DNA of 64,000 nt from Selenomonas timonae (GTDB lineage: Bacteria > Bacillota > Negativicutes > Selenomonadales > Selenomonadaceae), in contig NZ_CP060204.1 of the NCBI RefSeq assembly GCF_014250475.1, positions 819,001-883,000 of the forward strand, given 5' to 3'. Below, piece after piece: positions 1 to 64,000 of the stretch (position 1 is its first letter; each line of letters starts with the position of its first letter). The notes below the pieces were generated by a model. It ran no database searches, was not told where the DNA came from, and worked only from the letters and a program-made list of their open reading frames with translations. Made by a program: the position numbers and the translations under genes.

Positions 1-1220
1 AGCTCCATATCCGCAACAACAACGTGCGCGGTATTGAGGTCGAGGCGATCACCGAGGGCACGGGCGTCATTGAATCGCTTGCTGACCGCATTGTCGGCCG
101 CGTGCTCGCGGAGGACATTGTGGACGAGGCAACGGGTGAGACGATCGCACATATCAACGACCCCGTGGACGAGGCTCTCGCAAAGCGGATCGAGGGCGTG
201 CGCAAGCGCGTTTCCATCCGCAGCGTGCTGACCTGTAAGTCACAGTTCGGTGTTTGCATGAAATGCTATGGCCGCGACCTCGCCAATCAGGCAGAGGTCG
301 AGATCGGCGAGGCGGTCGGCATCATTGCCGCGCAGTCGATCGGCGAGCCGGGCACACAGCTCACGATGCGTACGTTCCACTCGGGCGGTGTCGCAGGTGA
401 TGATATCACCCAGGGTCTGCCGCGCGTCGAGGAGCTCTTCGAGGCACGCAAGCCCAAGCACAACGCGATCATCGCGGAGAACGAGGGTGTTGTCTCGATC
501 GAGGATACGGGAAAGGGGATGCGCACGGTCACGATCACGCCCGAGGGTGGTACACCGCGTGAGTATGCCGTGCCGTTCGGCGCACGCATGGCGGTGCGCG
601 ACGGTGTCGTGTTGAAGCCCGGTGACAAGATCACCGAGGGTTCGATCAATCCCCATGACATCCTGCGTGTCTGCGGTCTGCAGGCGACCCAGCGCTACCT
701 CGTCTACGAGGTGCAGAAGGTCTACAAGTCGCAGGGCGTTGAGATCAACGATAAGCACATTGAGGTCATGGTGCGGCAGATGCTGCACAAGGTCAAGATC
801 GAGGAGTCAGGCACGACGGAGTTCCTGCCCGGCGAGTACATTGAGATCAATGCGTTCGAGGCGGCGAATACAAAGGCAATCGAGGAAGACGGCGAGCCCG
901 CTGTGGCAAAACCGATTCTGCTCGGTATCACAAAGGCGTCGCTCGCGACGGACTCCTTCCTCTCGGCGGCATCCTTCCAGGAGACCACGCGCGTCCTCAC
1001 AGACGCCGCGATCAAGGGGAAGATCGACCCGCTCGTCGGACTCAAGGAGAACGTCATCATCGGCAAGCTCATCCCCGCAGGCACGGGCATGACCCGCTAC
1101 CGCAACCTCGACATCGTCGACTTTGCACCGCAGGTTGTGGAGGAAGCCGAGGAGGAAGAGATCGTCGAAGAGGTACACGAAGAGGTTGATCTCTCGCGCT
1201 TGGAGCAGCTGACAAATTGA
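1..1220 (+). CDS. rpoC: DNA-directed RNA polymerase beta' subunit, C-terminal part (5' truncated by window edge)
   Basis: Catalytic beta' subunit of RNA polymerase; only the last ~405 codons are present, read in the frame that starts at base 3. The stretch [11 protein letters not shown] is the C-x6-C-x2-C part of the second beta' zinc site, followed directly by the near-invariant [20 protein letters not shown] / MRTFH block preceding the trigger loop. The tail (about the last 30 residues) is very acidic ([16 protein letters not shown]). A bidirectional hairpin at 1301-1326 is the first terminator downstream. Family identification is certain; the true start lies upstream of the window. Confidence 0.98.
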
Positions 1221-1224
1221 GTGG

Positions 1225-1253
1225 TTGCAATCTGATTGTGAAAGTGCTATACT
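1225..1253 (+). promoter_or_regulatory. Promoter of a short antisense RNA (RNA II-like)
   Basis: TTGCAA at 1225-1230, a 17-nt spacer and TATACT at 1248-1253, immediately after the rpoC stop. It predicts a start near 1260 and a transcript of only ~67 nt ending at the 1301-1326 hairpin. Confidence 0.65.
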
Positions 1254-1259
1254 GTGCCT

Positions 1260-1327
1260 AGGAAAAATGACATGAATATTTTCCAGGGCGACACAAAAAA
1301 CCGGCAGGTGCGACTGCCGGTTTTTCT
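1260..1327 (+). ncRNA. Putative ~67-nt antisense RNA of a par/Fst-like type I toxin-antitoxin module
   Basis: Defined by a near-consensus promoter (1225-1253) and a strong hairpin-T-run terminator (1301-1326). Its 5' part (1258-1279) contains CTAGGA plus AATGACATGAATAT, which recurs at 1434-1452 on the same strand, exactly over the start-codon region of the minus-strand toxin ORF. The RNA would therefore pair with the toxin mRNA around its start codon although it is transcribed from the far side of the shared terminator. This is the RNA I/RNA II layout described for the enterococcal par (fst) locus. Existence of the RNA is inferred, not shown. Confidence 0.6.
1301..1326. terminator. Bidirectional terminator shared by rpoC/antisense RNA and toxin mRNA
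   Basis: Perfect 7-bp stem CCGGCAG/CTGCCGG with a 6-nt loop, flanked by T5 on the plus side and by A6 (T6 on the minus side), so it can terminate both convergent transcripts. Confidence 0.85.
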
Positions 1328-1368
1328 ATTCCGTTTTTAAGGTGGCTTAGACCTTAGGTTGGTTGCTC

Positions 1369-1458
1369 CTACTTAGGATCTCTGTCCAACCATTTGCAAA
1401 TGAAGTAGGATACAACACTTGCCGCGACAGAGACTAGGAATGACATGAATATCTCCAT
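1369..1458 (-). CDS. 29-aa hydrophobic peptide, putative Fst-like type I toxin
   Basis: A 29-residue ORF too short for routine gene finders: a short N-terminus, one predicted membrane segment (about residues 5-22, FLVSVAASVVSYFIC) and a charged tail KWLDRDPK. Small size, single TM helix and a C-terminal WLD-plus-charges tail are typical of Fst/Ldr-type toxins; membership is my inference. An AAAGGGGG Shine-Dalgarno lies ~9 nt upstream. The leader carries a C5 run that can pair with this G-rich SD, and the predicted mRNA 5' end (GGTTGCT, 1500-1494) is complementary to its 3' region (AGCAACC, 1367-1361). Both features would keep the mRNA translationally silent until processed, as in known type I toxin mRNAs. 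The promoter is at 1506-1535 and the terminator at 1301-1326. Confidence 0.7.
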   Translation of the reverse strand: MEIFMSFLVSVAASVVSYFICKWLDRDPK

Positions 1459-1505
1459 GTGGACGACCCCCTTTCTGTTGCCAGTATGGGGGAAGCAACC
1501 TCTAG

Positions 1506-1535
1506 AGTATAGCGTAGAAACATCTGTTTTGTCAT
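1506..1535 (-). promoter_or_regulatory. Toxin mRNA (RNA I-like) promoter
   Basis: On the minus strand ATGACA (1535-1530), 18-nt spacer, TATACT (1511-1506). Start predicted near 1499; transcript ~200 nt to the shared terminator. Confidence 0.6.
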
Positions 1536-1581
1536 TAAGAACTTCCTCGTCGAGTGATGTCTACCGATTCTATAAAACAAG

Positions 1582-1610
1582 TTGACGAATCTCTCCATTC
1601 GCTGTAAAAT
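1582..1610 (+). promoter_or_regulatory. bioY promoter
   Basis: TTGACG (1582-1587), 17-nt spacer, TAAAAT (1605-1610). A perfect 10-bp inverted repeat, GAATCTCTCC at 1587-1596 and GGAGAGATTC at 1622-1631, starts at the -35 element and ends at the Shine-Dalgarno. Confidence 0.7.
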
Positions 1611-1633
1611 ACCAACGAAAAGGAGAGATTCTA

Positions 1634-2188
1634 ATGACAACACGCGATGATAAATTCTTTTCCGTACGCAATACCACGCGTATGGCTCTCTGTATCGCGC
1701 TGATCTGTGTGAGCGCGTACATTGCAATCCCCGTGCCGTTCATGGCGCCGCTGACGATGCAGACCTTTGTCATGTGTCTTGCCGCGCTTGTTCTCACACC
1801 GCGCCAGACGGCGGTCGTCCTCGTCGGCTACACCGTGCTCGGTGCGATCGGTCTGCCCGTCTTTGCGGGCGGCGTCGGCGGACTCGGCATCATCTTCGGC
1901 CCGCGCGGCGGCTTCTTTATCGGCTTTCTGCTTGCGTACACGCTCATGAGTATGCTGAAGGGACGCGAGCCGTCCTTCGCACGTTATGCCCTCGTCGGAA
2001 CACTCGTGAGCGTACCCGTCACCTACCTCGTCGCAACGCTCTGGCTGACAATCCTCTTCGGGGATAAGTTCGCCGGCATCGTCGCCGCCTTTATGGCGCT
2101 CGTGCAGTACATCCCGGGCGACCTCATCAAGGCAGTCGCCGCTGCTGCGCTCGGAGTGACGCTCAACAGACGGCTGCGGTATCTCTGA
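1634..2188 (+). CDS. bioY: Biotin transporter S component BioY
   Basis: Substrate-binding membrane subunit (S component) for biotin uptake, which in energy-coupling-factor systems works with a shared EcfA/A'/T module; no ECF genes lie nearby. The 184-aa length and several hydrophobic helices (e.g. ALCIALICVSAYIAIPV near residue 20) fit BioY, as do the early PFMAPLTMQTF motif and the glycine-rich GGVGGLGIIFGPRGGF stretch around residues 75-95. The start is supported by AGGAGAG six bases upstream. The gene is monocistronic, with its own promoter and a strong terminator. Confidence 0.93.
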   Translation: MTTRDDKFFSVRNTTRMALCIALICVSAYIAIPVPFMAPLTMQTFVMCLAALVLTPRQTAVVLVGYTVLGAIGLPVFAGGVGGLGIIFGPRGGFFIGFLLAYTLMSMLKGREPSFARYALVGTLVSVPVTYLVATLWLTILFGDKFAGIVAAFMALVQYIPGDLIKAVAAAALGVTLNRRLRYL

Positions 2189-2206
2189 AGTTTTGCTTGA
2201 TACACA

Positions 2207-2247
2207 AAAGCGGCTTCCACACAGATGCGTGGAAGCCGCTTTGCTAT
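2207..2247 (+). terminator. bioY terminator
   Basis: 14-bp perfect stem (AAAGCGGCTTCCAC / its complement, 2207-2220 and 2229-2242), 8-nt loop, followed by TGCTATTCC, so the T-run is weak on this strand. Confidence 0.8.
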
Positions 2248-2257
2248 TCCGTGGAAC

Positions 2258-2426
2258 TTAGGGAAGCACTGATAAATTCAGCCACGCCATCTTAGCGTAT
2301 CTTTTTTGCCCGCTTTTTGTCGGCAAATCCTCCACATAGCTTTGGCTATGCGTCCGGTTTGCCTCCTCAATCGGACAGAAAAATCTACGCCAATCTGACG
2401 GACTTCATTTTATCAGCGATTCCTTA
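2258..2426. repeat. MITE-like element with terminal inverted repeats and TTA target duplication
   Basis: Terminal inverted repeats GGGAAGCACTGATAAA (2261-2276) and, on the other strand, GGAATCGCTGATAAA (2423-2409) differ at two bases plus one extra G. Both are flanked by TTA (2258-2260 and 2424-2426), a likely 3-bp target duplication. The ~163-bp interior has no coding potential. The right-hand TTA is the reverse complement of the TAA stop codon of sstT, so the element abuts or supplies the end of that gene. No second copy was noticed in this window. Confidence 0.6.
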
Positions 2427-3671
2427 GCTCTTTGGTGTCATATCCTCCGCCGTGAGCGTGCCCGCCTTGGCGCGGTCGGCGAACTCCGCCGTCGCAGTGA
2501 AGAGGACGTCGGTGGAGCTGTTGAGCGCGGTCTCGCAGGAGTCCTGCAGCACACCGATGATGAAGCCGACACCGACGACCTGCATCGCGATGTCGTTGCC
2601 GATGCCGAACGAGGAGCAGGCGACGGGGATGAGGAGTAGCGAGCCGCCCGCAACGCCCGAAGCGCCGCATGCGCCGATCGTGGCGATGAGGCAGAGGAGG
2701 AGCGCCGTCGGCAGGTCGACGTGGATGCCGAGCGTGTTTGCCGCTGCGAGCGAGAGGATGGCGATCGTGATCGCCGCGCCGCTCATGTTGATGGTCGCAC
2801 CGAGCGGGATGGAAATGGAGTAAACCTCGGGATTGAGCCCAAGCCGCTTGCAGAGCTGGAGGTTGACGGGGATATTCGCCGCCGAGCTGCGCGTGAAGAA
2901 GGCGTAGATGCCGCTCTCACGTAGCGTCGTAAAGACGAGCGGGAACGGATTGCGGCGGATGTGCATCCAGACGATGATGGGATTCATGATGAGGGCGACG
3001 GAGAAGAATGCGCCGAGCAGGACAGCAAGGAGCTGGAGGTAGCTGATGAGGGCATCCACGCCGCTCGTACCAACTGCGTCAGCGACAAGTCCCATGATGC
3101 CGAACGGGGCAAAGCGGATGACCCAGAGAACGATCTGCGTCATGACGACGGCGAAGTCGCGCACGGTGTTCTTGGTCGTCGGGCTTGCCTTCTGCAGGGC
3201 GATTCCTGCGAGGACGCTCCACGCGAGGATGCCGATGTAGTTCGCGCTCGCAATCGCATTGATCGGGTTGTCGACGACCTTGAGAATGAGGTTGTGAACG
3301 ACCTCGACGATGCCGCTCGGCGGCGCAACGGTCGCGTCCGCCACGACGAGATGCAGCGTGGACGGGAAGGCAAAGGAGAAGGCGACTGCTACAACAGATG
3401 CGAGGAAAGTCGCAATGATGTAGAGACGCACGATGGGGCGCAGCGCTGCACCCGAACCAACCGTGCGCTGCGCCATTGCATTCATGACGAGGACGAAGAC
3501 GAGGATCGGTGCAACGCCCTTCAGTGCGCGGACGAAGACATCGCCGAGCACGGCGACGATGGGAATGAGCGCGGGCGCGTAGAGCGCGATGAGGATACCG
3601 ATGATGAGTCCGACCGCGATGAGCTTGATGAGGGCTGTCTCGCGGTACTTGCGGCTGATGTTGCTGAGCAA
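2424..3671 (-). CDS. sstT: Sodium:serine/threonine symporter (dicarboxylate/amino acid:cation symporter family)
   Basis: Membrane symporter predicted to import serine/threonine with Na+. The 415-aa length matches E. coli SstT (~414), and the N-terminal part ([17 protein letters not shown], then [19 protein letters not shown]) parallels SstT closely. Re-entrant hairpin signatures [19 protein letters not shown] and the [15 protein letters not shown] motif of the DAACS family are present. A TTG start at 3671 is chosen because AAAGGAGG lies 7 nt upstream and the alignment with SstT starts there; longer upstream frames have no SD. Transcribed from its own promoter with an operator-like palindrome. 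The stop codon lies in the flank of the MITE-like element. Confidence 0.85.
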
Positions 3672-3699
3672 ATGGATTCCTCCTTTTGGTTGGATAAAA

Positions 3700-3737
3700 A
3701 TATGCCCCATTATAACAGAATGGGGCATATTTGTCAC
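3700..3737 (-). promoter_or_regulatory. sstT promoter with 11-bp palindromic operator
   Basis: Minus-strand -35 GTGACA (3737-3732), 17-nt spacer, -10 TATAAT (3714-3709). Perfect inverted repeat ATATGCCCCAT (3700-3710) / ATGGGGCATAT (3720-3730) brackets the -10 box, a position expected for a repressor site. Confidence 0.65.
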
Positions 3738-3828
3738 TCTTTTGTCAGGGTATACATATCTGAGGGGAGTCTTGTACAGAGGTGCGAGTCCCACGCGAAC
3801 ACACAGCCGCCTCACAGTGCAGCAGCGG

Positions 3829-4683
3829 CTATTCCGCCGTCTCTTTCAGCTCCTTCAAAAACCGCCCAACGGCATCCTCCCACGGAGGGAGGCGGTGGAA
3901 GCCCGCGTCGTCAAGCGACTTCTTGCTGAGGCGCGAGTTCTTCGGGCGCGTTGCCTTCGTTGGGTACATATGCGAGGGGACGTTCGTGACGTTGACATTG
4001 ATGCCCGCCTGACGGAAGATCTCGCGCGCGAATTGCGCCCACGAGCAGAACCCCTCGTTCGTCGCGTGGTAGATGCCGTACTTTTCGGACTCAAGTATGT
4101 CCGCAAGCAGCGGCGCGAGGTCACGCGTATAGGTGGGCGAGCCGATCTGATCGTTGACGATGGAGAGAATTTTATTGGTTTTGGCAAGCTGCAGCATGCT
4201 CTTGACGAAGTTCTTGCCATGCAGACCAAAGACCCACGAGGTGCGCACGATAAAGTATTTGTCGAGATCCTGCTGCACAGCCTCCTCGCCCGCGAGCTTC
4301 GACGCGCCGTAGACGTTGTGCGGGGATGTGAGCGCGTTCGTCTCGTGGGGCGTGTCGCCTGTGCCGGGGAAGACGTAGTCCGTGCTGATGTAGAGGAGCT
4401 TCACATCGCGTTCGCGTGCGAGGCGCGCGAGAATCTCCGTGCCTGCCGCATTGATTTTGCGGCAGAGCGAGGGCTCGTCCTCCGCCTGATCCACGGCAGT
4501 GTATGCCGCCGCATGCAGGATGGCATCGGGTTCGACCGCTTCGAGGACGGCGCGCATGACGTTCTCGTCGGAGAGAGGGAAGAGCTCCGAGGAGACGCCG
4601 TGTACCTCGTGCCCGCGCGCCCTGCACTCCTCCACGCAGTCGTGACCCAGCTGTCCCGTTGCGCCTGTGATGAGGATCTTCAT
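3829..4683 (-). CDS. rfbD: dTDP-4-dehydrorhamnose reductase (RmlD/RfbD family)
   Basis: NAD(P)H-dependent reductase making dTDP-L-rhamnose for surface polysaccharide. The 284-aa short-chain dehydrogenase fold starts with [13 protein letters not shown] (Rossmann glycine motif). It then has the D-x-x-x-A-A-A-Y-T stretch [12 protein letters not shown], the ISTDYVFPG strand and the catalytic YGASK (Y-x-x-x-K). The start at 4683 has AAAGGA upstream. The other three rml genes are not in this window, so the gene is an outlier from its pathway here. It ends close to the sstT promoter region. Confidence 0.92.
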
Positions 4684-4762
4684 AGCAATCCATCCTTTCT
4701 GTATCAATACATCATCGCATACAATATCACAACATACATAAAATACAAATTCATTGTATCAT

Positions 4763-4801
4763 AAAAGACGCCGCCCGTGTAGTACATAGGCAGCGTCTTT
4801 T
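4763..4801 (-). terminator. Terminator of the two-component operon
   Basis: 13-nt arms AAAAGACGCTGCC and GGCGGCGTCTTTT with one mismatch, followed on the minus strand by a T-run. Confidence 0.8.
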
Positions 4802-4809
4802 CATATATT

Positions 4810-6249
4810 TTATGCAGTTTCGTCATGAACGATCGGGATCGTGAGCGTGATCGTCGTACCTTCGTCGACAGCGCTCTTGAGTACGATCTTGATGTCGTGG
4901 CGCTCGGCAATCCAACGCGCAATGGAGAGCCCGAGTCCCGAGCCGCCTGTCTCCTTCGCGCGCGAGGAGTCAACGCGGTAGAATCGGTCGAAGATGCGCG
5001 CCTGATGTTCGGGTGCAATGCCAATGCCGTCGTCGGTGAGTGTCACCGTGACCGCCGAATTGTCCGGTGTGCGGATCGAGTAGGCGTGGATGTGACCGCC
5101 GGGGGGCGTATACTTCAGACTGTTCTCGAGGAAGATGCGCAGCAGTTGGCGCAGGAGCACGGGATCCGCGCTCACAGTCACAGGATCATTTCGTCCGAGC
5201 GTGACCTCGTGAGAGGTTGTGACCGTCTGCATCTTCTCCATCGTATCGGCGAGGAGCTCCGCGAGATCAACATCCTCCTTGTTGACTGCCTGCCGCTTCT
5301 GGTCGGCACGCGCGAGGAAGAGCAGCTTTTCGATGAGCTGCTGCATATTCTCCGCCTCCGAACGGATGGAGGTGATGCCCTCGTCGAGGATGTTCTTGTC
5401 CTCGCGCCCCCAGCGCGAGAGCATGTCGGAGTATCCAAGGATGACCGTGAGCGGTGTGCGCAGCTCGTGCGATGCGTCGGAGACGAAACGCTGCTCCTGT
5501 TGGAAGCCTTCCTGCAGGCGATCAAGCATGCGGTTGAACGTACGCGCGAGCTCCGACAGCTCATCGCGAGCACGTGGCACATCCAGACGCCGTCCGAGAC
5601 GTTCCACCTCGATGCTGCGCGCCGTCCAGGTGATCTCGCGGATGGGTTTCAGGATACGTCTGCTGATGAAATGACCTGCAAGGAGTGCGAGCACAAAGCA
5701 TCCGGCAACCGTGTAGAAGAGCAGTCGCTGCAGGGAATTGAAAAAGTCCGTTTCCGTTGTGATCGTGCGGAAGAAATGGATTTGATAGGGAATACCGTCG
5801 TACTCAATGTTGCGCCGCGCATGATAGACGGCACCGCCCTTGAACTCGGAGACCTCCATATCGGGATTTGCCCAGATCGGCGTCGAGATTCGGCCGCTCT
5901 CGACCGTTTCAATCGAGGGGAAATGCGCATCCGTATCGAGCACAACACGCCCCGAACGATCTGTAATACGTACGATGACACCCGGTATGACGGGCCCTTC
6001 GAACCAGAATTTTGCCTCTGCCGCATTGCCGCTTTCGATATTGCTCATCACGTGGCGTATACTGCGGTCGAGATCGACCTCCGCCTGCCGATAAAAATAG
6101 ATGTACGCGCCAATCCCCAGAATCGCCGTCGAGAGAATGAGTACGAAAAAGAGGATTGCCGCGTACAGCAGGGTGATCTTTGTAGAAATGCGGATGTAGA
6201 AATAGCGGTCGATCCAGCGGGCGAGGCGCGAATTAGTCGCGGACAACAT
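4810..6249 (-). CDS. Sensor histidine kinase (OmpR-partner type)
   Basis: 479-aa membrane histidine kinase. TM1 spans about residues 25-52, an extracytoplasmic sensor loop 53-176, TM2 about 177-195 and a HAMP domain follows. The H-box SDASHELRTP has phospho-acceptor His261, the N-box is LENSLKYTPPGG, and the G boxes are DDGIGI and GSGLGLSIARW. All catalytic motifs are intact. The start at 6249 overlaps the end of the response-regulator gene by 17 nt, indicating translational coupling. Overall shape resembles ArlS/CiaH-type envelope sensors; the signal is not deducible. Confidence 0.93.
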   Translation of the reverse strand: MLSATNSRLARWIDRYFYIRISTKITLLYAAILFFVLILSTAILGIGAYIYFYRQAEVDLDRSIRHVMSNIESGNAAEAKFWFEGPVIPGVIVRITDRSGRVVLDTDAHFPSIETVESGRISTPIWANPDMEVSEFKGGAVYHARRNIEYDGIPYQIHFFRTITTETDFFNSLQRLLFYTVAGCFVLALLAGHFISRRILKPIREITWTARSIEVERLGRRLDVPRARDELSELARTFNRMLDRLQEGFQQEQRFVSDASHELRTPLTVILGYSDMLSRWGREDKNILDEGITSIRSEAENMQQLIEKLLFLARADQKRQAVNKEDVDLAELLADTMEKMQTVTTSHEVTLGRNDPVTVSADPVLLRQLLRIFLENSLKYTPPGGHIHAYSIRTPDNSAVTVTLTDDGIGIAPEHQARIFDRFYRVDSSRAKETGGSGLGLSIARWIAERHDIKIVLKSAVDEGTTITLTIPIVHDETA

Positions 6250-6919
6250 ACCCGACGCCCCGCACCGTGTAGATGTACTTCTTGTTGAAGCGGTCATCCA
6301 GCTTGGCGCGCAGGTATCGGATGTAGACGTCGACCACATTGGTCTCGCCCGTATAGTCGAAGCCCCATACCTCCTGGAGGATCTGATCGCGCGTCAGCAC
6401 CGTGCGCTTGTTGCGCAGCAGGTACTCGAGCAGATCGTATTCGCGTTTTGTGAGGGCGACGGTCTCGCCGTCCACCTGCACCTCGTAGCGCGAGAGGAAC
6501 ATGATGAGATTCTTTACCGTGAGGCGGTCGGACGCATCCTCGGTCGAGATGTCACGACGGCGCAGAGCGTTGCGCAGACGTGCGAGCAGCTCGGGTACGG
6601 CAAACGGCTTCGTGATGTAGTCGTCCGCACCGATGTCCAGCCCCTCCACGCGATCCTCCACGGCATCGCGTGCCGTCAGCATGATGATGGGCACGTTCGA
6701 GACCGTGCGGACACGGCGGCAGATCTCAATGCCGTCCATGCCAGGCAGCATGACATCAAGCAGGATAATATCGAAATTCTCCTGAATGATGCGTTCATAG
6801 GCGCGTGTGCCGTTGCCCTCGGTCTCCGCCTCGAACCCCTCGTGCTCGAGCTCCATCTGCAGGAACCGCGCAATGCGTACCTCATCCTCGACAATGAGGA
6901 CACGTGATTTTTCTTCCAT
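6233..6919 (-). CDS. OmpR/PhoB-family response regulator
   Basis: 228-aa DNA-binding response regulator. The receiver domain has acidic pocket VEDE (residues 10-13), phospho-acceptor Asp55 in LLDVMLPG, the T in MLTARD and K in TKPF. The C-terminal winged helix ends with RGVGYVVRD. ATG at 6919 is preferred over an ATG 18 nt upstream because GAGGTGG is correctly spaced. First gene of a two-gene operon with the histidine kinase. A possible promoter has -35 TTGACT at 6988-6983 (minus strand), but the -10 is ambiguous. Confidence 0.94.
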   Translation of the reverse strand: MEEKSRVLIVEDEVRIARFLQMELEHEGFEAETEGNGTRAYERIIQENFDIILLDVMLPGMDGIEICRRVRTVSNVPIIMLTARDAVEDRVEGLDIGADDYITKPFAVPELLARLRNALRRRDISTEDASDRLTVKNLIMFLSRYEVQVDGETVALTKREYDLLEYLLRNKRTVLTRDQILQEVWGFDYTGETNVVDVYIRYLRAKLDDRFNKKYIYTVRGVGYVVRD

Positions 6920-7042
6920 ATCTATCCACCTCGTCATTCCTTGTTTCTGTCCCTACTATATATGAATGCAGGGAAAATGAAAAGTCAAAAATGAGAAATA
7001 TAATCGAAATTTTAAGAGTGGGGGTGTTTTCATAACCCTAAC

Positions 7043-7071
7043 TTGACAATGCAGCGTCCGTGCCGTATAAA
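7043..7071 (+). promoter_or_regulatory. rsmI promoter
   Basis: TTGACA (7043-7048), 17-nt spacer, TATAAA (7066-7071): near-perfect sigma-A promoter. Confidence 0.8.
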
Positions 7072-7102
7072 CAAAAGAAGAAAATACAGCGGAGGAATGA
7101 CA

Positions 7103-7948
7103 GTGACAGGAAAGCTCTATCTCTGTGCGACACCCATCGGCAATCTTGGTGACATCACCTATCGTGCCGTAGAAATGCTGCGCGCGGCGGATGTGATTGC
7201 GGCCGAGGACACGCGGCACACGCGCGGACTCCTTGCACACTATGACATCCATACGCCTATGACGAGCTATCACGAGCACAACAAGGAGGAAAAGGGCGCA
7301 GAGCTCATCGCACGGATGCGGGCGGGGGAAACGGTTGTCTGTGTCAGCGACGCGGGACTGCCAGGCATCGCCGACCCCGGCGGCGACCTCGCGCGGCGTG
7401 CAATTGCGGAGGGCATCCCCGTCACGCCCCTGCCGGGCGCGAACGCCGCACTCTCTGCGCTCATCTGCGCGGGACTGCCGTTGGAGGGATTCACTTTCGT
7501 CGGCTTTCTCCCGCGCAAGGAGAAGAAGCGGCGCGAGGTTCTGGCGCGCGTTGCGGACTATCCCGAGACGCTCATCTTCTACGAGGCGCCGCATCGTCTC
7601 AAGGAGACACTTGCCGCTCTCGCAGCGGCACTCGGCGCACAGCGGCGTGTGTGCGCCGCACGCGAACTGACGAAGAAGTTCGAGGAGTTCCGCCGCACGA
7701 CACTCGGCGACCTTCTCGCACACTATCGGGAGCACGAGCCACGCGGCGAGTTCGTGCTCATCGTTGCGGGCGCGGACGAGAATGTCGTGAGTACTGCGGA
7801 TGCGGAGGAGGAGCTGTCTCTCACGGAGCGTTATGCCGCACACATCGCCAAAGGTTTGGACAAGAAGGAAGCCATGCGCCGCACCGCGCAGGAGCTTGGT
7901 ATCTCACGGCGAGATGTGTATCAGGCGGTACTGGCGGGGGACGTTTGA
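7103..7948 (+). CDS. rsmI: 16S rRNA (cytidine1402-2'-O)-methyltransferase
   Basis: SAM-dependent 2'-O-methyltransferase of C1402 in the 16S rRNA decoding centre. It is a tetrapyrrole-methylase-fold protein of ~281 aa with family motifs LYLCATPIGNLGDIT at the N-terminus, AAEDTRHT, VSDAGLPGIADPG and PLPGANA. GTG at 7103 is preferred because GGAGG ends 7 nt upstream; an ATG at 7097 in the same frame lies too close to that SD. Monocistronic from the promoter at 7043, followed by the promoter of the ATPase gene. Confidence 0.93.
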   Translation: MTGKLYLCATPIGNLGDITYRAVEMLRAADVIAAEDTRHTRGLLAHYDIHTPMTSYHEHNKEEKGAELIARMRAGETVVCVSDAGLPGIADPGGDLARRAIAEGIPVTPLPGANAALSALICAGLPLEGFTFVGFLPRKEKKRREVLARVADYPETLIFYEAPHRLKETLAALAAALGAQRRVCAARELTKKFEEFRRTTLGDLLAHYREHEPRGEFVLIVAGADENVVSTADAEEELSLTERYAAHIAKGLDKKEAMRRTAQELGISRRDVYQAVLAGDV

Positions 7949-7951
7949 GCC

Positions 7952-8015
7952 TTGCGATTTTTTTGTCGTTGTTGTATAATTTTCTAATCACGATTATTAT
8001 AATCGTGATTAGAAA
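7952..8015 (+). promoter_or_regulatory. Promoter plus 35-bp perfect palindrome upstream of the ATPase gene
   Basis: TTGCGA (7952-7957), 17-nt spacer, TATAAT (7975-7980). Directly abutting is a perfect palindrome with 17-bp arms and a 1-nt centre (7981-8015, left arm TTTCTAATCACGATTAT), covering the expected transcription start. Either an operator for tight (auto)repression or a 5' mRNA hairpin. Confidence 0.7.
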
Positions 8016-8027
8016 GATGGTGATGCT

Positions 8028-9452
8028 GTGTTTATTGGTCGTGCACGTGAGCTGGATTTTTTACAGGAGCGCTATGACTCGGAACGCGCCGAGCTCGTCG
8101 TGCTCTATGGACGGCGGCGCATTGGAAAAACAGAGCTCCTGCAGCAGTTTGCACGGGATAAGGCTGCCGTATTCTACGCCTGCACGGAGTGTACCGATCA
8201 GGAGCAGCTTGCCCGCTTTTCAAAGCGCATCTTGCAGACAGGTCTCCCTGCGGCGCGGTTTCTGACCTCGTTTTCGGATTGGGAGACGGCACTCAGGAGC
8301 ATACAGGATGTTCCATCCGAGGGGAAGAAGCTTCTCATCATCGACGAGTTCCCCTATATGTGCGCAAGCCGTCCCGAACTGCCGTCCATCCTGCAAAATC
8401 TTTGGGATCATGAGCTCTCGCGTGCAAACGTCATGCTCATTCTCTGCGGCAGTGCGATGAGCTTTATCGAGAACGAGCTGCTCGCCGAGCGGAATCCGCT
8501 GTATGGACGGGCGACGGGGATCTACAAACTGCTGCCGCTGCCCTTTGTAAGCGTACGGCAGTTTTTTCCGCAGTACAGTGTGGAGGATCAGGTCGCAGCC
8601 TATGCGATTCTCGGCGGCATTCCCTACTATTTGATTCAGTTTCAATCCGAGAAATCCCTCGAAGAAAATATCCGCACGAACATCCTGCAAAAGGGCTGTG
8701 TGCTCTACAGCGAGGTGGAGTTCCTGCTTCGACAGGAGCTGCGCGAGACGAGTGTCTACAATGCCATCATTGAGGCGGTGGCACTTGGCAACAACACACT
8801 GGCACTCATCCACAGCAAGACACAGATTGAGAAAACGAAGATCAGCGTCTATCTGAAGAACCTCATGGAGATCGGCATTATCGAGCGCGAGTTTTCTGTG
8901 CTTTCCACTGTAAAGGAGCGTGCGGGCAGCGGACGGGGACTGTATCAGCTGACCGATGCGTATTTCCAATTTTGGTACGCCTTTCTCTACGGCAGCCACT
9001 CGGAGCTTGAGGCGGGCGATGTGGCGGGCGTGTGGCAGCATCTCATTGTGCCGCAGCTTCATGAATTTGTTTCGCGCACCTATGAGAAGATCTGCATGGA
9101 GTATCTGCGTTCGTGCAATCAGGCGGGGACGCTGCCCTTTCACTTCATCAAGATCGGGCGATGGTGGGAGAAGGTCACGCATATCGCAGATGGGAAAAGA
9201 CGCACCGTATCGGAGGAAATCGACATTGTCGCCGCAGATCGCGCGGAGCGGAATTTTTTGCTCGCGGAATGCAAATTTCGCCGTGCTTCCGCCGATCTTG
9301 ACGTACTCCGACAGTTGCAGGACAAATTTCCGCAAAAGAAATATCATGGAAACTATCACTATATGATCTTTTCCTTCTATGGCTTTACCGAGCGACTGCG
9401 CGATGCTGCTGCACGGGAGAATGTGCGGCTCGTGTCCGGGGCGGACTTGTAG
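8028..9452 (+). CDS. AAA+ ATPase with C-terminal PD-(D/E)xK nuclease-like (DUF234) domain
   Basis: 474-aa member of the 'archaeal-type' ATPase family common in prokaryotic genomes. Walker A is GRRRIGKTE (Lys34), Walker B LLIIDEF (~residue 104), and sensor-like LCGSAMSF follows. A middle winged-helix-like region has KTKISVYLKNLMEIGIIERE. Near residues 396-418 the pattern E-x-D-I-V...AECK matches the PD-(D/E)xK nuclease core, as in DUF234. GTG start at 8028; the SD is weak (GATGGTGATG). The cellular role of this family is not established; mobile-element or defence roles are possible but unproven. Free-standing, behind a striking palindrome. Confidence 0.8.
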   Translation: MFIGRARELDFLQERYDSERAELVVLYGRRRIGKTELLQQFARDKAAVFYACTECTDQEQLARFSKRILQTGLPAARFLTSFSDWETALRSIQDVPSEGKKLLIIDEFPYMCASRPELPSILQNLWDHELSRANVMLILCGSAMSFIENELLAERNPLYGRATGIYKLLPLPFVSVRQFFPQYSVEDQVAAYAILGGIPYYLIQFQSEKSLEENIRTNILQKGCVLYSEVEFLLRQELRETSVYNAIIEAVALGNNTLALIHSKTQIEKTKISVYLKNLMEIGIIEREFSVLSTVKERAGSGRGLYQLTDAYFQFWYAFLYGSHSELEAGDVAGVWQHLIVPQLHEFVSRTYEKICMEYLRSCNQAGTLPFHFIKIGRWWEKVTHIADGKRRTVSEEIDIVAADRAERNFLLAECKFRRASADLDVLRQLQDKFPQKKYHGNYHYMIFSFYGFTERLRDAAARENVRLVSGADL

Positions 9453-9481
9453 ATGTTATGGATACGCTTTAAGGCACGATA

Positions 9482-9510
9482 TTGAAAGCGCGGCGTCACT
9501 GTGCTACTAT
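9482..9510 (+). promoter_or_regulatory. metG promoter
   Basis: TTGAAA (9482-9487), 17-nt spacer, TACTAT (9505-9510). Confidence 0.6.
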
Positions 9511-9541
9511 AAAGTGAAACTGATTGAAACGAGGCGTTATT

Positions 9542-11083
9542 ATGAGCGAAAAGACACCATTTTACATCACTACACCGATCTACTATCCGAGCGCGAAGCT
9601 GCACATCGGGCACGCCTACTGCACGACGGTCGCGGATACAATTGCGCGGTTCAAGCGGCTCGCGGGCTACGATGTGTTCTTTCTGACGGGCTCGGATGAG
9701 CATGGGCAGAAGATCCAGCAGGCGGCGGAGAAGGAGGGCGTGACGCCCCTTCAGTACGTCGACCGCATTGTCGCGGGCTTTCAGGAGCTGTGGCGGCTGC
9801 TCGGCATCTCCTACGACGACTTCATCCGCACGTCGGAGGAGCGTCACCACGAACTCGTACAGCATATTTTCCAAAAGATCTACGATCAGGGCGATATCTA
9901 CAAGGGCGCGTACAAGGGGCTCTACTGTACGCCTTGCGAGAGCTACTGGACGAAGCTGCAGCTCGACGAGAACGGCTGCTGCCCCGACTGCCACCGTCCC
10001 GTGCAGGAGGTCGCAGAGGAAGCGTACTTCTTCCGCATGAGCAAGTACGCGGATCGTCTGCTTGCGTACATCAACGAGCACCCCGATTTCATCCAGCCCG
10101 TCTCGCGCCGCAACGAGATGATTGCGTTCATCGAGCAGGGCCTCGAGGATCTGTGCGTCTCGCGCACCTCGTTCGACTGGGGCATCCCCGTGCCGTTCGA
10201 CCCGAAGCACGTCGTCTATGTCTGGTTCGATGCGCTCACGAACTACCTCACACCGATCGGTTATATGCACGACAAGGAAAAATTCAACCACTACTGGCCG
10301 GCGGACGTGCATCTCGTCGGGAAGGAGATCGTGCGCTTCCATACCATTATATGGGGTTGTATGCTGATGGCACTCGGCATTGACCTGCCCAAAAAGGTCT
10401 ATGGGCACGGTTGGCTCATCGTGGACGGGGCAAAGATGTCGAAATCCGTCGGCAACGTGGTCGATCCGATCGCGCTCATCGAGGAGTTCGGCGCGGATGC
10501 CGTGCGCTACTTCCTGCTGCGCGAGATCACGCTCGGGCAGGACGGCAATATCTCGCGCGACACACTCATCGGGCGTATCAACTCGGATCTTGCGAACGAT
10601 CTCGGCAACCTGCTGCACAGAACCCTTTCGATGGCAAAGAAGTATCGGAAGGGCGTCATCACGAAGGGCGCGGGACACACGGAGTTTGACACGGCGCTCG
10701 AGGACATGGCGGCGGCGACGCTCGCAGACTATACGGAGCAGATGGAGCAGATGGAGTTGTCCGCCGCAATCAAGACCGCATGGGCACTCATCTCGCGCAC
10801 GAACAAGTACATCGACGAGACCGCACCGTGGACGCTCGCCAAGGACGAGGCGAAGGCGGCAGAGCTCGACTCTGTACTCTACCATCTCGTCGAATCCCTG
10901 CGTATCACGAGCATTCTCATCTCGCCGTTCCTGCCTGTGACTGCGCGACGTATTCACGAGCAGCTGGGCTTTACCTCGGACTTCGATACGGTGCAGCTTG
11001 CGGACGCCGCATGGGGCGGAACGCCTAACGGACATACAGTCGGCACGGCGGAGCAGCTCTTCCCACGCATCGAGATCGCATGA
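9542..11083 (+). CDS. metG: Methionyl-tRNA synthetase, short form
   Basis: Class I aminoacyl-tRNA synthetase charging tRNA-Met, cytosolic. HIGH motif at residues 21-24, a zinc knuckle with paired Cys (CTPCESYW ... CCPDC) near residues 130-155, and KMSKS near residue 298. At 513 aa it lacks the C-terminal tRNA-binding (EMAP-like) domain found in longer homologues. ATG at 9542 is chosen over an in-frame TTG at 9524 because GAGG is well placed. The stop overlaps the tatD start by four bases (ATGA), so the two genes are co-translated. Confidence 0.96.
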   Translation: MSEKTPFYITTPIYYPSAKLHIGHAYCTTVADTIARFKRLAGYDVFFLTGSDEHGQKIQQAAEKEGVTPLQYVDRIVAGFQELWRLLGISYDDFIRTSEERHHELVQHIFQKIYDQGDIYKGAYKGLYCTPCESYWTKLQLDENGCCPDCHRPVQEVAEEAYFFRMSKYADRLLAYINEHPDFIQPVSRRNEMIAFIEQGLEDLCVSRTSFDWGIPVPFDPKHVVYVWFDALTNYLTPIGYMHDKEKFNHYWPADVHLVGKEIVRFHTIIWGCMLMALGIDLPKKVYGHGWLIVDGAKMSKSVGNVVDPIALIEEFGADAVRYFLLREITLGQDGNISRDTLIGRINSDLANDLGNLLHRTLSMAKKYRKGVITKGAGHTEFDTALEDMAAATLADYTEQMEQMELSAAIKTAWALISRTNKYIDETAPWTLAKDEAKAAELDSVLYHLVESLRITSILISPFLPVTARRIHEQLGFTSDFDTVQLADAAWGGTPNGHTVGTAEQLFPRIEIA

Positions 11084-11862
11084 TGACGAGATATATTGAT
11101 ACGCACGCCCACCTCTACGACGAGCGCTATGACGAAGATCGTGCGGAGATGATTGCGCGTGCGGAGGAAGCGGGTGTCGCGCAGATCATCAGCATGGGGG
11201 ATACGATGGCGGCGTCCGCGCAGGTGGTCGCGGATGCGGAGGTGTATCCCGCACTCTACGCTGCCGTCGGCATCCATCCCGAGAGTGCCGCACCGCTCAC
11301 AGATGCGGATCGCTCACAGCTCCTCGCATGGGCAGAGCATCCGAAGGTCGTTGCCATCGGCGAGATCGGCCTTGACTACTACTGGGAGAAGGATTCCGCG
11401 CAGCGTGCCGTGCAGCGCGAACTTTTCCGCGCACAGCTCGATGTGGCGCGCGCGGCGCATCTGCCCGTCTGCATCCACGACCGCGACGCGCACGGAGACA
11501 CGCTTGCCATTCTGCAGGAGGCGGGACGTGACCTCACGGGCGTGCTCCACTGCTTTTCGGGGAGCCTCGAGACGGCGCGCGAACTCTGGAAGATGGGATA
11601 CTATATCGGCATCGACGGGCCGCTCACGTTCAAGAACGCGGCGAAGCTCCCCGACATCGTGCGCGAAGCGCCGCGTGAGCTGCTGCTCATCGAGACGGAT
11701 AGCCCCTATCTTGCACCCGTGCCGAAGCGCGGCAAGCGCAACGAACCCGCCTACGTCGTGCACGTCGCGGCGAAGATCGCGGAGATCCGCGGCGAATCCG
11801 TGGAGGAGGTCGCCGCCTATACGACGGAGAACGCGCGGCGACTCTATCCGAAACTTGTTTGA
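11080..11862 (+). CDS. tatD: TatD-family metal-dependent DNase
   Basis: 260-aa amidohydrolase-fold nuclease (3'-5' DNase/RNase activity in characterised homologues). Metal ligands are visible: DTHAH (His9, His11), GEIGLDY, CIHDRD, LHCFSG and ETDSPYLAP. Translationally coupled to metG, a pairing common in Firmicutes. A terminator follows at 11886. Confidence 0.94.
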   Translation: MMTRYIDTHAHLYDERYDEDRAEMIARAEEAGVAQIISMGDTMAASAQVVADAEVYPALYAAVGIHPESAAPLTDADRSQLLAWAEHPKVVAIGEIGLDYYWEKDSAQRAVQRELFRAQLDVARAAHLPVCIHDRDAHGDTLAILQEAGRDLTGVLHCFSGSLETARELWKMGYYIGIDGPLTFKNAAKLPDIVREAPRELLLIETDSPYLAPVPKRGKRNEPAYVVHVAAKIAEIRGESVEEVAAYTTENARRLYPKLV

Positions 11863-11885
11863 TTCTGTTCTTTCGTAAAGCATCG

Positions 11886-11923
11886 CCCTGTGCATGGAGG
11901 AATCCTCCGTGCGCAGGGTTTTT
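11886..11923 (+). terminator. metG-tatD terminator
   Basis: Imperfect inverted repeat CCCTGTGCATGGAGGA / TCCTCCGTGCGCAGGG followed by T5. Confidence 0.8.
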
Positions 11924-12051
11924 ACATGGGACAATTTTCCCTAAAGTGGTGAATAAAATGAGAAAACAGCTCTCAATTTTAGACCAAATCCCATTTTTCA
12001 TGAAAAATTCAGCTTGAAGTGGGAAAATGCCGTCAGCAAAGGGGGAATTCT

Positions 12052-12861
12052 ATGCAGTGGAAGAAGCTTGGACAGCTGATTCAGACAAAGAAGAACACGA
12101 TGTTCTGTGCCACGCTGGCAGGTATGATGTTGCTCTCCAGCGGATTCACGATGAACGGCCTGCCGAAGAACCTGCAGCGCGTGAGCGTGCACGTTGACGG
12201 TCAGACCATCACCGATATGACGGTGCAGACGAGACCCAATGATATTTTTGAGAAATTGGGCGTAAAACTCGGTGCAAAGGACAGCTACGAGGTGTTCCAC
12301 AGCGAGGACGAGCGCCATACAGAGATTTCCGTACGACGTGCCGTTCCCGTGAGCATTACGTTCTGGGACGATACGCAGGCGGTCATGACGAGTGGGCGTA
12401 CGGTCGGCGATGTCATGGCAGAGTACGGCTATAACCCGAATGAGGTCGATGTATCTCCGTCTGCGGATACGCCGGTCACGGCAGACCTCCACATCCAGCT
12501 CACGGAGAACGAGCAGGCTGCCGAGCAGCGCCGCGCACGTGAGCGCGAGGCAGACCGCGTCAGCCGGGGCATCCCGCGTTACCGCGCAGCCTATACGATG
12601 CACGCATCGGCCTACCTCCCGAGCGATGGGGGCGGCAGCGGTATCACGGCGACCGGCATGGTCGCACGCCACGGTGTCGTTGCAGTCGATCCGAACGTGA
12701 TCCCGCTCGGCTCGCGCCTCTACATCCCTGGCTACGGCGAGGCAATCGCCGCCGATACGGGCGGCGCAATCGTCGGCAACACGATTGATCTCTGCATGGA
12801 GAGCTATGACGAGGCGATCCAATTTGGCCGCCGCAACGTCGAGGTTTATGTCATCGATTGA
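12052..12861 (+). CDS. 3D-domain cell-wall protein with DUF348-like (YabE/Rpf-type) N-terminal region
   Basis: 269-aa exported or membrane-anchored protein. A hydrophobic segment near residues 17-36 (MFCATLAGMMLLSSGF) acts as signal or anchor, then a DUF348-type region (VSVHVDGQTI ... RTVGDVMAEYGYN) and a C-terminal 3D domain (about 180-269). Key patterns of the latter are GITATG, AVDPNVIPLGS, AADTGGAI and the final NTIDLC, giving the conserved aspartates. In YabE/Sps-type proteins this domain is a lytic transglycosylase-like catalytic module; the same role in peptidoglycan cleavage is inferred. ATG at 12052 has AAAGGGGG upstream. Confidence 0.87.
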   Translation: MQWKKLGQLIQTKKNTMFCATLAGMMLLSSGFTMNGLPKNLQRVSVHVDGQTITDMTVQTRPNDIFEKLGVKLGAKDSYEVFHSEDERHTEISVRRAVPVSITFWDDTQAVMTSGRTVGDVMAEYGYNPNEVDVSPSADTPVTADLHIQLTENEQAAEQRRAREREADRVSRGIPRYRAAYTMHASAYLPSDGGGSGITATGMVARHGVVAVDPNVIPLGSRLYIPGYGEAIAADTGGAIVGNTIDLCMESYDEAIQFGRRNVEVYVID

Positions 12862-12880
12862 TGAAAATTATGCAAATGAG

Positions 12881-12919
12881 GAATCACTGTGAGATAATTC
12901 ACGCAGTGATTCTTTTTTT
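12881..12919 (+). terminator. Terminator of the 3D-domain gene
   Basis: 9-bp stem GAATCACTG / CAGTGATTC with T7; the next promoter starts two bases later. Confidence 0.85.
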
Positions 12920-12920
12920 G

Positions 12921-12949
12921 TTGACAAGACGCGTTTTCGGTGGTACTAT
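12921..12949 (+). promoter_or_regulatory. Promoter of the cobalamin-riboswitch transcript
   Basis: Consensus TTGACA (12921-12926), 17-nt spacer, TACTAT (12944-12949). Confidence 0.75.
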
Positions 12950-12982
12950 TCTATCGTACCATAAAAACTAAATATGTATTGG

Positions 12983-13171
12983 ATCAAGTGCAGAGGTTTT
13001 GCCATGCAGAGCCTCAATTGCTTCATAGGGAATCCGGTTCAATGCCGGAGCGGTCACGCCACTGTAACAGGGAGTGATTCCGCGCGCCGACCTCCCGTCG
13101 GCAGTCACTGGGGAGAGATCTCTGGGAAGATGCGGAAGAACGATGAACTGAAGCCAGGAGACCTGCTTGAT
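12983..13171 (+). promoter_or_regulatory. Cobalamin (B12) riboswitch
   Basis: Closing helix ATCAAG (12983-12988) / CTTGAT (13166-13171). The conserved core GGGAATCCGGTTCAATGCCGG is followed by GCCACTGTAAC, and the B12 box GCCAGGAGACCTGC is at 13153-13166. All diagnostic elements of the class are present. It binds adenosyl- or related cobalamin. The next gene is mutA, ~665 nt downstream across two terminators. Confidence 0.93.
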
Positions 13172-13288
13172 TAACAATCACCGATTGACCTGCGAGTGAT
13201 GGGGATGGAGATTTTGCGGATTCGTTCGCCTCGAGAAAGAGTTTGACCTATGAGATCAAACCATATCGGGAACTGAGTAACGATACCG

Positions 13289-13326
13289 AAAAAGCCCGTT
13301 CTGCGCACCGTGGAATGGGCTTTTTC
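13289..13326 (+). terminator. Terminator downstream of the riboswitch (possible expression platform)
   Basis: Arms AAAAAGCCCGTTC and GAATGGGCTTTTT with an 11-nt loop and terminal T-run. Confidence 0.75.
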
Positions 13327-13484
13327 TTATCCATATACACGGGTGCATGAACGATCCTGAGGAGATCTGTGTGCATGTGAAACAAATCCCATGCCCAGAG
13401 ATTTCCCCGGGATGAAGGAGTATGCGCTCCTTGGGGAAACATTGCTCATCTTTTCAGTTCTCGTTTTGCCCTTTTATTAGGGCG

Positions 13485-13519
13485 CGCTCTGAGGGTGGAA
13501 GCTCAGAGCGATTTTTTTT
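13485..13519 (+). terminator. Second terminator between riboswitch and mutA
   Basis: 9-bp perfect stem CGCTCTGAG / CTCAGAGCG (13485-13493, 13502-13510) then ATTTTTTTT. The stretch 13327-13484 between the two terminators shows no convincing ORF. Confidence 0.8.
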
Positions 13520-13560
13520 CAAGGAATGCAATTCCGTGTATGATGTCAAATAGCCATCCG

Positions 13561-13715
13561 TGCGAACTCCACGCAAACGCCTCGTTACGCAAGCGGTCGG
13601 ACACTTATCTGCCTAAATACCTGCGGACTTCTTAAACGCGCGCTGCGCGCTTGAACGAAAGAAATCCGCAGGGGGCAGAACGTGTCCTCGCTTCCGCTTG
13701 CTCCACTAGGGTTTG
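13561..13715 (-). repeat. Foldback repeat, copy A (minus orientation)
   Basis: Reverse-complement counterpart of 27479-27628; both begin ACCCTAGTGGAGC and end with a GCGTGG-containing flank. It folds into a long hairpin (13589-13701). Paired segments are GCAAGCGG/CCGCTTGC, GGACAC/GTGTCC, TCTGCC/GGCAGA and CTGCGGA/TCCGCAG, with an apical GC-rich stem-loop. Several base pairs covary with copy B. Intergenic, just upstream of mutA. No coding potential. Confidence 0.8.
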
Positions 13716-13836
13716 CTTTGGAGCATCGCACAGATTGCCACGAACACATCTCCTTCCTGGACAGAATTGCTTTACTTTTGTGTTAGTTCATAGAACTAGC
13801 AGAGCCTTCCCGCAATAAATTAAAGGAGGACGTACT

Positions 13837-16023
13837 ATGCCGGAAGAAAAAGAACGGTCGAGTGACGAGGAACTTCAGAAGCTTCTGAAGAAATCGGCGG
13901 ATGTTGAGGACTTCCCCGAGGTCTCGCTCGACGAATTCACTCCGCCGACGGACGAGGAGTGGAAGGCGGCCTGCGAGGCACTGCTCAAGGGGGCGCCGTT
14001 CGAGAAGGTCATGTTCACGAAGACCTACGAGGGCATCACCTTCGACCCCATGTATACGAAGAAACACACGGAGGACATCCTGCCCAAGAGTGTCATGCCC
14101 GGCATGGGAGACTATCTGCGCGGCGTGGATCCCGCCGGCTACATCGGGAAGCCATGGGGCATCGCGCAGGCGTGCGATGAGACGCTGCCCGCAGAGAACA
14201 ACGAGCTCCTGCGACATGAGAATGACAAGGGCTCGACGATCTACCACATCGTGCTCGACACCGCTTCGCGTGCGGGTGTGGATGCACGTCAGGCGGAGAA
14301 GGTCGGCGACATCGGCACGAGCGTGACGACGGTCGACGATATGCACACGCTCTTGGAGGGACTGGATCTCGCGAAGTTCCCGCTCTATGTCTATGCGGGT
14401 GCGAATGCTCTCCCGCTCCTCTCGCTCGTCGCAGCGGCACGCCGTGCGGCGGGAGAGGATATGACGAAGGTACAGGGCATCGTTGGGGCAGACCCGATCG
14501 GCGCACTCGTGACCGACGGCAAGCTTCCCGCATCGCTCGACGCACACTATGACAGCCTCGCTGCGGCGGCACGTTGGGCGACGACACATGCGCCGCATCT
14601 GCGCACGGTGTTTGTGCGCAGCGATGTCTACAGCAGCGGCGGTGCAAACGATGTGCAGGAGGTCGCAGCGTGTCTCGCGACCGCAGCGGCGTATCTGCGT
14701 GCGCTGTGCGAGCGCGGGCTGACGATTGACGAGGCGGCGGGGCAGATCGCGTTCGGCTTCTCGATGGGCGCGAACTTCTTCCTGCAGATCGCAAAGCTGC
14801 GTGCCGTGCGCCCCATCTGGGCACAGATCGTCAAGGCGTTCGGCGGCAACGCCGAGTCGCAGAAGATGCGCATTCACGCGCGTCCTGCGCTCTTCTTCAA
14901 GACCATCTACGATCCGTACGTCAACATGCTCCGCAACACGACGGAGATCTTTTCGGGCGTTGTGGGCGGCATCGACTCGTTCGAGAGTGCGCCGTTCGAC
15001 GAGCCCATCCGCAAGGGCGACGAGTTCTCACGCCGCATTGCACGCAACATCCAGATCATGCTCCAGGAGGAGTTCGGTATGCTCCAGCCGATCGATCCTG
15101 CGGGCGGCTCGTGGGCAGTTGAGACGCTGACGCGCCAGATGAAGGAAAAGATCTGGGCGGAGTTCCAGAGCATCGAAAAGCAGGGTGGCATCGTTGCGGC
15201 ACTGCGCAGCGGATCTGTGCAGGAGGGGATTGCAGCGATTCTCGCAGACCGCTTCAAGAAGGCGGACATCCGCAAAGACCGCATCGTCGGCAACAATATG
15301 TACCCGAACATGACAGAGGTTCTGCTCGAAACGCGTGCGGAGGATACGGCGGCACTCAAGGCACAGCGCACGAAGGATATCGAGGCATATCTCTCCGACA
15401 TCGACACAAAGCACCGTGACGAGGCTCTTGCGGCATTCAAGGCGGATGGCTCCGTGGATCAGGGCATCGAGGCGGCGTTTGCAGGCGCGACGATCGCGGA
15501 GCTGATGGCGGCGGTCACGGATGGCAAGGGCGCGGCGGAGACGGTCACGGCGATCGCACCGCACCGCTGGAGCGAGCGTTTCGAGGCACTCAGGAAGCGC
15601 ACGGAGGACTACAAGGCGGAGAAGAACGACAACGTCAAGATCTTCCTCGCGAACATGGGTCCCATCCCGCAGCACAAGGCGCGTGCGGACTTTACCACGG
15701 GCTTCCTGCAGGTTGGCGCGTTCGAGGTGCTCGGCAACGACGGGTTCAAGACCGTCGAGGAGGCCGCCGAGGCAGCGGGCAAGAGCGGCGCGGATGCGGT
15801 GGTCATCTGCTCCACGGACGCGACCTATCCCGAGATCGTACCCGCACTTGCACCGAAGCTCCACGAGGTTCTGCCGAATGCGCGCGTATTCCTCGCGGGC
15901 GCGGCACCGAAGGATCTCCTTGAGACCTATAACAATGCGGGCATTGATGAATACATCTCCGTCAAGGCGAACTGCTACGAGGTGCTTGAGCGCCTTCAGA
16001 AAAAGAAAGGGATGATTGCGTAA
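13837..16023 (+). CDS. mutA: Methylmalonyl-CoA mutase small subunit (beta)
   Basis: Non-catalytic partner of MutB in the AdoCbl-dependent interconversion of (R)-methylmalonyl-CoA and succinyl-CoA. It has 728 aa: an acidic N-terminal extension, a TIM-barrel mutase domain, and a C-terminal B12-fold domain. As expected for the small subunit, the cobalamin DxHxxG motif is absent (the corresponding region reads [13 protein letters not shown]). AAAGGAGG precedes ATG 13837. The stop overlaps the mutB start (TAATG), so the subunits are translationally coupled. Leader regulation by the upstream cobalamin riboswitch is possible but separated by two terminators. Confidence 0.95.
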
Positions 16024-18221
16024 TGGCAGGCTTTACGAACCCGGATTTCACCGGGATGAGCCTCGGCGAAAGCCCGTCCGCAGACTCCAAGGAGTGGCGC
16101 GCCCTCTTCGAGGGGACGACGGGGCGGACGTTTGAGGCACTCACGCACAAGACGATGGAGCGTGTACCCGTGAGCCCCTTCTACGATCACGACGTATACG
16201 AGCGTATGACCCACCTCGACTTTGCGAGCGGTATCCCGCCGTGCCTGCGCGGACCGTACTCCACGATGTACGTGTTCCGTCCGTGGACGGTGCGCCAGTA
16301 CGCAGGTTTCTCGACGGCAGAGGAGTCGAATGCGTTCTACCGCCGCAACCTTGCCGCAGGTCAGAAGGGCCTTTCCATCGCGTTCGACCTCCCGACCCAT
16401 CGTGGCTATGACGCTGACAACCCGCGCGTGGTCGGTGACGTGGGCAAGGCAGGCGTTTCGGTCTGCTCCATGCTGGATATGAACATCCTGTTCTCGGGCA
16501 TTCCGCTCGACCAGATGTCCGTCTCTATGACCATGAACGGCGCGGTTCTGCCGATCCTTGCGTTCTTCATCGTCTCGGGCGAGGAGCAGGGCGTTGATAA
16601 AAAGATCATGGCAGGTACGATCCAGAACGATATTCTGAAAGAGTTCATGGTTCGCAACACCTACATCTATCCGCCTGAGATGTCCATGCGCATCATCGGC
16701 GACATCTTCGAGTACACGACGAAGTACATGCCGAAGTTCAACAGCATCTCCATCTCCGGCTACCATATGCAGGAGGCGGGTGCACCTGCGGACATTGAGC
16801 TCGGCTACACGCTCGCGGACGGCCTTGAGTACATCCGCACGGGCATCAAGGCGGGGCTCGCCGTCGACGACTTTGCAAAGCGTCTCTCGTTCTTCTGGGC
16901 AATCGGCAAGAACTACTTCATGGAGATTGCAAAGATGCGCGCGGCGCGTGTCCTCTGGGCGAAGATCGTCAAGTCGTTCGACGCGAAGAACGACAAGTCG
17001 ATGGCGCTGCGTACGCACAGCCAGACGTCCGGTTGGTCGCTGACGGCGCAGGATCCGTTCAACAACATCGCCCGCACGGCGATGGAGGCGATGGGCGCGG
17101 CACTCGGCCACACGCAGTCCCTCCATACGAACGCACTCGACGAGGCGATCGCACTGCCGACGGACTTCTCGGCGCGTATTGCGCGTAACACGCAGCTCTA
17201 CATCCAGGACGAGACGAGCGTCTGCAAGATCATCGATCCGTGGGGCGGCTCGTACTATGTCGAGGCTCTCACGAACGAGATCATCCGCCGCGCTTGGGCG
17301 CATATCCAGGAGGTCGAGGCACTCGGCGGCATGGCAAAGGCGATCTCGACGGGCCTCCCGAAGATGCGTATCGAGGAGGCGGCAGCACGCCGTCAGGCAC
17401 AGATCGACTCCGGTATCGAGAGCATCGTCGGTGTGAACAAGTACCGCCTCGAAAAGGAAGATCCGCTGCAGATCCTTGCCATTGACAACACGGCCGTGCG
17501 TCAGGCACAGGTCGAGCGTCTCGAGAAGCTGCGCGCAGAACGCAATGCGGACGATGTACGTCGCTGCCTCGAGGGCATCACAAAGGCAGCAGAGACGCGC
17601 GACAACGGCAACCTGCTCGAAGCGGCGGTCGATGCGGCACGCGCCCGCGCCTCGCTCGGCGAGATCTCCGATGCGGTGGAGAAGGTCTCCGGCCGTTTCC
17701 AGGCGGTGATCCATACCATTTCCGGTGTCTACTCCTCCGAGTTCACGGACAAGACCGAGCTCGACCGCGCCCGCGAGATGGCGGACGAGTTCGAGGAACT
17801 CACGGGTCGCCGTCCGCGTATCTTCGTCGCGAAGATGGGACAGGACGGACACGATCGCGGACAGAAGGTCATCGCGTCCTCCTTCGCCGACATGGGCTGG
17901 GACGTCGACGTGGGTCCTCTCTTCCAGACCCCTGCCGAGACGGCGCAGGATGCGGTCGACAACGACGTGCACATGGTCGGATTCAGCTCGCTCGCAGCGG
18001 GACACAATACGCTCCTGCCGCAGCTCGTCGATGAGCTGAAGAAGCTCGGACGTGACGACATTATGGTCTGCATCGGCGGCGTTATCCCCGTGCAGGACTA
18101 TGACAACCTCTACGAGCACGGCGCGGTCGCGATCTTCGCACCGGGCACGAACATCCCCGAGGCGGGCATCAAGCTACTGACCCTTCTCATCGCACGCGCG
18201 AAGGAAGAAGCCGCAGGTTAA
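16023..18221 (+). CDS. mutB: Methylmalonyl-CoA mutase large (catalytic) subunit
   Basis: 732-aa AdoCbl-dependent mutase. The TIM-barrel shows the substrate-binding stretch [18 protein letters not shown], and the C-terminal B12-binding domain has the base-off ligand motif DGHDRG near residues 606-611. It also has the [10 protein letters not shown] and GGVIPVQDY strands. Functions in succinate-to-propionate flow or propionate assimilation in anaerobes. Same operon as mutA and meaB; a GC-rich hairpin follows the stop. Confidence 0.97.
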
Positions 18222-18233
18222 GGTATACAATGG

Positions 18234-18264
18234 CGCCGCCCTCAAACAAGAGGGCGGCGTTTTG
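18234..18264 (+). terminator. Hairpin/terminator between mutB and meaB
   Basis: 10-bp perfect stem CGCCGCCCTC / GAGGGCGGCG followed by TTTTGCC. The short T-run suggests partial readthrough into meaB. Confidence 0.65.
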
Positions 18265-18286
18265 CCATATCGTGAAAGGAGGCTTT

Positions 18287-19465
18287 ATGAGCGAAAAATA
18301 TTCGGTCGAACGGCCGGACTGGGTACCCGAGGATGCGGACTGCAAGTTCACGACAAGCGTCATGGGCGGCATCGAGGGCATCAAGGATCTGACCGTCGGC
18401 AATATCAATCCGAAACTCTTGAACGGGCAGGGCATGCCGCGCCGCAAGCTCGTCCTCTCCGAGGATGACTATGTGGCAGGCGTCGAGCGCGGCGACCGCA
18501 TGACACTCTCTCGTGCCATCACACTCATCGAGAGCAACAGCAGCCGTCATTTCAAGCTCGCCCAGCGGGTATTGCAGCGGCTTCTGCCGAAGACGGGCAA
18601 CGCGCTGCGCATCGGCATCACAGGTGTCCCCGGTGCGGGCAAGTCCACGATGATCGAGGCGTTCGGCAATATGCTCTGCGACGCGGGGCATCGTGTCGCC
18701 GTCCTCACCGTTGACCCGACCAGCTCCGTGACGAAGGGCTCGATCCTCGGCGACAAGACGCGCATGGGCACACTCTCGCGCCGCCCCGAGGCGTTCATCC
18801 GTCCCTCGCCTGCGGGCGGGACGCTCGGCGGTGTCGCGCGCAAGAGTCGCGAGACCATGCTGCTCTGCGAGGCGGCGGGCTATGATGTCATCATCATTGA
18901 GACGGTCGGTGTTGGACAGTCCGAGACGACCGTGCGCTCGATGGTCGACTTCTTCCTGCTCGTCGTGCTGACGGGTGCGGGCGATGAGCTGCAGGGCATC
19001 AAGAAGGGCATCATGGAGCTTGCGGATGCGATCGTCATCAACAAGGCGGACGGCGACAACCTGCTGAAGGCAAAGGTTGCACGAGGGCAGTACGAGCGCA
19101 TGATCGAATTCATCCGTCCCGCGACGCTGGGGTGGGAGACACACGCCTACCTCGCCTCCGCCATCGAGAAGACGGGACTTGCCGAACTCTGGGAGGTCAT
19201 TCGCATTTTCCGCGACAAGACGACCGAGACGGGCATCTGGAAGAAACGGCGCGACGGTCAGCTGCTCGACTGGATGAACAGCATGATCGACGAGCATCTG
19301 CACAACCTGTTCTTCGACGATGCCGTCGTGCGCGGGCGGATGCCCGAGGTGAAGGAGGCGATCCTCTCGGGTGGTATCTCGCCGACGCAGGCGGTCGCGG
19401 AGCTGCTCAGCGTATTCGACGTCCACCGTGCAGCAGGGCGGCAGGTCGACCTCTTTACGAATTGA
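18287..19465 (+). CDS. meaB: MeaB-type GTPase, methylmalonyl-CoA mutase chaperone
   Basis: G-protein chaperone that protects and reloads methylmalonyl-CoA mutase with cofactor (ArgK/MeaB family). P-loop GVPGAGKST, TVDPTSS switch region, ETVGVGQSE, and base-recognition NKADGDN are all present. It has 392 aa, with an N-terminal extension of ~90 residues and a C-terminal dimerisation region. ATG at 18287 has AAAGGAGG upstream. Its position after mutB gives the function. Followed 12 bp later by the MsrA-like gene. Confidence 0.94.
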   Translation: MSEKYSVERPDWVPEDADCKFTTSVMGGIEGIKDLTVGNINPKLLNGQGMPRRKLVLSEDDYVAGVERGDRMTLSRAITLIESNSSRHFKLAQRVLQRLLPKTGNALRIGITGVPGAGKSTMIEAFGNMLCDAGHRVAVLTVDPTSSVTKGSILGDKTRMGTLSRRPEAFIRPSPAGGTLGGVARKSRETMLLCEAAGYDVIIIETVGVGQSETTVRSMVDFFLLVVLTGAGDELQGIKKGIMELADAIVINKADGDNLLKAKVARGQYERMIEFIRPATLGWETHAYLASAIEKTGLAELWEVIRIFRDKTTETGIWKKRRDGQLLDWMNSMIDEHLHNLFFDDAVVRGRMPEVKEAILSGGISPTQAVAELLSVFDVHRAAGRQVDLFTN

Positions 19466-19477
19466 GGAGGTGTATCC

Positions 19478-20035
19478 ATGACGAAACGCATCTGCCTCTC
19501 GGGCGCGGATATGTACGAGCTTGAGGAGGTCTTTACAGGGCGGCGCGGCATCGCGAGTGTTCGTACGGGCTACATCAACGCCGCGCCCAATGCCCGCCAT
19601 GAGGATGTGGCGACAGGTGCGGCAGGCGGGCGCATGGGGATCGAGATCTGCTACGATCCGAAGAAGATCGACATCTCGCAGCTGCTCGACCTGCACTTTG
19701 CTGTTGTGACCCCGTACAGCATCGACGGACAGGGGTATGTGCGCGGCAGTATGTACCGTGCAGGTGTCTTCTACGAGAGTGCGGAGGATGAGCCGCAGAT
19801 CCAACTCTATCTCACCTTCCTCGCGGGGAAGGGACGCTGTCCCGCGACGGGGGAGCACCTGACGCTCAATGACCCGAACAGCAGCGCGGCGGCACGGCGC
19901 GTCCTGCATGCGACGATGGAACGTCTCACCTCATTTCAGACGGCAGCGGACGAGCATCAAGGGTATTTGAAGCAGCATCCCGAGACAGAGACCTACATCG
20001 ATCTCGCACGACTGCGCGAACTTGTGAAGTTTTGA
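19478..20035 (+). CDS. MsrA-like protein lacking the catalytic cysteine
   Basis: 185-aa protein with the fold signature of peptide-methionine (S)-S-oxide reductase. An N-terminal SGADMYELEEVF lines up with the MsrA GGCFWxxExxF active-site strand, RGIASVRTGYINA with GVxSVxxGYxGG, and the Y-D-P-x-x-I and YRAGVFYESAED strands follow. The nucleophilic Cys is replaced by Asp (or Ala, depending on alignment); the only Cys near the N-terminus is residue 6. Loss of reductase activity is therefore likely. SD GAGGAGG upstream; last gene of the mut-meaB operon. A specialised non-catalytic paralogue is inferred. Confidence 0.72.
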   Translation: MTKRICLSGADMYELEEVFTGRRGIASVRTGYINAAPNARHEDVATGAAGGRMGIEICYDPKKIDISQLLDLHFAVVTPYSIDGQGYVRGSMYRAGVFYESAEDEPQIQLYLTFLAGKGRCPATGEHLTLNDPNSSAAARRVLHATMERLTSFQTAADEHQGYLKQHPETETYIDLARLRELVKF

Positions 20036-20039
20036 AGTG

Positions 20040-20094
20040 AAAAGGGGCTGTTGCACGAAGTTTTCTAGCTTCGTGCAACAGTCCCTTTTTTTTT
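20040..20094 (+). terminator. mut operon terminator
   Basis: Long near-perfect hairpin GGGGCTGTTGCACGAAG / CTTCGTGCAACAGTCCC with T9. A similar 5' arm (GGGGCTGTTGCACGAA) recurs at the rfbH terminator (44868). Confidence 0.92.
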
Positions 20095-20246
20095 CGGCAT
20101 CATAGACGATTTTCATTTTTATACAAAATTATTTTATGCTATAATCAACAGAATGAAAAATATTCTATCGTATCGTTTCATACGCATGTGTGCCGGATCT
20201 TGCGGCAGTGTGCGGAGTGGATGGGGAAACCAAAGGGGAGCTGGGT

Positions 20247-21911
20247 ATGAGCATACGCACAAAACTACAGTCGATTCTGATTCTGCTGTTTGTCTTCATC
20301 GTGGGATTGGTCGGGCTGAACTTCTTTACATTCAATGAACTCAAGGGGGATTCGCCTGCGGTCAACGCCTCCGGGTCGCTGCGGATGCGCGCCTATCAGC
20401 TCTCATGGGGGGCGGCACGACTCGTGTCGGCAGATGAGGGAGATGCACAGACACTGCGCACTGCGATGCAGAAGGATCTGGAGGACTACGATCGTATTCT
20501 GAAAGGACTGGAGCAGGGCGATGCGGCGATGGGACTGACTGCTCCCACGGATGAGGCGGTGCAGCGGCAGCTCGGTGTCGTGCAGCCGCTGTGGGAGTCG
20601 TACCGCAGCGATGTGCGTGCCGTTGCCGAGGGCTCGGACGAGGAGATGCGCCGCGCGGCAGAGGCAAAGGTGGCGAAAGAGGTTGCGCCCTTTGTGGCGG
20701 AGGTCAACAAGCTGGTCGTCGCCTACGATGCCGCAAGCCAGACAAAGATCGAAACTTCCAAGAACATCCAGCTCGGTGTGATTCTCCTCGCCATATTCGT
20801 GGTGGGCGGCGCACTCTGGCTGATCCTTACGCAGATTCTGCGTCCGCTGGCGGCTCTGACGGACTCATTTCGTGGCATTGCCGAGGGCGAGGGCGATCTG
20901 ACGCAGCAGCTCCATGCGGAACGCGATGATGAAATCGGGCGCATTGTCCTTCATTTCAACACCTTTATCGGGAAACTGCGTACCATCATGCGCGGGGCAC
21001 AGGAGAGCGCGGCAGAGGTCGCACAGCTCTCCGGCGCACTCTCGCAGGCAAGCGGTGAGAGCAGCAAGGCGGTCGAGATGGTCGCCGGTTCCGTCACCGA
21101 TGTTGCAGGGCAGGCGAACGCGCAGAACAGCGATATGCAGGAACTCGCGGATAATGTGTCGCAGATTGCGGCACATATGGCGCAGATGCTCGCCTCTGCC
21201 GAACGCTCTGCCGTACTCTCGTCGGACTCCGAGGACAAGGCGGCGGATGGACGGGACGGAGCGGCACGTGTCGCCGCGCAGACCGATGTCCTGCGCGACA
21301 TCGTCATGACGATGGATCGGAAGGTACAGACCCTCACGCAGTATGCGGAGGACATCAATCAGATCATCGATCTCATCAAGGGCATCTCGGGACAGACCAA
21401 CCTGCTCGCACTCAACGCCGCCATCGAGGCAGCACGTGCGGGGGAGAGCGGACGCGGCTTTGCTGTCGTCGCGGAGGAAGTGCGCAAGCTTGCGGAGAGT
21501 TCGAGTCTCGCGGCGGACGATGTCACGGAGAAGATGACCGGTATTCGTCAGCAGGTGCACGAGACGCGCAGTGCAAATCAGGAACTCGTCAGCGAGCTCG
21601 AGAAGATCACGGAGGCGGTTGCTGCGGTGCGTTCCTCGCTGAACGCCATCGCAGAGAGCTCCGAGGAGAGCCGCCGAGCGGCTGCCGAGATCGTGCAGCT
21701 GAATCAGACGGCGTCGGCAGGTGCGCAGAACGTCGCAGGCACATCGGGGAATGTTGCGGCAGCGGCGAAACAGATTGCGGGGCTCTCCGAGGACTCGGCT
21801 GCGGCCATCGAGGAGCAGAGCGCGACTATGGAGCAGGTCGTCGCTACCGCAGAGCACCTGTCCAGTCTGTCGACGAAGCTGGACGGCCTTGTCGGCAAAT
21901 TTAAGGTCTGA
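20247..21911 (+). CDS. Methyl-accepting chemotaxis protein
   Basis: 554-aa transmembrane chemoreceptor. TM1 is about residues 10-28. A short periplasmic sensor with the PilJ/NarX-like helix [15 protein letters not shown] follows, then TM2 about 170-192, HAMP, and a full cytoplasmic signalling hairpin containing the invariant tip [22 protein letters not shown] at 20247 with AAAGGGGAG upstream is preferred over an earlier in-frame ATG at 20190. Expected to signal through CheW/CheA to the flagella encoded at 51-62 kb. A paralogue lies directly downstream. Confidence 0.94.
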
Positions 21912-21977
21912 GTGCAGCGTCTCGTTCTATCCGCGTATAATACATTGCATTTCACGCGGATTTATCGGATAGGAGTA

Positions 21978-22005
21978 TTGCACAGCGTTCTTTCTGCGAT
22001 ATAAT
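21978..22005 (+). promoter_or_regulatory. Promoter of the second chemoreceptor-like gene
   Basis: TTGCAC (21978-21983), 16-nt spacer, TATAAT (22000-22005). Confidence 0.55.
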
Positions 22006-22041
22006 AATAGAGAGAATTTTCTATTGAAACGAGAGGGAAAC

Positions 22042-23244
22042 ATGACAATCCACAACAAACTACGAATCACACTCGTTGCCCTCTTTGTCTTCATCATTGG
22101 GCTGGTCGGACTGAACTTCGCCACCTTTGCACAGCTGGATGGGGACTCCCTCGCCGTCAATGCCTCCGGCTCGCTGCGGATGCGTGCCTATCAGCTTGCC
22201 TGGCTTTCGGCACGTCTTGTTCCTGCTGATGCGGACACGGCGGCGGAACTCCGGCGGACGATGTTGGCGCAGATTGAGACGTGCGACCGCATCCTTGCGG
22301 GGCTTCGCCGCGGGGATGCAGAGCTGAATCTCCGGCCGGTGTCAGACGAGGCGGTCAAGGAACAGCTCCGCACGCTGCAGCCTCTCTGGGAGGAGTACCG
22401 CACGCATGTGTTTGCCGTCGCGGGAGCTGTGGGAGAAGAGGAAAAATCCGAGGCAAATGCCGTCGTCGCGGCCGAGGTCGTCGGCTATGTGGCTGAGGTG
22501 GACAAACTCGTTACGGCGTATAATCATGCAAGTCAGGCAAAGGTCGCTATTTCCAAAGACATTGCGGTGGGCGTGACTGTCCTTGCGTTCCTTATCTTTG
22601 CCATCTCCTCCTACTGCATCATCATCGAGGTGCTGCGGCCGATTGCGGCACTGACTGCCTCGTTCCGCGAGGTGGCAGGCAAGGAGGCGGATCTCACGCA
22701 GCAGCTCACGGCCAAACGCAGTGATGAGATCGGACGCATTGTGCAGTCGTTCAATACCTTTGTCCGTGATTTGCGCCAGATCATGCAGCGTGCACAGGCC
22801 TGTGCGACCGAGGTCTCGGGGCTGTCGGATACGATGTGGCGGGCAAGCGTTGAGAACAGCAAGGCGGTCGAATGCAACGCTATTGCCATCACGAATGTTG
22901 CCGCACACGCAAGCGAACAAGACGAGAACATTCAGATGCTCGATACGAGCGTGCACGGTATTTCAGCGCACTTGGAGGAGATGCAGGCACTCGCGCAGAC
23001 GGGGAATGTGAACGGCACGGAGCTCCTCACCTCCATTGAAGCAGTGCGCGCCTGTGCACAGCTTGCAGCGTCGGCATTAGAGGAGGTTGCGAAGGCATCT
23101 CGGGAGATCACGGCGCACGCAACGGACTCGGCAGCTGCCATCGAGCAGGAGACCGCCTCCCTCGAGGCGTTTGCCGCGACTGCCGAGCATCTCAAGGGGC
23201 TCGCCTCGGAGCTGGATGTGCTCGTCGGGCGCTTCAAGGTATGA
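22042..23244 (+). CDS. Chemoreceptor-like protein with truncated signalling domain
   Basis: 400-aa paralogue of the preceding receptor. TM1, the [15 protein letters not shown] sensor helix, TM2 and HAMP are well conserved, and so is the C-terminal end (LDVLVGRFKV against [10 protein letters not shown]). The central ~150 residues of the cytoplasmic coiled coil are absent: there is no [19 protein letters not shown] tip that contacts CheA/CheW. The reading frame is intact with its own SD (GAGAGGG) and promoter, so this is not a simple frameshift pseudogene. It may heterodimerise with or dampen its neighbour, or may be decaying. Confidence 0.82.
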   Translation: MTIHNKLRITLVALFVFIIGLVGLNFATFAQLDGDSLAVNASGSLRMRAYQLAWLSARLVPADADTAAELRRTMLAQIETCDRILAGLRRGDAELNLRPVSDEAVKEQLRTLQPLWEEYRTHVFAVAGAVGEEEKSEANAVVAAEVVGYVAEVDKLVTAYNHASQAKVAISKDIAVGVTVLAFLIFAISSYCIIIEVLRPIAALTASFREVAGKEADLTQQLTAKRSDEIGRIVQSFNTFVRDLRQIMQRAQACATEVSGLSDTMWRASVENSKAVECNAIAITNVAAHASEQDENIQMLDTSVHGISAHLEEMQALAQTGNVNGTELLTSIEAVRACAQLAASALEEVAKASREITAHATDSAAAIEQETASLEAFAATAEHLKGLASELDVLVGRFKV

Positions 23245-23343
23245 TGTACATGGATGGGAGCCGCCGGATATCTTTCGGCGGTTTTCTTTCGTTGATGCAT
23301 CGTTCGGTGTAGAATACTGTGTATGTAATGAAAGGGGAGTACA

Positions 23344-24288
23344 ATGGAGGTCAATGCAAATCTGGCACAGGATGTGTTCAAGGATGCGGGGGAGAGTGTC
23401 ATCTTCCTCATGCTTTCGCTGAAACGCGAGGACATTGAAAAGGAACGTGAGATTATCGCGGACATGGCGGATCGCATCGCTGCGATCCAGCGCTCGATGA
23501 ATATTCGCGTGGCGCCAGAGACGGTCAAGATGACGCTCGGATTCAGCAATCGTGCGTGGGAATATCTCTTTCCGGGCGCGAAGAAGCCGAAGGAGCTTGA
23601 GGACTTTGCGGGCGTGAATGGAGAGCACCACACAGCACCTGCAACGCCTGCCGATCTCTTCCTGCACGTACGTGCGGCACAGGCAGCGACGAGCTATCTC
23701 GTCGTCGATCAGATCATGGGATTCCTGCGTCCCATTGTGGACGTGGTGGATGAGACGCACGGCTTCCACTACCACGAGGGGCGTGCGATCATCGACTTCA
23801 TCGACGGCACGGAGAACCCTGTCGGCGCGGAGGCGCAGGAGTGGGCGATCATCGGCGCGGAGGATCCCGACTTTATCAACGGCTCCTATGCCTTTGCGCA
23901 GAAGTACGTCCACGATCTCGACGCGTGGCGTGCGCTGCCGACCGAGGTGCAGGAGAAGTACATCGGCCGCAGAAAGTACAGCGACCTCGAGCTCTCCGAC
24001 GAGGAGAAGGATCCGCGTGCGCACAACATCATCTCGCAGGACAACCGCGACGGTGAGGAGCACAAGATCGTGCGCATGAACGTCGTCTTTGCGAATCCCG
24101 GCGAGGGCGTGCGCGGCACATACTTCATCGGATACGCGCGCCACTGGGACGTGACACGCCAGATGGTCACGAATATGTTCACGCAGGATGACCGCCTGCT
24201 CGAGTACTCGACGGCGGAGAAGGGGCAGCTCTTCTTCATCCCGTCGAAGGAGCTGCTCGGGTGCATTGCCGAGGGCGAACTGTTCTGA
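23344..24288 (+). CDS. DyP-type peroxidase (YfeX-like)
   Basis: 314-aa dye-decolourising peroxidase family haem protein. The catalytic Asp lies in IDGTENP (D154-G155), the likely proximal haem ligand is His227 in DPRAH, and the conserved Arg is in VRMN (~244). A C-terminal ferredoxin-like strand region reads GTYFIGYARH. There is no signal peptide, so it is cytoplasmic like YfeX. Expected role is peroxide-dependent oxidation under oxidative stress. Monocistronic, ATG 23344 with AAAGGGG upstream. Confidence 0.92.
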   Translation: MEVNANLAQDVFKDAGESVIFLMLSLKREDIEKEREIIADMADRIAAIQRSMNIRVAPETVKMTLGFSNRAWEYLFPGAKKPKELEDFAGVNGEHHTAPATPADLFLHVRAAQAATSYLVVDQIMGFLRPIVDVVDETHGFHYHEGRAIIDFIDGTENPVGAEAQEWAIIGAEDPDFINGSYAFAQKYVHDLDAWRALPTEVQEKYIGRRKYSDLELSDEEKDPRAHNIISQDNRDGEEHKIVRMNVVFANPGEGVRGTYFIGYARHWDVTRQMVTNMFTQDDRLLEYSTAEKGQLFFIPSKELLGCIAEGELF

Positions 24289-24404
24289 CAGCGCTGCGTT
24301 TCGGTTTTTTCTGTGAAATGCTTTACTTTTCCCCTGCGCTTTCGTACAATAGAGATTAGCAATCCATTCGCGTAAGCGTGGCATAGGGAATGGGGGATAT
24401 TTTT

Positions 24405-25370
24405 ATGCTGAAAAAAGCAATCGCGGTTGTGACTTCGGGCGGAGACAGCCCGGGGATGAATGCGGCGGCGCGCGCGGTCGTGCGCACGGCGATCTACGAG
24501 GGCGTCGAGGTCTACGGTGTGCACAACGGCTACAGCGGCATGGTGCATGACGATATTGTGCAGCTCACGACGCGCAGTGTCAGCGATCTGATCCAGCGCG
24601 GCGGCACCTTCCTCGGAACGGCACGCAGCAAGTCGTTCATGACGCCTGAGGGGCGAAAGACGGCGTTCGAGAATCTGCGCAAGCGCGGCATCGAGGGACT
24701 CGTTATCATCGGCGGCGACGGCTCGCTCACGGGCGGCTCGCTTCTGAGCAAGGAGACGGGCATGCCAATCGTGGGCTTGCCGGGCACGATCGACAACGAT
24801 GTCTGGGGCATGGACTATACGATTGGCTGCGATACGGCGTGCAATACAATCGTGGATGCAATCAACAAGCTGCGTGATACAGCGTCGGCACACCGCCGCA
24901 TCATCATCGTTGAGGTCATGGGGCGCCATTCGGGCTGGCTCGCGATGATGTCTGGCATCGCAGGCGGCGCAGAGTACATCCTCGTGCCGGAGGTGGCGTT
25001 TGATCTCGAGGAAATCAGCCTCGAGCTGAAGGAGATGTACGAGCGCGGAAAGCGCTACAGCATCATCGTGGTCGCCGAGGGCGCGGGCTCGGGCGTGGAG
25101 ATCGGCAAGATCATCGGAGAGAAGACGGAGATCGATACGCGCGTCTCGGTACTCGGGCACATCCAGCGCGGCGGCTCGCCGACGGTCGAGGATCGCATCA
25201 AGGCGTCCATGCTCGGAGAGAAGGCGGCACTTGCGATCATCTCGGGTGTGAGCGACGTAGTATACAGCTTCAACGAGGGACAGGTGGTCGGGGTCAACCT
25301 CTTTGAGGCGGTCAACAATACGAAGACGCTCGACCCGGAGCTCGTACGACTTTCGCGCGTCCTCGCATAG
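24405..25370 (+). CDS. pfkA: ATP-dependent 6-phosphofructokinase
   Basis: Phosphorylates fructose 6-phosphate to fructose 1,6-bisphosphate. The 321-aa length matches bacterial PfkA; SGGDSPGMNA (residues 11-20), the nucleotide loop GGDGS (103-107), catalytic GTIDND (127-132) and the MGRHSGW motif are intact. ATG 24405 has GGGGGA upstream; an in-frame ATG at 24390 lacks an SD. A terminator follows at 25392. The fructose PTS genes on the other strand are convergent neighbours. Confidence 0.96.
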   Translation: MLKKAIAVVTSGGDSPGMNAAARAVVRTAIYEGVEVYGVHNGYSGMVHDDIVQLTTRSVSDLIQRGGTFLGTARSKSFMTPEGRKTAFENLRKRGIEGLVIIGGDGSLTGGSLLSKETGMPIVGLPGTIDNDVWGMDYTIGCDTACNTIVDAINKLRDTASAHRRIIIVEVMGRHSGWLAMMSGIAGGAEYILVPEVAFDLEEISLELKEMYERGKRYSIIVVAEGAGSGVEIGKIIGEKTEIDTRVSVLGHIQRGGSPTVEDRIKASMLGEKAALAIISGVSDVVYSFNEGQVVGVNLFEAVNNTKTLDPELVRLSRVLA

Positions 25371-25391
25371 AGCGCGTTTCATCAGATCAAC

Positions 25392-25422
25392 GGCAGCTCA
25401 TCCATATGGATGGGCTGTTTTT
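25392..25422 (+). terminator. pfkA terminator
   Basis: CAGCTCATCC / GGATGGGCTG stem with tetraloop ATAT and T5. Confidence 0.8.
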
Positions 25423-25433
25423 ACGTGCGCAAA

Positions 25434-25466
25434 CGAAAAATCCCTCGGACATTTGCCCGAGGGATG
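25434..25466 (-). terminator. fruA terminator
   Basis: Minus-strand hairpin TCCCTCGGG / CCGAGGGA followed by T5; convergent with the pfkA terminator. Confidence 0.85.
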
Positions 25467-25480
25467 CTGCATTATTAGGG

Positions 25481-27382
25481 TTATTCCTTGATCGGTTTTT
25501 TGAGGAGCGAGAGGATGACGGCGCCGACGACGGCACCGACGAAGATGCTCACGAGGTACATGAGTGGGTTGCCGATGGTCGGGACGACGAAGATGCCGCC
25601 GTGCGGTGCGCGCAGCGTGCAGTCAAAGACCATCGTGAGTGCACCCGCGAGTGCGGAGCCGACGACCATCGAGGGGATGACGCGGACGGGGTCGGCCGCC
25701 GCGAACGGGATCGCGCCCTCGGTGATGAAGGAGAGACCCATGACGTAGTTCGTGATGCCTGCCTTTCGCTGGCTCTCGGTGAAACGGTTCTTAAAGAGTG
25801 TGGTCGCAAGGGCAATCGCCAGCGGGGGCACCATGCCGCCCGCCATGACCGCCGCCATGACGTGATACTCGCCCGAAGCGAGGAGACCTGTGCCCGTGAC
25901 GTATGCCGCCTTGTTGATGGGACCACCCATATCGACTGCCATCATGCCGCCGACGATCAGCCCCATGAGGATGCGCGCCGAGGGATCCATACCGCCGAGG
26001 GTCTCGATCATCCAGTTGTTGATGGCGGAGACGGGCGGCGCGATGATGTAGAGCGAGATCAGCCCCATGATGAGGATGCCGAAGAACGGGTAAAGCAGAA
26101 TCGGCTTGATGCCGTCAAGGGAGGCGGGGAGCCCTGCGAACACCTTCTTGAGGCCGTTGACGGCGTAGCCGCCGACGAAGCCCGCGAGCAGTGCGCCGAG
26201 GAAGCCCGTGCCTGTCGCACCGGCAAGAGAACCACCGACGAAGCCGACGGCGAGTCCCGGCCGGTCGGCAATCGACATGCCGATGAAGCCCGCGAGGACG
26301 GGGAGCATGAAGCCGAACGAGGCACCGCCGACCTGCATGAAGAACTTGGCAAGCGGGGTGTTCGAGCCGAACTTTGACGGATCGATGGTGTAGTCGTCGA
26401 AGAGGAATGCAAGGGCGATGAGGATACCGCCGCCCACAACGAACGGGAGCATGTGCGAGACACCGTTCATGAGGTGTTTGTAGATCTGGCGGGCAAGGCT
26501 TTCGTCCGTGCCGCCGTCTGCGCTTTCTGCTTCGTCCGCGCCGCTCGCACGGTAGACGGGGGCACTGCCGGAGAGTGCACGGTCGATCAGTTCATCTGCC
26601 TTGTTGATGCCGTCCGCGACCTTCGTGATGACGACACGGTGGCCGTCAAAGCGGGACATGGCGACGTTCTTGTCCGCTGCGACAATGATGCCGTCGGCGG
26701 CGGCGATCTCCTCGGGGGTGAGTGCGTTCTTGATGCCCGCGGAGCCGTTCGTCTCGACCTTGACCGTGAGACCGCGCTTCTTCGCGTGCTGCTCGATGCT
26801 CTCCGCCGCCATAAAAGTATGTGCAATGCCCGTGGGACAGGCGGTGACGGCGAGGATCTGGATATGGTCGGCGGTGGGCGTTGCTGCTTCTTCAGACGTG
26901 TCTGTGCTCGGTGCGACGAAGCGATCGTTCTCCTTATCGTCGATGAGCTGACGGAACTCCTCGACGGTCTTGGCGGCAATGAGTGCTTCCTTGAAGTCGG
27001 GGTCCATAATCATGGTTGCGAGCTTCGAGAGGATGGCGAGGTGTTCGTCGTTCGCGCCGTTCGGTGCGGCGATCATGAAGAAAAGGCGGCTCGGGTTGCC
27101 GTCCATGGCGGCAAAGTCCATGCCGTCGGGGATGGTCATTGCGGCAAGCCCTGCGGCTTTAACCCCGTCGCTCTTGGCGTGCGGCGTTGCGATGCCGTCG
27201 CCGAGCCCCGTGGTGCCGCTTTCCTCCCGGATGAGCACGTCCTTGACGTACTGCTCCTTATCGCTGAGATTGCCGCCCTTCTCCATGTAGTCCGCGAGCA
27301 GGCGGATTGCCGCTTCCTTCGAGGTGGGGGCGGAAACGCCGAGGGCGATGCTCTCAGGGTTCAGAAGATCGTTGATATGCAA
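25481..27382 (-). CDS. fruA: PTS fructose transporter subunit IIABC
   Basis: Fused phosphotransferase permease, 633 aa. EIIA domain residues ~1-150 with phospho-His68 in ATPHAK, EIIB domain ~175-275 with phospho-Cys182 in TACPTGIAHTF, and membrane EIIC domain ~300-633 with GGDP-type loops and several helices. Imports fructose as fructose 1-phosphate, the substrate of FruK upstream. TTG start at 27382 is chosen because GGAGGG lies 8 nt upstream and the EIIA domain begins there. The 279-bp gap to fruK contains a foldback repeat. Confidence 0.94.
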   Translation of the reverse strand: MHINDLLNPESIALGVSAPTSKEAAIRLLADYMEKGGNLSDKEQYVKDVLIREESGTTGLGDGIATPHAKSDGVKAAGLAAMTIPDGMDFAAMDGNPSRLFFMIAAPNGANDEHLAILSKLATMIMDPDFKEALIAAKTVEEFRQLIDDKENDRFVAPSTDTSEEAATPTADHIQILAVTACPTGIAHTFMAAESIEQHAKKRGLTVKVETNGSAGIKNALTPEEIAAADGIIVAADKNVAMSRFDGHRVVITKVADGINKADELIDRALSGSAPVYRASGADEAESADGGTDESLARQIYKHLMNGVSHMLPFVVGGGILIALAFLFDDYTIDPSKFGSNTPLAKFFMQVGGASFGFMLPVLAGFIGMSIADRPGLAVGFVGGSLAGATGTGFLGALLAGFVGGYAVNGLKKVFAGLPASLDGIKPILLYPFFGILIMGLISLYIIAPPVSAINNWMIETLGGMDPSARILMGLIVGGMMAVDMGGPINKAAYVTGTGLLASGEYHVMAAVMAGGMVPPLAIALATTLFKNRFTESQRKAGITNYVMGLSFITEGAIPFAAADPVRVIPSMVVGSALAGALTMVFDCTLRAPHGGIFVVPTIGNPLMYLVSIFVGAVVGAVILSLLKKPIKE

Positions 27383-27478
27383 GGGGAAATCCCTCCTTTT
27401 TCATTGTGCTGTGTTTTATTCACTGTGCATACTCCTCGCAAATATTCGCATTGTTTGGAGTGGCGTGAAGTCCCTTAG

Positions 27479-27628
27479 CAAACCCTAGTGGAGCGAGCGG
27501 CGCAGAGTGTGCGACCCGCCCCCTGCGGATTTTATTCGTTCAAGCGCAGCGCGTTTGGAATCCGCAGGTATTTAGGCGGACGAGCACACGACCGCTTGCG
27601 TAACGAGGGTTCTGCGTGGGACTCACGC
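27479..27628 (+). repeat. Foldback repeat, copy B (plus orientation)
   Basis: Second copy of the element at 13561-13715, inverted relative to it and lying between fruK and fruA. Pairings here are GCGAGCGG/CCGCTTGC (one G-T wobble), GTGTGC/GCACAC, CCGCC/GGCGG and CTGCGGA/TCCGCAG, with a shorter apical GC hairpin. The arms differ from copy A by compensatory changes, so the fold is preserved while the sequence diverges. Confidence 0.8.
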
Positions 27629-27661
27629 CACATAGTATTGCACAGCTGCGATGCGTTTATA

Positions 27662-28570
27662 TCATACGATGGTTTTCAGCAGCGCAAGTGCCTCCTCACG
27701 CGTCGCTAGGTTCGGCGAGAATGCGGAGGCGGAGCCGGTTGCAACGCCCATGTAGAAGGCGCGCTTATAGCTGCCGTCCGACTCCATGAAGCCCGCGAGG
27801 AAGCCTGCAACCATCGAGTCGCCCGCGCCCACGGAGTTGACGAGGGTGCCCTTCGGTGCGGCGGAGCGGTAGAATACACCCTCTGCCGTGAGGAGGATTG
27901 CGCCGTCGCCCGCCATCGAGATAAGGACGTTCGTCGCGCCCTCCTCCTGCAGCTTCTTTGCGTGGAAGATGATGTCGTCATCCGTTTTGAGTTCGACACC
28001 GAACATCTCTCCGAGTTCGTGATTGTTCGGCTTGATGAGAAACGGGCGGTACTTCAGCACGCGGCGCAGGAGATTCTTTGTGGCGTCGACGACGATGCGG
28101 ATGCCGCGCCCCTCGAGACGCTCCATGATGCGCTCATAGATGTCGTCGGGCAGCGTGTTCGGAATCGAGCCCGCGAGTACGAGCGTATCGCCGCTCTGGA
28201 GACGGTCGAGCTTTGCAAAGAGTGCGCGCTGCGCCTCCTCCGTAATGATGGGACCCTGCCCGTTGATCTCGGTCTCGCTTTCCGCCTTGATCTTGACATT
28301 GATGCGCGAGAAGCCGTCGTCGAGGCGCACGAAATCATCCGCGACGCCGAACGAGTGCAGCATCTGCTGCATGGCTATTCCTGTGAAGCCCGCGAGGAAG
28401 CCGAGTGCCGTCGAGTCGTGCCCGAGATTTTTCAGCACAATGGAGACGTTGATGCCCTTGCCCCCCGGCAGGATCTGCTCGTAGTTCACGCGGTTGATCT
28501 CGCCCGCAGTGAAGTTCTCCAACCGTACGATATAGTCAATCGACGGATTGAAGGTGACGGTGTAGATCAT
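27662..28570 (-). CDS. fruK: 1-phosphofructokinase
   Basis: PfkB-family kinase converting fructose 1-phosphate to fructose 1,6-bisphosphate. 302 aa, N-terminal MIYTVTFNPSIDY, substrate motif PGGKGINVS, and the PfkB signature 2 with anion hole and catalytic Asp GAGDSMVAGF. ATG at 28570 has GGAGGG six bases upstream; longer frames extend into the promoter. First gene of the fruK-fruA operon, transcribed from 28645-28617. Confidence 0.95.
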   Translation of the reverse strand: MIYTVTFNPSIDYIVRLENFTAGEINRVNYEQILPGGKGINVSIVLKNLGHDSTALGFLAGFTGIAMQQMLHSFGVADDFVRLDDGFSRINVKIKAESETEINGQGPIITEEAQRALFAKLDRLQSGDTLVLAGSIPNTLPDDIYERIMERLEGRGIRIVVDATKNLLRRVLKYRPFLIKPNNHELGEMFGVELKTDDDIIFHAKKLQEEGATNVLISMAGDGAILLTAEGVFYRSAAPKGTLVNSVGAGDSMVAGFLAGFMESDGSYKRAFYMGVATGSASAFSPNLATREEALALLKTIV

Positions 28571-28616
28571 CCATATCCCTCCCTTAAAGTATCCTACAAT
28601 GTAACCCCTTAAAAAC

Positions 28617-28645
28617 ATCATAAACGGCACAGCAGGGAAAGTCAA
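28617..28645 (-). promoter_or_regulatory. fruK-fruA promoter
   Basis: Minus strand TTGACT (28645-28640), 17-nt spacer, TATGAT (28622-28617). Confidence 0.7.
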
Positions 28646-28668
28646 GAAAACCACTCTCATCAGAAGTC

Positions 28669-28697
28669 TTGTCAGCGCATTTTCTTTCCTCTATAAT
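28669..28697 (+). promoter_or_regulatory. Promoter of the YitT-family gene
   Basis: TTGTCA (28669-28674), 17-nt spacer, TATAAT (28692-28697); divergent from the fru promoter 24 bp away. Confidence 0.7.
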
Positions 28698-28731
28698 AGG
28701 AGCAGACATTACATTGGAACAGGGGAGTATT

Positions 28732-29667
28732 ATGACTGCAGAAATGGGTATGATGAAAACGGATGGTCAGACAGGAGGCGTGCCACCGGCAGCGACGGCA
28801 AAGCCGAAGAAGTCAGCCCCCAAGGGCGCGGCTTTTTATATCAAAAAAGGGCTGTGGCTGATTCTCGGTGCACTCATCACCGCCGCAGGACTCGAACTCT
28901 TTCTGATTCCGAACAACGTCATTGACGGCGGCGTGGTCGGTCTCTCGATCATGGCGCAGACGATTACGGGCATGGGGCTCGGTGTGTTCCTTGTCCTCTT
29001 TAATATCCCGTTCGTCTACATGGGCTATAAGCAGATCGGCAAGAGCTTTGCGCTCTCGACTGTGTTTGCCATCATCATGCTCTCAATCTGGTCGGGTGTC
29101 CTTCACCACGTGCCGCAGGTCACGACCGACCCCTTTCTTGCCGCGATCTTCGGCGGCGTGGTGACGGGGCTCGGGGTCGGCATCGTCATGCGCACGGGCG
29201 GCTGCTTCGACGGCACGGAGATTGTCGCCATCATCATGGACGCACGAACGCAGTTCTCCGTCGGTGAGGTCGTCATGTTCATCAACCTCTTCATCCTCTC
29301 TTCGGCGGGACTGCTCTACGGCTGGGACAAGGCGATGTACTCGCTCTTTGCCTACTTCGTCATCGCGAAGATGATCGACGTGGTGCTCAAGGGTCTCGAT
29401 GAGTCCTATGCCGTTATGATCGTCACGAGCGAGCACGAGGAGATGACCATTGCGCTCAATGAGCGCCTCGGGCGCGGTGTGACCCTGCTGCACGGCGCGG
29501 GTGGCTACACGGGCGAGCCGAAGGAGATACTCTACTGCGTCGTCACGCGCCTCGAACTCGACAAGCTGAAGGAAATCGTCCTCGACAAGGACGAGCGGGC
29601 CTTCGTCACAATCAATGCTGTACATGACATCGTGGGCGGGCGGTTTAAGAAAAAAGCGATACATTGA
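28732..29667 (+). CDS. YitT-family membrane protein (DUF161 plus DUF2179)
   Basis: 311-aa integral membrane protein of unknown substrate. A cytoplasmic N-terminal ~40 residues rich in Lys/Pro/Ala is followed by five to six TM segments with the family motif FLIPNNVIDGGVVG near residue 60. A C-terminal soluble ACT-like DUF2179 domain (about 225-311, with VTLLHGAGGYTGEPKEIL) closes the protein. ATG at 28732 has AGGGGAG upstream. Members are annotated as YitT/YpjC proteins; transport function is assumed rather than known. Confidence 0.85.
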   Translation: MTAEMGMMKTDGQTGGVPPAATAKPKKSAPKGAAFYIKKGLWLILGALITAAGLELFLIPNNVIDGGVVGLSIMAQTITGMGLGVFLVLFNIPFVYMGYKQIGKSFALSTVFAIIMLSIWSGVLHHVPQVTTDPFLAAIFGGVVTGLGVGIVMRTGGCFDGTEIVAIIMDARTQFSVGEVVMFINLFILSSAGLLYGWDKAMYSLFAYFVIAKMIDVVLKGLDESYAVMIVTSEHEEMTIALNERLGRGVTLLHGAGGYTGEPKEILYCVVTRLELDKLKEIVLDKDERAFVTINAVHDIVGGRFKKKAIH

Positions 29668-29671
29668 CCGA

Positions 29672-29704
29672 TGAGCAGCGCTGCGATGGCACTGCTCTTT
29701 TTTT
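29672..29704 (+). terminator. Terminator after the YitT-family gene
   Basis: GAGCAG ... CTGCTC stem followed by T7. Confidence 0.7.
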
Positions 29705-29721
29705 CAAATAGAGTGATATAA

Positions 29722-29786
29722 AAATATCATTTTAAGAAATAATATATGATAAACTAGTTGCTTAACAAAAGAAAGCATGGTACAAT
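29722..29786 (+). promoter_or_regulatory. gntK promoter and upstream AT-rich operator candidate
   Basis: TTGCTT (29758-29763), 17-nt spacer, TACAAT (29781-29786). Upstream, AAATATCATTTT (29722-29733) is the exact reverse complement of AAAATGATATTT at 32865-32876 in front of gntP, a shared motif suggesting one regulator. Confidence 0.6.
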
Positions 29787-29824
29787 ATAGGAAATTCATC
29801 TCGTTTTCACGGAAAGGCGGCGGC

Positions 29825-31372
29825 ATGATGGCAAACCATGTGAAAGGCATTTGGATTGGTGTGGATGTGGGGACGACGGGCGTGCGCGCAATTGCATACG
29901 AGGCGTCGGGCGTGAGCCTGGCGTCGGCGGAGGCGTTCTACCCGCTGCGCACGCCGCATCCGGACTGGGCGGAGGAGCGTCCATCTGAAATTCTTGCGGC
30001 GACGGAGCAGGTCGTGCGCGAGGCGGCGGATGCGCTGCGCTATCAGGGGCGGATGCCGTCGGGCATTGCCCTCAGTACGGTTATGCACAGCCTCATTCCG
30101 CTCGATGCGGAGAAGCAGCCGCTCACGGATATGCAGACGTGGGCGGATAGCCGCAGCGCGGGCATTGTGCGAGAGCTGAAGGAAAATGAGCCTGAACTCT
30201 GCCGCGCGTTCTACGAGCGGACGGGCTGCCCCATGCACGCGTGCTATCCGCTGGCAAAGATCATCTGGCTGAAGCGGAATCGTCCTGAGCTCTTTGCGCG
30301 TACAAAGTACATCGGCTCGATCAAGGATCATCTCTTCCACGCCTTTACGGGCGAATTCCTCATCGACCGCTCGACAGCGAGCACCACTGCGCTCTACAAT
30401 GCGCGTGCACTCGCGTGGGATGCGGAGATTCTGAACTTCATCGGCATCACGGAGGAGATGCTGCCACCCGTGATTTCGACGACCGAGGCGCGGCCGCTCG
30501 CAGCGGATGCGGCGGAGCGTATGCATCTCACGGCAGGGCTGCCCGTGGTGATCGGTGCGACGGACGGCGTACTCGTCAACGTCGGCATCGGCGCGGTCTC
30601 GGCGGGACAGCTGAGTGCGACCATCGGCACGAGTGGCGCCGTGCGCATGCTCGTCGGTGAACCGCGCACGGATGACGCAATGCGTACATGGTGTTATAAT
30701 CTGGTCGACGGCCTCTGGGTTGCGGGCGGCGCAATCAACAACGGCGGCATGATTCTGCGCTGGATGCGCGACAACATCTGCCATTTCAGCGAGGCACAGA
30801 TGGAAGGTCTCGATGTGGATGCCTACGACCTCATGACGATGAAGGCGTCAAAGGTGGCGGCGGGCTCCGACGGACTGATCCTCCTGCCATTCTTCACGGG
30901 CGAGCGCGCCCCGTATTGGAACTCCGACCTGCGCGGCCTCTTCTTCGGCCTCTCGCTGAACCACAGCCGCTCCCATATGATCCGCGCCGTCATGGAGGGC
31001 ATCTGCTACGGTATGCACGCCGTCTTCGATGCGCTGCGTGAGTTCGGCGAGGTGCGGGACATCCGTGCGAGCGGCAGCTTTACGAAGTCGCCCCTCTGGA
31101 TGCAGATCCTTGCGGACGTGCTCGGCGAGCCGCTCGTCCTGCCCGACAACAGCGAGGGCGCGGCGTACGGCGCGGCGGTGCTCGGCTTCATCTCCGCAGG
31201 CGAGATGGCAGGAATCGCGGATACGGCGGATCTCGTGCACGCAAAGAAGATCTACACGCCGGATGCGGACAATACGAAGACCTACGCGCAGCTCGTAGAC
31301 ATCAGCGGGCGGCTCTATCACAATTTGCAGAGAGAATTCGCGGAGATCGCGGCGTATCAGGCGGGACATTGA
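29825..31372 (+). CDS. gntK: Gluconokinase, FGGY family
   Basis: Phosphorylates gluconate to 6-phosphogluconate, the substrate of the next gene. 515-aa FGGY kinase: N-terminal ATPase-fold phosphate loop GVDVGTTGVRA, the PLRTPHPDWAEE stretch and DRSTASTTALYN typical of GntK, catalytic-Asp region IGATDGVLVNVG, and C-terminal GxF motif (RASGSFTKSPLWMQ). ATG 29825 (or 29828) with AAAGGCGG upstream. Gene order gntK-gnd supports the assignment over xylulokinase. Confidence 0.9.
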   Translation: MMANHVKGIWIGVDVGTTGVRAIAYEASGVSLASAEAFYPLRTPHPDWAEERPSEILAATEQVVREAADALRYQGRMPSGIALSTVMHSLIPLDAEKQPLTDMQTWADSRSAGIVRELKENEPELCRAFYERTGCPMHACYPLAKIIWLKRNRPELFARTKYIGSIKDHLFHAFTGEFLIDRSTASTTALYNARALAWDAEILNFIGITEEMLPPVISTTEARPLAADAAERMHLTAGLPVVIGATDGVLVNVGIGAVSAGQLSATIGTSGAVRMLVGEPRTDDAMRTWCYNLVDGLWVAGGAINNGGMILRWMRDNICHFSEAQMEGLDVDAYDLMTMKASKVAAGSDGLILLPFFTGERAPYWNSDLRGLFFGLSLNHSRSHMIRAVMEGICYGMHAVFDALREFGEVRDIRASGSFTKSPLWMQILADVLGEPLVLPDNSEGAAYGAAVLGFISAGEMAGIADTADLVHAKKIYTPDADNTKTYAQLVDISGRLYHNLQREFAEIAAYQAGH

Positions 31373-31387
31373 GGGAGGAAGATCGAG

Positions 31388-32812
31388 ATGAGTAATGGCA
31401 TGATGGATATTGGCGTCGTCGGCATGGGCGTCATGGGGAGCAATCTCGCGTTCAACATGGCGGATCACGGCTTTCAGGTGGCGGGGTGGAACCGTACGCC
31501 GGATATGACGGAGGACGCTGCAAAGCGCAACCCGCCCGCGAACTTTCATCCGTTCTACGATCTGAAGGAGTTCATCGGATCGCTGAAAAAGCCGCGCCGC
31601 GTCTTCCTCATGATCGCAGCGGGCGATCCCGTGGACTGGGCAATCGGGGAGATTGCGCCACTGCTCGAGGCGGGGGATATCATTCTCGACGGCGGGAACT
31701 CGTTCTATGAGGATACGCGTCGCCGTCATGATGCGCTGAAAGAAAAAAATATCTGCTATTTCGGCGTGGGTGTCTCGGGCGGCGAGAAGGGCGCGCGTCT
31801 CGGCCCTGCCATCATGCCGGGCGGCGACCGTGCCGCCTACGAATCCGTGCGTCCGATTCTCGAGGGCATTGCCGCGCGTGCGGGAGAGGAGCCGTGCTGC
31901 ACTTATATCGGTGAGGACGGTGCGGGGCACTATGTCAAGATGGTGCATAACGGCATCGAGTACGCAGATATGCAGCTCATCGCGGAGACCTATCTCATCC
32001 TGAAACATGTCGGCGGCCTCTCCAATGCGCGCATCGGCGAGATCTTCCATGCGTGGAACAGCGGCGAGCTTCGGAGCTATCTCATCGGCATTACGGCGGA
32101 CATCTTTGCGGAGGTGGATGAGGAGACGGGGGCGGCGCTCGTCGACATCATTGTCGACCGCGCGGGGCAGAAGGGGACAGGCCGTTGGACGAGCCTCGAG
32201 GCACTCGCGCGCGGTGTCGATCTCTCCATGATCTCTGCCGCATGCAATGCGCGCGTACTCTCGAACCTCACGGAGGAGCGCGCACACGCGGGCGCGGTCA
32301 TGACGGCACCCGAGGGGGCTGCGGTGACCGTGGATGCAGACTTCATTGAGGCGGTGCGCTGCAGCCTCTATACGGCGAAAATTGTCGCCTACGCACAGGG
32401 CTTCTCACTCTATCGCGCGGCAAAGGAGGAGTTCGGCTGGTCGCTCGACTTCGGCAAGATCGCCTCGATCTTCCGCGCGGGCTGCATCATTCAGGCGGAA
32501 TTCCTCCAGCGCATCACAGATGCCTACGAGAAGGAGCCGAATCTGAAGAATCTCATGTTTGACGATTTCTTCCTCTCCTCCATCAACGGCAATGCGCCGA
32601 GCCTGCGCCGCACGGTCTGCCTCGCCGTGGAGCGCGGCGTGCCCATTCCCGCATTCTCCGCTGCCATGCAATACATCGATGCCTTCCGCAGCCCACAGCT
32701 CGGCGCGAACCTCATTCAGGCGCAGCGCGATTACTTCGGCGCGCATACCTTTGAGCGCGTCGACAAGGAGGGCTCGTTCCACCATGTGTGGCAGGAGCAT
32801 TACGAAAAGTAA
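31388..32812 (+). CDS. gnd: 6-phosphogluconate dehydrogenase (decarboxylating)
   Basis: Oxidises 6-phosphogluconate to ribulose 5-phosphate and CO2. 474 aa: Rossmann motif GVVGMGVMGSNLA, substrate site GVGVSGGEKGARLGP, catalytic Lys in HYVKMVHNGIEY, and C-terminal all-helical domain. Downstream of gntK by 15 bp with GGGAGGAAGA as SD, so the pair forms a gluconate-to-pentose-phosphate operon. Confidence 0.96.
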   Translation: MSNGMMDIGVVGMGVMGSNLAFNMADHGFQVAGWNRTPDMTEDAAKRNPPANFHPFYDLKEFIGSLKKPRRVFLMIAAGDPVDWAIGEIAPLLEAGDIILDGGNSFYEDTRRRHDALKEKNICYFGVGVSGGEKGARLGPAIMPGGDRAAYESVRPILEGIAARAGEEPCCTYIGEDGAGHYVKMVHNGIEYADMQLIAETYLILKHVGGLSNARIGEIFHAWNSGELRSYLIGITADIFAEVDEETGAALVDIIVDRAGQKGTGRWTSLEALARGVDLSMISAACNARVLSNLTEERAHAGAVMTAPEGAAVTVDADFIEAVRCSLYTAKIVAYAQGFSLYRAAKEEFGWSLDFGKIASIFRAGCIIQAEFLQRITDAYEKEPNLKNLMFDDFFLSSINGNAPSLRRTVCLAVERGVPIPAFSAAMQYIDAFRSPQLGANLIQAQRDYFGAHTFERVDKEGSFHHVWQEHYEK

Positions 32813-32824
32813 ATAGTACGGATC

Positions 32825-32857
32825 GGCTGCTGCGTGGATTCATGTAGCAGCTTTTTT
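32825..32857 (+). terminator. gntK-gnd terminator
   Basis: GCTGCTGCGTGGAT / ATGTAGCAGC imperfect hairpin followed by T6. Confidence 0.75.
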
Positions 32858-32864
32858 GCACCCT

Positions 32865-32940
32865 AAAATGATATTTAGTAAACAAAATATAATTAAATAA
32901 ATGAAATGCTATTTACAAATGAAAGGCCATCGACTATAAT
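32865..32940 (+). promoter_or_regulatory. gntP operon promoter and operator region
   Basis: TTTACA (32912-32917), 17-nt spacer, TATAAT (32935-32940). The very AT-rich region upstream holds AAAATGATATTT (32865-32876), shared in inverted form with the gntK promoter region. The leader contains a GGGGGG/CCCCC hairpin before the SD. Confidence 0.7.
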
Positions 32941-33032
32941 TACATCAGGAATTGTTATAGATCTTGCTGCCAGTAGTTGAGGGCAGCGCGCTGCGGGGGG
33001 GCGATCCCCCATCATGAAAGGAGAGGAATCCT

Positions 33033-34352
33033 ATGCCGCTGATTATTCTAGCTGTGGGCATCCTGCTGCTGTTCTTCCTCATCGTTCGCGTGAAGCTGAA
33101 CAGTTTCATCTCGCTGCTCATCGTCGCGGGTCTCGTCGGCTACGCCGAGGGGCTGCCCGTCACGCAGATCATTCCCGTCATCCAGAAGGGCCTCGGGGGG
33201 ACGCTCGGCGGACTTGCCATTGTCGTCTCGTTCGGTGCGATCCTCGGCAAGCTGATGGCGGAGAGCGGCGGTGCACAGCGCATTGCCATGACGCTCATCA
33301 ACATGTTCGGCAAGGAAAAGGTCAAGTGGGCGGTCTGCCTTACGGGCTTCATCGTCGGCATCGCGCTCTTCTATGAAATCGGCTTCGTCCTGCTCATCCC
33401 GCTCGTCTTCACGATTGCGGCATCGGCGCAGATCCGCCTCCTCGAGGTCGGTATCCCGATGGCTGCGGCGCTCTCGGTTACGCACGGCTTCCTGCCGCCG
33501 CATCCGGGTCCCACGGCAATCTCGGTCATCTACAATGCGGACATCGGTCTGACCCTCGTCTACGGTGCGCTGCTCGCGGCGCCGATCGCGGTCATCGCAG
33601 GCCCGATCTTCTACAACTTCGTCAAGGATCTCAACCCCGCGATTCCCGAGGGACTCTACAATCCGAAGGTGTTCACGGATGAGGAAATGCCGAGCTTCGG
33701 CATCAGCGTCTTCACCGCACTCGTTCCCGTCGTCCTGATGGCGGGCTCTGCGATTGCAAAGATGACGCTGCCCGCAGACTCGCATGCACTCGCGATCATG
33801 GTCTTCCTCGGCTCGCCTGATATGGCGCTCACGATCTCCATCTTTATCGCGTTCTACACGTTCGGTATTTCACGCGGCAAGAGCATCCAGGAGATCATGA
33901 AGATCTCCGAGTCCGCGATTCTCGCGATCGCCATGATCCTCCTCATCGTGGGCGGCGGCGGCGCGCTCAAGCAGATCCTCATCGACAGCGGTGTTGGCCG
34001 CTACATCGGCGACCTCCTCATGGGCTCTGACCTCTCGCCGCTCGTCCTCGCATGGTCGATTGCGGCGGTCATCCGCATCGCCTGCGGCAGCGCGACGGTT
34101 GCAGCGCTCACAGCAGGCGGCATTGCGGCTCCCGTGGTTGCGCTCACGGGCGTCAGCCCCGAGCTTATGGTGCTCGCAACGGGCGCGGGCAGTCTCATCA
34201 TCTCGCCGCCGAACGACCCAGGCTTCTGGCTCTTCAAGGAGTTCTTCGGTCTCACGGTCAAGGAGACGGTGCGCACGTGGTGCACGATGGAGACGATCAT
34301 CTCCGTGCTCGGCCTTGCGGGCGTTCTGATCCTCAATATGTTCATCGGCTGA
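33033..34352 (+). CDS. gntP: Gluconate:H+ symporter, GntP family
   Basis: Imports gluconate or related sugar acids. 439-aa polytopic membrane protein with about 12-14 hydrophobic helices. Family motifs include GFIVGIALFYEIGFVLLIPL, THGFLPPHPGPTAI and the C-terminal SLIISPPNDPGFWLFKEFFG. AAAGGAGAGG precedes the ATG. First gene of a seven-gene sugar-acid operon reading into the FGGY kinase 27 bp later. Because xylonate-type genes follow, the physiological substrate might be a pentonate rather than gluconate. Confidence 0.92.
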   Translation: MPLIILAVGILLLFFLIVRVKLNSFISLLIVAGLVGYAEGLPVTQIIPVIQKGLGGTLGGLAIVVSFGAILGKLMAESGGAQRIAMTLINMFGKEKVKWAVCLTGFIVGIALFYEIGFVLLIPLVFTIAASAQIRLLEVGIPMAAALSVTHGFLPPHPGPTAISVIYNADIGLTLVYGALLAAPIAVIAGPIFYNFVKDLNPAIPEGLYNPKVFTDEEMPSFGISVFTALVPVVLMAGSAIAKMTLPADSHALAIMVFLGSPDMALTISIFIAFYTFGISRGKSIQEIMKISESAILAIAMILLIVGGGGALKQILIDSGVGRYIGDLLMGSDLSPLVLAWSIAAVIRIACGSATVAALTAGGIAAPVVALTGVSPELMVLATGAGSLIISPPNDPGFWLFKEFFGLTVKETVRTWCTMETIISVLGLAGVLILNMFIG

Positions 34353-34379
34353 TGAGCGTACCAAAGGAGCGTGGCTGTC

Positions 34380-35894
34380 ATGGGCTATCTTTTGGGCATT
34401 GATGCAGGCTCTACGAACTATAAGGCAATCGCGTGTGATGCGGCGGGGAGATTTCTCGCCTCCGCGCGGCGGCCGGCAAATACGAAATATCATGAAAACG
34501 GCTGGGCGGAGACTTCGCCCGAGCTGATCTGGGAGGGTGCTGCTGCGTGTATTGCAGAGGTCGCGGCGCAGCTGCCCGGTGAGAGCTGTGACGGCATTGC
34601 CGTCGCAAGCTCGGGCGAGGATGTACTGCTTGACGGCGCGGCACAATCGGTGTATCCTGCAATTCGGTGGTTCGACACGCGTACAGAGGCGATTGCCTCG
34701 GCGTGGGAGCCGTTCGGGCGTGAGCGGATCTATCGGATCACGGGCATCAACCCGAACCCCGTCGCGAGCATCACCAAGATGCAGTGGATCAAGCGCTATG
34801 TGCCCGAGGCATGGGCGCGGGCGCGCCTCTGGATTCCGATCGCGGGCTTCATCAGTCTGAAACTGACGGGCACGGCGCGTGCGCCGTGGACGAACGCCTG
34901 CCGCTCAATGGCGTTCGATCTGAATCGCCGCGACTGGTCGGAGGAGATCCTCGCGGAGGCGGGCATAGAGCGTTCTCTGCTCGCAGAGCCGATCCGCCCC
35001 GGAGAGCAGATTGGTGCTCTGACCGCAGCTGCTGCGGCGGCAACGGGGCTCAAGAAGGGAACGCCCGTCTTTGCGGGCGGCGTGGACTATGCCTGCGGCA
35101 CCTTTGCAACGGGCATTATCCGTCCGGGGCAGATGCTGGACTCCACGGGGACGAGTGAGCAGCTGCTTGCGATTCTCGACGCACCCGAGATCAGCAGCGC
35201 CAGCATGGAGAAGAATTTCACATCCGTCGCCTACGTGGTGAATGACGCTTACTATATCATGGGTATGATCGTGGCGTCGGGCGGTATCTTTGAATGGTTC
35301 AAGAACACGTTTGCGTGTGAGTCCTTCGATCTGCTGGTCGATGAGGCGGCACGTGAGCCGATCGGCGCACGCGGCTGTATGATGCTGCCGTATTTCTCGG
35401 GACGGCACACGATGGGCAGCGATCCTGCGGCGCGCGGCGCATTTGTGGGACTCACGCGTGCAACGACGCGCGGCACCTTTGTCCGCGCGATTCTCGAGGG
35501 GCTCTGCTACGAGATGCACAGCATTGTGCAGGCGATGCAGGAGCTCTCGGGGCAGAGCGTCGAGTCGATCTACGCCATCGGCGGCGCAGCAAAGAGTGCG
35601 TTTTGGATGCAGATGAAGGCGGATGTCACAGGCATCCCCGTACGCAGCAAGGATGTTCCCGAGGCAGCGGCGCTTGGGGCGGCGATGCTCGCGGGACTTG
35701 GTGCGGGTGTCTATATAAGCCCCGAGGATGCTGCGGCGCGTGTGCAGTTTGCAGAGCGGCAATATACGCCCAATGCAGCGCACCACGCACAGTATATGGA
35801 GCTGTATGAGACGTTGAACCGCGCGCTCTATCCCGCTCTGCGGGAGTTCAACGCTGCGGTCACGCGCGCACAGGGAACCAACGAAGAAAAATAG
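34380..35894 (+). CDS. FGGY-family carbohydrate kinase (substrate unknown)
   Basis: 504-aa sugar kinase. Phosphate-1 motif GIDAGSTNYKA, adenosine-site DSTGTSEQLL, and C-terminal YAIGGAAKSAFWMQMKADVTG with PEAAALGAAMLAG. Divergent from the gluconokinase at 29825. The ATG at 34380 is favoured over GTG 34371, which sits on the SD (AAAGGAG). Located between a permease and an orphan EIIA. Candidates include ketopentose/ketohexose or sugar-acid kinases; not assignable from sequence alone. Confidence 0.85.
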   Translation: MGYLLGIDAGSTNYKAIACDAAGRFLASARRPANTKYHENGWAETSPELIWEGAAACIAEVAAQLPGESCDGIAVASSGEDVLLDGAAQSVYPAIRWFDTRTEAIASAWEPFGRERIYRITGINPNPVASITKMQWIKRYVPEAWARARLWIPIAGFISLKLTGTARAPWTNACRSMAFDLNRRDWSEEILAEAGIERSLLAEPIRPGEQIGALTAAAAAATGLKKGTPVFAGGVDYACGTFATGIIRPGQMLDSTGTSEQLLAILDAPEISSASMEKNFTSVAYVVNDAYYIMGMIVASGGIFEWFKNTFACESFDLLVDEAAREPIGARGCMMLPYFSGRHTMGSDPAARGAFVGLTRATTRGTFVRAILEGLCYEMHSIVQAMQELSGQSVESIYAIGGAAKSAFWMQMKADVTGIPVRSKDVPEAAALGAAMLAGLGAGVYISPEDAAARVQFAERQYTPNAAHHAQYMELYETLNRALYPALREFNAAVTRAQGTNEEK

Positions 35895-35912
35895 AAGCGG
35901 AGGAGATATGCG

Positions 35913-36269
35913 ATGAAATATGAGGTAACGGTTACGGGCATTGGGGATTTCGTACTGCCCTTCATGCGGACGCGCGAGTCGGTCATCATCTTTGATAAGG
36001 ATGTACCATACGAGTACGAGAACATGGTTGTCGCGCATACGAAGGCAGAGGTGAAGGCGGACATCGTCGTCGGGGACACGCTCCATCTCGCAGACCGCAG
36101 CTATACGGTGACGGCGGTCGGCGATGAGGCGATGAAGACCCTGCGCGAGCACGGGCACTGCACGATTGTGTTTACGGGCAAGGATGCGGCGGAGCAGCCG
36201 GGGCAGATCATGGTGAAGGGCGACGGCGTGCCGCGCTTCATGGTTGGCGATATCATTCGCTTTGAGTGA
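35913..36269 (+). CDS. Orphan PTS glucitol/sorbitol-type EIIA domain protein
   Basis: 118-aa stand-alone protein that aligns along its length with SrlB (EIIA-Gut). The shared core is YTVTAVGDEAMKTLREHGHC followed by FTGKDAAEQPGQIMV, with a C-terminal GDIIRFE. His41 (VVAHTKAEV) sits where the phospho-His is expected. No EIIB or EIIC partner occurs in the operon, which instead carries a GntP-type permease. This points to a regulatory role, such as phosphorylation-dependent control of a kinase or transporter, or to a partner elsewhere. Confidence 0.8.
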   Translation: MKYEVTVTGIGDFVLPFMRTRESVIIFDKDVPYEYENMVVAHTKAEVKADIVVGDTLHLADRSYTVTAVGDEAMKTLREHGHCTIVFTGKDAAEQPGQIMVKGDGVPRFMVGDIIRFE

Positions 36270-36280
36270 GGAGGACAGCG

Positions 36281-37345
36281 ATGAAAGTTCTGGTTATTGG
36301 TGATCCGCTGCTCTCGTCGGAGCGTTTGGAAGCCGCTGTCAAAAAGATTCTGGGCGATGTGGACGTTGCGCGTGTCGACTGGAAGCCCGCGAGCGATGAG
36401 GAGTTCTGGTTTCTGCGCAGCGAGGTAGAGAAGAAGGGGCCGTCGGCGGGCAGACCGCCGCAGGAGATCTTCGACCACGTCAGCGATGTCGACATCATCA
36501 TCACGCATCACACGCCGATCAACGCCGAGATCGTTGCTGCGGCGAAGAAGTGCCGCATCATCGGCGCGTGCCGTGCGGGCGTTGAGAACGTGGATGTGGC
36601 TGCGGCATCGAAGCAGGGCATTGCCGTGTTCCACACGATGGGGCGCAATGCACACGCGGTTTCGGACTACACGATCGGCCTCATGCTCGCAGAGATGCGC
36701 AACATCGGCCGCGCTCACGCAGAGCTGAAGCAGGGACATTGGAAGAAACAGTATTCGAATGCTGCCTTTGTCGGCGATATGCTCGAGAAAAAAATTGGTC
36801 TCGTCGGATTCGGTTACATAGGTCATCTCGTAGCGAAGAAGCTGAAGGGCTTCGACGTGGAGATCCTCGTCTACGATCCGTATGCAAAGGCGGAGGATGT
36901 GGAGGCGGCGGGCGCACGCCTTGTATCGCTCGAGGAGCTGTGTGCGGAGGCGGACTTCATCAGCATGCACGCGCGTCTCTCCGAGGCGACGCAGGGGCTT
37001 CTCGGTGAAAAGGAGTTCGCGCGTATGAAGCCGACGGCATACGTCATCAACACGGCGCGTGCGGGGCTCATCGACGAGCAGGCGCTCATCTCCGCCCTGC
37101 ATGACAAGCGGATTGGCGGCGCTGCGATTGACGTGTTCTGGACGGAGCCGCCGCCGGCGGATCACCCGTTCATGACGCTCGAGAATGTCACAATCACGCC
37201 GCATCTCGCGGGCTCGACGCGCGACGCATTCAACCGCACGCCCTATCTCCTGCTCGAGGAGGTCAAGAGCACAATCGGCGGCGGTGCGCCGCGCTGGGTG
37301 GTCAATGCGGACGCCGTTTCGACTGATTTTTCCGGACTCAAATAA
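36281..37345 (+). CDS. D-2-hydroxyacid dehydrogenase, NAD-binding
   Basis: 354-aa protein of the phosphoglycerate/glyoxylate dehydrogenase superfamily. NAD motif GLVGFGYIGHLVAKKL and catalytic triad R (NTARAGLID), E (VFWTEPPP) and H (TPHLAGST). ATG at 36281 is preceded by GAGGAGG. In this operon a natural role would be reduction of glyoxylate, or of a 2-keto acid formed by the downstream dehydratase/aldolase, but the substrate is inferred only. Confidence 0.88.
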   Translation: MKVLVIGDPLLSSERLEAAVKKILGDVDVARVDWKPASDEEFWFLRSEVEKKGPSAGRPPQEIFDHVSDVDIIITHHTPINAEIVAAAKKCRIIGACRAGVENVDVAAASKQGIAVFHTMGRNAHAVSDYTIGLMLAEMRNIGRAHAELKQGHWKKQYSNAAFVGDMLEKKIGLVGFGYIGHLVAKKLKGFDVEILVYDPYAKAEDVEAAGARLVSLEELCAEADFISMHARLSEATQGLLGEKEFARMKPTAYVINTARAGLIDEQALISALHDKRIGGAAIDVFWTEPPPADHPFMTLENVTITPHLAGSTRDAFNRTPYLLLEEVKSTIGGGAPRWVVNADAVSTDFSGLK

Positions 37346-37360
37346 GGGGAGGAGGAGCAT

Positions 37361-38458
37361 ATGAAAGCAGCAATGTATCACGGCACGGCGGATGTGCGCG
37401 TGGAGGATGTCGCAAAGCCGACAATCGGCGCGGGAGAACTCCTCGTCAAGGTCAAGGCGTGCGCCATCTGCGGCGGTGACCTTCGGACATTCCGCCATGG
37501 GCACAAGGCGATTCATCCGCCCATCATCCTCGGGCACGAGATTGCAGGTGTGATCGAGGAGGTCGGCGCGGGCGTCGAGCGCTATCATGTGGGTGACCGC
37601 GTTATCGTAGCGCCGGGTATCGGCTGCGGCGCGTGCTCCTACTGCCTCTCTGGGCGTCAGCACCTCTGCTACACGCGTGAGACCATTGCGCACGGCTATG
37701 ACGGCGGCTTCGCCGAGTACGTGCGGATTCCTGCGAGCGCGGTACGCGCAGGCAATGTGAACTTCATCCCCGATGAGGTCGACTACCTTGCCGCTTCACT
37801 CTCGGAGCCTCTCGCCTGTGTCATCAACGGGCAGGAGGCGATGGACATCCAGCTCGGCGATACTGTCGCTGTCATCGGCGCGGGGCCTATCGGCATCATG
37901 CACGCGGAGCTGGCACGCGCGCGCGGGGCGGGGAAGATCTTCCTCCTGAACCGCAGCCGCAACCGTCTGGATGCGGCGCAGGATCTGAACTATGACGCCT
38001 ACATCGAGACGGGCGAGGACGGCGGCGTGCAGGCGGTGCTGGACGCGACGGACGGTCTGGGCGCAAATGTCGTCATTGTCACGGCGGGCAGCGCCGCCGC
38101 ACAGCGTGCGGGCATCGCCATGACAGGCAAGATGGGCAAGGTCTGCCTCTTTGCAGGTCTGCCGAAGGATACGCCGGAGCTCTCGTTCGATGTGAACTTC
38201 GTCCACTATCGGCAGATCACGCTGTACGGCACATTCTCCTCCGCGCCGCGCCATAATGCGCTCGCCGTGGAGCTGATCCGCAGCGGGAAGATCAATGCCG
38301 ACCGCATCCTCACCCACGCCGTTGCGTTGGAAGACATCGTGCACGGCTTCGACCTCGTAGAGCATCGGGCGGGCATGCGCGTTGCGGTCGTCCCCCATAT
38401 GGAAGAGCTTGCCGCAGATATTGCACGTCATCCGGATCTTATGATTTCAAAAGGCTAA
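37361..38458 (+). CDS. Zinc-dependent medium-chain dehydrogenase (sorbitol/threonine dehydrogenase-like)
   Basis: 365-aa MDR enzyme. Catalytic zinc ligands lie in CAICGGD and GHE; structural-zinc cysteines in the GCGACSYC ... HLC lobe; nucleotide motif VIGAGPIGIMHAELA. SD GGGGAGGAGG. Polyol or sugar(-acid) oxidoreductase, possibly forming the keto acid or reducing glycolaldehyde. A strong hairpin follows the stop, before the dehydratase gene. Confidence 0.88.
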   Translation: MKAAMYHGTADVRVEDVAKPTIGAGELLVKVKACAICGGDLRTFRHGHKAIHPPIILGHEIAGVIEEVGAGVERYHVGDRVIVAPGIGCGACSYCLSGRQHLCYTRETIAHGYDGGFAEYVRIPASAVRAGNVNFIPDEVDYLAASLSEPLACVINGQEAMDIQLGDTVAVIGAGPIGIMHAELARARGAGKIFLLNRSRNRLDAAQDLNYDAYIETGEDGGVQAVLDATDGLGANVVIVTAGSAAAQRAGIAMTGKMGKVCLFAGLPKDTPELSFDVNFVHYRQITLYGTFSSAPRHNALAVELIRSGKINADRILTHAVALEDIVHGFDLVEHRAGMRVAVVPHMEELAADIARHPDLMISKG

Positions 38459-38467
38459 ACTTTAGGT

Positions 38468-38507
38468 GGGGCTGCTGCACGTTCACGTTCGTGCGGCGGC
38501 CCCGTTT
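38468..38507 (+). terminator. Hairpin between the dehydrogenase and xylonate dehydratase genes
   Basis: GGGGCTGCTGCACG / CGTGCGGCGGCCCC stem followed by GTTTCTG. The T-run is weak, so it may attenuate rather than terminate. Confidence 0.6.
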
Positions 38508-38542
38508 CTGTCTGTGTATATGTATTGAGAGGTGGAGCTGCG

Positions 38543-40525
38543 ATGTCTATGGAGGAGCTTTATGGAAGCGCCCCACGGGGGCTGTACGATGTCCACACGC
38601 GAAAAGAGGGCCCAAAGGGGCGACTGCCGCTGACGGATGAGATGCTGCGGACGGCGCCGAGCGGCAATATCTTCGGTATGACGATCAATGCGGGCATGGG
38701 CTGGAATCCCGATGACCTCGCCGGCGGCGATGTGCTTATCATCAGCACGCAGGGCGGCATTCGCCGCGATGACGGGACGACGGCGGCGGTTGGGCTGCAC
38801 AACGGGCACTTTGAGCTCGGCGACCTCATGCGTGCCGCCGCAGATGAAATCAAGGGAGCAGGGCTTGTCCCGCATGCAGCCTTTGTCACTGACCCGTGTG
38901 ACGGCCGCAGTCAGGGGACGACGGGGATGTTCGACTCACTGCCCTACCGCAACGACGCGGCGATCGTCATGCGCCGCCTCATGCGCTCCCTGCCGACACG
39001 TCGGGCGATCATCGGCGTCGCTGCATGTGACAAGGGCCTGCCCGCTATGATGATGGCGCTCGCGGGGATGCATGATCGCCCCGTCATCCTCATCCCGGGC
39101 GGCGCGACCCTCTCGCCGACGAACAGCGAGGATCTGGGCACGGTGCAGACCCTCGGCGTGCGCTATGCAAATGATGAAATCACGCTCGACTATGCCGCAC
39201 GCACAGGATGCAGCTCCTGTGCATCGCCGGGCGGCGGTTGCCAGTTCCTCGGGACGGCGGGTACCTCGCAGGTGGTTGCCGAGGGGCTGGGACTCACACT
39301 GACGCATGCGGCGCTTGCGCCCTCGGGCGAGGAGATCTGGCGAGAGATCGGGCGCGCTTCGGCGCGTGCAGTTATGGCGCTTGCTGCACGGGGGATTACG
39401 GCACGCGACATCCTGACCGACAAGGCGATCGAGAATGCGATGGTCATTCACGCGGCGTTCGGCGGCTCCACGAATCTCCTCCTTCACCTCCCTGCGATTG
39501 CACACGCAGCGGGCTGTCATATGCCCGACGTGCGCGACTGGTCGCGCATCAACAAGGAGGTGCCGCGCCTCGTGAGCGTCCTGCCGATCGGTCCTGTCAA
39601 CTATCCGACGGTGTTCGCGTTCATGGCGGGCGGCGTGCCCGAGGTCATGCTGTATCTGCGCCGCCTCGGACTCCTGCACGAGGATGCGCTCACCGTCACG
39701 GGGGCGACGCTCGGCGAGAACCTTGACTGGTGGGAGCACTCCGAGCGTCGCGCGATATTGCGCAAGCGGCTCGAGGAGGTCGACGGGCTCTCGCCCGATG
39801 AGGTCATCTTTACGCCGGATGAGGCGCGTCGGCGCGGCATCGGCTCGACCGTGACCTTCCCCACGGGCAATATCGCGCCCGAGGGCTCTGTCGTGAAATC
39901 CACGGCGATTGACCCCTCCGTGATCGACGCGGACAAGGTGTTCCGCCACACGGGCAAGGTCAAGACCTTTACCTCGGAAAAGGCGGCGATTGCGGCACTC
40001 AAGGAGCATGGACGCATTGTGGCGGGCGACATCATGATTGTCATGGGCGGCGGTCCGAAGGGGACGGGCATGGAGGAGACTTACCAGCTCACCTCGGCAC
40101 TCAAGCATCTGCCGTTCGGCAAGCATGTCTCCCTCATCACGGACGCGCGGTTCTCGGGAGTTTCGACGGGTGCCTGCTTCGGACATGTGGGGCCTGAGGC
40201 GCTGGCAGGGGGACCCATCGGAAAGCTGCGCGACGGCGATGTCGTCGAGATCATTGTCGATACGGAGAAACTCGAGGGCAGTCTGAACTTCATCGGCACC
40301 GAGGAGGAGCCTCTGAGCTATGAGGAGGGCGCGCGTGTGCTCGCAGCGCGCAGCATGCAGGACGGCGTCGGCCCCGATGCCGATCTCCCCGATGATACGC
40401 GCCTCTGGGCGGCGCTGCAGGAAGTCAGCGGCGGTACATGGCGCGGCAATGTCTACGATGTGGAGCGAATTCTCGCCGTGCTCGAGGCGGGCAAGGCGGC
40501 GCTGCGTGATAAATCAGGCAGCTGA
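38543..40525 (+). CDS. yjhG: D-xylonate dehydratase-type IlvD/Edd protein (YjhG/YagF)
   Basis: Fe-S dehydratase converting a sugar acid (D-xylonate in E. coli YjhG/YagF) to a 2-keto-3-deoxy acid. The 660-aa length equals YjhG (~655), with near-verbatim blocks such as FGMTINAGMGW, SDPCDG-like TDPCDGRSQGTTGMFDSLPY, GCSSCASPGGGCQFLGTAG, AFGGSTNLLLH and DARFSGVSTGACFGHVGPEA. Conserved Cys of the cluster are intact. ATG 38543 with GAGGTGGAG upstream. Directly upstream of the matching aldolase. Confidence 0.9.
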   Translation: MSMEELYGSAPRGLYDVHTRKEGPKGRLPLTDEMLRTAPSGNIFGMTINAGMGWNPDDLAGGDVLIISTQGGIRRDDGTTAAVGLHNGHFELGDLMRAAADEIKGAGLVPHAAFVTDPCDGRSQGTTGMFDSLPYRNDAAIVMRRLMRSLPTRRAIIGVAACDKGLPAMMMALAGMHDRPVILIPGGATLSPTNSEDLGTVQTLGVRYANDEITLDYAARTGCSSCASPGGGCQFLGTAGTSQVVAEGLGLTLTHAALAPSGEEIWREIGRASARAVMALAARGITARDILTDKAIENAMVIHAAFGGSTNLLLHLPAIAHAAGCHMPDVRDWSRINKEVPRLVSVLPIGPVNYPTVFAFMAGGVPEVMLYLRRLGLLHEDALTVTGATLGENLDWWEHSERRAILRKRLEEVDGLSPDEVIFTPDEARRRGIGSTVTFPTGNIAPEGSVVKSTAIDPSVIDADKVFRHTGKVKTFTSEKAAIAALKEHGRIVAGDIMIVMGGGPKGTGMEETYQLTSALKHLPFGKHVSLITDARFSGVSTGACFGHVGPEALAGGPIGKLRDGDVVEIIVDTEKLEGSLNFIGTEEEPLSYEEGARVLAARSMQDGVGPDADLPDDTRLWAALQEVSGGTWRGNVYDVERILAVLEAGKAALRDKSGS

Positions 40526-40545
40526 TACGGAAAGCGGAGGATATT

Positions 40546-41439
40546 ATGTTCAAGGGCGTCAACTCACCGGTCATCACAATTTTGAAGGATGACGGAACAA
40601 TCGACTATGCAAATATGGAGCAGCATATGAATCATCTCGTGGAAGCGGGGCTGAACGGGCTGCTCTTTCTCGGGAGTCTCGGCGAGTTCTACGCATTCAG
40701 CGACGCAGAGCGGCGGGCGCTGATCGACTGTGCCGTCAAGACTATTGCGGGGCGCACACAGGTTGTGATCGGCGTGGGTAATACAGCAGAGGATGAGGTC
40801 GTTCGTCTCGCCGCGTATGCCGCAGAGGCGGGGGCGGATGCGCTCAATATCGTCTCGCCTTATTATTTCGGACTGCCTGCGGCAGCAGCGGTGGACTATT
40901 TCGAGCGTATTGCAAACGCGGTGGAGCTCCCCATCATGCTCTACAACTTCCCCGACCGTACGGGCAGTGACCTCAGCCCCGAGATCGTACGTGAGATTGC
41001 ACAGCGCTGCCCCACGATCACGGGGATCAAGGACACGGTGGACAACATCAGCCATACACGGCGCATCTGTCAGGCGGTCAAGCCCGTGCGCCCGGACTTC
41101 TCCGTTCTCTCGGGCTTTGACGAATACTACATCGTGAACCGCATCTCGGGCGGTGACGGCGTTCTCTGTGGGCTCACGAATGTCGTGCCCGAGCTCTTCG
41201 TCAAGATGCACAGTGCGTACGAGAACGGCGACATCGCTGCGGCGGTGAAATGTGCCGAGCAGATTGCTGGGCTCATGCGGATCTACGCCGTGACGCCGCT
41301 CTTCATCACGGGTATGAAGGCGGCGGTGCGTGCGGCAGGTCTGCCCATCTCCACATACACGCGTGCGCCGGGAACGGTGCTGACGGAGGCGGAGGATCGG
41401 GAGATTCGTGCCATCCTCGCCGATCGCACTGTATCGTAA
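40546..41439 (+). CDS. 2-dehydro-3-deoxy-pentonate/gluconate aldolase (YagE/YjhH, DHDPS superfamily)
   Basis: 297-aa class I aldolase cleaving a 2-keto-3-deoxy sugar acid to pyruvate plus an aldehyde (glycolaldehyde for pentonates). Schiff-base Lys in ITGIKDTVDN, catalytic Tyr in MLYNFPDRTG, substrate-loop GLLFLGSLGEF. Closest recognisable relatives are E. coli YagE/YjhH, which pair with YagF/YjhG exactly as here. SD CGGAGG, 20 bp after the dehydratase. A strong terminator closes the operon. Confidence 0.88.
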   Translation: MFKGVNSPVITILKDDGTIDYANMEQHMNHLVEAGLNGLLFLGSLGEFYAFSDAERRALIDCAVKTIAGRTQVVIGVGNTAEDEVVRLAAYAAEAGADALNIVSPYYFGLPAAAAVDYFERIANAVELPIMLYNFPDRTGSDLSPEIVREIAQRCPTITGIKDTVDNISHTRRICQAVKPVRPDFSVLSGFDEYYIVNRISGGDGVLCGLTNVVPELFVKMHSAYENGDIAAAVKCAEQIAGLMRIYAVTPLFITGMKAAVRAAGLPISTYTRAPGTVLTEAEDREIRAILADRTVS

Positions 41440-41447
41440 AATGCACA

Positions 41448-41486
41448 ACACCTCCTGCAATGGATTTTTGCAGGAGGTGTCTTTTT
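41448..41486 (+). terminator. Sugar-acid operon terminator
   Basis: 13-bp perfect stem ACACCTCCTGCAA / TTGCAGGAGGTGT with T5. Confidence 0.92.
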
Positions 41487-41539
41487 GCCTCAAACTTTGC
41501 TATAATGACATAAAAGTAACATCGAAGGAGAGTGGCAGG

Positions 41540-42391
41540 ATGACGGCGGAGAACTTACCGCTGCCCGTGATGCGCGGCAGTTACGCGCATATGACGCGCA
41601 CGGAGAAGCGCATTGCGGACTATGTGTCCACACATGTGGGCGAGGTGATGGATCAGACCATCTCGGAGCTTGCGGCGGCGGTCGGCAGTTCTGAGATCAC
41701 GATCTCGCGCTTTTGCAAAAAGCTCGGGTTCAGCGGCCTGCAGAGCTTTAAGATCGCCCTCGCGGCAGAGCTCTACACGCAGGCGGAAACGGTCTATCAG
41801 GACATCGATGCCGCAGATACGAGCGAGAAGGTCGTGCAGAAGGTCTTTCGCAACATCATGGACGGCTTGCAGGATACCCTGAAGCTGCTCGACTATGCGG
41901 CGATTGAGCGCGCCGTCGAGATCATACGCGGGGCGCGGCGCATTGCCGTCTATGGATTCGGCAACTCCGCGACCGTCTGCCGCGACATCGAGACGCGTTT
42001 CCTGCGCTTCGGCATGGTCGTGCAGGCATACAGCGACGCACACCAGCAGGCGACGTCGGCGTCCCTCCTCACGGCAAGGGACGCTGTCATCGCTGTCTCG
42101 CATACGGGTGCGACCCTCGAGCTGCTCGATACCGTCCGCACGGCGCGCGCGGCGGGGGCTGCCGTCATCGTCATCACAAGTCACGCACATTCGCCGCTTG
42201 CCAAACTCGGCGATATCATTCTGCACGGCATGGGTCGCGAAGTGCATTACAGCTCCGAGGCCGTCTCCTCACGCCTCATTCATATGGCGATCACCGATGC
42301 CCTCTACACTGTTATCGCCATGCAGAGCCCGAGGGAGTATCGCCGCAACCTGCAGAAGATGCGCGCGGTGATTGCGAAGAAGCGGACGTAG
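41540..42391 (+). CDS. RpiR/MurR-family transcriptional regulator
   Basis: 283-aa sugar-responsive regulator. N-terminal HTH_6 domain (about residues 1-80, with TISELAAAVGSSEITISRFCKKLGFSG) and C-terminal SIS sugar-phosphate domain (about 125-255, with VYGFGNSATVCRD and AVSHTGATLELL). Probably controls the adjacent sugar-acid genes in response to a phosphosugar or phosphosugar acid. Own promoter region with TATAAT at 41501-41506. ATG 41540 with GAAGGAGAG upstream. Confidence 0.9.
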   Translation: MTAENLPLPVMRGSYAHMTRTEKRIADYVSTHVGEVMDQTISELAAAVGSSEITISRFCKKLGFSGLQSFKIALAAELYTQAETVYQDIDAADTSEKVVQKVFRNIMDGLQDTLKLLDYAAIERAVEIIRGARRIAVYGFGNSATVCRDIETRFLRFGMVVQAYSDAHQQATSASLLTARDAVIAVSHTGATLELLDTVRTARAAGAAVIVITSHAHSPLAKLGDIILHGMGREVHYSSEAVSSRLIHMAITDALYTVIAMQSPREYRRNLQKMRAVIAKKRT

Positions 42392-42431
42392 GAACGCAGG
42401 GCGTGTGGATAGGGAAGAAATGGAGAGTGCG

Positions 42432-43487
42432 ATGGACGATCTGAGCTTTTACAGGGGGAAGCGCGTATTCCTCACAGGACATACGGGGTTTAAGGGGATG
42501 TGGCTCGCGCTCCTGCTCCAACGGGTAGGGGCGGAGGTGACAGGCTTCTCCCTCGACGCGCCGACTGAGGGCGGGCATGAGGCACTGCACCGCCTCGGCA
42601 TATTGAAAGAAATACGGGATGTGCGCGGCGATGTGCGCGATCTTACTGCGCTCTCCCGTGCATTTCACGAAGCGTGCCCCGAGGTCGTTTTTCATCTCGC
42701 GGCACAGCCGATTGTGCGCGAGAGCTACCGTCAGCCCGTGGACACCTTTGCGGCGAATGTGATGGGTACGGTCAACCTGCTCGAATGTGTTCGCATGTCG
42801 GACACGGTGCAGTCCGCGCTCGTGGTGACGACGGACAAGGTCTATGAAAATAAAGAGTGGGCGTGGGGATATCGCGAGAACGAGCCGCTCATGGGTTACG
42901 ATCCGTATTCGGCGAGTAAGAGCTGTGCAGAGCTTGCGGTCTACAGCTATCGGCAGAGTTTCTTCGCGGACCTCGGTGTGCGCCTTTCGACGGCGCGCGC
43001 GGGCAATGTGATCGGTGGCGGAGACTTTGCGCCCGACCGCATCATCCCCGACTGTATCCGCGCTGCAGTGCGCGGCGCGGTTATCGATATCCGCAATCCG
43101 CACTCGACACGCCCCTATCAGCATGTTTTGGAGCCCCTTTCGGTCTATCTCACGATTGCAGCGCAGCAGACGGAGAATCCCCGTCTTGTCGGCGCGTGGA
43201 ACGTTGGCCCCGACGATGCGGACTGCGTGACGACAGGAACGCTTGCGGACATCTTCTGCCGCGCGTGGGGCGATGGTGTGCGTTGGCAGACTCAGGCGGA
43301 CGGCGGCCCGCACGAGGCTCATTTCCTAAAGCTGGATTGCTCGAAGCTTAAGGCGCAGCTCGGCTGGCAGCCACGCTGGCATATCGAGGAAGCTGTGGAG
43401 AAAACAGTGGCGTGGGCAAAGGCATGGGAGGCTGGTGCGAATATGCGCGCCGTGACAGAGCAGCAGATCGATGTGTTCTTTGCGTAG
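42432..43487 (+). CDS. rfbG: CDP-glucose 4,6-dehydratase
   Basis: 351-aa extended SDR enzyme making CDP-4-keto-6-deoxyglucose. NAD motif GHTGFKGMWLA, the FHLAAQPIVRESYRQPVDTF block typical of RfbG, catalytic YSASK (Y-x-x-x-K), and STRPYQHVLEPL. ATG 42432 with GGAGAG upstream; an ATG at 42420 is a weaker alternative. Followed by RfbH. The cytidylyltransferase RfbF and the E3 reductase of 3,6-dideoxyhexose synthesis are not in the window. Confidence 0.93.
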   Translation: MDDLSFYRGKRVFLTGHTGFKGMWLALLLQRVGAEVTGFSLDAPTEGGHEALHRLGILKEIRDVRGDVRDLTALSRAFHEACPEVVFHLAAQPIVRESYRQPVDTFAANVMGTVNLLECVRMSDTVQSALVVTTDKVYENKEWAWGYRENEPLMGYDPYSASKSCAELAVYSYRQSFFADLGVRLSTARAGNVIGGGDFAPDRIIPDCIRAAVRGAVIDIRNPHSTRPYQHVLEPLSVYLTIAAQQTENPRLVGAWNVGPDDADCVTTGTLADIFCRAWGDGVRWQTQADGGPHEAHFLKLDCSKLKAQLGWQPRWHIEEAVEKTVAWAKAWEAGANMRAVTEQQIDVFFA

Positions 43488-43522
43488 GATGGAATTCTGT
43501 GTGATATGAGGGAGAGTAAAGA

Positions 43523-44851
43523 GTGAGCGAGCAGAAGATGCGCGGGGAGATTCTTGCGCTGGTACGGGAGTACTGTGACAAATATCATGCGCCGAAGGAG
43601 GGGTTCACGCCTGGAGATCGACTGCCCTATGCGGCGCGCGTCTACGATCACGAGGAGATGGAGAACCTCGTTTCGAGTGCACTCGAGTTCTGGTTGACAG
43701 CGGGGCATTATACGGACGAGTTCGAGCGCGGGTTTGCTGCATATCTCGGTGTAAAGCACTGCTCTCTCGTCAATTCCGGCTCGTCTGCGAACTTGCTCGC
43801 CTTTATGGCGCTCACCTCACCGCTTCTCGGCGAGCGCGCCGTTGGTCGGGGGGATGAGGTCGTCACGGTGGCGGCGGGGTTCCCGACGACAGTTGCGCCG
43901 ATCATTCAGTATGGGGCTGTGCCCGTGTTCGTCGATGTAAGTCTGCCGACGTACAATGTGGATACCACTCTTCTCGAGGGGGCGCTCTCCGATCGGACGA
44001 AGGCGGTCATGATCGCACACACGCTTGGCAATCCGTTCGACCTCGCGGCAGTCAAGGCGTTCTGTGATAGGCACAATCTCTGGCTCGTCGAAGACAACTG
44101 CGATGCACTTGGCTCGCAGTATACACTGAACGGAAAAGAATGCTATACGGGCACAATCGGCGACATCGGCACGTCGAGCTTCTACCCACCGCATCATATG
44201 ACGATGGGCGAGGGCGGCGCGGTCTATACGAACAACGCCCTGCTGCACCGCATTGTGCGCTCCCTGCGCGACTGGGGGCGCGACTGCATCTGCGCATCAG
44301 GGCAGGACAATCTCTGCGGGCATCGCTTCGACCGTCAGGACGGGGAACTGCCGCGCGGGTATGATCACAAATATGTCTATTCACATTTCGGCTACAATCT
44401 GAAGGTGACGGATATGCAGGCGGCGGTCGGTGTCGCGCAGCTGAAGAAGCTGCCCGCATTCGTGGAGCGTAGGCGGCACAATTTCGCGCGGCTGCGCGTC
44501 GCACTCGCGGATTTGGAGGAGTTCTTCGTCCTGCCGGAGGCGACGGCGCACGCAGATCCAAGCTGGTTCGGCTTTTTGCTGACTTGCCGAGAAGGGCTCG
44601 AACGCACAAAGATTGTGCGCTATATCGAGGAGCACAGCATTCAGACGCGCATGCTCTTCGCGGGGGATCTGACGAAGCATCCTTGCTTTGACGAGATGCG
44701 TCGCACGGGCGAGGGCTATCGCATCGCGGGGCGGCTCGATGTGACTGACCGCATTATGAACGACACATTCTGGCTCGGCGTCTACCCCGGGCTGACGGAT
44801 GAGAAGATCGACTATATGGCGCAGGTCGTGAAGGACGCTGTGCGCGGGTGA
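43523..44851 (+). CDS. rfbH: CDP-6-deoxy-4-hexulose 3-dehydrase (E1, PMP and [2Fe-2S] dependent)
   Basis: 442-aa aminotransferase-fold enzyme that removes the C3 hydroxyl on the route to CDP-3,6-dideoxyhexoses. The usual PLP lysine is replaced by His (SSFYPPHHMTMGEGGAV), the hallmark of RfbH/DdhC/AscC, and CICASGQDNLC supplies the C-x-C-x7-C part of its unusual iron-sulfur site. GTG start at 43523 with GAGGGAGAG upstream. Paired with rfbG, likely for O-antigen or S-layer glycans. Confidence 0.93.
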   Translation: MSEQKMRGEILALVREYCDKYHAPKEGFTPGDRLPYAARVYDHEEMENLVSSALEFWLTAGHYTDEFERGFAAYLGVKHCSLVNSGSSANLLAFMALTSPLLGERAVGRGDEVVTVAAGFPTTVAPIIQYGAVPVFVDVSLPTYNVDTTLLEGALSDRTKAVMIAHTLGNPFDLAAVKAFCDRHNLWLVEDNCDALGSQYTLNGKECYTGTIGDIGTSSFYPPHHMTMGEGGAVYTNNALLHRIVRSLRDWGRDCICASGQDNLCGHRFDRQDGELPRGYDHKYVYSHFGYNLKVTDMQAAVGVAQLKKLPAFVERRRHNFARLRVALADLEEFFVLPEATAHADPSWFGFLLTCREGLERTKIVRYIEEHSIQTRMLFAGDLTKHPCFDEMRRTGEGYRIAGRLDVTDRIMNDTFWLGVYPGLTDEKIDYMAQVVKDAVRG

Positions 44852-44867
44852 GAGGTTGCATGAAAAA

Positions 44868-44900
44868 GGGGCTGTTGCACGAAACCAACGTGCAGCAGCC
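44868..44900 (+). terminator. rfbH terminator
   Basis: GGCTGTTGCACG / CGTGCAGCAGCC hairpin; poor T-run. The 5' arm resembles the mut operon terminator. Confidence 0.6.
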
Positions 44901-44922
44901 TCAAATTTTGTGAAAAAAACAC

Positions 44923-46165
44923 AGAAGCCGGTGTTTTCAAACACCGGCTTCTGGCGTAAAATATGAGTATGCAACAAATTTTACATAAGGATTATACATC
45001 CTACGGAGGCACATTTCAACCCAGTCTCCCCCTCAACTTTGAATTTCAAATCAAGAAGGACGATCCCGTTCGCCTCCTGCTCCACTGCATCCATCAAATG
45101 GATCTTACGCCCCTGTACAGGAACTTTAGGCGTGCCGAGCGGAATCTCGTATCACCGCATCAGCTGCTTGCCATCCTCATCTACGCATACATGAATCAAA
45201 TCTACAGTTCCCGCCGCATTGAGGAGGTATGCCTAAGGGACATCCACTTCATGTATCTGCTCGAAGGGCACCCCGCACCGGATCACGCAACCATTGCCCG
45301 TTTTCGCAGGGATCACTTTGCCCCCTGCGCCAAGGAGATTCTGGCACAAATGGCACAATTTCTCGCATCCGTTGGAGCCATCTCATTTGCAATATGGCGT
45401 GGAGGCATCCTTTATCGTATGGGCAGGTGTTTACCCGAACCCGACAGATACACGGACACTTATCCCGTTTTTGGAGGATTTTCATGCACACATCGGAAAA
45501 AGGAGCCAGAAACTCGTCGCCGATGCAGGATATGAGAGTGAGGAGAACTACCTGTATTTGAGGGAAAAGGGACAGACCTCCTACATCAAGCCGAACAACT
45601 ACGAAGTGAGCAAGAAGCGCAAATGGAAGCAGGACATCGGGCGGCGGGAGAACATGAAGTACCTTGCGGCGGAGGATGTCTACCAGTGCGCCGAGGGGCG
45701 GCGACTCGTTGTGACGGGGACGCGCAGGACAAAGAGTGCGAGCGGGTATGTGAGCGAAAAGACCATCTACACGTGTACCGACTGCAATGGCTGCGAAAGA
45801 AAGAAGCAGTGCATCCATGGCAACCACAGCAAGATACCAATGGAGGAACGAACCAAGAGATTGGAGGTTGCCAAGGTCTTTCAACGAGAGCGTGCAAAGA
45901 ACCTTGCACGGATCAAGAGCACGGAAGGAATCGTCCTGCGGATGAACCGCAGCATCCAGGCAGAGGGTGTCTTTGCACAGATCAAGGGAGCCTTTGGATT
46001 TCGCCGTTTTCTTACGAGAGGGCGTGCGAATGTCTTGGGTGAGACGATTCTGCTGGCACTGGCACACAACGTCTTCAAACTGCATCAAAAGATACAGAGC
46101 GGCACGTTGGAGCGGCATCTGGTATCATTGAGAGAAGCTGCATAAGAAGACGTCGGAAAGAAACC
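44923..46165 (+). mobile_element. Remnant of an IS1182-type insertion sequence
   Basis: Contains a broken transposase gene (44963-46145), preceded by a 12-bp hairpin AGAAGCCGGTGT/ACACCGGCTTCT (44923-44952) of the kind that blocks read-in transcription into IS elements. Element ends could not be fixed by eye, so the boundaries are approximate. It separates the rfbGH genes from the yibE/F-metal ATPase block. Confidence 0.6.
44963..46145 (+). pseudogene. IS1182-family transposase, frameshifted and internally deleted
   Basis: The N-terminal half (to ~45385, frame 2) carries the IS1182 start: LTPLYRNFRRAERNLVSPHQ and HATIARFRRDHF. The C-terminal half (from ~45385, frame 3) carries YPNPTDTRTLIPFLE, the second catalytic Asp VADAGYES, a Cys-rich CTDCNGCERKKQC and the Glu motif IQAEGVFAQIKG. 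Between them the DGTK-type first catalytic Asp segment and roughly 100 residues are missing, and the frame changes at the junction. The enzyme should be inactive. Confidence 0.85.
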
Positions 46166-46170
46166 AATAA

Positions 46171-46223
46171 GGGCACACGAATAAGGGCGAGCATTGCAAT
46201 CGTCCTTATTCGTGTGCCCTATT
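46171..46223. terminator. Strong hairpin, terminator of the minus-strand YibE/F gene
   Basis: GGGCACACGAATAAGG (46171-46186) pairs perfectly with CCTTATTCGTGTGCCC (46204-46219). Short T-rich tracts occur on both sides (TATTTC on plus; TTATTGGTTTC on minus). Confidence 0.8.
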
Positions 46224-46290
46224 TCTGTAGAGGTGCAAGTTTTCATCACCGTTGTTTCGCCGATCTGCCCCTATACGAAAATTCGTGTTG

Positions 46291-47409
46291 TTATTTCCTC
46301 CGTGGTCGAATGGTGATGAGGAAGGCGGTGGCATAGGCGGTGATGGGGATGGCGCAGAGGAGGCCGATGCTGCCGATGAGGGAGCGGACAACCTCGGTAG
46401 CGATCATGTTGAGGTTCATGATGTGCAGGAGAGAGATGTCGGGCTGTGCGGAGATGAGGAGGATGAGGGGGAGTGCGCCGCCGATGTACGCGAGGACGAG
46501 AGTGTTCGCCATCGTGCCCATGACATCGCGTCCGACGTTCAGCCCTGAGGAGACGAGTGTCTGAAACTTCGTTTTGGGGGCGAGCAGCTTCATCTCGTAC
46601 TGCGCAGAGGCGATGGAGACGGCGACATCCATGACAGCGCCGAGCGCGCCGAGGACGATGCCCGAGAAGAGTAGTTCGCGGAAGTCCACGTCCTTCAGAT
46701 AGAGTGCCTTGAGCATGCCCGCCTGTTCCTCGGAGACACCCGTGAGATAGGTAAAGTGGATGGCGAGGACGGCGAGGAGTCCTGCAACGAGGATGCCGCC
46801 GATGGTACCGATGATGGCGCCTGCGGACTTCACGTTGCGCCCGTTCACGATGAGCTGGGTTGCAAGCGTGATGACGGCACCGATGAGGATTGTCCAGAGC
46901 AGGATATGTGACGGTGCAAAGAGGATGAACGCAATGAGTCCCTTTGCAATGAGGAGAACGGCAAAGAGGAGGACAAGGAGCGCCTTGAGTCCCGTCATTC
47001 CGCCGAAGAGGATGAGGAGTGCAGCAAAGCCGAGGAGGAGGAAAAGCATGGCAGGCAGGCGGTCATAGTCGACGATGGCGTAGGTGTCGTTCTCATCGCG
47101 GACGATGATGTTATCGCCCTCCTGTGGGTGGATGTCGAAGGCCGGATTGTTCAGTGTGCGATGTGTGATCGTCGCCTCTGTCCCCTCGGCAGAGCCAGAG
47201 TCGATGCGGAGCTGCACCTCGTACTGCAGGCTGCCGGGGGCGAACTCCTTGATCTCGTTTTCCGTCTCTGTGACGCTGAGCACCTCCGCCTTGTAGGTGG
47301 GCGGGTCGCCGTCCTCTCCGCCCGGCAGGTGGAAGAGGGCATAGAGAAGTACGAGGATGGCTATGCAGACAGCGAGGAAACGCGCGAAGCGCTGCGGATG
47401 GATTTTCAT
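46291..47409 (-). CDS. YibE/F family membrane protein
   Basis: 372-aa protein. An N-terminal TM anchor (about residues 10-26) is followed by an extracytoplasmic beta-rich domain (40-120) and then seven or so TM helices from residue ~118 (MLFLLLGFAALLILFGGMTG) to the end. Characteristic strings include HRTLNNPAFDI and GALGAVMDVAVSIASAQYEM. Molecular function is unknown in this family. SD GAGGTG before the ATG. Divergent from the metal-ATPase cluster; the shared upstream region has a Fur-box-like sequence. Confidence 0.87.
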   Translation of the reverse strand: MKIHPQRFARFLAVCIAILVLLYALFHLPGGEDGDPPTYKAEVLSVTETENEIKEFAPGSLQYEVQLRIDSGSAEGTEATITHRTLNNPAFDIHPQEGDNIIVRDENDTYAIVDYDRLPAMLFLLLGFAALLILFGGMTGLKALLVLLFAVLLIAKGLIAFILFAPSHILLWTILIGAVITLATQLIVNGRNVKSAGAIIGTIGGILVAGLLAVLAIHFTYLTGVSEEQAGMLKALYLKDVDFRELLFSGIVLGALGAVMDVAVSIASAQYEMKLLAPKTKFQTLVSSGLNVGRDVMGTMANTLVLAYIGGALPLILLISAQPDISLLHIMNLNMIATEVVRSLIGSIGLLCAIPITAYATAFLITIRPRRK

Positions 47410-47469
47410 AAGGGCACCTCTTCATGGAATATTGAGATGATTGAGACGACTGAGATTATCATACATGCT

Positions 47470-47488
47470 GATAATGATATTTATATTA
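47470..47488. promoter_or_regulatory. Fur-box-like palindrome between yibE/F and the metal ATPase cluster
   Basis: GATAATGATATTTATATTA matches the classical Fur 19-mer at about 14 positions and lies within a wider partial palindrome CATGCT...AGCATG (47464-47493). Position suits control of either divergent transcript. Assignment is tentative. Confidence 0.35.
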
Positions 47489-47527
47489 GCATGAAGGCAA
47501 TACTTATTCCTGATTACGTCGGAAGTA

Positions 47528-47556
47528 TTGACAACACTGGTATTCTCACATATACT
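47528..47556 (+). promoter_or_regulatory. Promoter of the metal ATPase cluster
   Basis: Perfect TTGACA (47528-47533), 17-nt spacer, TATACT (47551-47556). The predicted leader to 47734 is ~170 nt, with a GCCCC/GGGGC hairpin before the SD and an unsupported 26-codon frame (47570-47650). Confidence 0.75.
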
Positions 47557-47733
47557 GAGAACAACAAGATGATTCCGGAGACGGAGCGGGCACGCATGCT
47601 GCCAAGGCTCTGCGGCGCAGGAATTGTCAACGATGCGGATGTTCTGTAACGTTGCATCGTTCACTCAGTTCTGAGGCAAGGCGCCGCGTTCGATTATGCC
47701 CCAATGGGGCGCTATACATAAGGAGGAGTTATC

Positions 47734-47934
47734 ATGTTCTCGAAGACAGATTTCTGGATTGGCCTTGCAGTCGGTGCGGTGGCGGGTATCTTTGGCTACC
47801 GTTTTATGCAGGAGCGTACGCAGCAGCTTGCGGCACTCGAGGCAGGACAGGCGGATCTCTCGCTGGCAGAGCTTCAGCGTCAGAAGGAGGAGCTTGAGGA
47901 TCTGATTGCGGCGCAGTCTGCATCGGAGCAGTAA
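47734..47934 (+). CDS. Small single-TM, coiled-coil protein (YtxH-like shape)
   Basis: 66-aa protein with one TM segment (about residues 7-23, FWIGLAVGAVAGIFGYRF) and a Glu/Gln-rich helix afterwards. Excellent SD (AAGGAGGAG). No family recognised. Its position as first gene of the HMA2/P-type ATPase cluster suggests an accessory or membrane-scaffold role. An attenuator-like hairpin follows. Confidence 0.75.
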   Translation: MFSKTDFWIGLAVGAVAGIFGYRFMQERTQQLAALEAGQADLSLAELQRQKEELEDLIAAQSASEQ

Positions 47935-47950
47935 GAGTTCCATAGGTCAC

Positions 47951-47988
47951 GGGGCTGCCGCGCATTTGCGCGCAGCCTTTTTTTCTAA
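47951..47988 (+). terminator. Attenuator-like hairpin inside the metal ATPase cluster
   Basis: GGCTGCCGCGC / GCGCGCAGCC hairpin followed by T7, between the small protein gene and the first HMA2 gene; readthrough is needed to express the pump unless another promoter exists. Confidence 0.75.
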
Positions 47989-48013
47989 AAGAAAGAGAGG
48001 AAGCAATCTTCCC

Positions 48014-48325
48014 ATGAATATTTTCGATACGATCAAGAACGCGATTCCGCAGTCGGCGATGGATGTCTTCGTGCGTACGACGGATATTGCATCCTATATG
48101 CCGGGGCGTGTGCGTCTCTACAGCAAGCAGCTCGTGAACAACGCTGCACTCGAGGCGCAGGTGCAGGCGCATCTCAGCGCGCTCGCGGAGATTGAGCGCG
48201 TGGAGACGAATATTGCGACGGGCTCGATCCTCATCACATATGAGCCAGAGCGTCTGCGTGCAAATGCGGAGCTTCGGCGCGTCGAGAACTATATGCGCAC
48301 GCATGCGAAGAGGAGGGCATCATGA
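48014..48325 (+). CDS. HMA2-type domain protein without CxxC
   Basis: 103-aa protein. About residues 33-95 (PGRVRLYSKQL ... IATGSILITYEP) fit the ferredoxin-like HMA_2 domain, which lacks the metal-binding CxxC of true HMA domains; no Cys is present at all. The start is ATG 48014 (an upstream AGAGAGGAAG is the plausible SD). Its stop overlaps the next start by four bases (ATGA), so translation is coupled to the second HMA2 protein. Confidence 0.8.
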   Translation: MNIFDTIKNAIPQSAMDVFVRTTDIASYMPGRVRLYSKQLVNNAALEAQVQAHLSALAEIERVETNIATGSILITYEPERLRANAELRRVENYMRTHAKRRAS

Positions 48326-49080
48326 ACTATGTTTCGGGATTGATGCTTGGCGCATCTATTGCGAATATGCTGCGGCAGACACTCAGCGGTACGGGCGATA
48401 TGAATGCGATGCAGGGCATGCGCGGCGGGCGCGGGCGCATGATGCCGGGCGGACAGTCCGCCGCCTTTCCCTCGATGACGGGAAGTCTTGCGGGCAGTGC
48501 TTCCGCGCTGACGGGGCTCTTTGGGGGCTCCGGGCGGACGGGCGGTCTTGCGGGGCTTCTGCCGTCTGCGGGGACAGCTGAATCCTCTGCTGCCGCTGCG
48601 CATCAGGGTCGGACTTCCTCGGAGCTGCCCTTCATCTGCGTGCATGCATCGCCTGGACGTCGCCGCTATCGGACGCCGTATCTGACGCCGGAGTTTGCAC
48701 AGGTGCTCGAGGAGTGCCTCGTGCGTCTCCCGTTCGTGACGCGGGTGCGCGCAAATGCGGTTGCAGGAAGTATATTGCTCACCTATATGCCCGAGGATGA
48801 GGCACATATCCTCGTGCTCGCAGAGGGGCTGGAGGAGATCTTCTCCGAGGGGCGTACGGCTCCGCCGCCCGCGACGCTTGCGCAGAGTGTGCGCCGTTCG
48901 GTACATGATTTTAGCGGATGGATTCAGAGGCATACGGGCGGGGCACTCGATCTCAGCTCGGTGGTTGCGGGCGTGTTCGTTCTGCGCGGCATTCGCCAGC
49001 TCGTGTTGTCGAATAATACGCCGTCGGGCTCGCAGATGCTCTGGTGGGCGCTGACGCTGATGAGAGGGTGGCGGGTATGA
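48322..49080 (+). CDS. Gly/Ala/Ser-rich protein with HMA2-type domain
   Basis: 252-aa protein: a low-complexity N-terminal ~95 residues rich in Gly/Met/Ser (MRGGRGRMMPGGQS), an HMA2-like region about 100-165 (CVHASPGRRRYRT ... AVAGSILLTYMPED), and a C-terminal hydrophobic patch near 215-230 (VVAGVFVLRGIRQLVL). It overlaps the ATPase start (ATGA at 49077), giving a tight four-gene translational unit. Function unknown; a dedicated partner of the pump is inferred from coupling. Confidence 0.78.
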   Translation: MNYVSGLMLGASIANMLRQTLSGTGDMNAMQGMRGGRGRMMPGGQSAAFPSMTGSLAGSASALTGLFGGSGRTGGLAGLLPSAGTAESSAAAAHQGRTSSELPFICVHASPGRRRYRTPYLTPEFAQVLEECLVRLPFVTRVRANAVAGSILLTYMPEDEAHILVLAEGLEEIFSEGRTAPPPATLAQSVRRSVHDFSGWIQRHTGGALDLSSVVAGVFVLRGIRQLVLSNNTPSGSQMLWWALTLMRGWRV

Positions 49081-51191
49081 CGAAGCTCGTACATACGCGC
49101 ATCCGTCTGCGTGGGGAGCTGCCGCGCGCAGACGCCCTCCAGCTTGCGGCGCGGCTGCGCCGCTTCCCTGCCGTGACGGCGGCATCGGTACGCGACGGCG
49201 CGGTAGAACTCTGGCACGAGGGACAGATTCCCGCTGCGCGCATTCTTGGCGTCGCGGAGCGTGCCGTGCGTGAGGCGGCAGAGAAGACGGTGACACCGAC
49301 GGAGCAGATGGCGGAGTTTCGCCGCGATGCCGTGATCTCGCTTGCGAGTTTTGCGGCGATGGAGCTGCTGCGGCGCGGCGCACCCGAGCTCTTTGCCTCG
49401 CTCAAGGTTCTGCGGTCTCTGCTCGTGCTCGGTATTTCGCGCAATTTCATCAAGACCGGCATTGGAGGTCTGCTCAAAGACCGCCAGCCGAATGCGGATA
49501 CGCTGACCACGACGGCGGTCATCGCCTCCGTACTTGCGGGCAAGCCCGAGTCGAGTCTCATGCTGCTCGCGCTCAGCAACGGCGCGGAAATGCTGACGAG
49601 CTATGCGGCGGAGAAAGCGCGCACGCATATCTCGGGGCTGCTCTCGCTCGGACAGCGCGATGTCTGGCTGGTTGAAGAGACGGCGGACGGCGAGGTTGAG
49701 CGGAAGGTGCCTGTGGAGGAGGTGCGCCCCGGCGATACGATCGCCGTGCACGCGGGTGAGAAGATTGTGATCGACGGGCGTGTGCTGCGCGGCGATGCGG
49801 CGGTGACGCAGGCGTCGATTACGGGCGAATCCGCGCCCGCGATGAAGCACGAGGGCGCGCCAGTCTACGCGGGCAGCGTGGTCGAGGCGGGTGAGCTCGT
49901 CGTCAAGGTGGAGAAGGTGGGCGGCGATACGTCGCTCGCGCATATCGTTCACCTCGTCGAGGAGGCGCAGATGCGCCGTGCGCCCGTGCAGAATTTTGCC
50001 GACCAGATGGCGAACTATCTCGTGCCCGTGTCCTTCCTCGGCGCGGCGATTGTCTACGGGGCAACGCGCGACTGGGGGCGGGTGCTGAATCTGCTCTTTA
50101 TCGACTTTTCCTGCGGTCTGAAACTCTCCACGGCGACGGCTATGTCGGCGTCGATCGCTGCGGCTGCAAAGCGCGGCATTCTCGTCAAGGGCGGCAACTA
50201 CATCGAGGCGCTTGCACGCACGGATACGGTTGTGCTCGACAAGACGGGAACGCTGACGGTCGGCGTGCCGGAGATCACGTTCATCCGCACGGCAGCAGGT
50301 GTGACGGAGAAGGAGGTCATTCTCCTCGCGGCGTCGGCGGAGGAGCACTCAGTGCATCCGCTCGCGGTGGCAATCCAGAAATATGTAGAGGAGAAGGAGT
50401 GGGTAACGCCGCAGCATCGCTCCTCAAAGACCATTGTGGCGCGCGGCATGCTTGCCGAGGTGCCCGATTTCGAGGGGTATACGGGCGGAACGGTGCGCGT
50501 CGGCAGCCGCCGCTTCCTCCAAGAGAATGGAATCACGGACGAGGAGGAGCTTGGTGCCCAGGTCGTCGGCAAGAATCTCCTCTACGTGGCGCGTGATGCG
50601 CAGCTCATCGGCATCATCGGCATCGAGGATCCCATTCGGCCGAAGATGAAGAAGACGCTGAATCAGCTGCGCCGCTGCGGCGTGGATGAGATCGTCATGC
50701 TGACGGGTGATGCGAAGGCGGTCGCGGCAGATGTCGCGCGCGAGATGGATGTGGACTCCTATCACGCGGAGATCCTGCCCGAGGACAAGTCGCGCTATGT
50801 CAATGAACTGCGCCAGCGCGGCACGGTGATGATGGTCGGCGACGGGATCAACGATGCACCTGCGCTCGCGTTTGCGGATGTGGGCGTCTCGCTCGGCGGA
50901 CGTCAGACGGACATTGCAGCGGAGTCCTCGGCGGTGACGATCCACGCGGAGGATCCCACGCGCCTCGTGGAGGCGCTGCGTCTCGGACAGCGGACGATGC
51001 ACCTTGTGCACCAGAATTTCAAGGCAACGCTGCTCATCAACTCGTCGGCGATGCTGCTCGGCGCACTCGGCTCGATCAGTCCGCTCGCGGCAGCGGCGAT
51101 CCACAACACGGCGACACTCGGCGTCGTGCTGAACAGCTGTCGCATCCTGACACCCGAGGGCGGCATTTTCGCACGGCGCACACGGCCATGA
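49077..51191 (+). CDS. P1B-type cation-transporting ATPase with atypical membrane metal motif
   Basis: 704-aa pump. An N-terminal HMA2-like ~75 residues without CxxC is followed by TM helices, actuator loop TGES (~250), the transmembrane motif FSCGLKLSTATA (~343) in place of the usual CPC, phosphorylation site DKTGTLT (~386), P-domain TGDAK and GDGINDAPALA (~587), and final TM helices. The core catalytic cycle is intact. The S-C-G variant of CPx makes metal specificity unclear. Last gene of the cluster, co-translated with two HMA2 proteins. Confidence 0.9.
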   Translation: MTKLVHTRIRLRGELPRADALQLAARLRRFPAVTAASVRDGAVELWHEGQIPAARILGVAERAVREAAEKTVTPTEQMAEFRRDAVISLASFAAMELLRRGAPELFASLKVLRSLLVLGISRNFIKTGIGGLLKDRQPNADTLTTTAVIASVLAGKPESSLMLLALSNGAEMLTSYAAEKARTHISGLLSLGQRDVWLVEETADGEVERKVPVEEVRPGDTIAVHAGEKIVIDGRVLRGDAAVTQASITGESAPAMKHEGAPVYAGSVVEAGELVVKVEKVGGDTSLAHIVHLVEEAQMRRAPVQNFADQMANYLVPVSFLGAAIVYGATRDWGRVLNLLFIDFSCGLKLSTATAMSASIAAAAKRGILVKGGNYIEALARTDTVVLDKTGTLTVGVPEITFIRTAAGVTEKEVILLAASAEEHSVHPLAVAIQKYVEEKEWVTPQHRSSKTIVARGMLAEVPDFEGYTGGTVRVGSRRFLQENGITDEEELGAQVVGKNLLYVARDAQLIGIIGIEDPIRPKMKKTLNQLRRCGVDEIVMLTGDAKAVAADVAREMDVDSYHAEILPEDKSRYVNELRQRGTVMMVGDGINDAPALAFADVGVSLGGRQTDIAAESSAVTIHAEDPTRLVEALRLGQRTMHLVHQNFKATLLINSSAMLLGALGSISPLAAAAIHNTATLGVVLNSCRILTPEGGIFARRTRP

Positions 51192-51221
51192 CGGGGTGAA
51201 CTGTTCTCCTACCTTAAAGTA

Positions 51222-51250
51222 TTGATTTTTCCTGTATCCTGTTGTAGAAT
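51222..51250 (+). promoter_or_regulatory. Promoter of the late flagellar cluster
   Basis: TTGATT (51222-51227), 17-nt spacer, TAGAAT (51245-51250), ~75 nt before yvyF. Confidence 0.55.
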
Positions 51251-51325
51251 ACGAGGGAATGAAATGAAAAGATAGTTTCGGATCACGCATCTACCGATCC
51301 GCTATTTGGGAGGAGAGTTTTGTCA

Positions 51326-51745
51326 ATGGCAGGAAAGATGAAGAACTGCTCAAGCTGCGGGAAGGTATTTGTTTCGATCAACAATGCTCGTATCTGCGTG
51401 GATTGCCGCGAGAAGGAAGAGCAGTGGGAGAAGCAGATCGTAGAGTATGTGCGTGATCATCCGAAGAGCCAGATCCCCGAGATCGTCGAGGCGACGGGGG
51501 TCCAGGAGCCGGTGATCCGCCGCATGATTCGCGAGGGGCGCTTTATCTCCTCCGATGTCCAGCTCTTCTATCCGTGTGACAAATGCGGCTCGCCGATCCA
51601 GAAGGGGCAGTACTGCGACAAGTGTCAGAAGGAGATGCGCGAGGAGCTGACGGCGGCTGTTGCAAAGAAGTCCGCCTCGGGCATGCGCACGACTTCGGAC
51701 GGCTCCGGCGGACGGCGCGGCTATGTGACGCTCGGTGATAAATAA
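51326..51745 (+). CDS. yvyF: Flagellar operon zinc-ribbon protein (YvyF/TIGR03826 family)
   Basis: 139-aa protein with two treble-clef zinc knuckles, CSSCGK...CVDC (N-terminal) and CDKCG...CDKC (around residue 90), flanking a small helical wHTH-like segment (VEATGVQEPVIRRMIREG). This architecture matches the flagellar-operon YvyF proteins that precede flgM in Firmicutes. ATG 51326 with GGAGGAGAG upstream. A terminator separates it from flgM. Confidence 0.87.
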   Translation: MAGKMKNCSSCGKVFVSINNARICVDCREKEEQWEKQIVEYVRDHPKSQIPEIVEATGVQEPVIRRMIREGRFISSDVQLFYPCDKCGSPIQKGQYCDKCQKEMREELTAAVAKKSASGMRTTSDGSGGRRGYVTLGDK

Positions 51746-51762
51746 AAACTCAAGAACGCGTG

Positions 51763-51800
51763 CTTAGGAAAAATTTCTTAAGTACGCGTCTTTTTTTTTC
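51763..51800 (+). terminator. yvyF terminator
   Basis: ACGCGTGCTTAGG / CTTAAGTACGCGT imperfect hairpin followed by T9. Confidence 0.85.
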
Positions 51801-51802
51801 GA

Positions 51803-51828
51803 TAAAGAATGTGAAAGGACTCCGACCC
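51803..51828 (+). promoter_or_regulatory. Possible sigma-28 promoter for flgM
   Basis: TAAA (51803-51806), 15-nt spacer, CCGACCC (51822-51828), against sigma-D consensus TAAA-N15-CCGATAT. The -10 half is imperfect. Confidence 0.4.
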
Positions 51829-51872
51829 TTTTTCGGAGGGTATATCGGAGCAATACATAGGTGGTGAAGAAT

Positions 51873-52142
51873 ATGTTGATCAGCAATCATGCAGTTGCGG
51901 CTGTGAGCCGTCTCTATGCGGGCAGCCAGTCGACAGGAACGCGCCGTGTGGATGCAGTCAGCGCCGTACAGCGTCCCGATGCACTCGAACTCTCAGGCGA
52001 GGTGCAGAGCTTTGGCGATATCCTGCAAAAACTGCGGGGCATGGACGACGTCCGCACGGAGCGCGTGGAGGCGCTCGCGGCACGCACACAGGAGCCTGCA
52101 TCCTCGGATATTGCAGCGAAGATGCTCGCAATGCGCTACTGA
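51873..52142 (+). CDS. flgM: Negative regulator of flagellin synthesis (anti-sigma-28 factor)
   Basis: 89-aa FlgM: it holds sigma-28 inactive until exported through the completed hook. Family features are the N-terminal IS-NHAVAAVSRLY, central PDALELSGEVQSF and the C-terminal sigma-binding helices with ERVEALAARTQE ... DIAAKML. ATG 51873 with AGGTGG upstream; GTG 51861 is an alternative. Followed by the chaperone genes, as in Bacillus flgM-flgN-flgK. Confidence 0.87.
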   Translation: MLISNHAVAAVSRLYAGSQSTGTRRVDAVSAVQRPDALELSGEVQSFGDILQKLRGMDDVRTERVEALAARTQEPASSDIAAKMLAMRY

Positions 52143-52156
52143 TATGGGGCGCACTC

Positions 52157-52645
52157 ATGTGGAATGTATTTACGACAACCCTTGAGGAATTATATCGTCA
52201 GTATGAGAAGATCCGTGCTCTGCAGGAGAAGAAGCGCGGCGTTCTTGTTGCGCTCGATATGGCAGCACTCGAGAAGCTGACCGCCGAAGAGGATTTTCTT
52301 GCAAAGGCCGTGCAACAGCTCGAAAAGCAGCGCCTGACGCAGCTTGCACAGATCGCACAGGTGACGCCCGGTGTCAGTGCCGAGACGAATATGGAGGAGC
52401 TGGCACTCCTCGCGCCGACGGATGCGGCTCACCGCTCCGTGCTCGCCGCGAGCCGAAATCTCAGCCGCATCGTCAAGGAGACGGCGGAGCGCAGCGAGGC
52501 GAATTCCCTCCTGATCGAGGGGGCGCTCATCGCGGTAAACCGCCAGCTTGGCAAAATCGGTGGCGCTGTTGTCGATCCCGTCTATGGAAACACGGGCGGC
52601 GAGCAGGTGCGGCATCTGAAGAAGAATCTGGACTATAAGGCGTGA
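52157..52645 (+). CDS. flgN: FlgN-family flagellar export chaperone
   Basis: 162-aa predominantly helical protein with heptad-rich N-terminal coiled coil (LEELYRQYEKIRALQEKKRGVL). It fits FlgN, the cytosolic chaperone for FlgK and FlgL. ATG 52157, 14 bp after flgM; order flgM-flgN-x-flgK-flgL supports it. Confidence 0.82.
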   Translation: MWNVFTTTLEELYRQYEKIRALQEKKRGVLVALDMAALEKLTAEEDFLAKAVQQLEKQRLTQLAQIAQVTPGVSAETNMEELALLAPTDAAHRSVLAASRNLSRIVKETAERSEANSLLIEGALIAVNRQLGKIGGAVVDPVYGNTGGEQVRHLKKNLDYKA

Positions 52646-52651
52646 ACGGCG

Positions 52652-53143
52652 ATGACGAATGAAACCCGTGAGGCGCTTGTGCTCCTGAAGGCACAGCTCG
52701 CTGCCTGCGAGGAGGCGGCACATCGCTTCGCCGCACTCAGCGATGCCCTCTGTCAGAGTGCATCGGGGGGCGGCGTTGCGGAGCCGACGGCGGCAGCGGA
52801 GCACAGCCTGACTGAGGTGCGGTCACTCGCACGCCGACAGTCGGACTTCCTTGCAAATACTGGCGCAGAAAGCCTTTCTGTTATCGTTTCGCGTGAGCCG
52901 AATCTACGTGAACGCCTCGCCGTCGAGCGTGTCCTGCGTGCCGTTGCAGCGCGTCAGGCAGAGCTGCGGGAGCGCATACAGATCTGCGCGGAGCTGCTGC
53001 AGAACAGCGCTGCGTTTGTGAACTATCAGCTCAACGTCATCTCCGGCACCGTTGCCGAGGATACCTACGGCAGATCGCAGCCCGTTGCGGGCCCTGCACC
53101 GGGTGTGAACCGTGCGGTTGCGATGTTTGATGCGGATGTATAA
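52652..53143 (+). CDS. Second FlgN-like helical protein
   Basis: 163-aa all-helical protein between flgN and flgK. Size, helical content and end region (LLQNSAAFVNYQLNVISGTV) resemble the preceding FlgN (LLIEGALIAVNRQLGKIGGAV), suggesting a diverged tandem duplicate. SD is weak. A dedicated chaperone for one of FlgK/FlgL is an inference; no direct family match is claimed. Confidence 0.7.
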   Translation: MTNETREALVLLKAQLAACEEAAHRFAALSDALCQSASGGGVAEPTAAAEHSLTEVRSLARRQSDFLANTGAESLSVIVSREPNLRERLAVERVLRAVAARQAELRERIQICAELLQNSAAFVNYQLNVISGTVAEDTYGRSQPVAGPAPGVNRAVAMFDADV

Positions 53144-53182
53144 AGAGTCAGAGATAAGAGTAGGGAAAGAGTGAGGGATCAT

Positions 53183-54919
53183 ATGCGGTCAACATTTGCC
53201 GGACTCAATACGATGGTGCGGGGCATACAGAACAATCAGCTCTCGCTCGATACCACCGGACACAACATCACGAATGCCTCGACGGAAGGGTACTCGCGTC
53301 AGCGCGTCGACTCGGCGGCGACGAACTATCAGGAGCGCCCGTCCCTCTATGGCGGGGTCTATGTCGGCGGCGGCGTGGATGTCGTGGCGCTGAACCGCGC
53401 GCGCAATATCTACGCGGATAAGCAGTTCTGGTCGGAGAACTCGGCGCAAAATCTCTATCAGACCTACAAGACGAACTATGACAAGGTGGAGACGATCTTC
53501 AATGACTCCAAGAAGACGGGTATCCTGAACGCGATGCAGCAGTTCTACTCCTCTTGGGTCAATCTGTCCGACTATGCAAGCGACGCGGCGTCGCGTACGG
53601 CGGTGATCACGAAGGGCAACAACCTCGTTGACCGCATCAAGACGAGTGCAAAGCAGCTGCAGGCACAGATCAATGCACAGTACGAAGAGACGCGCATTCA
53701 GGTCGGGAAGCTCAACGGGATCACGAAGGAGATTGCGCGCCTCAACAAGAATATCATGCTCGCCGAGACGAACGGCGGCAAGGCGAACGATCTGCGCGAC
53801 CAGCGCGACCTCCTCGTCGACAAGCTCTCTGAGATCACAAATGTCAATGTCTATGAAGAGGCAAATGGCCAGTATACCGTCGTCTCGAACGGCATGTCGC
53901 TCGTCCAGCGCGAGAATACGTTGACCGTCGAGATGAGTGAACCCATCTACAACCAGCAGTACGGCCTCTCGGACTACACCCTGCGCATCAAGGAGGCGGG
54001 CGGCATCGGCTATGTCCCGCAGAGCGGCATTTTAAAGGCGCTCTCGGATACGATCGTGCAGGACAAGGGGCATATCGACCAGCTTGCGGACATCTCCGCT
54101 GCACTGCTCACGACGTTCAACGACGTGCACAAGCTCGGGGCGGGCATCGACAACGATCCGACCACAGGCCCGACGACGTGGCTGAACTTCTTCGGACAGA
54201 ACAAGTTCACATCCCCAACAGGTACAACCTACGATCAGATGCAGTACACATGGCATGTCAATACGACGACGGGCGAGCGCTGGATGGAGGCGGCAGGATC
54301 TACAATCACGCGGACGGCTGCGGCAGGACCTCCCCCTGAGGTTACCGTAACAGCGACGGTCACAGGCGGACCGGACAAGCTCAAGTCCATGCAGATCATC
54401 AATGCGCTCAAGATCAGTGACGAGCTGACGGCGCAGGGCGGGCAGAACCTTGTTGCCGCGCGCCAGATTGCGGATGCAAACGGGACGAAGGTTGTGCCGA
54501 CAGCGCTGAGCGGCACGGGCGCGACTTACAAATACAAGGTCTCTGAGATCAACGGTACGGGCGACGGTACGATGGCGGTCGAGCTGAGCAAGCTCTTCAA
54601 CATCGATCTGGCAGGTGCGATGAATCCACGCGGTACGACGCGCGCGATCAGCGATATATCCATCAACCAGTACTACAACGGCATGATGAGCCAGCTTGGT
54701 GCAGATGCCGAGAATGTCGACAAGACGCTCAAGCAGCAGGATGATCTCATGACGCAGATCGAGCAGTGGCGTCAGTCCACGTCGGGGGTCGACTGGAACG
54801 AGGAGCTGACGAATATGCTCAAGTTCCAGACAGGTTACGGCGCATGTTCGCGCGTGCTCACGTCGATGGATGAGATGCTGGATCGGCTGATCAACAGCAC
54901 CGGTGTCGTCGGAAGGTAA
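53183..54919 (+). CDS. flgK: Flagellar hook-associated protein 1
   Basis: 578-aa hook-filament junction protein. The N-terminal flagellar rod/hook signature is STFAGLNTMVRGIQ followed by QLSLDTTGHNITNASTEGYSRQ, and the C-terminal D0 helix has NMLKFQTGYGACSRVLTSMDEMLD. The middle is the usual variable domain. ATG 53183 with GTGAGGG upstream; GTG 53171 would place the SD inside the gene. Confidence 0.95.
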   Translation: MRSTFAGLNTMVRGIQNNQLSLDTTGHNITNASTEGYSRQRVDSAATNYQERPSLYGGVYVGGGVDVVALNRARNIYADKQFWSENSAQNLYQTYKTNYDKVETIFNDSKKTGILNAMQQFYSSWVNLSDYASDAASRTAVITKGNNLVDRIKTSAKQLQAQINAQYEETRIQVGKLNGITKEIARLNKNIMLAETNGGKANDLRDQRDLLVDKLSEITNVNVYEEANGQYTVVSNGMSLVQRENTLTVEMSEPIYNQQYGLSDYTLRIKEAGGIGYVPQSGILKALSDTIVQDKGHIDQLADISAALLTTFNDVHKLGAGIDNDPTTGPTTWLNFFGQNKFTSPTGTTYDQMQYTWHVNTTTGERWMEAAGSTITRTAAAGPPPEVTVTATVTGGPDKLKSMQIINALKISDELTAQGGQNLVAARQIADANGTKVVPTALSGTGATYKYKVSEINGTGDGTMAVELSKLFNIDLAGAMNPRGTTRAISDISINQYYNGMMSQLGADAENVDKTLKQQDDLMTQIEQWRQSTSGVDWNEELTNMLKFQTGYGACSRVLTSMDEMLDRLINSTGVVGR

Positions 54920-54929
54920 GAGGTGAGAT

Positions 54930-56279
54930 ATGGTACGCATTAGCAGCAACTATATGGTGCAGCGCTATCAGAAAGATCTGAACGCGCTCGACTACACGAA
55001 GACGAAGCTCATGGAGCAGGGCGACGGCAGCAAACTGCACCGCCCCTCCGACAACTCGGTGGACTACTCGCGCTACCTGCGCTACGATGTCAACGAGGGA
55101 GAGAACAACCGCTATCAGGAGAGTGTCAAGGCGGGCATCTCGTGGATGGCTTCGACACAGACGGCGCTCTCGGGCATGGAGGACATCCAGAAGACGTTCA
55201 AGGCGAAGACGATTCAGGGTGCGAACGACGACAAGGATGAGAAGGGCGGCGACTGGCCTGCGATTGCACGCGAGATGAAGGCCGGGATCGAGCAGATTAT
55301 CTCTCTCGGCAATACGCAGCTTGGCGATCGCTACATCTTCTCGGGACAGGCGGATTTGCGCCAGCCGTTTGCAATGTCGAGCGAGGCGGATCTCAAGCAG
55401 CGCGGCGTATCGAAGACGCTCGACGACCGTCAGTCGGCATTCTTCAGCAATGCGAGCGATAAGGACAGCGCGGACTTCCTGCATCAGATGCTTTCCCTCA
55501 ACGGCGACGACGGCAATACCTACTACCTTAACACCCTGACGGGCAAGGTCTATACGAAGGAATTCGTGCAGGAGGGCTATAAGGACATGATTGCGAAGGG
55601 ATATAAGACCGAGGCAGAAGCGAATGCCGCCGGTGAGACGACCTTCGTGGGAAATGTGCCTGCTGCGATCAAGGGATCGACATTCATCAAGGATAATTTT
55701 AAGAATACGGGCGAGGTCACGACGGCAGGCTCCGGATGGTCGGCTGCGGTGAACGGCACGACGGTTCGATTCTCCACCGTGCGTCAGCAGATCGTCACCT
55801 ACAGCGGCGACATGCGCTACATCTCGATGGTCAAGCAGAACGGCTCGACGGAGCCGTCGGCAGATACGGTCAACAAGACGGGGATGGATATCTTCGGACG
55901 TGACCTCTTTGATGACAAGAACTCCGGAAACGATCCCTCGGGCACGGCGATGGTCAACAATATGCTGACCGTCTACGCCAAGACAAAGGCGTGCGACGCC
56001 CACTGGCTGAGCTCGGACGGCGTAACGCTCGCCGATGTTGCGAATCAGGTGACCCTGCAGGCACATACGGAGACGGGCGCGCGCAGCGGTCTCTATACGG
56101 ATATGAAGGATATTCTCACGAATCATCAGGAGAACATCACGCGTGATATTACGAATGTCTCGGGCACGGACGTTGCAGAGCTCGCAACGAAGATGATGCA
56201 GCAGCAGACGATTATGAGCATGTCACTCTCAATGGGGGCGCGCATTCTGCCGCTCTCACTCGTGGATTATCTGCGGTAA
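54930..56279 (+). CDS. flgL: Flagellar hook-associated protein 3
   Basis: 449-aa junction protein. N-terminal MVRISSNYMVQRYQKDLN with GSKLHRPSDNSVDYSRYLRY corresponds to the flagellin-like D0/D1 start, and the C-terminal MMQQQTIMSMSLSMGARILP helix closes it. 10 bp after flgK. Longer than typical FlgL (~300 aa) owing to an expanded central domain (~120-400). Confidence 0.92.
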   Translation: MVRISSNYMVQRYQKDLNALDYTKTKLMEQGDGSKLHRPSDNSVDYSRYLRYDVNEGENNRYQESVKAGISWMASTQTALSGMEDIQKTFKAKTIQGANDDKDEKGGDWPAIAREMKAGIEQIISLGNTQLGDRYIFSGQADLRQPFAMSSEADLKQRGVSKTLDDRQSAFFSNASDKDSADFLHQMLSLNGDDGNTYYLNTLTGKVYTKEFVQEGYKDMIAKGYKTEAEANAAGETTFVGNVPAAIKGSTFIKDNFKNTGEVTTAGSGWSAAVNGTTVRFSTVRQQIVTYSGDMRYISMVKQNGSTEPSADTVNKTGMDIFGRDLFDDKNSGNDPSGTAMVNNMLTVYAKTKACDAHWLSSDGVTLADVANQVTLQAHTETGARSGLYTDMKDILTNHQENITRDITNVSGTDVAELATKMMQQQTIMSMSLSMGARILPLSLVDYLR

Positions 56280-56299
56280 CATCGTTTGATTTGTCTTTC

Positions 56300-56332
56300 A
56301 TAACGGGAAAATAACGGGAAAATAACGGGAAA
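56300..56332 (+). repeat. Three tandem 11-bp repeats
   Basis: ATAACGGGAAA repeated three times without interruption in the flgL-DUF6470 gap; the third unit merges with the SD (AAAGG). Confidence 0.9.
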
Positions 56333-56343
56333 GGATGCCCTTT

Positions 56344-56928
56344 ATGCCCATGCTCTATCTCAACGTGCGGCACACGCTTCCGATGATCGGCATGCGCGTG
56401 CAGCGTAATACACTGGACAGCAGTATCAATCAGCCGCGCTATGAACAGGAGACGCAGACAGCGCGCTCGAATCGCGGGGTGACGCAGCCGAAACTGACGA
56501 TCAACACCTACCCGAGCCGTCACAGCTACGGCTATACGAACAATACGGACTTTGCCCGCGAGAATTACGAGCGCGGCATGAGCGAGGTGCAGAAGGGCAC
56601 CTCGAAGCATACGCAGATGGCGTGGGCGCTTGCCGAGGATGGTCCCAAGCAGGGACGTCAGGTTGGCATTGAGTTCGCAAAGCGCGATATGGAGAATCGC
56701 GTGACACGGCAGCGGCAGCTTGTGGCGGCGGCAATTCCCGACCCCGAGATCCACTTCGATGTGGGGCAGGTGGTCGGTGAGCCGACCATCGGGCGGACAA
56801 CGCCCCACTGGAACACAGAGGGGCAGGCGCGCGTCCAATTCAACCGCGGCAGCATCGAGACCTATCTGCAGCAAAAAGGCGATATACACAGGTGGGTCAG
56901 CGAGGGAAAATACGATATCTATGCATGA
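56344..56928 (+). CDS. DUF6470-type flagellar-cluster protein
   Basis: 194-aa basic/Gln-rich protein starting MLYLNVRHTLPMIGMRVQ after a Met-Pro. Proteins of this type sit between flgL and fliW in many Firmicutes (YviE-like), with function unknown. ATG 56344 is preferred since AAAGGA ends ~9 nt upstream; ATG 56335 overlaps the SD. Identified mainly by synteny. Confidence 0.7.
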   Translation: MPMLYLNVRHTLPMIGMRVQRNTLDSSINQPRYEQETQTARSNRGVTQPKLTINTYPSRHSYGYTNNTDFARENYERGMSEVQKGTSKHTQMAWALAEDGPKQGRQVGIEFAKRDMENRVTRQRQLVAAAIPDPEIHFDVGQVVGEPTIGRTTPHWNTEGQARVQFNRGSIETYLQQKGDIHRWVSEGKYDIYA

Positions 56929-56940
56929 CAGGAGTCATTG

Positions 56941-57387
56941 ATGAAGAAGATTATGACGAGCCGCTTCGGCGAGATTGAGGCGGCAGAAGAGTCTATTATC
57001 CATTTTGCAGCGGGCATTCCCGCCTTCGAGGAGGAGCGGGAGTTCATCATCATCCCCTATGAGGAGGATAGTCCGTACGTCTTTCTGCAGTCTGCAAAGA
57101 CACCGGAACTTGCCTTTCTCATGACGATGCCGCTCGCGTTTTTCCCGGACTATGAGTTCACGATCGATGATGAGGTCGAAGCGGAGCTCGGTCTGACCTC
57201 GCCTGAGGAGGTGCTGATCTATGCGATCCTCACGCTTGCGGGCAAGGAGATCCGCGATCTGACGGCGAACCTCATGGCGCCCATTGTCATCAATGCGGCG
57301 ACGCGTCAGGCAAAGCAGATCGTGCTCGACCGGAGCCCCTACACAACGAAGCACCGTCTCTTTCCCTCTGAGAAGGAGGCTCGGTAA
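56941..57387 (+). CDS. fliW: Flagellar assembly factor FliW
   Basis: 148-aa protein that binds both flagellin and CsrA, relieving CsrA repression when flagellin is exported. Conserved strings are TSRFGEIEAAEESIIHF, GIPAFEEEREFIIIP and NLMAPIVINAATRQAKQIVL. ATG 56941 with CAGGAG upstream. Its stop overlaps the csrA start (TAATG), coupling the two regulators. Confidence 0.95.
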   Translation: MKKIMTSRFGEIEAAEESIIHFAAGIPAFEEEREFIIIPYEEDSPYVFLQSAKTPELAFLMTMPLAFFPDYEFTIDDEVEAELGLTSPEEVLIYAILTLAGKEIRDLTANLMAPIVINAATRQAKQIVLDRSPYTTKHRLFPSEKEAR

Positions 57388-57608
57388 TGCTCGTACTCAC
57401 ACGCAAACCCAGACAGCAGATCATGATCGGCGACAATGTCATCGTCAACATCGTGGAGGTGCAGGGCGACAACGTGCGCATTGCAATTGATGCGCCGCGC
57501 AGCGTCAAGATCTATCGCGGTGAGATATACCGGGCGATTCAGGAAGAGAATCAAAAGGCTGCGGCAGCGCCTGCAAACTTTGATCTCAGTGCGTTGCCCA
57601 AGAAGTAA
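57387..57608 (+). CDS. csrA: Carbon storage/translational regulator CsrA
   Basis: 73-aa RNA-binding dimer: MLVLTRKPRQQIMIGDN and VRIAIDAPRSVKIYRGEIY are the two RNA-contacting edges. Expected to bind GGA motifs in the fliC leader (60645-60802), controlled by FliW. A GGGAACGC/GCGTTCCC hairpin lies in the 71-bp gap to flaG. Confidence 0.97.
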   Translation: MLVLTRKPRQQIMIGDNVIVNIVEVQGDNVRIAIDAPRSVKIYRGEIYRAIQEENQKAAAAPANFDLSALPKK

Positions 57609-57679
57609 TTATTATAGCTCAAGGAAGAACAGAGTGGGAACGCCGGATGCGTTCCCTATGACACACGGAGGGGTGCCTT

Positions 57680-58108
57680 ATGACCGTAAAGAATGTTCAG
57701 GATGTCATGCTGGCGGCGGTTGCTGTCAGCGGTATGAAGGGTGCGGATACGCCCCATGCGAATGCGTCCGAAGCGCCTGCGCAGGAGGTAAGTCAGGCGC
57801 AGCCCGTCGATACGTTTGCCGCAGAGGATGCAAAGGCTCAGGATGAGGCGGCTGCGGAGCAGAAGGAGCAGCACGAGCCGCTCTCTGAGGAGCAGACGGC
57901 ATATATCACGGAACAGCTCAATGAAATCATGCGCAACATCAATGTTGACCTGCAGTTCCAGTATCACAAAGAGGTGAACTTCATGTCCGTGCGCATGCTC
58001 GACAAGAAAACGGGCGAGGTTCTGCGTGAGGTTCCACCCGAGGCGATGGTAGAGCATATGATCAAGGTGCACGACTGGATCGGCGCCTTCTTGGACAAGA
58101 CGGCATAG
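57680..58108 (+). CDS. flaG: FlaG-family flagellar protein
   Basis: 142-aa protein: an Ala/Gln/Glu-rich linker (about 30-75) and a C-terminal FlaG domain with LNEIMRNINVDLQFQYHKEV, RMLDKKTGEVLREVPPEAM. FlaG proteins influence filament length. SD GGAGG, 20 bp before fliD. Confidence 0.9.
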   Translation: MTVKNVQDVMLAAVAVSGMKGADTPHANASEAPAQEVSQAQPVDTFAAEDAKAQDEAAAEQKEQHEPLSEEQTAYITEQLNEIMRNINVDLQFQYHKEVNFMSVRMLDKKTGEVLREVPPEAMVEHMIKVHDWIGAFLDKTA

Positions 58109-58129
58109 GCGAGGTTGAAGGAGGATATT

Positions 58130-59767
58130 ATGGCAGGAGCAAGAGGTATCTATGGGCTCTCCGGCTCGGGACTCGACGTTGAGTCTCTGGTCAAGGTCGG
58201 AATGATCTCGCAGCAGAAGAAATACGATCGCATTTATAAGAAGGAAGTCGAAACGGAGTGGCGCAAGGAGGCCTATGCGAACGTCTATGACAAGGTCAAT
58301 ACGTTCCGCAGCCGTATGTCGGACTATCGCCTGAGTTCCTCGACGAAGCCGATGACGACGACGAGTTCGCTCGCGGATGCTGTCACGGCAACGGCGAATG
58401 CGAGCGCGGGTGTTATGTCCCACACCGTCGAGGTCACGCAGGCGGCGTCGAATGCCTATTTTATGACGGCGACGGGGCAGCATGTGGATCGTGCCAATAC
58501 CGGTGCATCTTCGAGCGTTATGCTCAAAGACGTTGCGTTTGCAGGCGGCACAATGCCGGCGGGCATGGCAGCGGGGGACACGGCGCTTAAATTTAAGGTC
58601 TCGAACGGAACGGGCTCGGCAGAGGTGACGTTCACTGCAGAGGAAGTCTTCACGAAGAACCTCACGCTGAATGACCTCGCGAACCGCATCAACAATGCGC
58701 GCTATACGGATTCGAGCGGCAAGAAGACTGCGCTGGACATCCGCGCGGGCTACGACTCCGTGTCCGACGGTTTCTCCCTCTTCAACACGAAGACGGGCGA
58801 CTCGAACAAGATCAATCTCTCAGTGGATACGACGTCGAGCTCGGCGGGGCATACGACGACGCTTCTGAGCAATCTGAAGCTCGGCTCTGTCAGCAACGGT
58901 GCGATCAGCGCACCTGTGGCGTTTACAACGAGCGGTTCGACGAGCTCCCTCGAGGTTGCGGGCACGAATGCGAATGTCAAGATCGACGGGCGCACGTACA
59001 ATAATCTGCAGGAGAACAATCTGACGGTCAACGGCGTCACCTATACATTTAAGAAGCCGACGGCGGGCGCCGCGACAATCAATGTCGCGCAGGATCAGGA
59101 CAAGCTCGTGGAGAACGTCAAGAAATTCGTTGAGGAGTACAACGCCCTGCTCGATGACCTCGTCAAACAGTATGGTGACAAGGGACACAAGGACTACGGT
59201 GTGCTCACGAAGTCGCAGGAAGACGGCATGACGAAGGATCAGGTCGAGAAGTGGAACGCAAAGGCGAAGGAGGGGCTCCTCTACCGCGACAGCTATCTGC
59301 GCTCCATTATCGGCGATCTGCGCGATGCGGTCATCAACCGCGTGGAGTCGGTGCCTGGGCGCTACAGCACACTCTCGTCGATCGGTATTACGGCGAAGAA
59401 CCAGACGGGGCATTTGCAGCTCGATGAGACGAAGCTCAAGGCGGCGATCGTTGCTGAGCCGGATGCGGTGAACCGTCTCATCTCCTACGATGATGAGAAC
59501 GACGACTTCGGCAACAACGGCGTGGCCTCGCGCATCTACAACAAGATGAGCGGACGCATGAAGGAGATGGAGCGTCACTCCGGCGTTGCGGCGGATAAGA
59601 CGGATCTCAGCGAGCTGGGCAAGCTCATCCAGAACTACGAGAAGCAGATGAGCGACTTCAAGCGCATCATGTCTTCCTTTGAAAGCAAGCTCTACGAGAA
59701 GTACAATGCGATGGAGGTTGCAATCTCCCGTCTCTCGACACAGTTCAACTTCTTTAATGCACAGTGA
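58130..59767 (+). CDS. fliD: Flagellar filament cap protein
   Basis: 545-aa hook-associated protein 2. N-terminal YGLSGSGLDVESLVKVGM, an NITLNDLANRIN-like segment (NLTLNDLANRINNARY), and the C-terminal FliD_C domain with VEEYNALLDDLVKQYG and ending STQFNFFNAQ. ATG 58130 with GAAGGAGG. Thr/Ser/Ala-rich centre typical of surface-exposed cap domains. Confidence 0.95.
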   Translation: MAGARGIYGLSGSGLDVESLVKVGMISQQKKYDRIYKKEVETEWRKEAYANVYDKVNTFRSRMSDYRLSSSTKPMTTTSSLADAVTATANASAGVMSHTVEVTQAASNAYFMTATGQHVDRANTGASSSVMLKDVAFAGGTMPAGMAAGDTALKFKVSNGTGSAEVTFTAEEVFTKNLTLNDLANRINNARYTDSSGKKTALDIRAGYDSVSDGFSLFNTKTGDSNKINLSVDTTSSSAGHTTTLLSNLKLGSVSNGAISAPVAFTTSGSTSSLEVAGTNANVKIDGRTYNNLQENNLTVNGVTYTFKKPTAGAATINVAQDQDKLVENVKKFVEEYNALLDDLVKQYGDKGHKDYGVLTKSQEDGMTKDQVEKWNAKAKEGLLYRDSYLRSIIGDLRDAVINRVESVPGRYSTLSSIGITAKNQTGHLQLDETKLKAAIVAEPDAVNRLISYDDENDDFGNNGVASRIYNKMSGRMKEMERHSGVAADKTDLSELGKLIQNYEKQMSDFKRIMSSFESKLYEKYNAMEVAISRLSTQFNFFNAQ

Positions 59768-59785
59768 TGCAAGGGGGCTTCCCAT

Positions 59786-60202
59786 ATGATAAATAGTGCT
59801 GCGGAAGCATATAAGAAGCAGCAGGTGATGACGGCGACGCCCGAGGCACTGACACTCATGCTCTACAACGGCTGTCTCAAGTTCATCAAGGAGGGCGTCG
59901 AGGCAATTGCGGAGAAGAACTATGAGGGAGCCAATATTTCACTTCAAAAAGCGCAGAATATCATCTCCGAGTTCCGCGTTACGCTCAACATGGACTATGA
60001 GATCTCCCATCAGCTTCTGCCACTCTACAATTACGCCTATGATCGCCTCGTTGAGGGCAATATGAAGAGTGATCCCGAGATCATTGCGGAGGCGACGGAC
60101 ATCATGACCGAGCTTCGCGATGCATGGGCGCAGGCGATGAAGAAGGCGCGTGAGGAGAAAGGTGCACAGGGCATGGAAGGGAGCGGCGTCTATGCCGGAT
60201 GA
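59786..60202 (+). CDS. fliS: Flagellin export chaperone FliS
   Basis: 138-aa four-helix protein with the FliS signature: AAEAYKKQQVMTATPEALTL, MLYNGCLKFIKEG, and NISLQKAQNIISEFRVTLNMDYEIS. Binds unpolymerised flagellin C-terminus. 18 bp after fliD; overlaps the next ORF by 11 bp. Confidence 0.95.
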   Translation: MINSAAEAYKKQQVMTATPEALTLMLYNGCLKFIKEGVEAIAEKNYEGANISLQKAQNIISEFRVTLNMDYEISHQLLPLYNYAYDRLVEGNMKSDPEIIAEATDIMTELRDAWAQAMKKAREEKGAQGMEGSGVYAG

Positions 60203-60536
60203 ATCCTATGAGACGGCGCGCTCCCTCTGGGAGAAGTACCGTGTACTCACGCATGAACTTCTGAAATTCGTGGATGAAGACGAGATTGATACCTTTATTG
60301 CACTCGTCGAGCAGCGTGAACACCTTGTCAATCTGCTCAAGGAGCTCCCGTCGGATTCCTACCGCACGGGTATGGAATGGGCGGCATATGACGCGGAGGT
60401 TCGTCCGCTCGAGATGCAGATTCAGTACAAGGCGCGCGCATGGCTGAACCGTTCACGCCGTCAGAACGCAGCCGTCCACAGCTACGATCTCACAGGGGCA
60501 AGTCCCTTGGGCGGAAATCTCAATCGGCGGTACTAA
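60192..60536 (+). CDS. FliT-like small helical protein
   Basis: 114-aa helical protein overlapping the end of fliS. Residues 1-60 form amphipathic helices with VDEDEIDTFIALVEQREHLVNLLKEL, the region in FliT-type proteins that binds FliD. Identification rests on position after fliS, length and this helix; primary similarity is weak. Confidence 0.65.
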   Translation: MPDESYETARSLWEKYRVLTHELLKFVDEDEIDTFIALVEQREHLVNLLKELPSDSYRTGMEWAAYDAEVRPLEMQIQYKARAWLNRSRRQNAAVHSYDLTGASPLGGNLNRRY

Positions 60537-60565
60537 TTCTTTTCTAAAAAAGAGGCGTACCGCCC

Positions 60566-60594
60566 TTGACAAAGAGATGAAAAAAAAGTAAAAT
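60566..60594 (+). promoter_or_regulatory. fliC sigma-A promoter
   Basis: Consensus TTGACA (60566-60571), 17-nt spacer, TAAAAT (60589-60594). Confidence 0.7.
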
Positions 60595-60611
60595 ATTTCC
60601 AGTCAGATACT

Positions 60612-60637
60612 TAAGTATGTCCTCATTGCGACGATAT
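60612..60637 (+). promoter_or_regulatory. fliC sigma-28-like promoter
   Basis: TAAG (60612-60615), 15-nt spacer, ACGATAT (60631-60637), close to the sigma-D consensus TAAA-N15-CCGATAT. Confidence 0.6.
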
Positions 60638-60644
60638 ACTTTAT

Positions 60645-60802
60645 GTAAGGCGATAATAAGCAAGCGGGGCGGCTGCCATGGATGGCTAGCTAGCAGCCAC
60701 ACAGGATAGACGCGTCACTTGCCTATTATACAGCGGGCACGGATGTCCGCACATACATTCAACATTCCGGCACGTCCGGAAACACCAGGGAGGAATTTAC
60801 AC
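60645..60802 (+). promoter_or_regulatory. fliC leader with candidate CsrA sites
   Basis: ~160-nt untranslated leader. GGCTGC/GCAGCC hairpin with GGA in its loop (60671-60697), ACAGGAT (60701-60707), ACGGATGT (60739-60746), a TTCCGG/CCGGAA hairpin before the start, and a GGGAGGA SD. CsrA recognises exposed GGA; csrA and fliW lie 3 kb upstream. Confidence 0.55.
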
Positions 60803-62131
60803 ATGGCAATGGTAGTTAAGAACAACATGTCGGCGGTCAACACGCTCAACATCCTGAACAAGAATCAGTCGGCACTCGCGAAGAGCCTTCAGAAGGTCTC
60901 CTCGGGCATGAAGATCAACACCGCTGGCGATGACGCTTCCGGCTATGCCATCTCCGAGCGTATGCGCGTCCAGATCCGTTCGCTCGATCAGGACAACCAG
61001 AACGCACAGAACGGCAACAGCATGATGCGTACCGCTGAGGGCGCTGTTTCCAGCACGGTCGAGATTCTCAAGACCCTGAAGGAAAAGGCGATCAACGCAG
61101 CGAACGACACGAACACGGATGAGGATCGCCGCACGATCCAGAAGGAGATCAACCAGATGGTTGATCAGATCGACGACAACGCGCTTGCAACGTACAATGG
61201 CAAGTATCTCGTCGATGGCTCCCGTAACAGCAAGGGCGCGGCGACCTGCACGATTCTTTCGAACGGTGCGCTGAGCACGGCTTCGAAGTGGAGCTCTGCG
61301 CTGACGTCTCTTGAGAGCCGCACGAACGAGAGCCTCAACATCCAGTCGACGGATAACGTCACGGTTTCCTATGTCCGTCAGGGTCGCACCTACACAACGA
61401 CTTTCTCGGTTGGCTCCGGCACCAAGCTTTCTGATGTTCTTGGGAAGAGTGCTTACAACGGAACGGAGTCGTTCGCTGGCACGGATCTCATGGGCACGAC
61501 GCGTGAGGAAGCGCTGATTGGCTACGACAAGGCAAACAACAGCGTCTACACGGCTGACAACAAGTCCGCTCTCTCGATTGAGGCAAAGGGCACGGGTACG
61601 ACCTTCCAGATCTCCTCGTTCACGATCTCGATCACGGACAACACGGGCGCAATCCGCAAGACGGCGAACACCGCTCTCGATGCGTTCAACGAGCGCGTTC
61701 GTGCAGAGAACAAGTCCGAGGACAATGCTCTCGTTCTCCAGACGGGCACGAAGGCGAACCAGGCGATCAAGGTCAGCATGACGGATATGCGTTCGCTCGC
61801 ACTCGGCCTCAAGGGCACGGACGGTTCTGTTCTCAGTGTTCAGACGCAGGACAAGGCAAATGCTGCGATCAACACGCTCGAGACGGCTCTCCAGAAGGCT
61901 CTTGATGAGCAGGCGAACATCGGCGCTGTCCAGACCCGCCTCAACTACACGAGCTCGAACCTCACGACGGCGTCCGAGAACGTTCAGAACTCCGAATCCA
62001 CGATTCGCGATGCGGATATGGCGAAGGAGATGACGAACTACACGAAGAACAACGTGCTGCTCCAGGCTGCGCAGTCCATGCTCGCACAGGCCAACCAGAA
62101 CAGCTCGGCTGTCCTCTCGCTCCTCCAGTAA
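60803..62131 (+). CDS. fliC: Flagellin
   Basis: 442-aa filament subunit. N-terminal D0/D1: [56 protein letters not shown]-terminal: [19 protein letters not shown] and [15 protein letters not shown]. The exposed centre (~180-340) is Ser/Thr-rich, fitting possible glycosylation by the adjacent transferase. ATG 60803 with GGGAGGA. Codon use is restricted, consistent with high expression. Confidence 0.97.
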
Positions 62132-62160
62132 TTCGCTTCGGCGCATACTTACGGATGACA

Positions 62161-62195
62161 GGAACCTCTCCCTTCGGGGAGGGGTTCTTTTTCTT
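62161..62195 (+). terminator. fliC terminator
   Basis: GAACCTCTCCC, TTCG tetraloop, GGGGAGGGGTTC, then T5CTTT. Confidence 0.93.
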
Positions 62196-62223
62196 TGCTA
62201 ATTTTACTTATATCGCGTATAAT
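62195..62223 (+). promoter_or_regulatory. Promoter of the glycosyltransferase gene
   Basis: TTGCTA (62195-62200), 17-nt spacer, TATAAT (62218-62223), directly after the fliC terminator. Confidence 0.6.
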
Positions 62224-62256
62224 AATTCTTTGAACAGAGATGAAAGGATGTGCGCT

Positions 62257-64000
62257 ATGAAGATCTCCGCCTGCTATATTGTAAAGGACGAAGCAGATGA
62301 ACTGCGCCGTTCCCTTGCCTCTGTTCGACAGGCGGCTGATGAAATTATTGTTGTTTCGACATGTGGGAACTTGGCGGTTGTGCATGCTGCTGATGAATTT
62401 TGTGCACGCATCTATGATTTCCCCTGGCAGAATGACTTTGCTCTGGTACGCAATTATGCACTCGAACAATGTACGGGGGATTTGGTCAGCTTTTTGGATG
62501 CCGATGAATATTTCTTCCATCCGGAAGACTTGCGCGATGGAATTGAAGCTGCCGTACGTGAGAATCCGACCTTTGATATCATTATGATATCACTCTGTAA
62601 TTTCATGACAGAGAACTCTTTCGCAGATGCCATGTATCTGTGGAGCCCGCGGATCCTGCGTATGCCGGGGTTGCACTACGAGGGGATGATTCACGAGCAA
62701 GTCATACGCAATGATGGGGCGGAGCGCATACTTGTCTATGGAGATGAGCGCCTTGCTGCCGGACATACAGGCTATCTTACGGAGCGGGGAGAGGAGAAGA
62801 TTCGCCGCAATATTGCCATGCTTGAACGGGATGCTGCGCTTCATGGATGGAAGGCAATGCATGCCTTTTACTTGGCGGATTGTTACTTCGGTCTGAAAGA
62901 CTATGCGAAAACCCTGGAGTTTTCCAAGGCGGCTCTGCAGGAAGATGTCGTCTTCATTGGGGAAGAGAGCAAGGTCTATCATCAGATGATTGAGTCCATG
63001 CGGGCTCTGCATTACTCGGATGAGGAGATGCTAATACTGGCAGAGGAGGCTCTTGCAAAGTTTCCCAATCTGCCGGATTTTTATGCGCAGCGAGGGATGA
63101 TTCTATGCGGGCTTGCGCGCTATGAGGACGCTGCAGATAGTTTTGAGAAAGCCTTGCAGCATTACGACCATGATTTTTCCGCAATCCATGATTCATCATT
63201 CTTTAATCAGGCTGCTGCAGCCCATGTGGCAGATCGAATTGCGCAGATTTATAAGCATTTGGAAGAGCCGGAAAAGGTGAGTGTTTGGTTGGAGAAGGAG
63301 AAGTCGTATATGGAAGTGGCTGCAGTTGGCGAGGAGAAGCAGAAGCTTCGCATTACGGCATGCTATATTGTGCGCAATGATGCTGTTCATCTGACAAAGT
63401 CCATTGAGAGTCTATGTGATGAAGTCGATGAGCTGATCGTCGTTGATACGGGCTCCTCTGATGATTCTATGCATGTAGCAGAGTCTTTTGGCGCGACTGT
63501 ATATCATATCCCGTGGGCAGATGACTTTGCGGCTGCGCGCAATGCGGCACTTTCCCATGCCACGGGAGATTGGATTGTCTTTATCGATGCGGATGAATAC
63601 TTCTCCGCAGAGACTCGCACACATTTGCGCGCCTTGATAGAACAGGCTCATGCTGAAGATGGAGAGGTTCTTCTTGTACCATGGCATAATATTGATGAAG
63701 CGACAGGGGAAGTCCTGCTTGACTCCTATGCGCCGCGCATCTTTCACAGTCGAGAGGGGCGGCACTATGTCGGGAGGGTTCATGAGGAACTGCGGGATGC
63801 GGACGGGACAGCTCCGCCTTCCCGTATCATTCCGTCGGAGATGCTGACACTTGTGCACACAGGCTATTCTGCCGTCTTGACACGTGAAAAGGGGGAGCGC
63901 AATCTGCGACTCCTCCTCCAAGAAGTGAAGCATACAGAGCATCCGGAGCGCTGCTGGCGCTATCTTGCAGAGACGTATGACAATCTGGATGATGAACGGA
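62257..64000 (+). CDS. Two-domain family 2 glycosyltransferase with TPR-like repeats (3' truncated by window edge)
   Basis: Open without a stop from ATG 62257 to the edge (>581 codons). Domain 1 (about residues 1-200) starts [20 protein letters not shown] and has FLDADEYF (DxD-type) but STCGNL where DTGSSD is expected. A helical TPR-like linker (210-355) contains [22 protein letters not shown]. Domain 2 starts [15 protein letters not shown] and has intact [18 protein letters not shown] and HEELRD. SD GAAAGGA. More AT-rich than flanking genes. Position after fliC suggests flagellin glycosylation; other surface glycans remain possible. Confidence 0.88.

Follow-up and report, generated by a model that had tools for sequence, protein, structure and literature searches.

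Organization of the locus

The window, a stretch of 64,000 nucleotides of the Selenomonas timonae genome (contig NZ_CP060204.1), contains at positions 47734-51191 a tight operon of four genes on one strand (Table 1). Genes 2 to 4 are successive open reading frames, and overlaps of 4 bases are reported for these last three genes. The original prediction had described four overlapping or closely spaced genes, among them a small transmembrane (TM) coiled-coil protein and two HMA2-domain proteins, and in this it was accurate; its start at 47464, however, corresponds to no gene and falls in the promoter region, where the palindrome and the promoter of Table 1 are located.

Table 1. Features of the operon and its upstream region (positions in the window)
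Feature	Position	Strand	Description
Fur-box-like palindrome	47454..47479	.	ATTATCA-N7-TGATAAT at 47455-47475
Sigma-70-like promoter	47528..47556	+	TTGACA-N17-TATACT, 11/12 matches
Gene 1	47734..47934	+	small TM and coiled-coil protein, 66 aa; layout FezA/PacL-like
Intrinsic-terminator-like hairpin	47951..47984	+	GC stem and T-run, dG -20.3; separates gene 1 from the pump genes
Gene 2 (HMA2a)	48014..48325	+	HMA_2 domain protein; PGRVR where CxxC is expected
Gene 3 (HMA2b)	48322..49080	+	Gly/Met-rich low-confidence arm, HMA_2 domain (PGRRR), hydrophobic helices at C-terminus
Gene 4 (P1B ATPase)	49077..51191	+	S-C-G branch, 704 aa; RIRLR motif at N-terminus
TM4 motif D-F-S-C-G	50103..50117	+	residues 343-347, in place of CPC
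TM6 H-N motif	51102..51107	+	residue 676

The pump and its relatives

Gene 4 encodes a P1B ATPase (TIGR01525, 1.1e-153; 513.1 bits against a cut-off of 346.25) with the catalytic motifs TGES (at 249), DKTGT (388), SVHPL (425) and GDGxND (588). The replacement of CPC by S-C-G, claimed at the outset, is evident in TM4. Copper and zinc pumps of the P1B-1 and P1B-2 classes are recognized by CPC in TM4 together with an N-terminal CxxC; the pump has neither, and CxxC, already thought to be missing, is absent from all four proteins of the operon. The HN motif in TM6 is a feature described for P1B6 ATPases in the excerpted text of PMC9374683. It occurs in all 75 S-C-G rows, in 25 of 27 S-C-A rows and in 7 of the 60 other rows, those seven being CtpC-like.

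The motif defines a clade of the form D-[FY]-x-C-G, mostly S-C-G, with hosts among the Negativicutes, Clostridium/Peptacetobacter, Fusobacterium, the Succinivibrionaceae and plasmids of Priestia. In a tree of 35 pumps, in which the Clostridioides pumps are presumed to be FezB and stand in place of a named FezB reference, the S-C-G and S-C-A clades group together (93/91, not starred), and these two and the CtpC-like pumps are jointly set apart from the other CPx pumps (100/100). This position, together with the motif and the missing CxxC, upholds the view that the protein is no typical CPC pump for copper or zinc. Placement in a defined class with a conserved motif of known specificity had been named as a point that would count against the original prediction: the class is indeed a described one, but an experimental specificity for the S-C-G branch was not found in the literature searched.

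Given its conservation across the clade, the S-C-G motif marks a little-studied class of pump and not a broken copper or zinc pump; as C-G and the catalytic motifs are retained throughout the clade, we also rejected the idea that the motif of such a pump had decayed. The original prediction had also entertained a non-metal cargo, for which the lack of both CxxC and CPC might speak. This we find hardly credible: the motif is conserved, the clade sits among metal pumps and groups with the S-C-A pumps, and the Asp and Cys of TM4 and the His-Asn of TM6 are invariant in an alignment of eight rows.

Partner genes

At least two HMA_2 genes and a small TM gene accompany the pump at all 36 S-C-G loci with enough flanking sequence, but at none of 39 CPx loci (a count from which CtpC-like loci were left out, their flanks being too short). 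This recurrence rules out chance co-location of the pump and its partners, answers the call for a co-occurrence check of the accessory genes with this type of ATPase, and is in keeping with the earlier suggestion that the HMA2 proteins are partners of the pump. S-C-A loci, as counted, carry at most one HMA_2 gene. A relative of gene 1 lies beside the S-C-G ATPase at the same 36 loci, and at 68 of 71 when shorter flanks are allowed.

Both HMA_2 proteins match PF19991 (1.8e-14 for HMA2a and 1.5e-19 for HMA2b), and R-x-R takes the position where CxxC would be expected; in HMA2a it is invariant. The predicted model of HMA2a (pLDDT 83.2) has a ferredoxin-like beta-beta-alpha-beta-beta-alpha arrangement. 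A fold search with this model returned no match at E <= 0.001, and on a second look HMA domains tied with RNA polymerase L/K subunits (Z about 5 to 6.5); the fold is thus ferredoxin-like yet not diagnostic. The Gly/Met-rich arm noticed earlier on one of the two proteins belongs to HMA2b, whose first 100 residues include 21 Gly and 9 Met; the model of this protein has pLDDT below 50 at residues 29-99 and is weak everywhere except at about residues 100-170.

The protein encoded by gene 1 has no Pfam family above cut-off, and neither it nor five other S-C-G partners match PF19605 (DUF6110). It shares its layout with the presumed FezA-like protein of Clostridioides, but the two are 17% identical and belong to different families. 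It contains neither Cys nor His, and so has no metal-binding tail.

Upstream region, hairpin and iron context

A sigma-70-like promoter of the same form is present in all 13 same-genus upstream regions (the window counted in); promoter-like sites in the region number three, against 1.2 expected. The palindromic arrangement, scored as a pattern match, recurs in 7 of 13 same-genus promoters, again with the window counted in, and in this genus lies some 50 bases upstream of the -35 element; it may alternatively serve a divergent yibE/F-like gene. Across 50 promoters the mean Fur-box score was 10.34, compared to 8.99 in shuffles; the best match reached p<0.05 in 16, and no significant box was found in the other 34. 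Among 16 loci picked for having boxes, the box overlaps a sigma-70-like -35 element at nine. The genome has two FUR-family genes. On these sequence patterns, the operon is probably under the control of Fur and derepressed on iron starvation.

Taken in isolation, the hairpin between genes 1 and 2 is at chance level, since 3 terminator-like sites fall in 4 kb where shuffles lead one to expect 2.5. At the equivalent place, however, a hairpin followed by a T-run is found at 39 of 49 loci, whereas 40 shuffled sets gave 10.15 on average and 16 at most; all 13 same-genus loci have an equivalent hairpin. An attenuator-like hairpin preceding the pump had been proposed: it exists, though it is terminator-like and is separated from the pump by genes 2 and 3. 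No known RNA element in the operon was matched in Rfam at gathering score.

A FeoB-type G1 motif, judged by motif only, lies within the locus at 6 of 37 S-C-G/S-C-A loci and at 0 of 42 CPx loci. FeoB_C has no match in this genome; FeoB_N matches at nine places, which are probably other GTPases. A ferritin-family match with an apparent internal stop was read by eye as a Dps-like gene whose stop is at its natural end.

Comparison with known systems

FezB is a P1B-6 ATPase, and Fez proteins carry an arginine-rich motif. Ferrosome genes are reportedly fezA and fezB in Clostridioides difficile (said to be from Pi et al. 2023) and of the fezABC kind in Desulfovibrio magneticus (likewise Grant et al. 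2022).

In the excerpt of PMC12574912 on C. difficile, the membrane protein FezA and the transporter FezB are the only two components mentioned. The S-C-A branch contains the presumed Clostridioides pumps; at 6 of 6 such loci checked, a DUF6110-type TM frame adjoins the pump, in agreement with this published pair. The S. timonae operon resembles it in combining a small membrane protein with a P-type pump and, by prediction, in Fur-linked control; it differs in having S-C-G in place of S-C-A, a TM protein outside DUF6110 and two HMA_2 proteins, while no separate HMA_2 frame was found at the six presumed Clostridioides loci within flanks of about 1 to 1.5 kb. For D. magneticus, the excerpted text of PMC11334425 describes FezB as a putative ferrous-iron transporter, which is a point of likeness to our pump, and FezC as a DUF4405-like cytochrome. 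At Desulfovibrionaceae loci, as judged from their open reading frames, HMA_2-like and TM frames adjoin pumps of the S-C-A type. No FezC/DUF4405-like gene was matched among the four operon genes, two neighbours and one short reading frame.

DUF6110 proteins are typically, though not obligatorily, encoded with P1B6 pumps (Boudehen et al. 2022, PMC9374683, excerpt). The operon has in common with such systems the HN motif and a small TM partner adjoining the pump gene; it departs from them in a partner that is not PF19605 and in the two or more HMA_2 genes of S-C-G loci. The same excerpt reports CtpC as an exporter of zinc (or manganese), and the mycobacterial PacL1-CtpC efflux platform also pairs a small TM protein with a P1B6-like pump. 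One alternative is a plasma-membrane platform of this kind, in which the TM protein clusters the pump and zinc, manganese or iron is exported against toxicity. Besides the shared layout, a topology test did not reject S-C-G with CtpC-like pumps (p-AU 0.201), and at seven CtpC-like loci an HMA_2 stretch lies in the pump's own frame at all seven, another HMA_2 frame at five and a DUF6110-type TM frame at two. Yet CtpC-like pumps retain CPC, the S-C-G-type TM protein is found at none of the seven, the TM protein of this operon lacks a metal-binding tail, and Fur-type boxes predict induction under iron starvation, which is ill-suited to an efflux pump. We regard a platform of this kind as fairly unlikely.

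A possible iron-sequestration module

On balance we lean towards a ferrosome-like module for iron sequestration, a variant of the Fez machinery. By analogy to Fez, and given the promoter boxes and FeoB-type neighbours, iron is the likely metal. The FezB-like ATPase would move a divalent metal (Fe2+ being the likeliest) across a membrane, and the destination would probably be iron-holding membrane vesicles, although no sequence feature connects the pump to vesicles. The TM/coiled-coil protein could be an abundant membrane scaffold, the terminator after its gene allowing perhaps only a fraction of transcripts to continue into the pump genes, and the HMA_2 proteins, with their arginine-rich R-x-R turn, may be structural or anion-binding subunits and not copper or zinc chaperones.

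The iron-linked context (FeoB-type motifs and Fur-box-like sites) would also suit a P1B6 pump that exports iron or another divalent metal at the cell membrane, with neither organelle nor platform, and a P-type pump is by itself enough for export. Such a pump leaves three additional conserved genes, one of them separated from the rest by a terminator-like hairpin, which argues for a role in building a structure; we consider it quite improbable.

Within the ferrosome-like reading, we tentatively suggest that S-C-G pumps, R-x-R HMA_2 proteins and scaffolds outside DUF6110 might constitute a second, separately organized lineage of iron-storage organelle, in which arginine-rich HMA_2 domains replace chaperones as coat or mineral-organizing parts, and which would be widespread in the Negativicutes and present also in Fusobacterium, Clostridia and Priestia plasmids. 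If the ferrosome-like reading is right, iron-storage compartments would reach a large group of anaerobes, many of them from rumen and gut according to record titles, and CxxC-less HMA_2 (PF19991) proteins would gain a function. Among the papers searched, none joined ferrosomes with Selenomonas or with HMA2. The module would also occur on plasmids of the harmless soil bacterium Priestia, from which it could be removed for testing, and P1B6 pumps could be sorted by a simple rule: S-C-G with at least two HMA_2 partners, S-C-A with DUF6110.

The operon and its pump

The operon (table below) encodes a small transmembrane (TM)/coiled-coil protein of 66 aa, two HMA2-type proteins and a P1B ATPase (the pump, 704 aa); domains of the four genes were called with Pfam and NCBIfam models. 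The pump carries D-F-S-C-G in TM4 (residues 343–347), DKTGT, TGES, GDGIND and, at 676, the TM6 His-Asn (HN) motif described for P1B6 ATPases (PMC9374683). CxxC is absent from all four proteins. The S. timonae genome measures 2.35 Mb and forms a single contig.

Features of the operon and its upstream region
Feature	Position	Strand	Remark
YibE/F-like membrane protein gene	46291–47409	-	PF07907
Palindrome ATTATCA-N7-TGATAAT	47455–47475		kept by pattern in 7/13 same-genus regions, window included
Promoter TTGACA-N17-TATACT	47528–47556		counterpart in 13/13 same-genus regions, window included
Gene 1, small TM protein	47734–47934	+	no Pfam/NCBIfam family above cut-off
Hairpin	47951–47984		terminator-like; dG -20.3; after gene 1, before HMA2a
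Gene 2, HMA2a	48014–48325	+	HMA_2 (PF19991)
Gene 3, HMA2b	48322–49080	+	HMA_2 (PF19991)
Gene 4, P1B ATPase	49077–51191	+	TIGR01525

Two ORFs of 190 and 283 aa at 44963–46145 overlap in different frames and, by eye, read like a frameshift-split transposase; an apparent flagellar region (51320–54919) starts directly downstream of the operon. This contains a YvyF-like gene scoring below the model cut-off and, by eye, a long FlgK-like ORF; the stretches fetched for 13 other same-genus loci and for two further loci include the YvyF-like gene as well.

Distribution and phylogeny of the pump

Orthologues of the pump (at least 58% identity) occur in 73 of the 121 genomes searched in the order, as counted by hand from rows that include some split or partial matches; the other genomes matched different pumps only. 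A search of the phylum at 1e-110 gave matches in 22 of 398 genomes, CPC pumps among them. The best 80 of 588 loci in the named scan were then sorted by TM4 motif, with the exception of L123, a locus without DKTGT, which was dropped. The remaining 79 comprise 17 of S-C-G type (defined as D-[FY]-x-C-G), 20 of S-C-A type and 42 CPx. S-C-G is the usual reading of the S-C-G type; Turicibacter and Priestia show I-C-G, and the loci L047/L048 A-C-G. Its representatives among these best 80 include Megasphaera, S. ruminantium, Turicibacter, a Clostridium MAG, Peptacetobacter and Succinivibrionaceae. Pump matches at 1e-90 also include 14 Priestia plasmid records and one Fusobacterium vincentii record, and the two Priestia/Fusobacterium regions read have D-F-I-C-G and D-Y-S-C-G. 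A separate tblastn search of plasmids, run with the small TM protein as query, gave 14 matching records, all from Priestia, and the five listed are all among the 14 plasmid records bearing the pump. On Priestia megaterium plasmid pBM400 the five-gene form of the module (3844–7670) lies behind an IS256-like transposase gene.

The HN motif is present in 75/75 S-C-G rows, 25/27 S-C-A rows and 7/60 remaining rows (all those of neither type), where rows are loci and some repeat one gene; these seven are the CtpC-like pumps. A 57-row tree recovered the S-C-G group at 100/99 and the S-C-A group at 100/100, the closest named row to the window pump being a Selenomonas ruminantium MAG. In a smaller tree, from which long-branch rows were removed, the S-C-G, S-C-A, CtpC-like and CPx groups were each supported at 100/99 or more; S-C-G and S-C-A joined at 93/91, and these two together with the CtpC-like group split from CPx at 100/100. 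The alternative grouping of S-C-G with CtpC-like pumps was not rejected (p-AU 0.201). We conclude that the operon is real and conserved, and that the TM4 motif is the mark of a clade.

Partner genes

Partners were counted with profiles built in this analysis, at loci with at least 1400 bases either side of the pump frame and excluding known duplicates. At 36/36 S-C-G loci the pump is accompanied by the TM gene and two or more HMA_2 genes; a minority of this count is circular, since 11 proteins that went into the TM profile are themselves from S-C-G loci. With flanks down to 300 bases, two HMA_2 genes were found at 71/71 S-C-G loci and the TM gene at 68/71. A DUF6110-type TM gene is present at 14/14 S-C-A loci and an HMA_2 gene at 4/14; neither HMA_2 nor TM partner gene was detected at any of 39 CPx loci. 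DUF6110 (PF19605) itself matched the small TM partners of four S-C-A pumps (three above cut-off, the Desulfovibrio one at 24.3 vs 26) and none of those of six S-C-G pumps. Gene order varies: the Clostridium, Peptacetobacter, Turicibacter, Fusobacterium and Priestia loci read have HMA_2, HMA_2, ATPase, HMA_2 (C-terminal type) and small TM gene; in Negativicutes the loci read start with the TM gene and have no HMA_2 gene 3' of the pump.

The seven CtpC-like loci (L049, L050, L051, L052, L054, L055 and L056) carry CPC pumps with HN; short flanks kept them out of the set of 39 CPx loci. In each of the seven the pump's own frame includes an HMA_2 stretch; five have an additional HMA_2 frame (on the opposite strand in two of these), two have a DUF6110-type TM frame and none has the S-C-G-type TM protein. 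This is evidence against the partner contrast between S-C-G and CPx pumps. HMA_2 and small TM partners thus mark a wider P1B6/P1B6-like group, and the S-C-G gene set is one version of that wider arrangement. Given their HMA_2 stretch and occasional DUF6110-type TM frames, CtpC-like pumps may link efflux platforms to Fez-like modules.

The HMA_2 proteins share a conserved feature: R-x-R is invariant across 17 aligned stretches (16 HMA_2 proteins and the N-terminus of the window ATPase), and PGRxR surrounds it in ten. The predicted HMA2a fold (pLDDT 83.2) runs beta-beta-alpha-beta-beta-alpha, its PGR turn joining strands 1 and 2; the fold neighbours include HMA domains and other ferredoxin-like folds, with no clear winner. 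In HMA2b the Gly/Met-rich arm is modelled with low confidence (pLDDT below 50 at residues 29–99) and the C-terminus is hydrophobic and helical. We infer that an arginine-rich turn replaces the metal loop in HMA_2 proteins.

Comparison with ferrosome systems

The pump of the ferrosome (Fez) iron-storage system, FezB, belongs to the P1B-6 ATPases; an arginine-rich motif occurs in Fez proteins. Seven genomes from the family of Peptacetobacter (G516–G522) look like one genus, which we take to be Clostridioides, and six of them have a pump match at 1e-100. In L182, the one such locus read whole, a 131-aa small TM protein adjoins a 699-aa S-C-A pump. A DUF6110-type frame lies beside the pump in 6/6 loci, by a profile that has the L182 protein among its members; none of the six has a separate HMA_2 frame. 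Statements in PMC12574912 have C. difficile ferrosomes requiring the membrane protein FezA and the transporter FezB, both Fur-repressed; in PMC11334425 FezB is termed a putative ferrous iron transporter and Desulfurispirillum indicum FezC a haem-binding protein. We consider a ferrosome-like mode of action the most likely one for the operon. It is not classed here as a Fez system in the strict sense: its TM partner falls outside DUF6110, no FezC is among the window genes scanned, the tie to S-C-A is only 93/91, and the Clostridioides proteins it was set against are presumptive Fez proteins.

Candidate regulatory sequences and iron-related neighbours

The hairpin has a counterpart, with altered letters, in 13/13 same-genus loci. 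More widely, 39/49 loci have a hairpin plus a run of four or more T in the gap between the TM gene and HMA2a, compared to a mean of 10.15 and a maximum of 16 in 40 shuffled sets. When only the operon was scanned with a simple consensus, three terminator-like sites were found against 2.5 expected, so support for the hairpin comes from conservation and not from the single site. Its position behind gene 1 would yield more TM protein than pump, as would fit a scaffold.

Upstream of the promoter, in the intergenic region that the operon shares with the divergent yibE/F-like gene, sits the palindrome, which may serve either. This yibE/F-like gene is present in 11/12 same-genus stretches; it had no match at the loci fetched from other genera, many of them ending just past the TM gene. 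Across 50 upstream regions the best match to the Fur-box consensus TGATAATNATTATCA averaged 10.34 vs 8.99 for shuffled sequence; 16 regions matched at p<0.05 and 34 gave nothing, the regions of related genomes not being independent. The box overlaps a sigma-70-like -35 in 9/16 regions picked mainly for their boxes, part of this overlap arising because TTGACA and TGATAA have letters in common.

The S. timonae genome holds two FUR-family genes and no match to FeoB_C. Among the best 80 of 588 loci, a FeoB-type G1 motif is present at 6/37 S-C-G/S-C-A loci vs 0/42 CPx loci (one-sided Fisher ~0.008, by hand). FeoA-, FeoB- and ZIP-like genes (ORFs read by eye) adjoin the module at the Peptacetobacter locus. 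By eye and G1 motif, FeoA- and/or FeoB-like genes were seen near S-C-G/S-C-A pumps at four loci, L062, L071, L104 and L087 (Turicibacter, Peptacetobacter, Veillonella and Desulfovibrionaceae).
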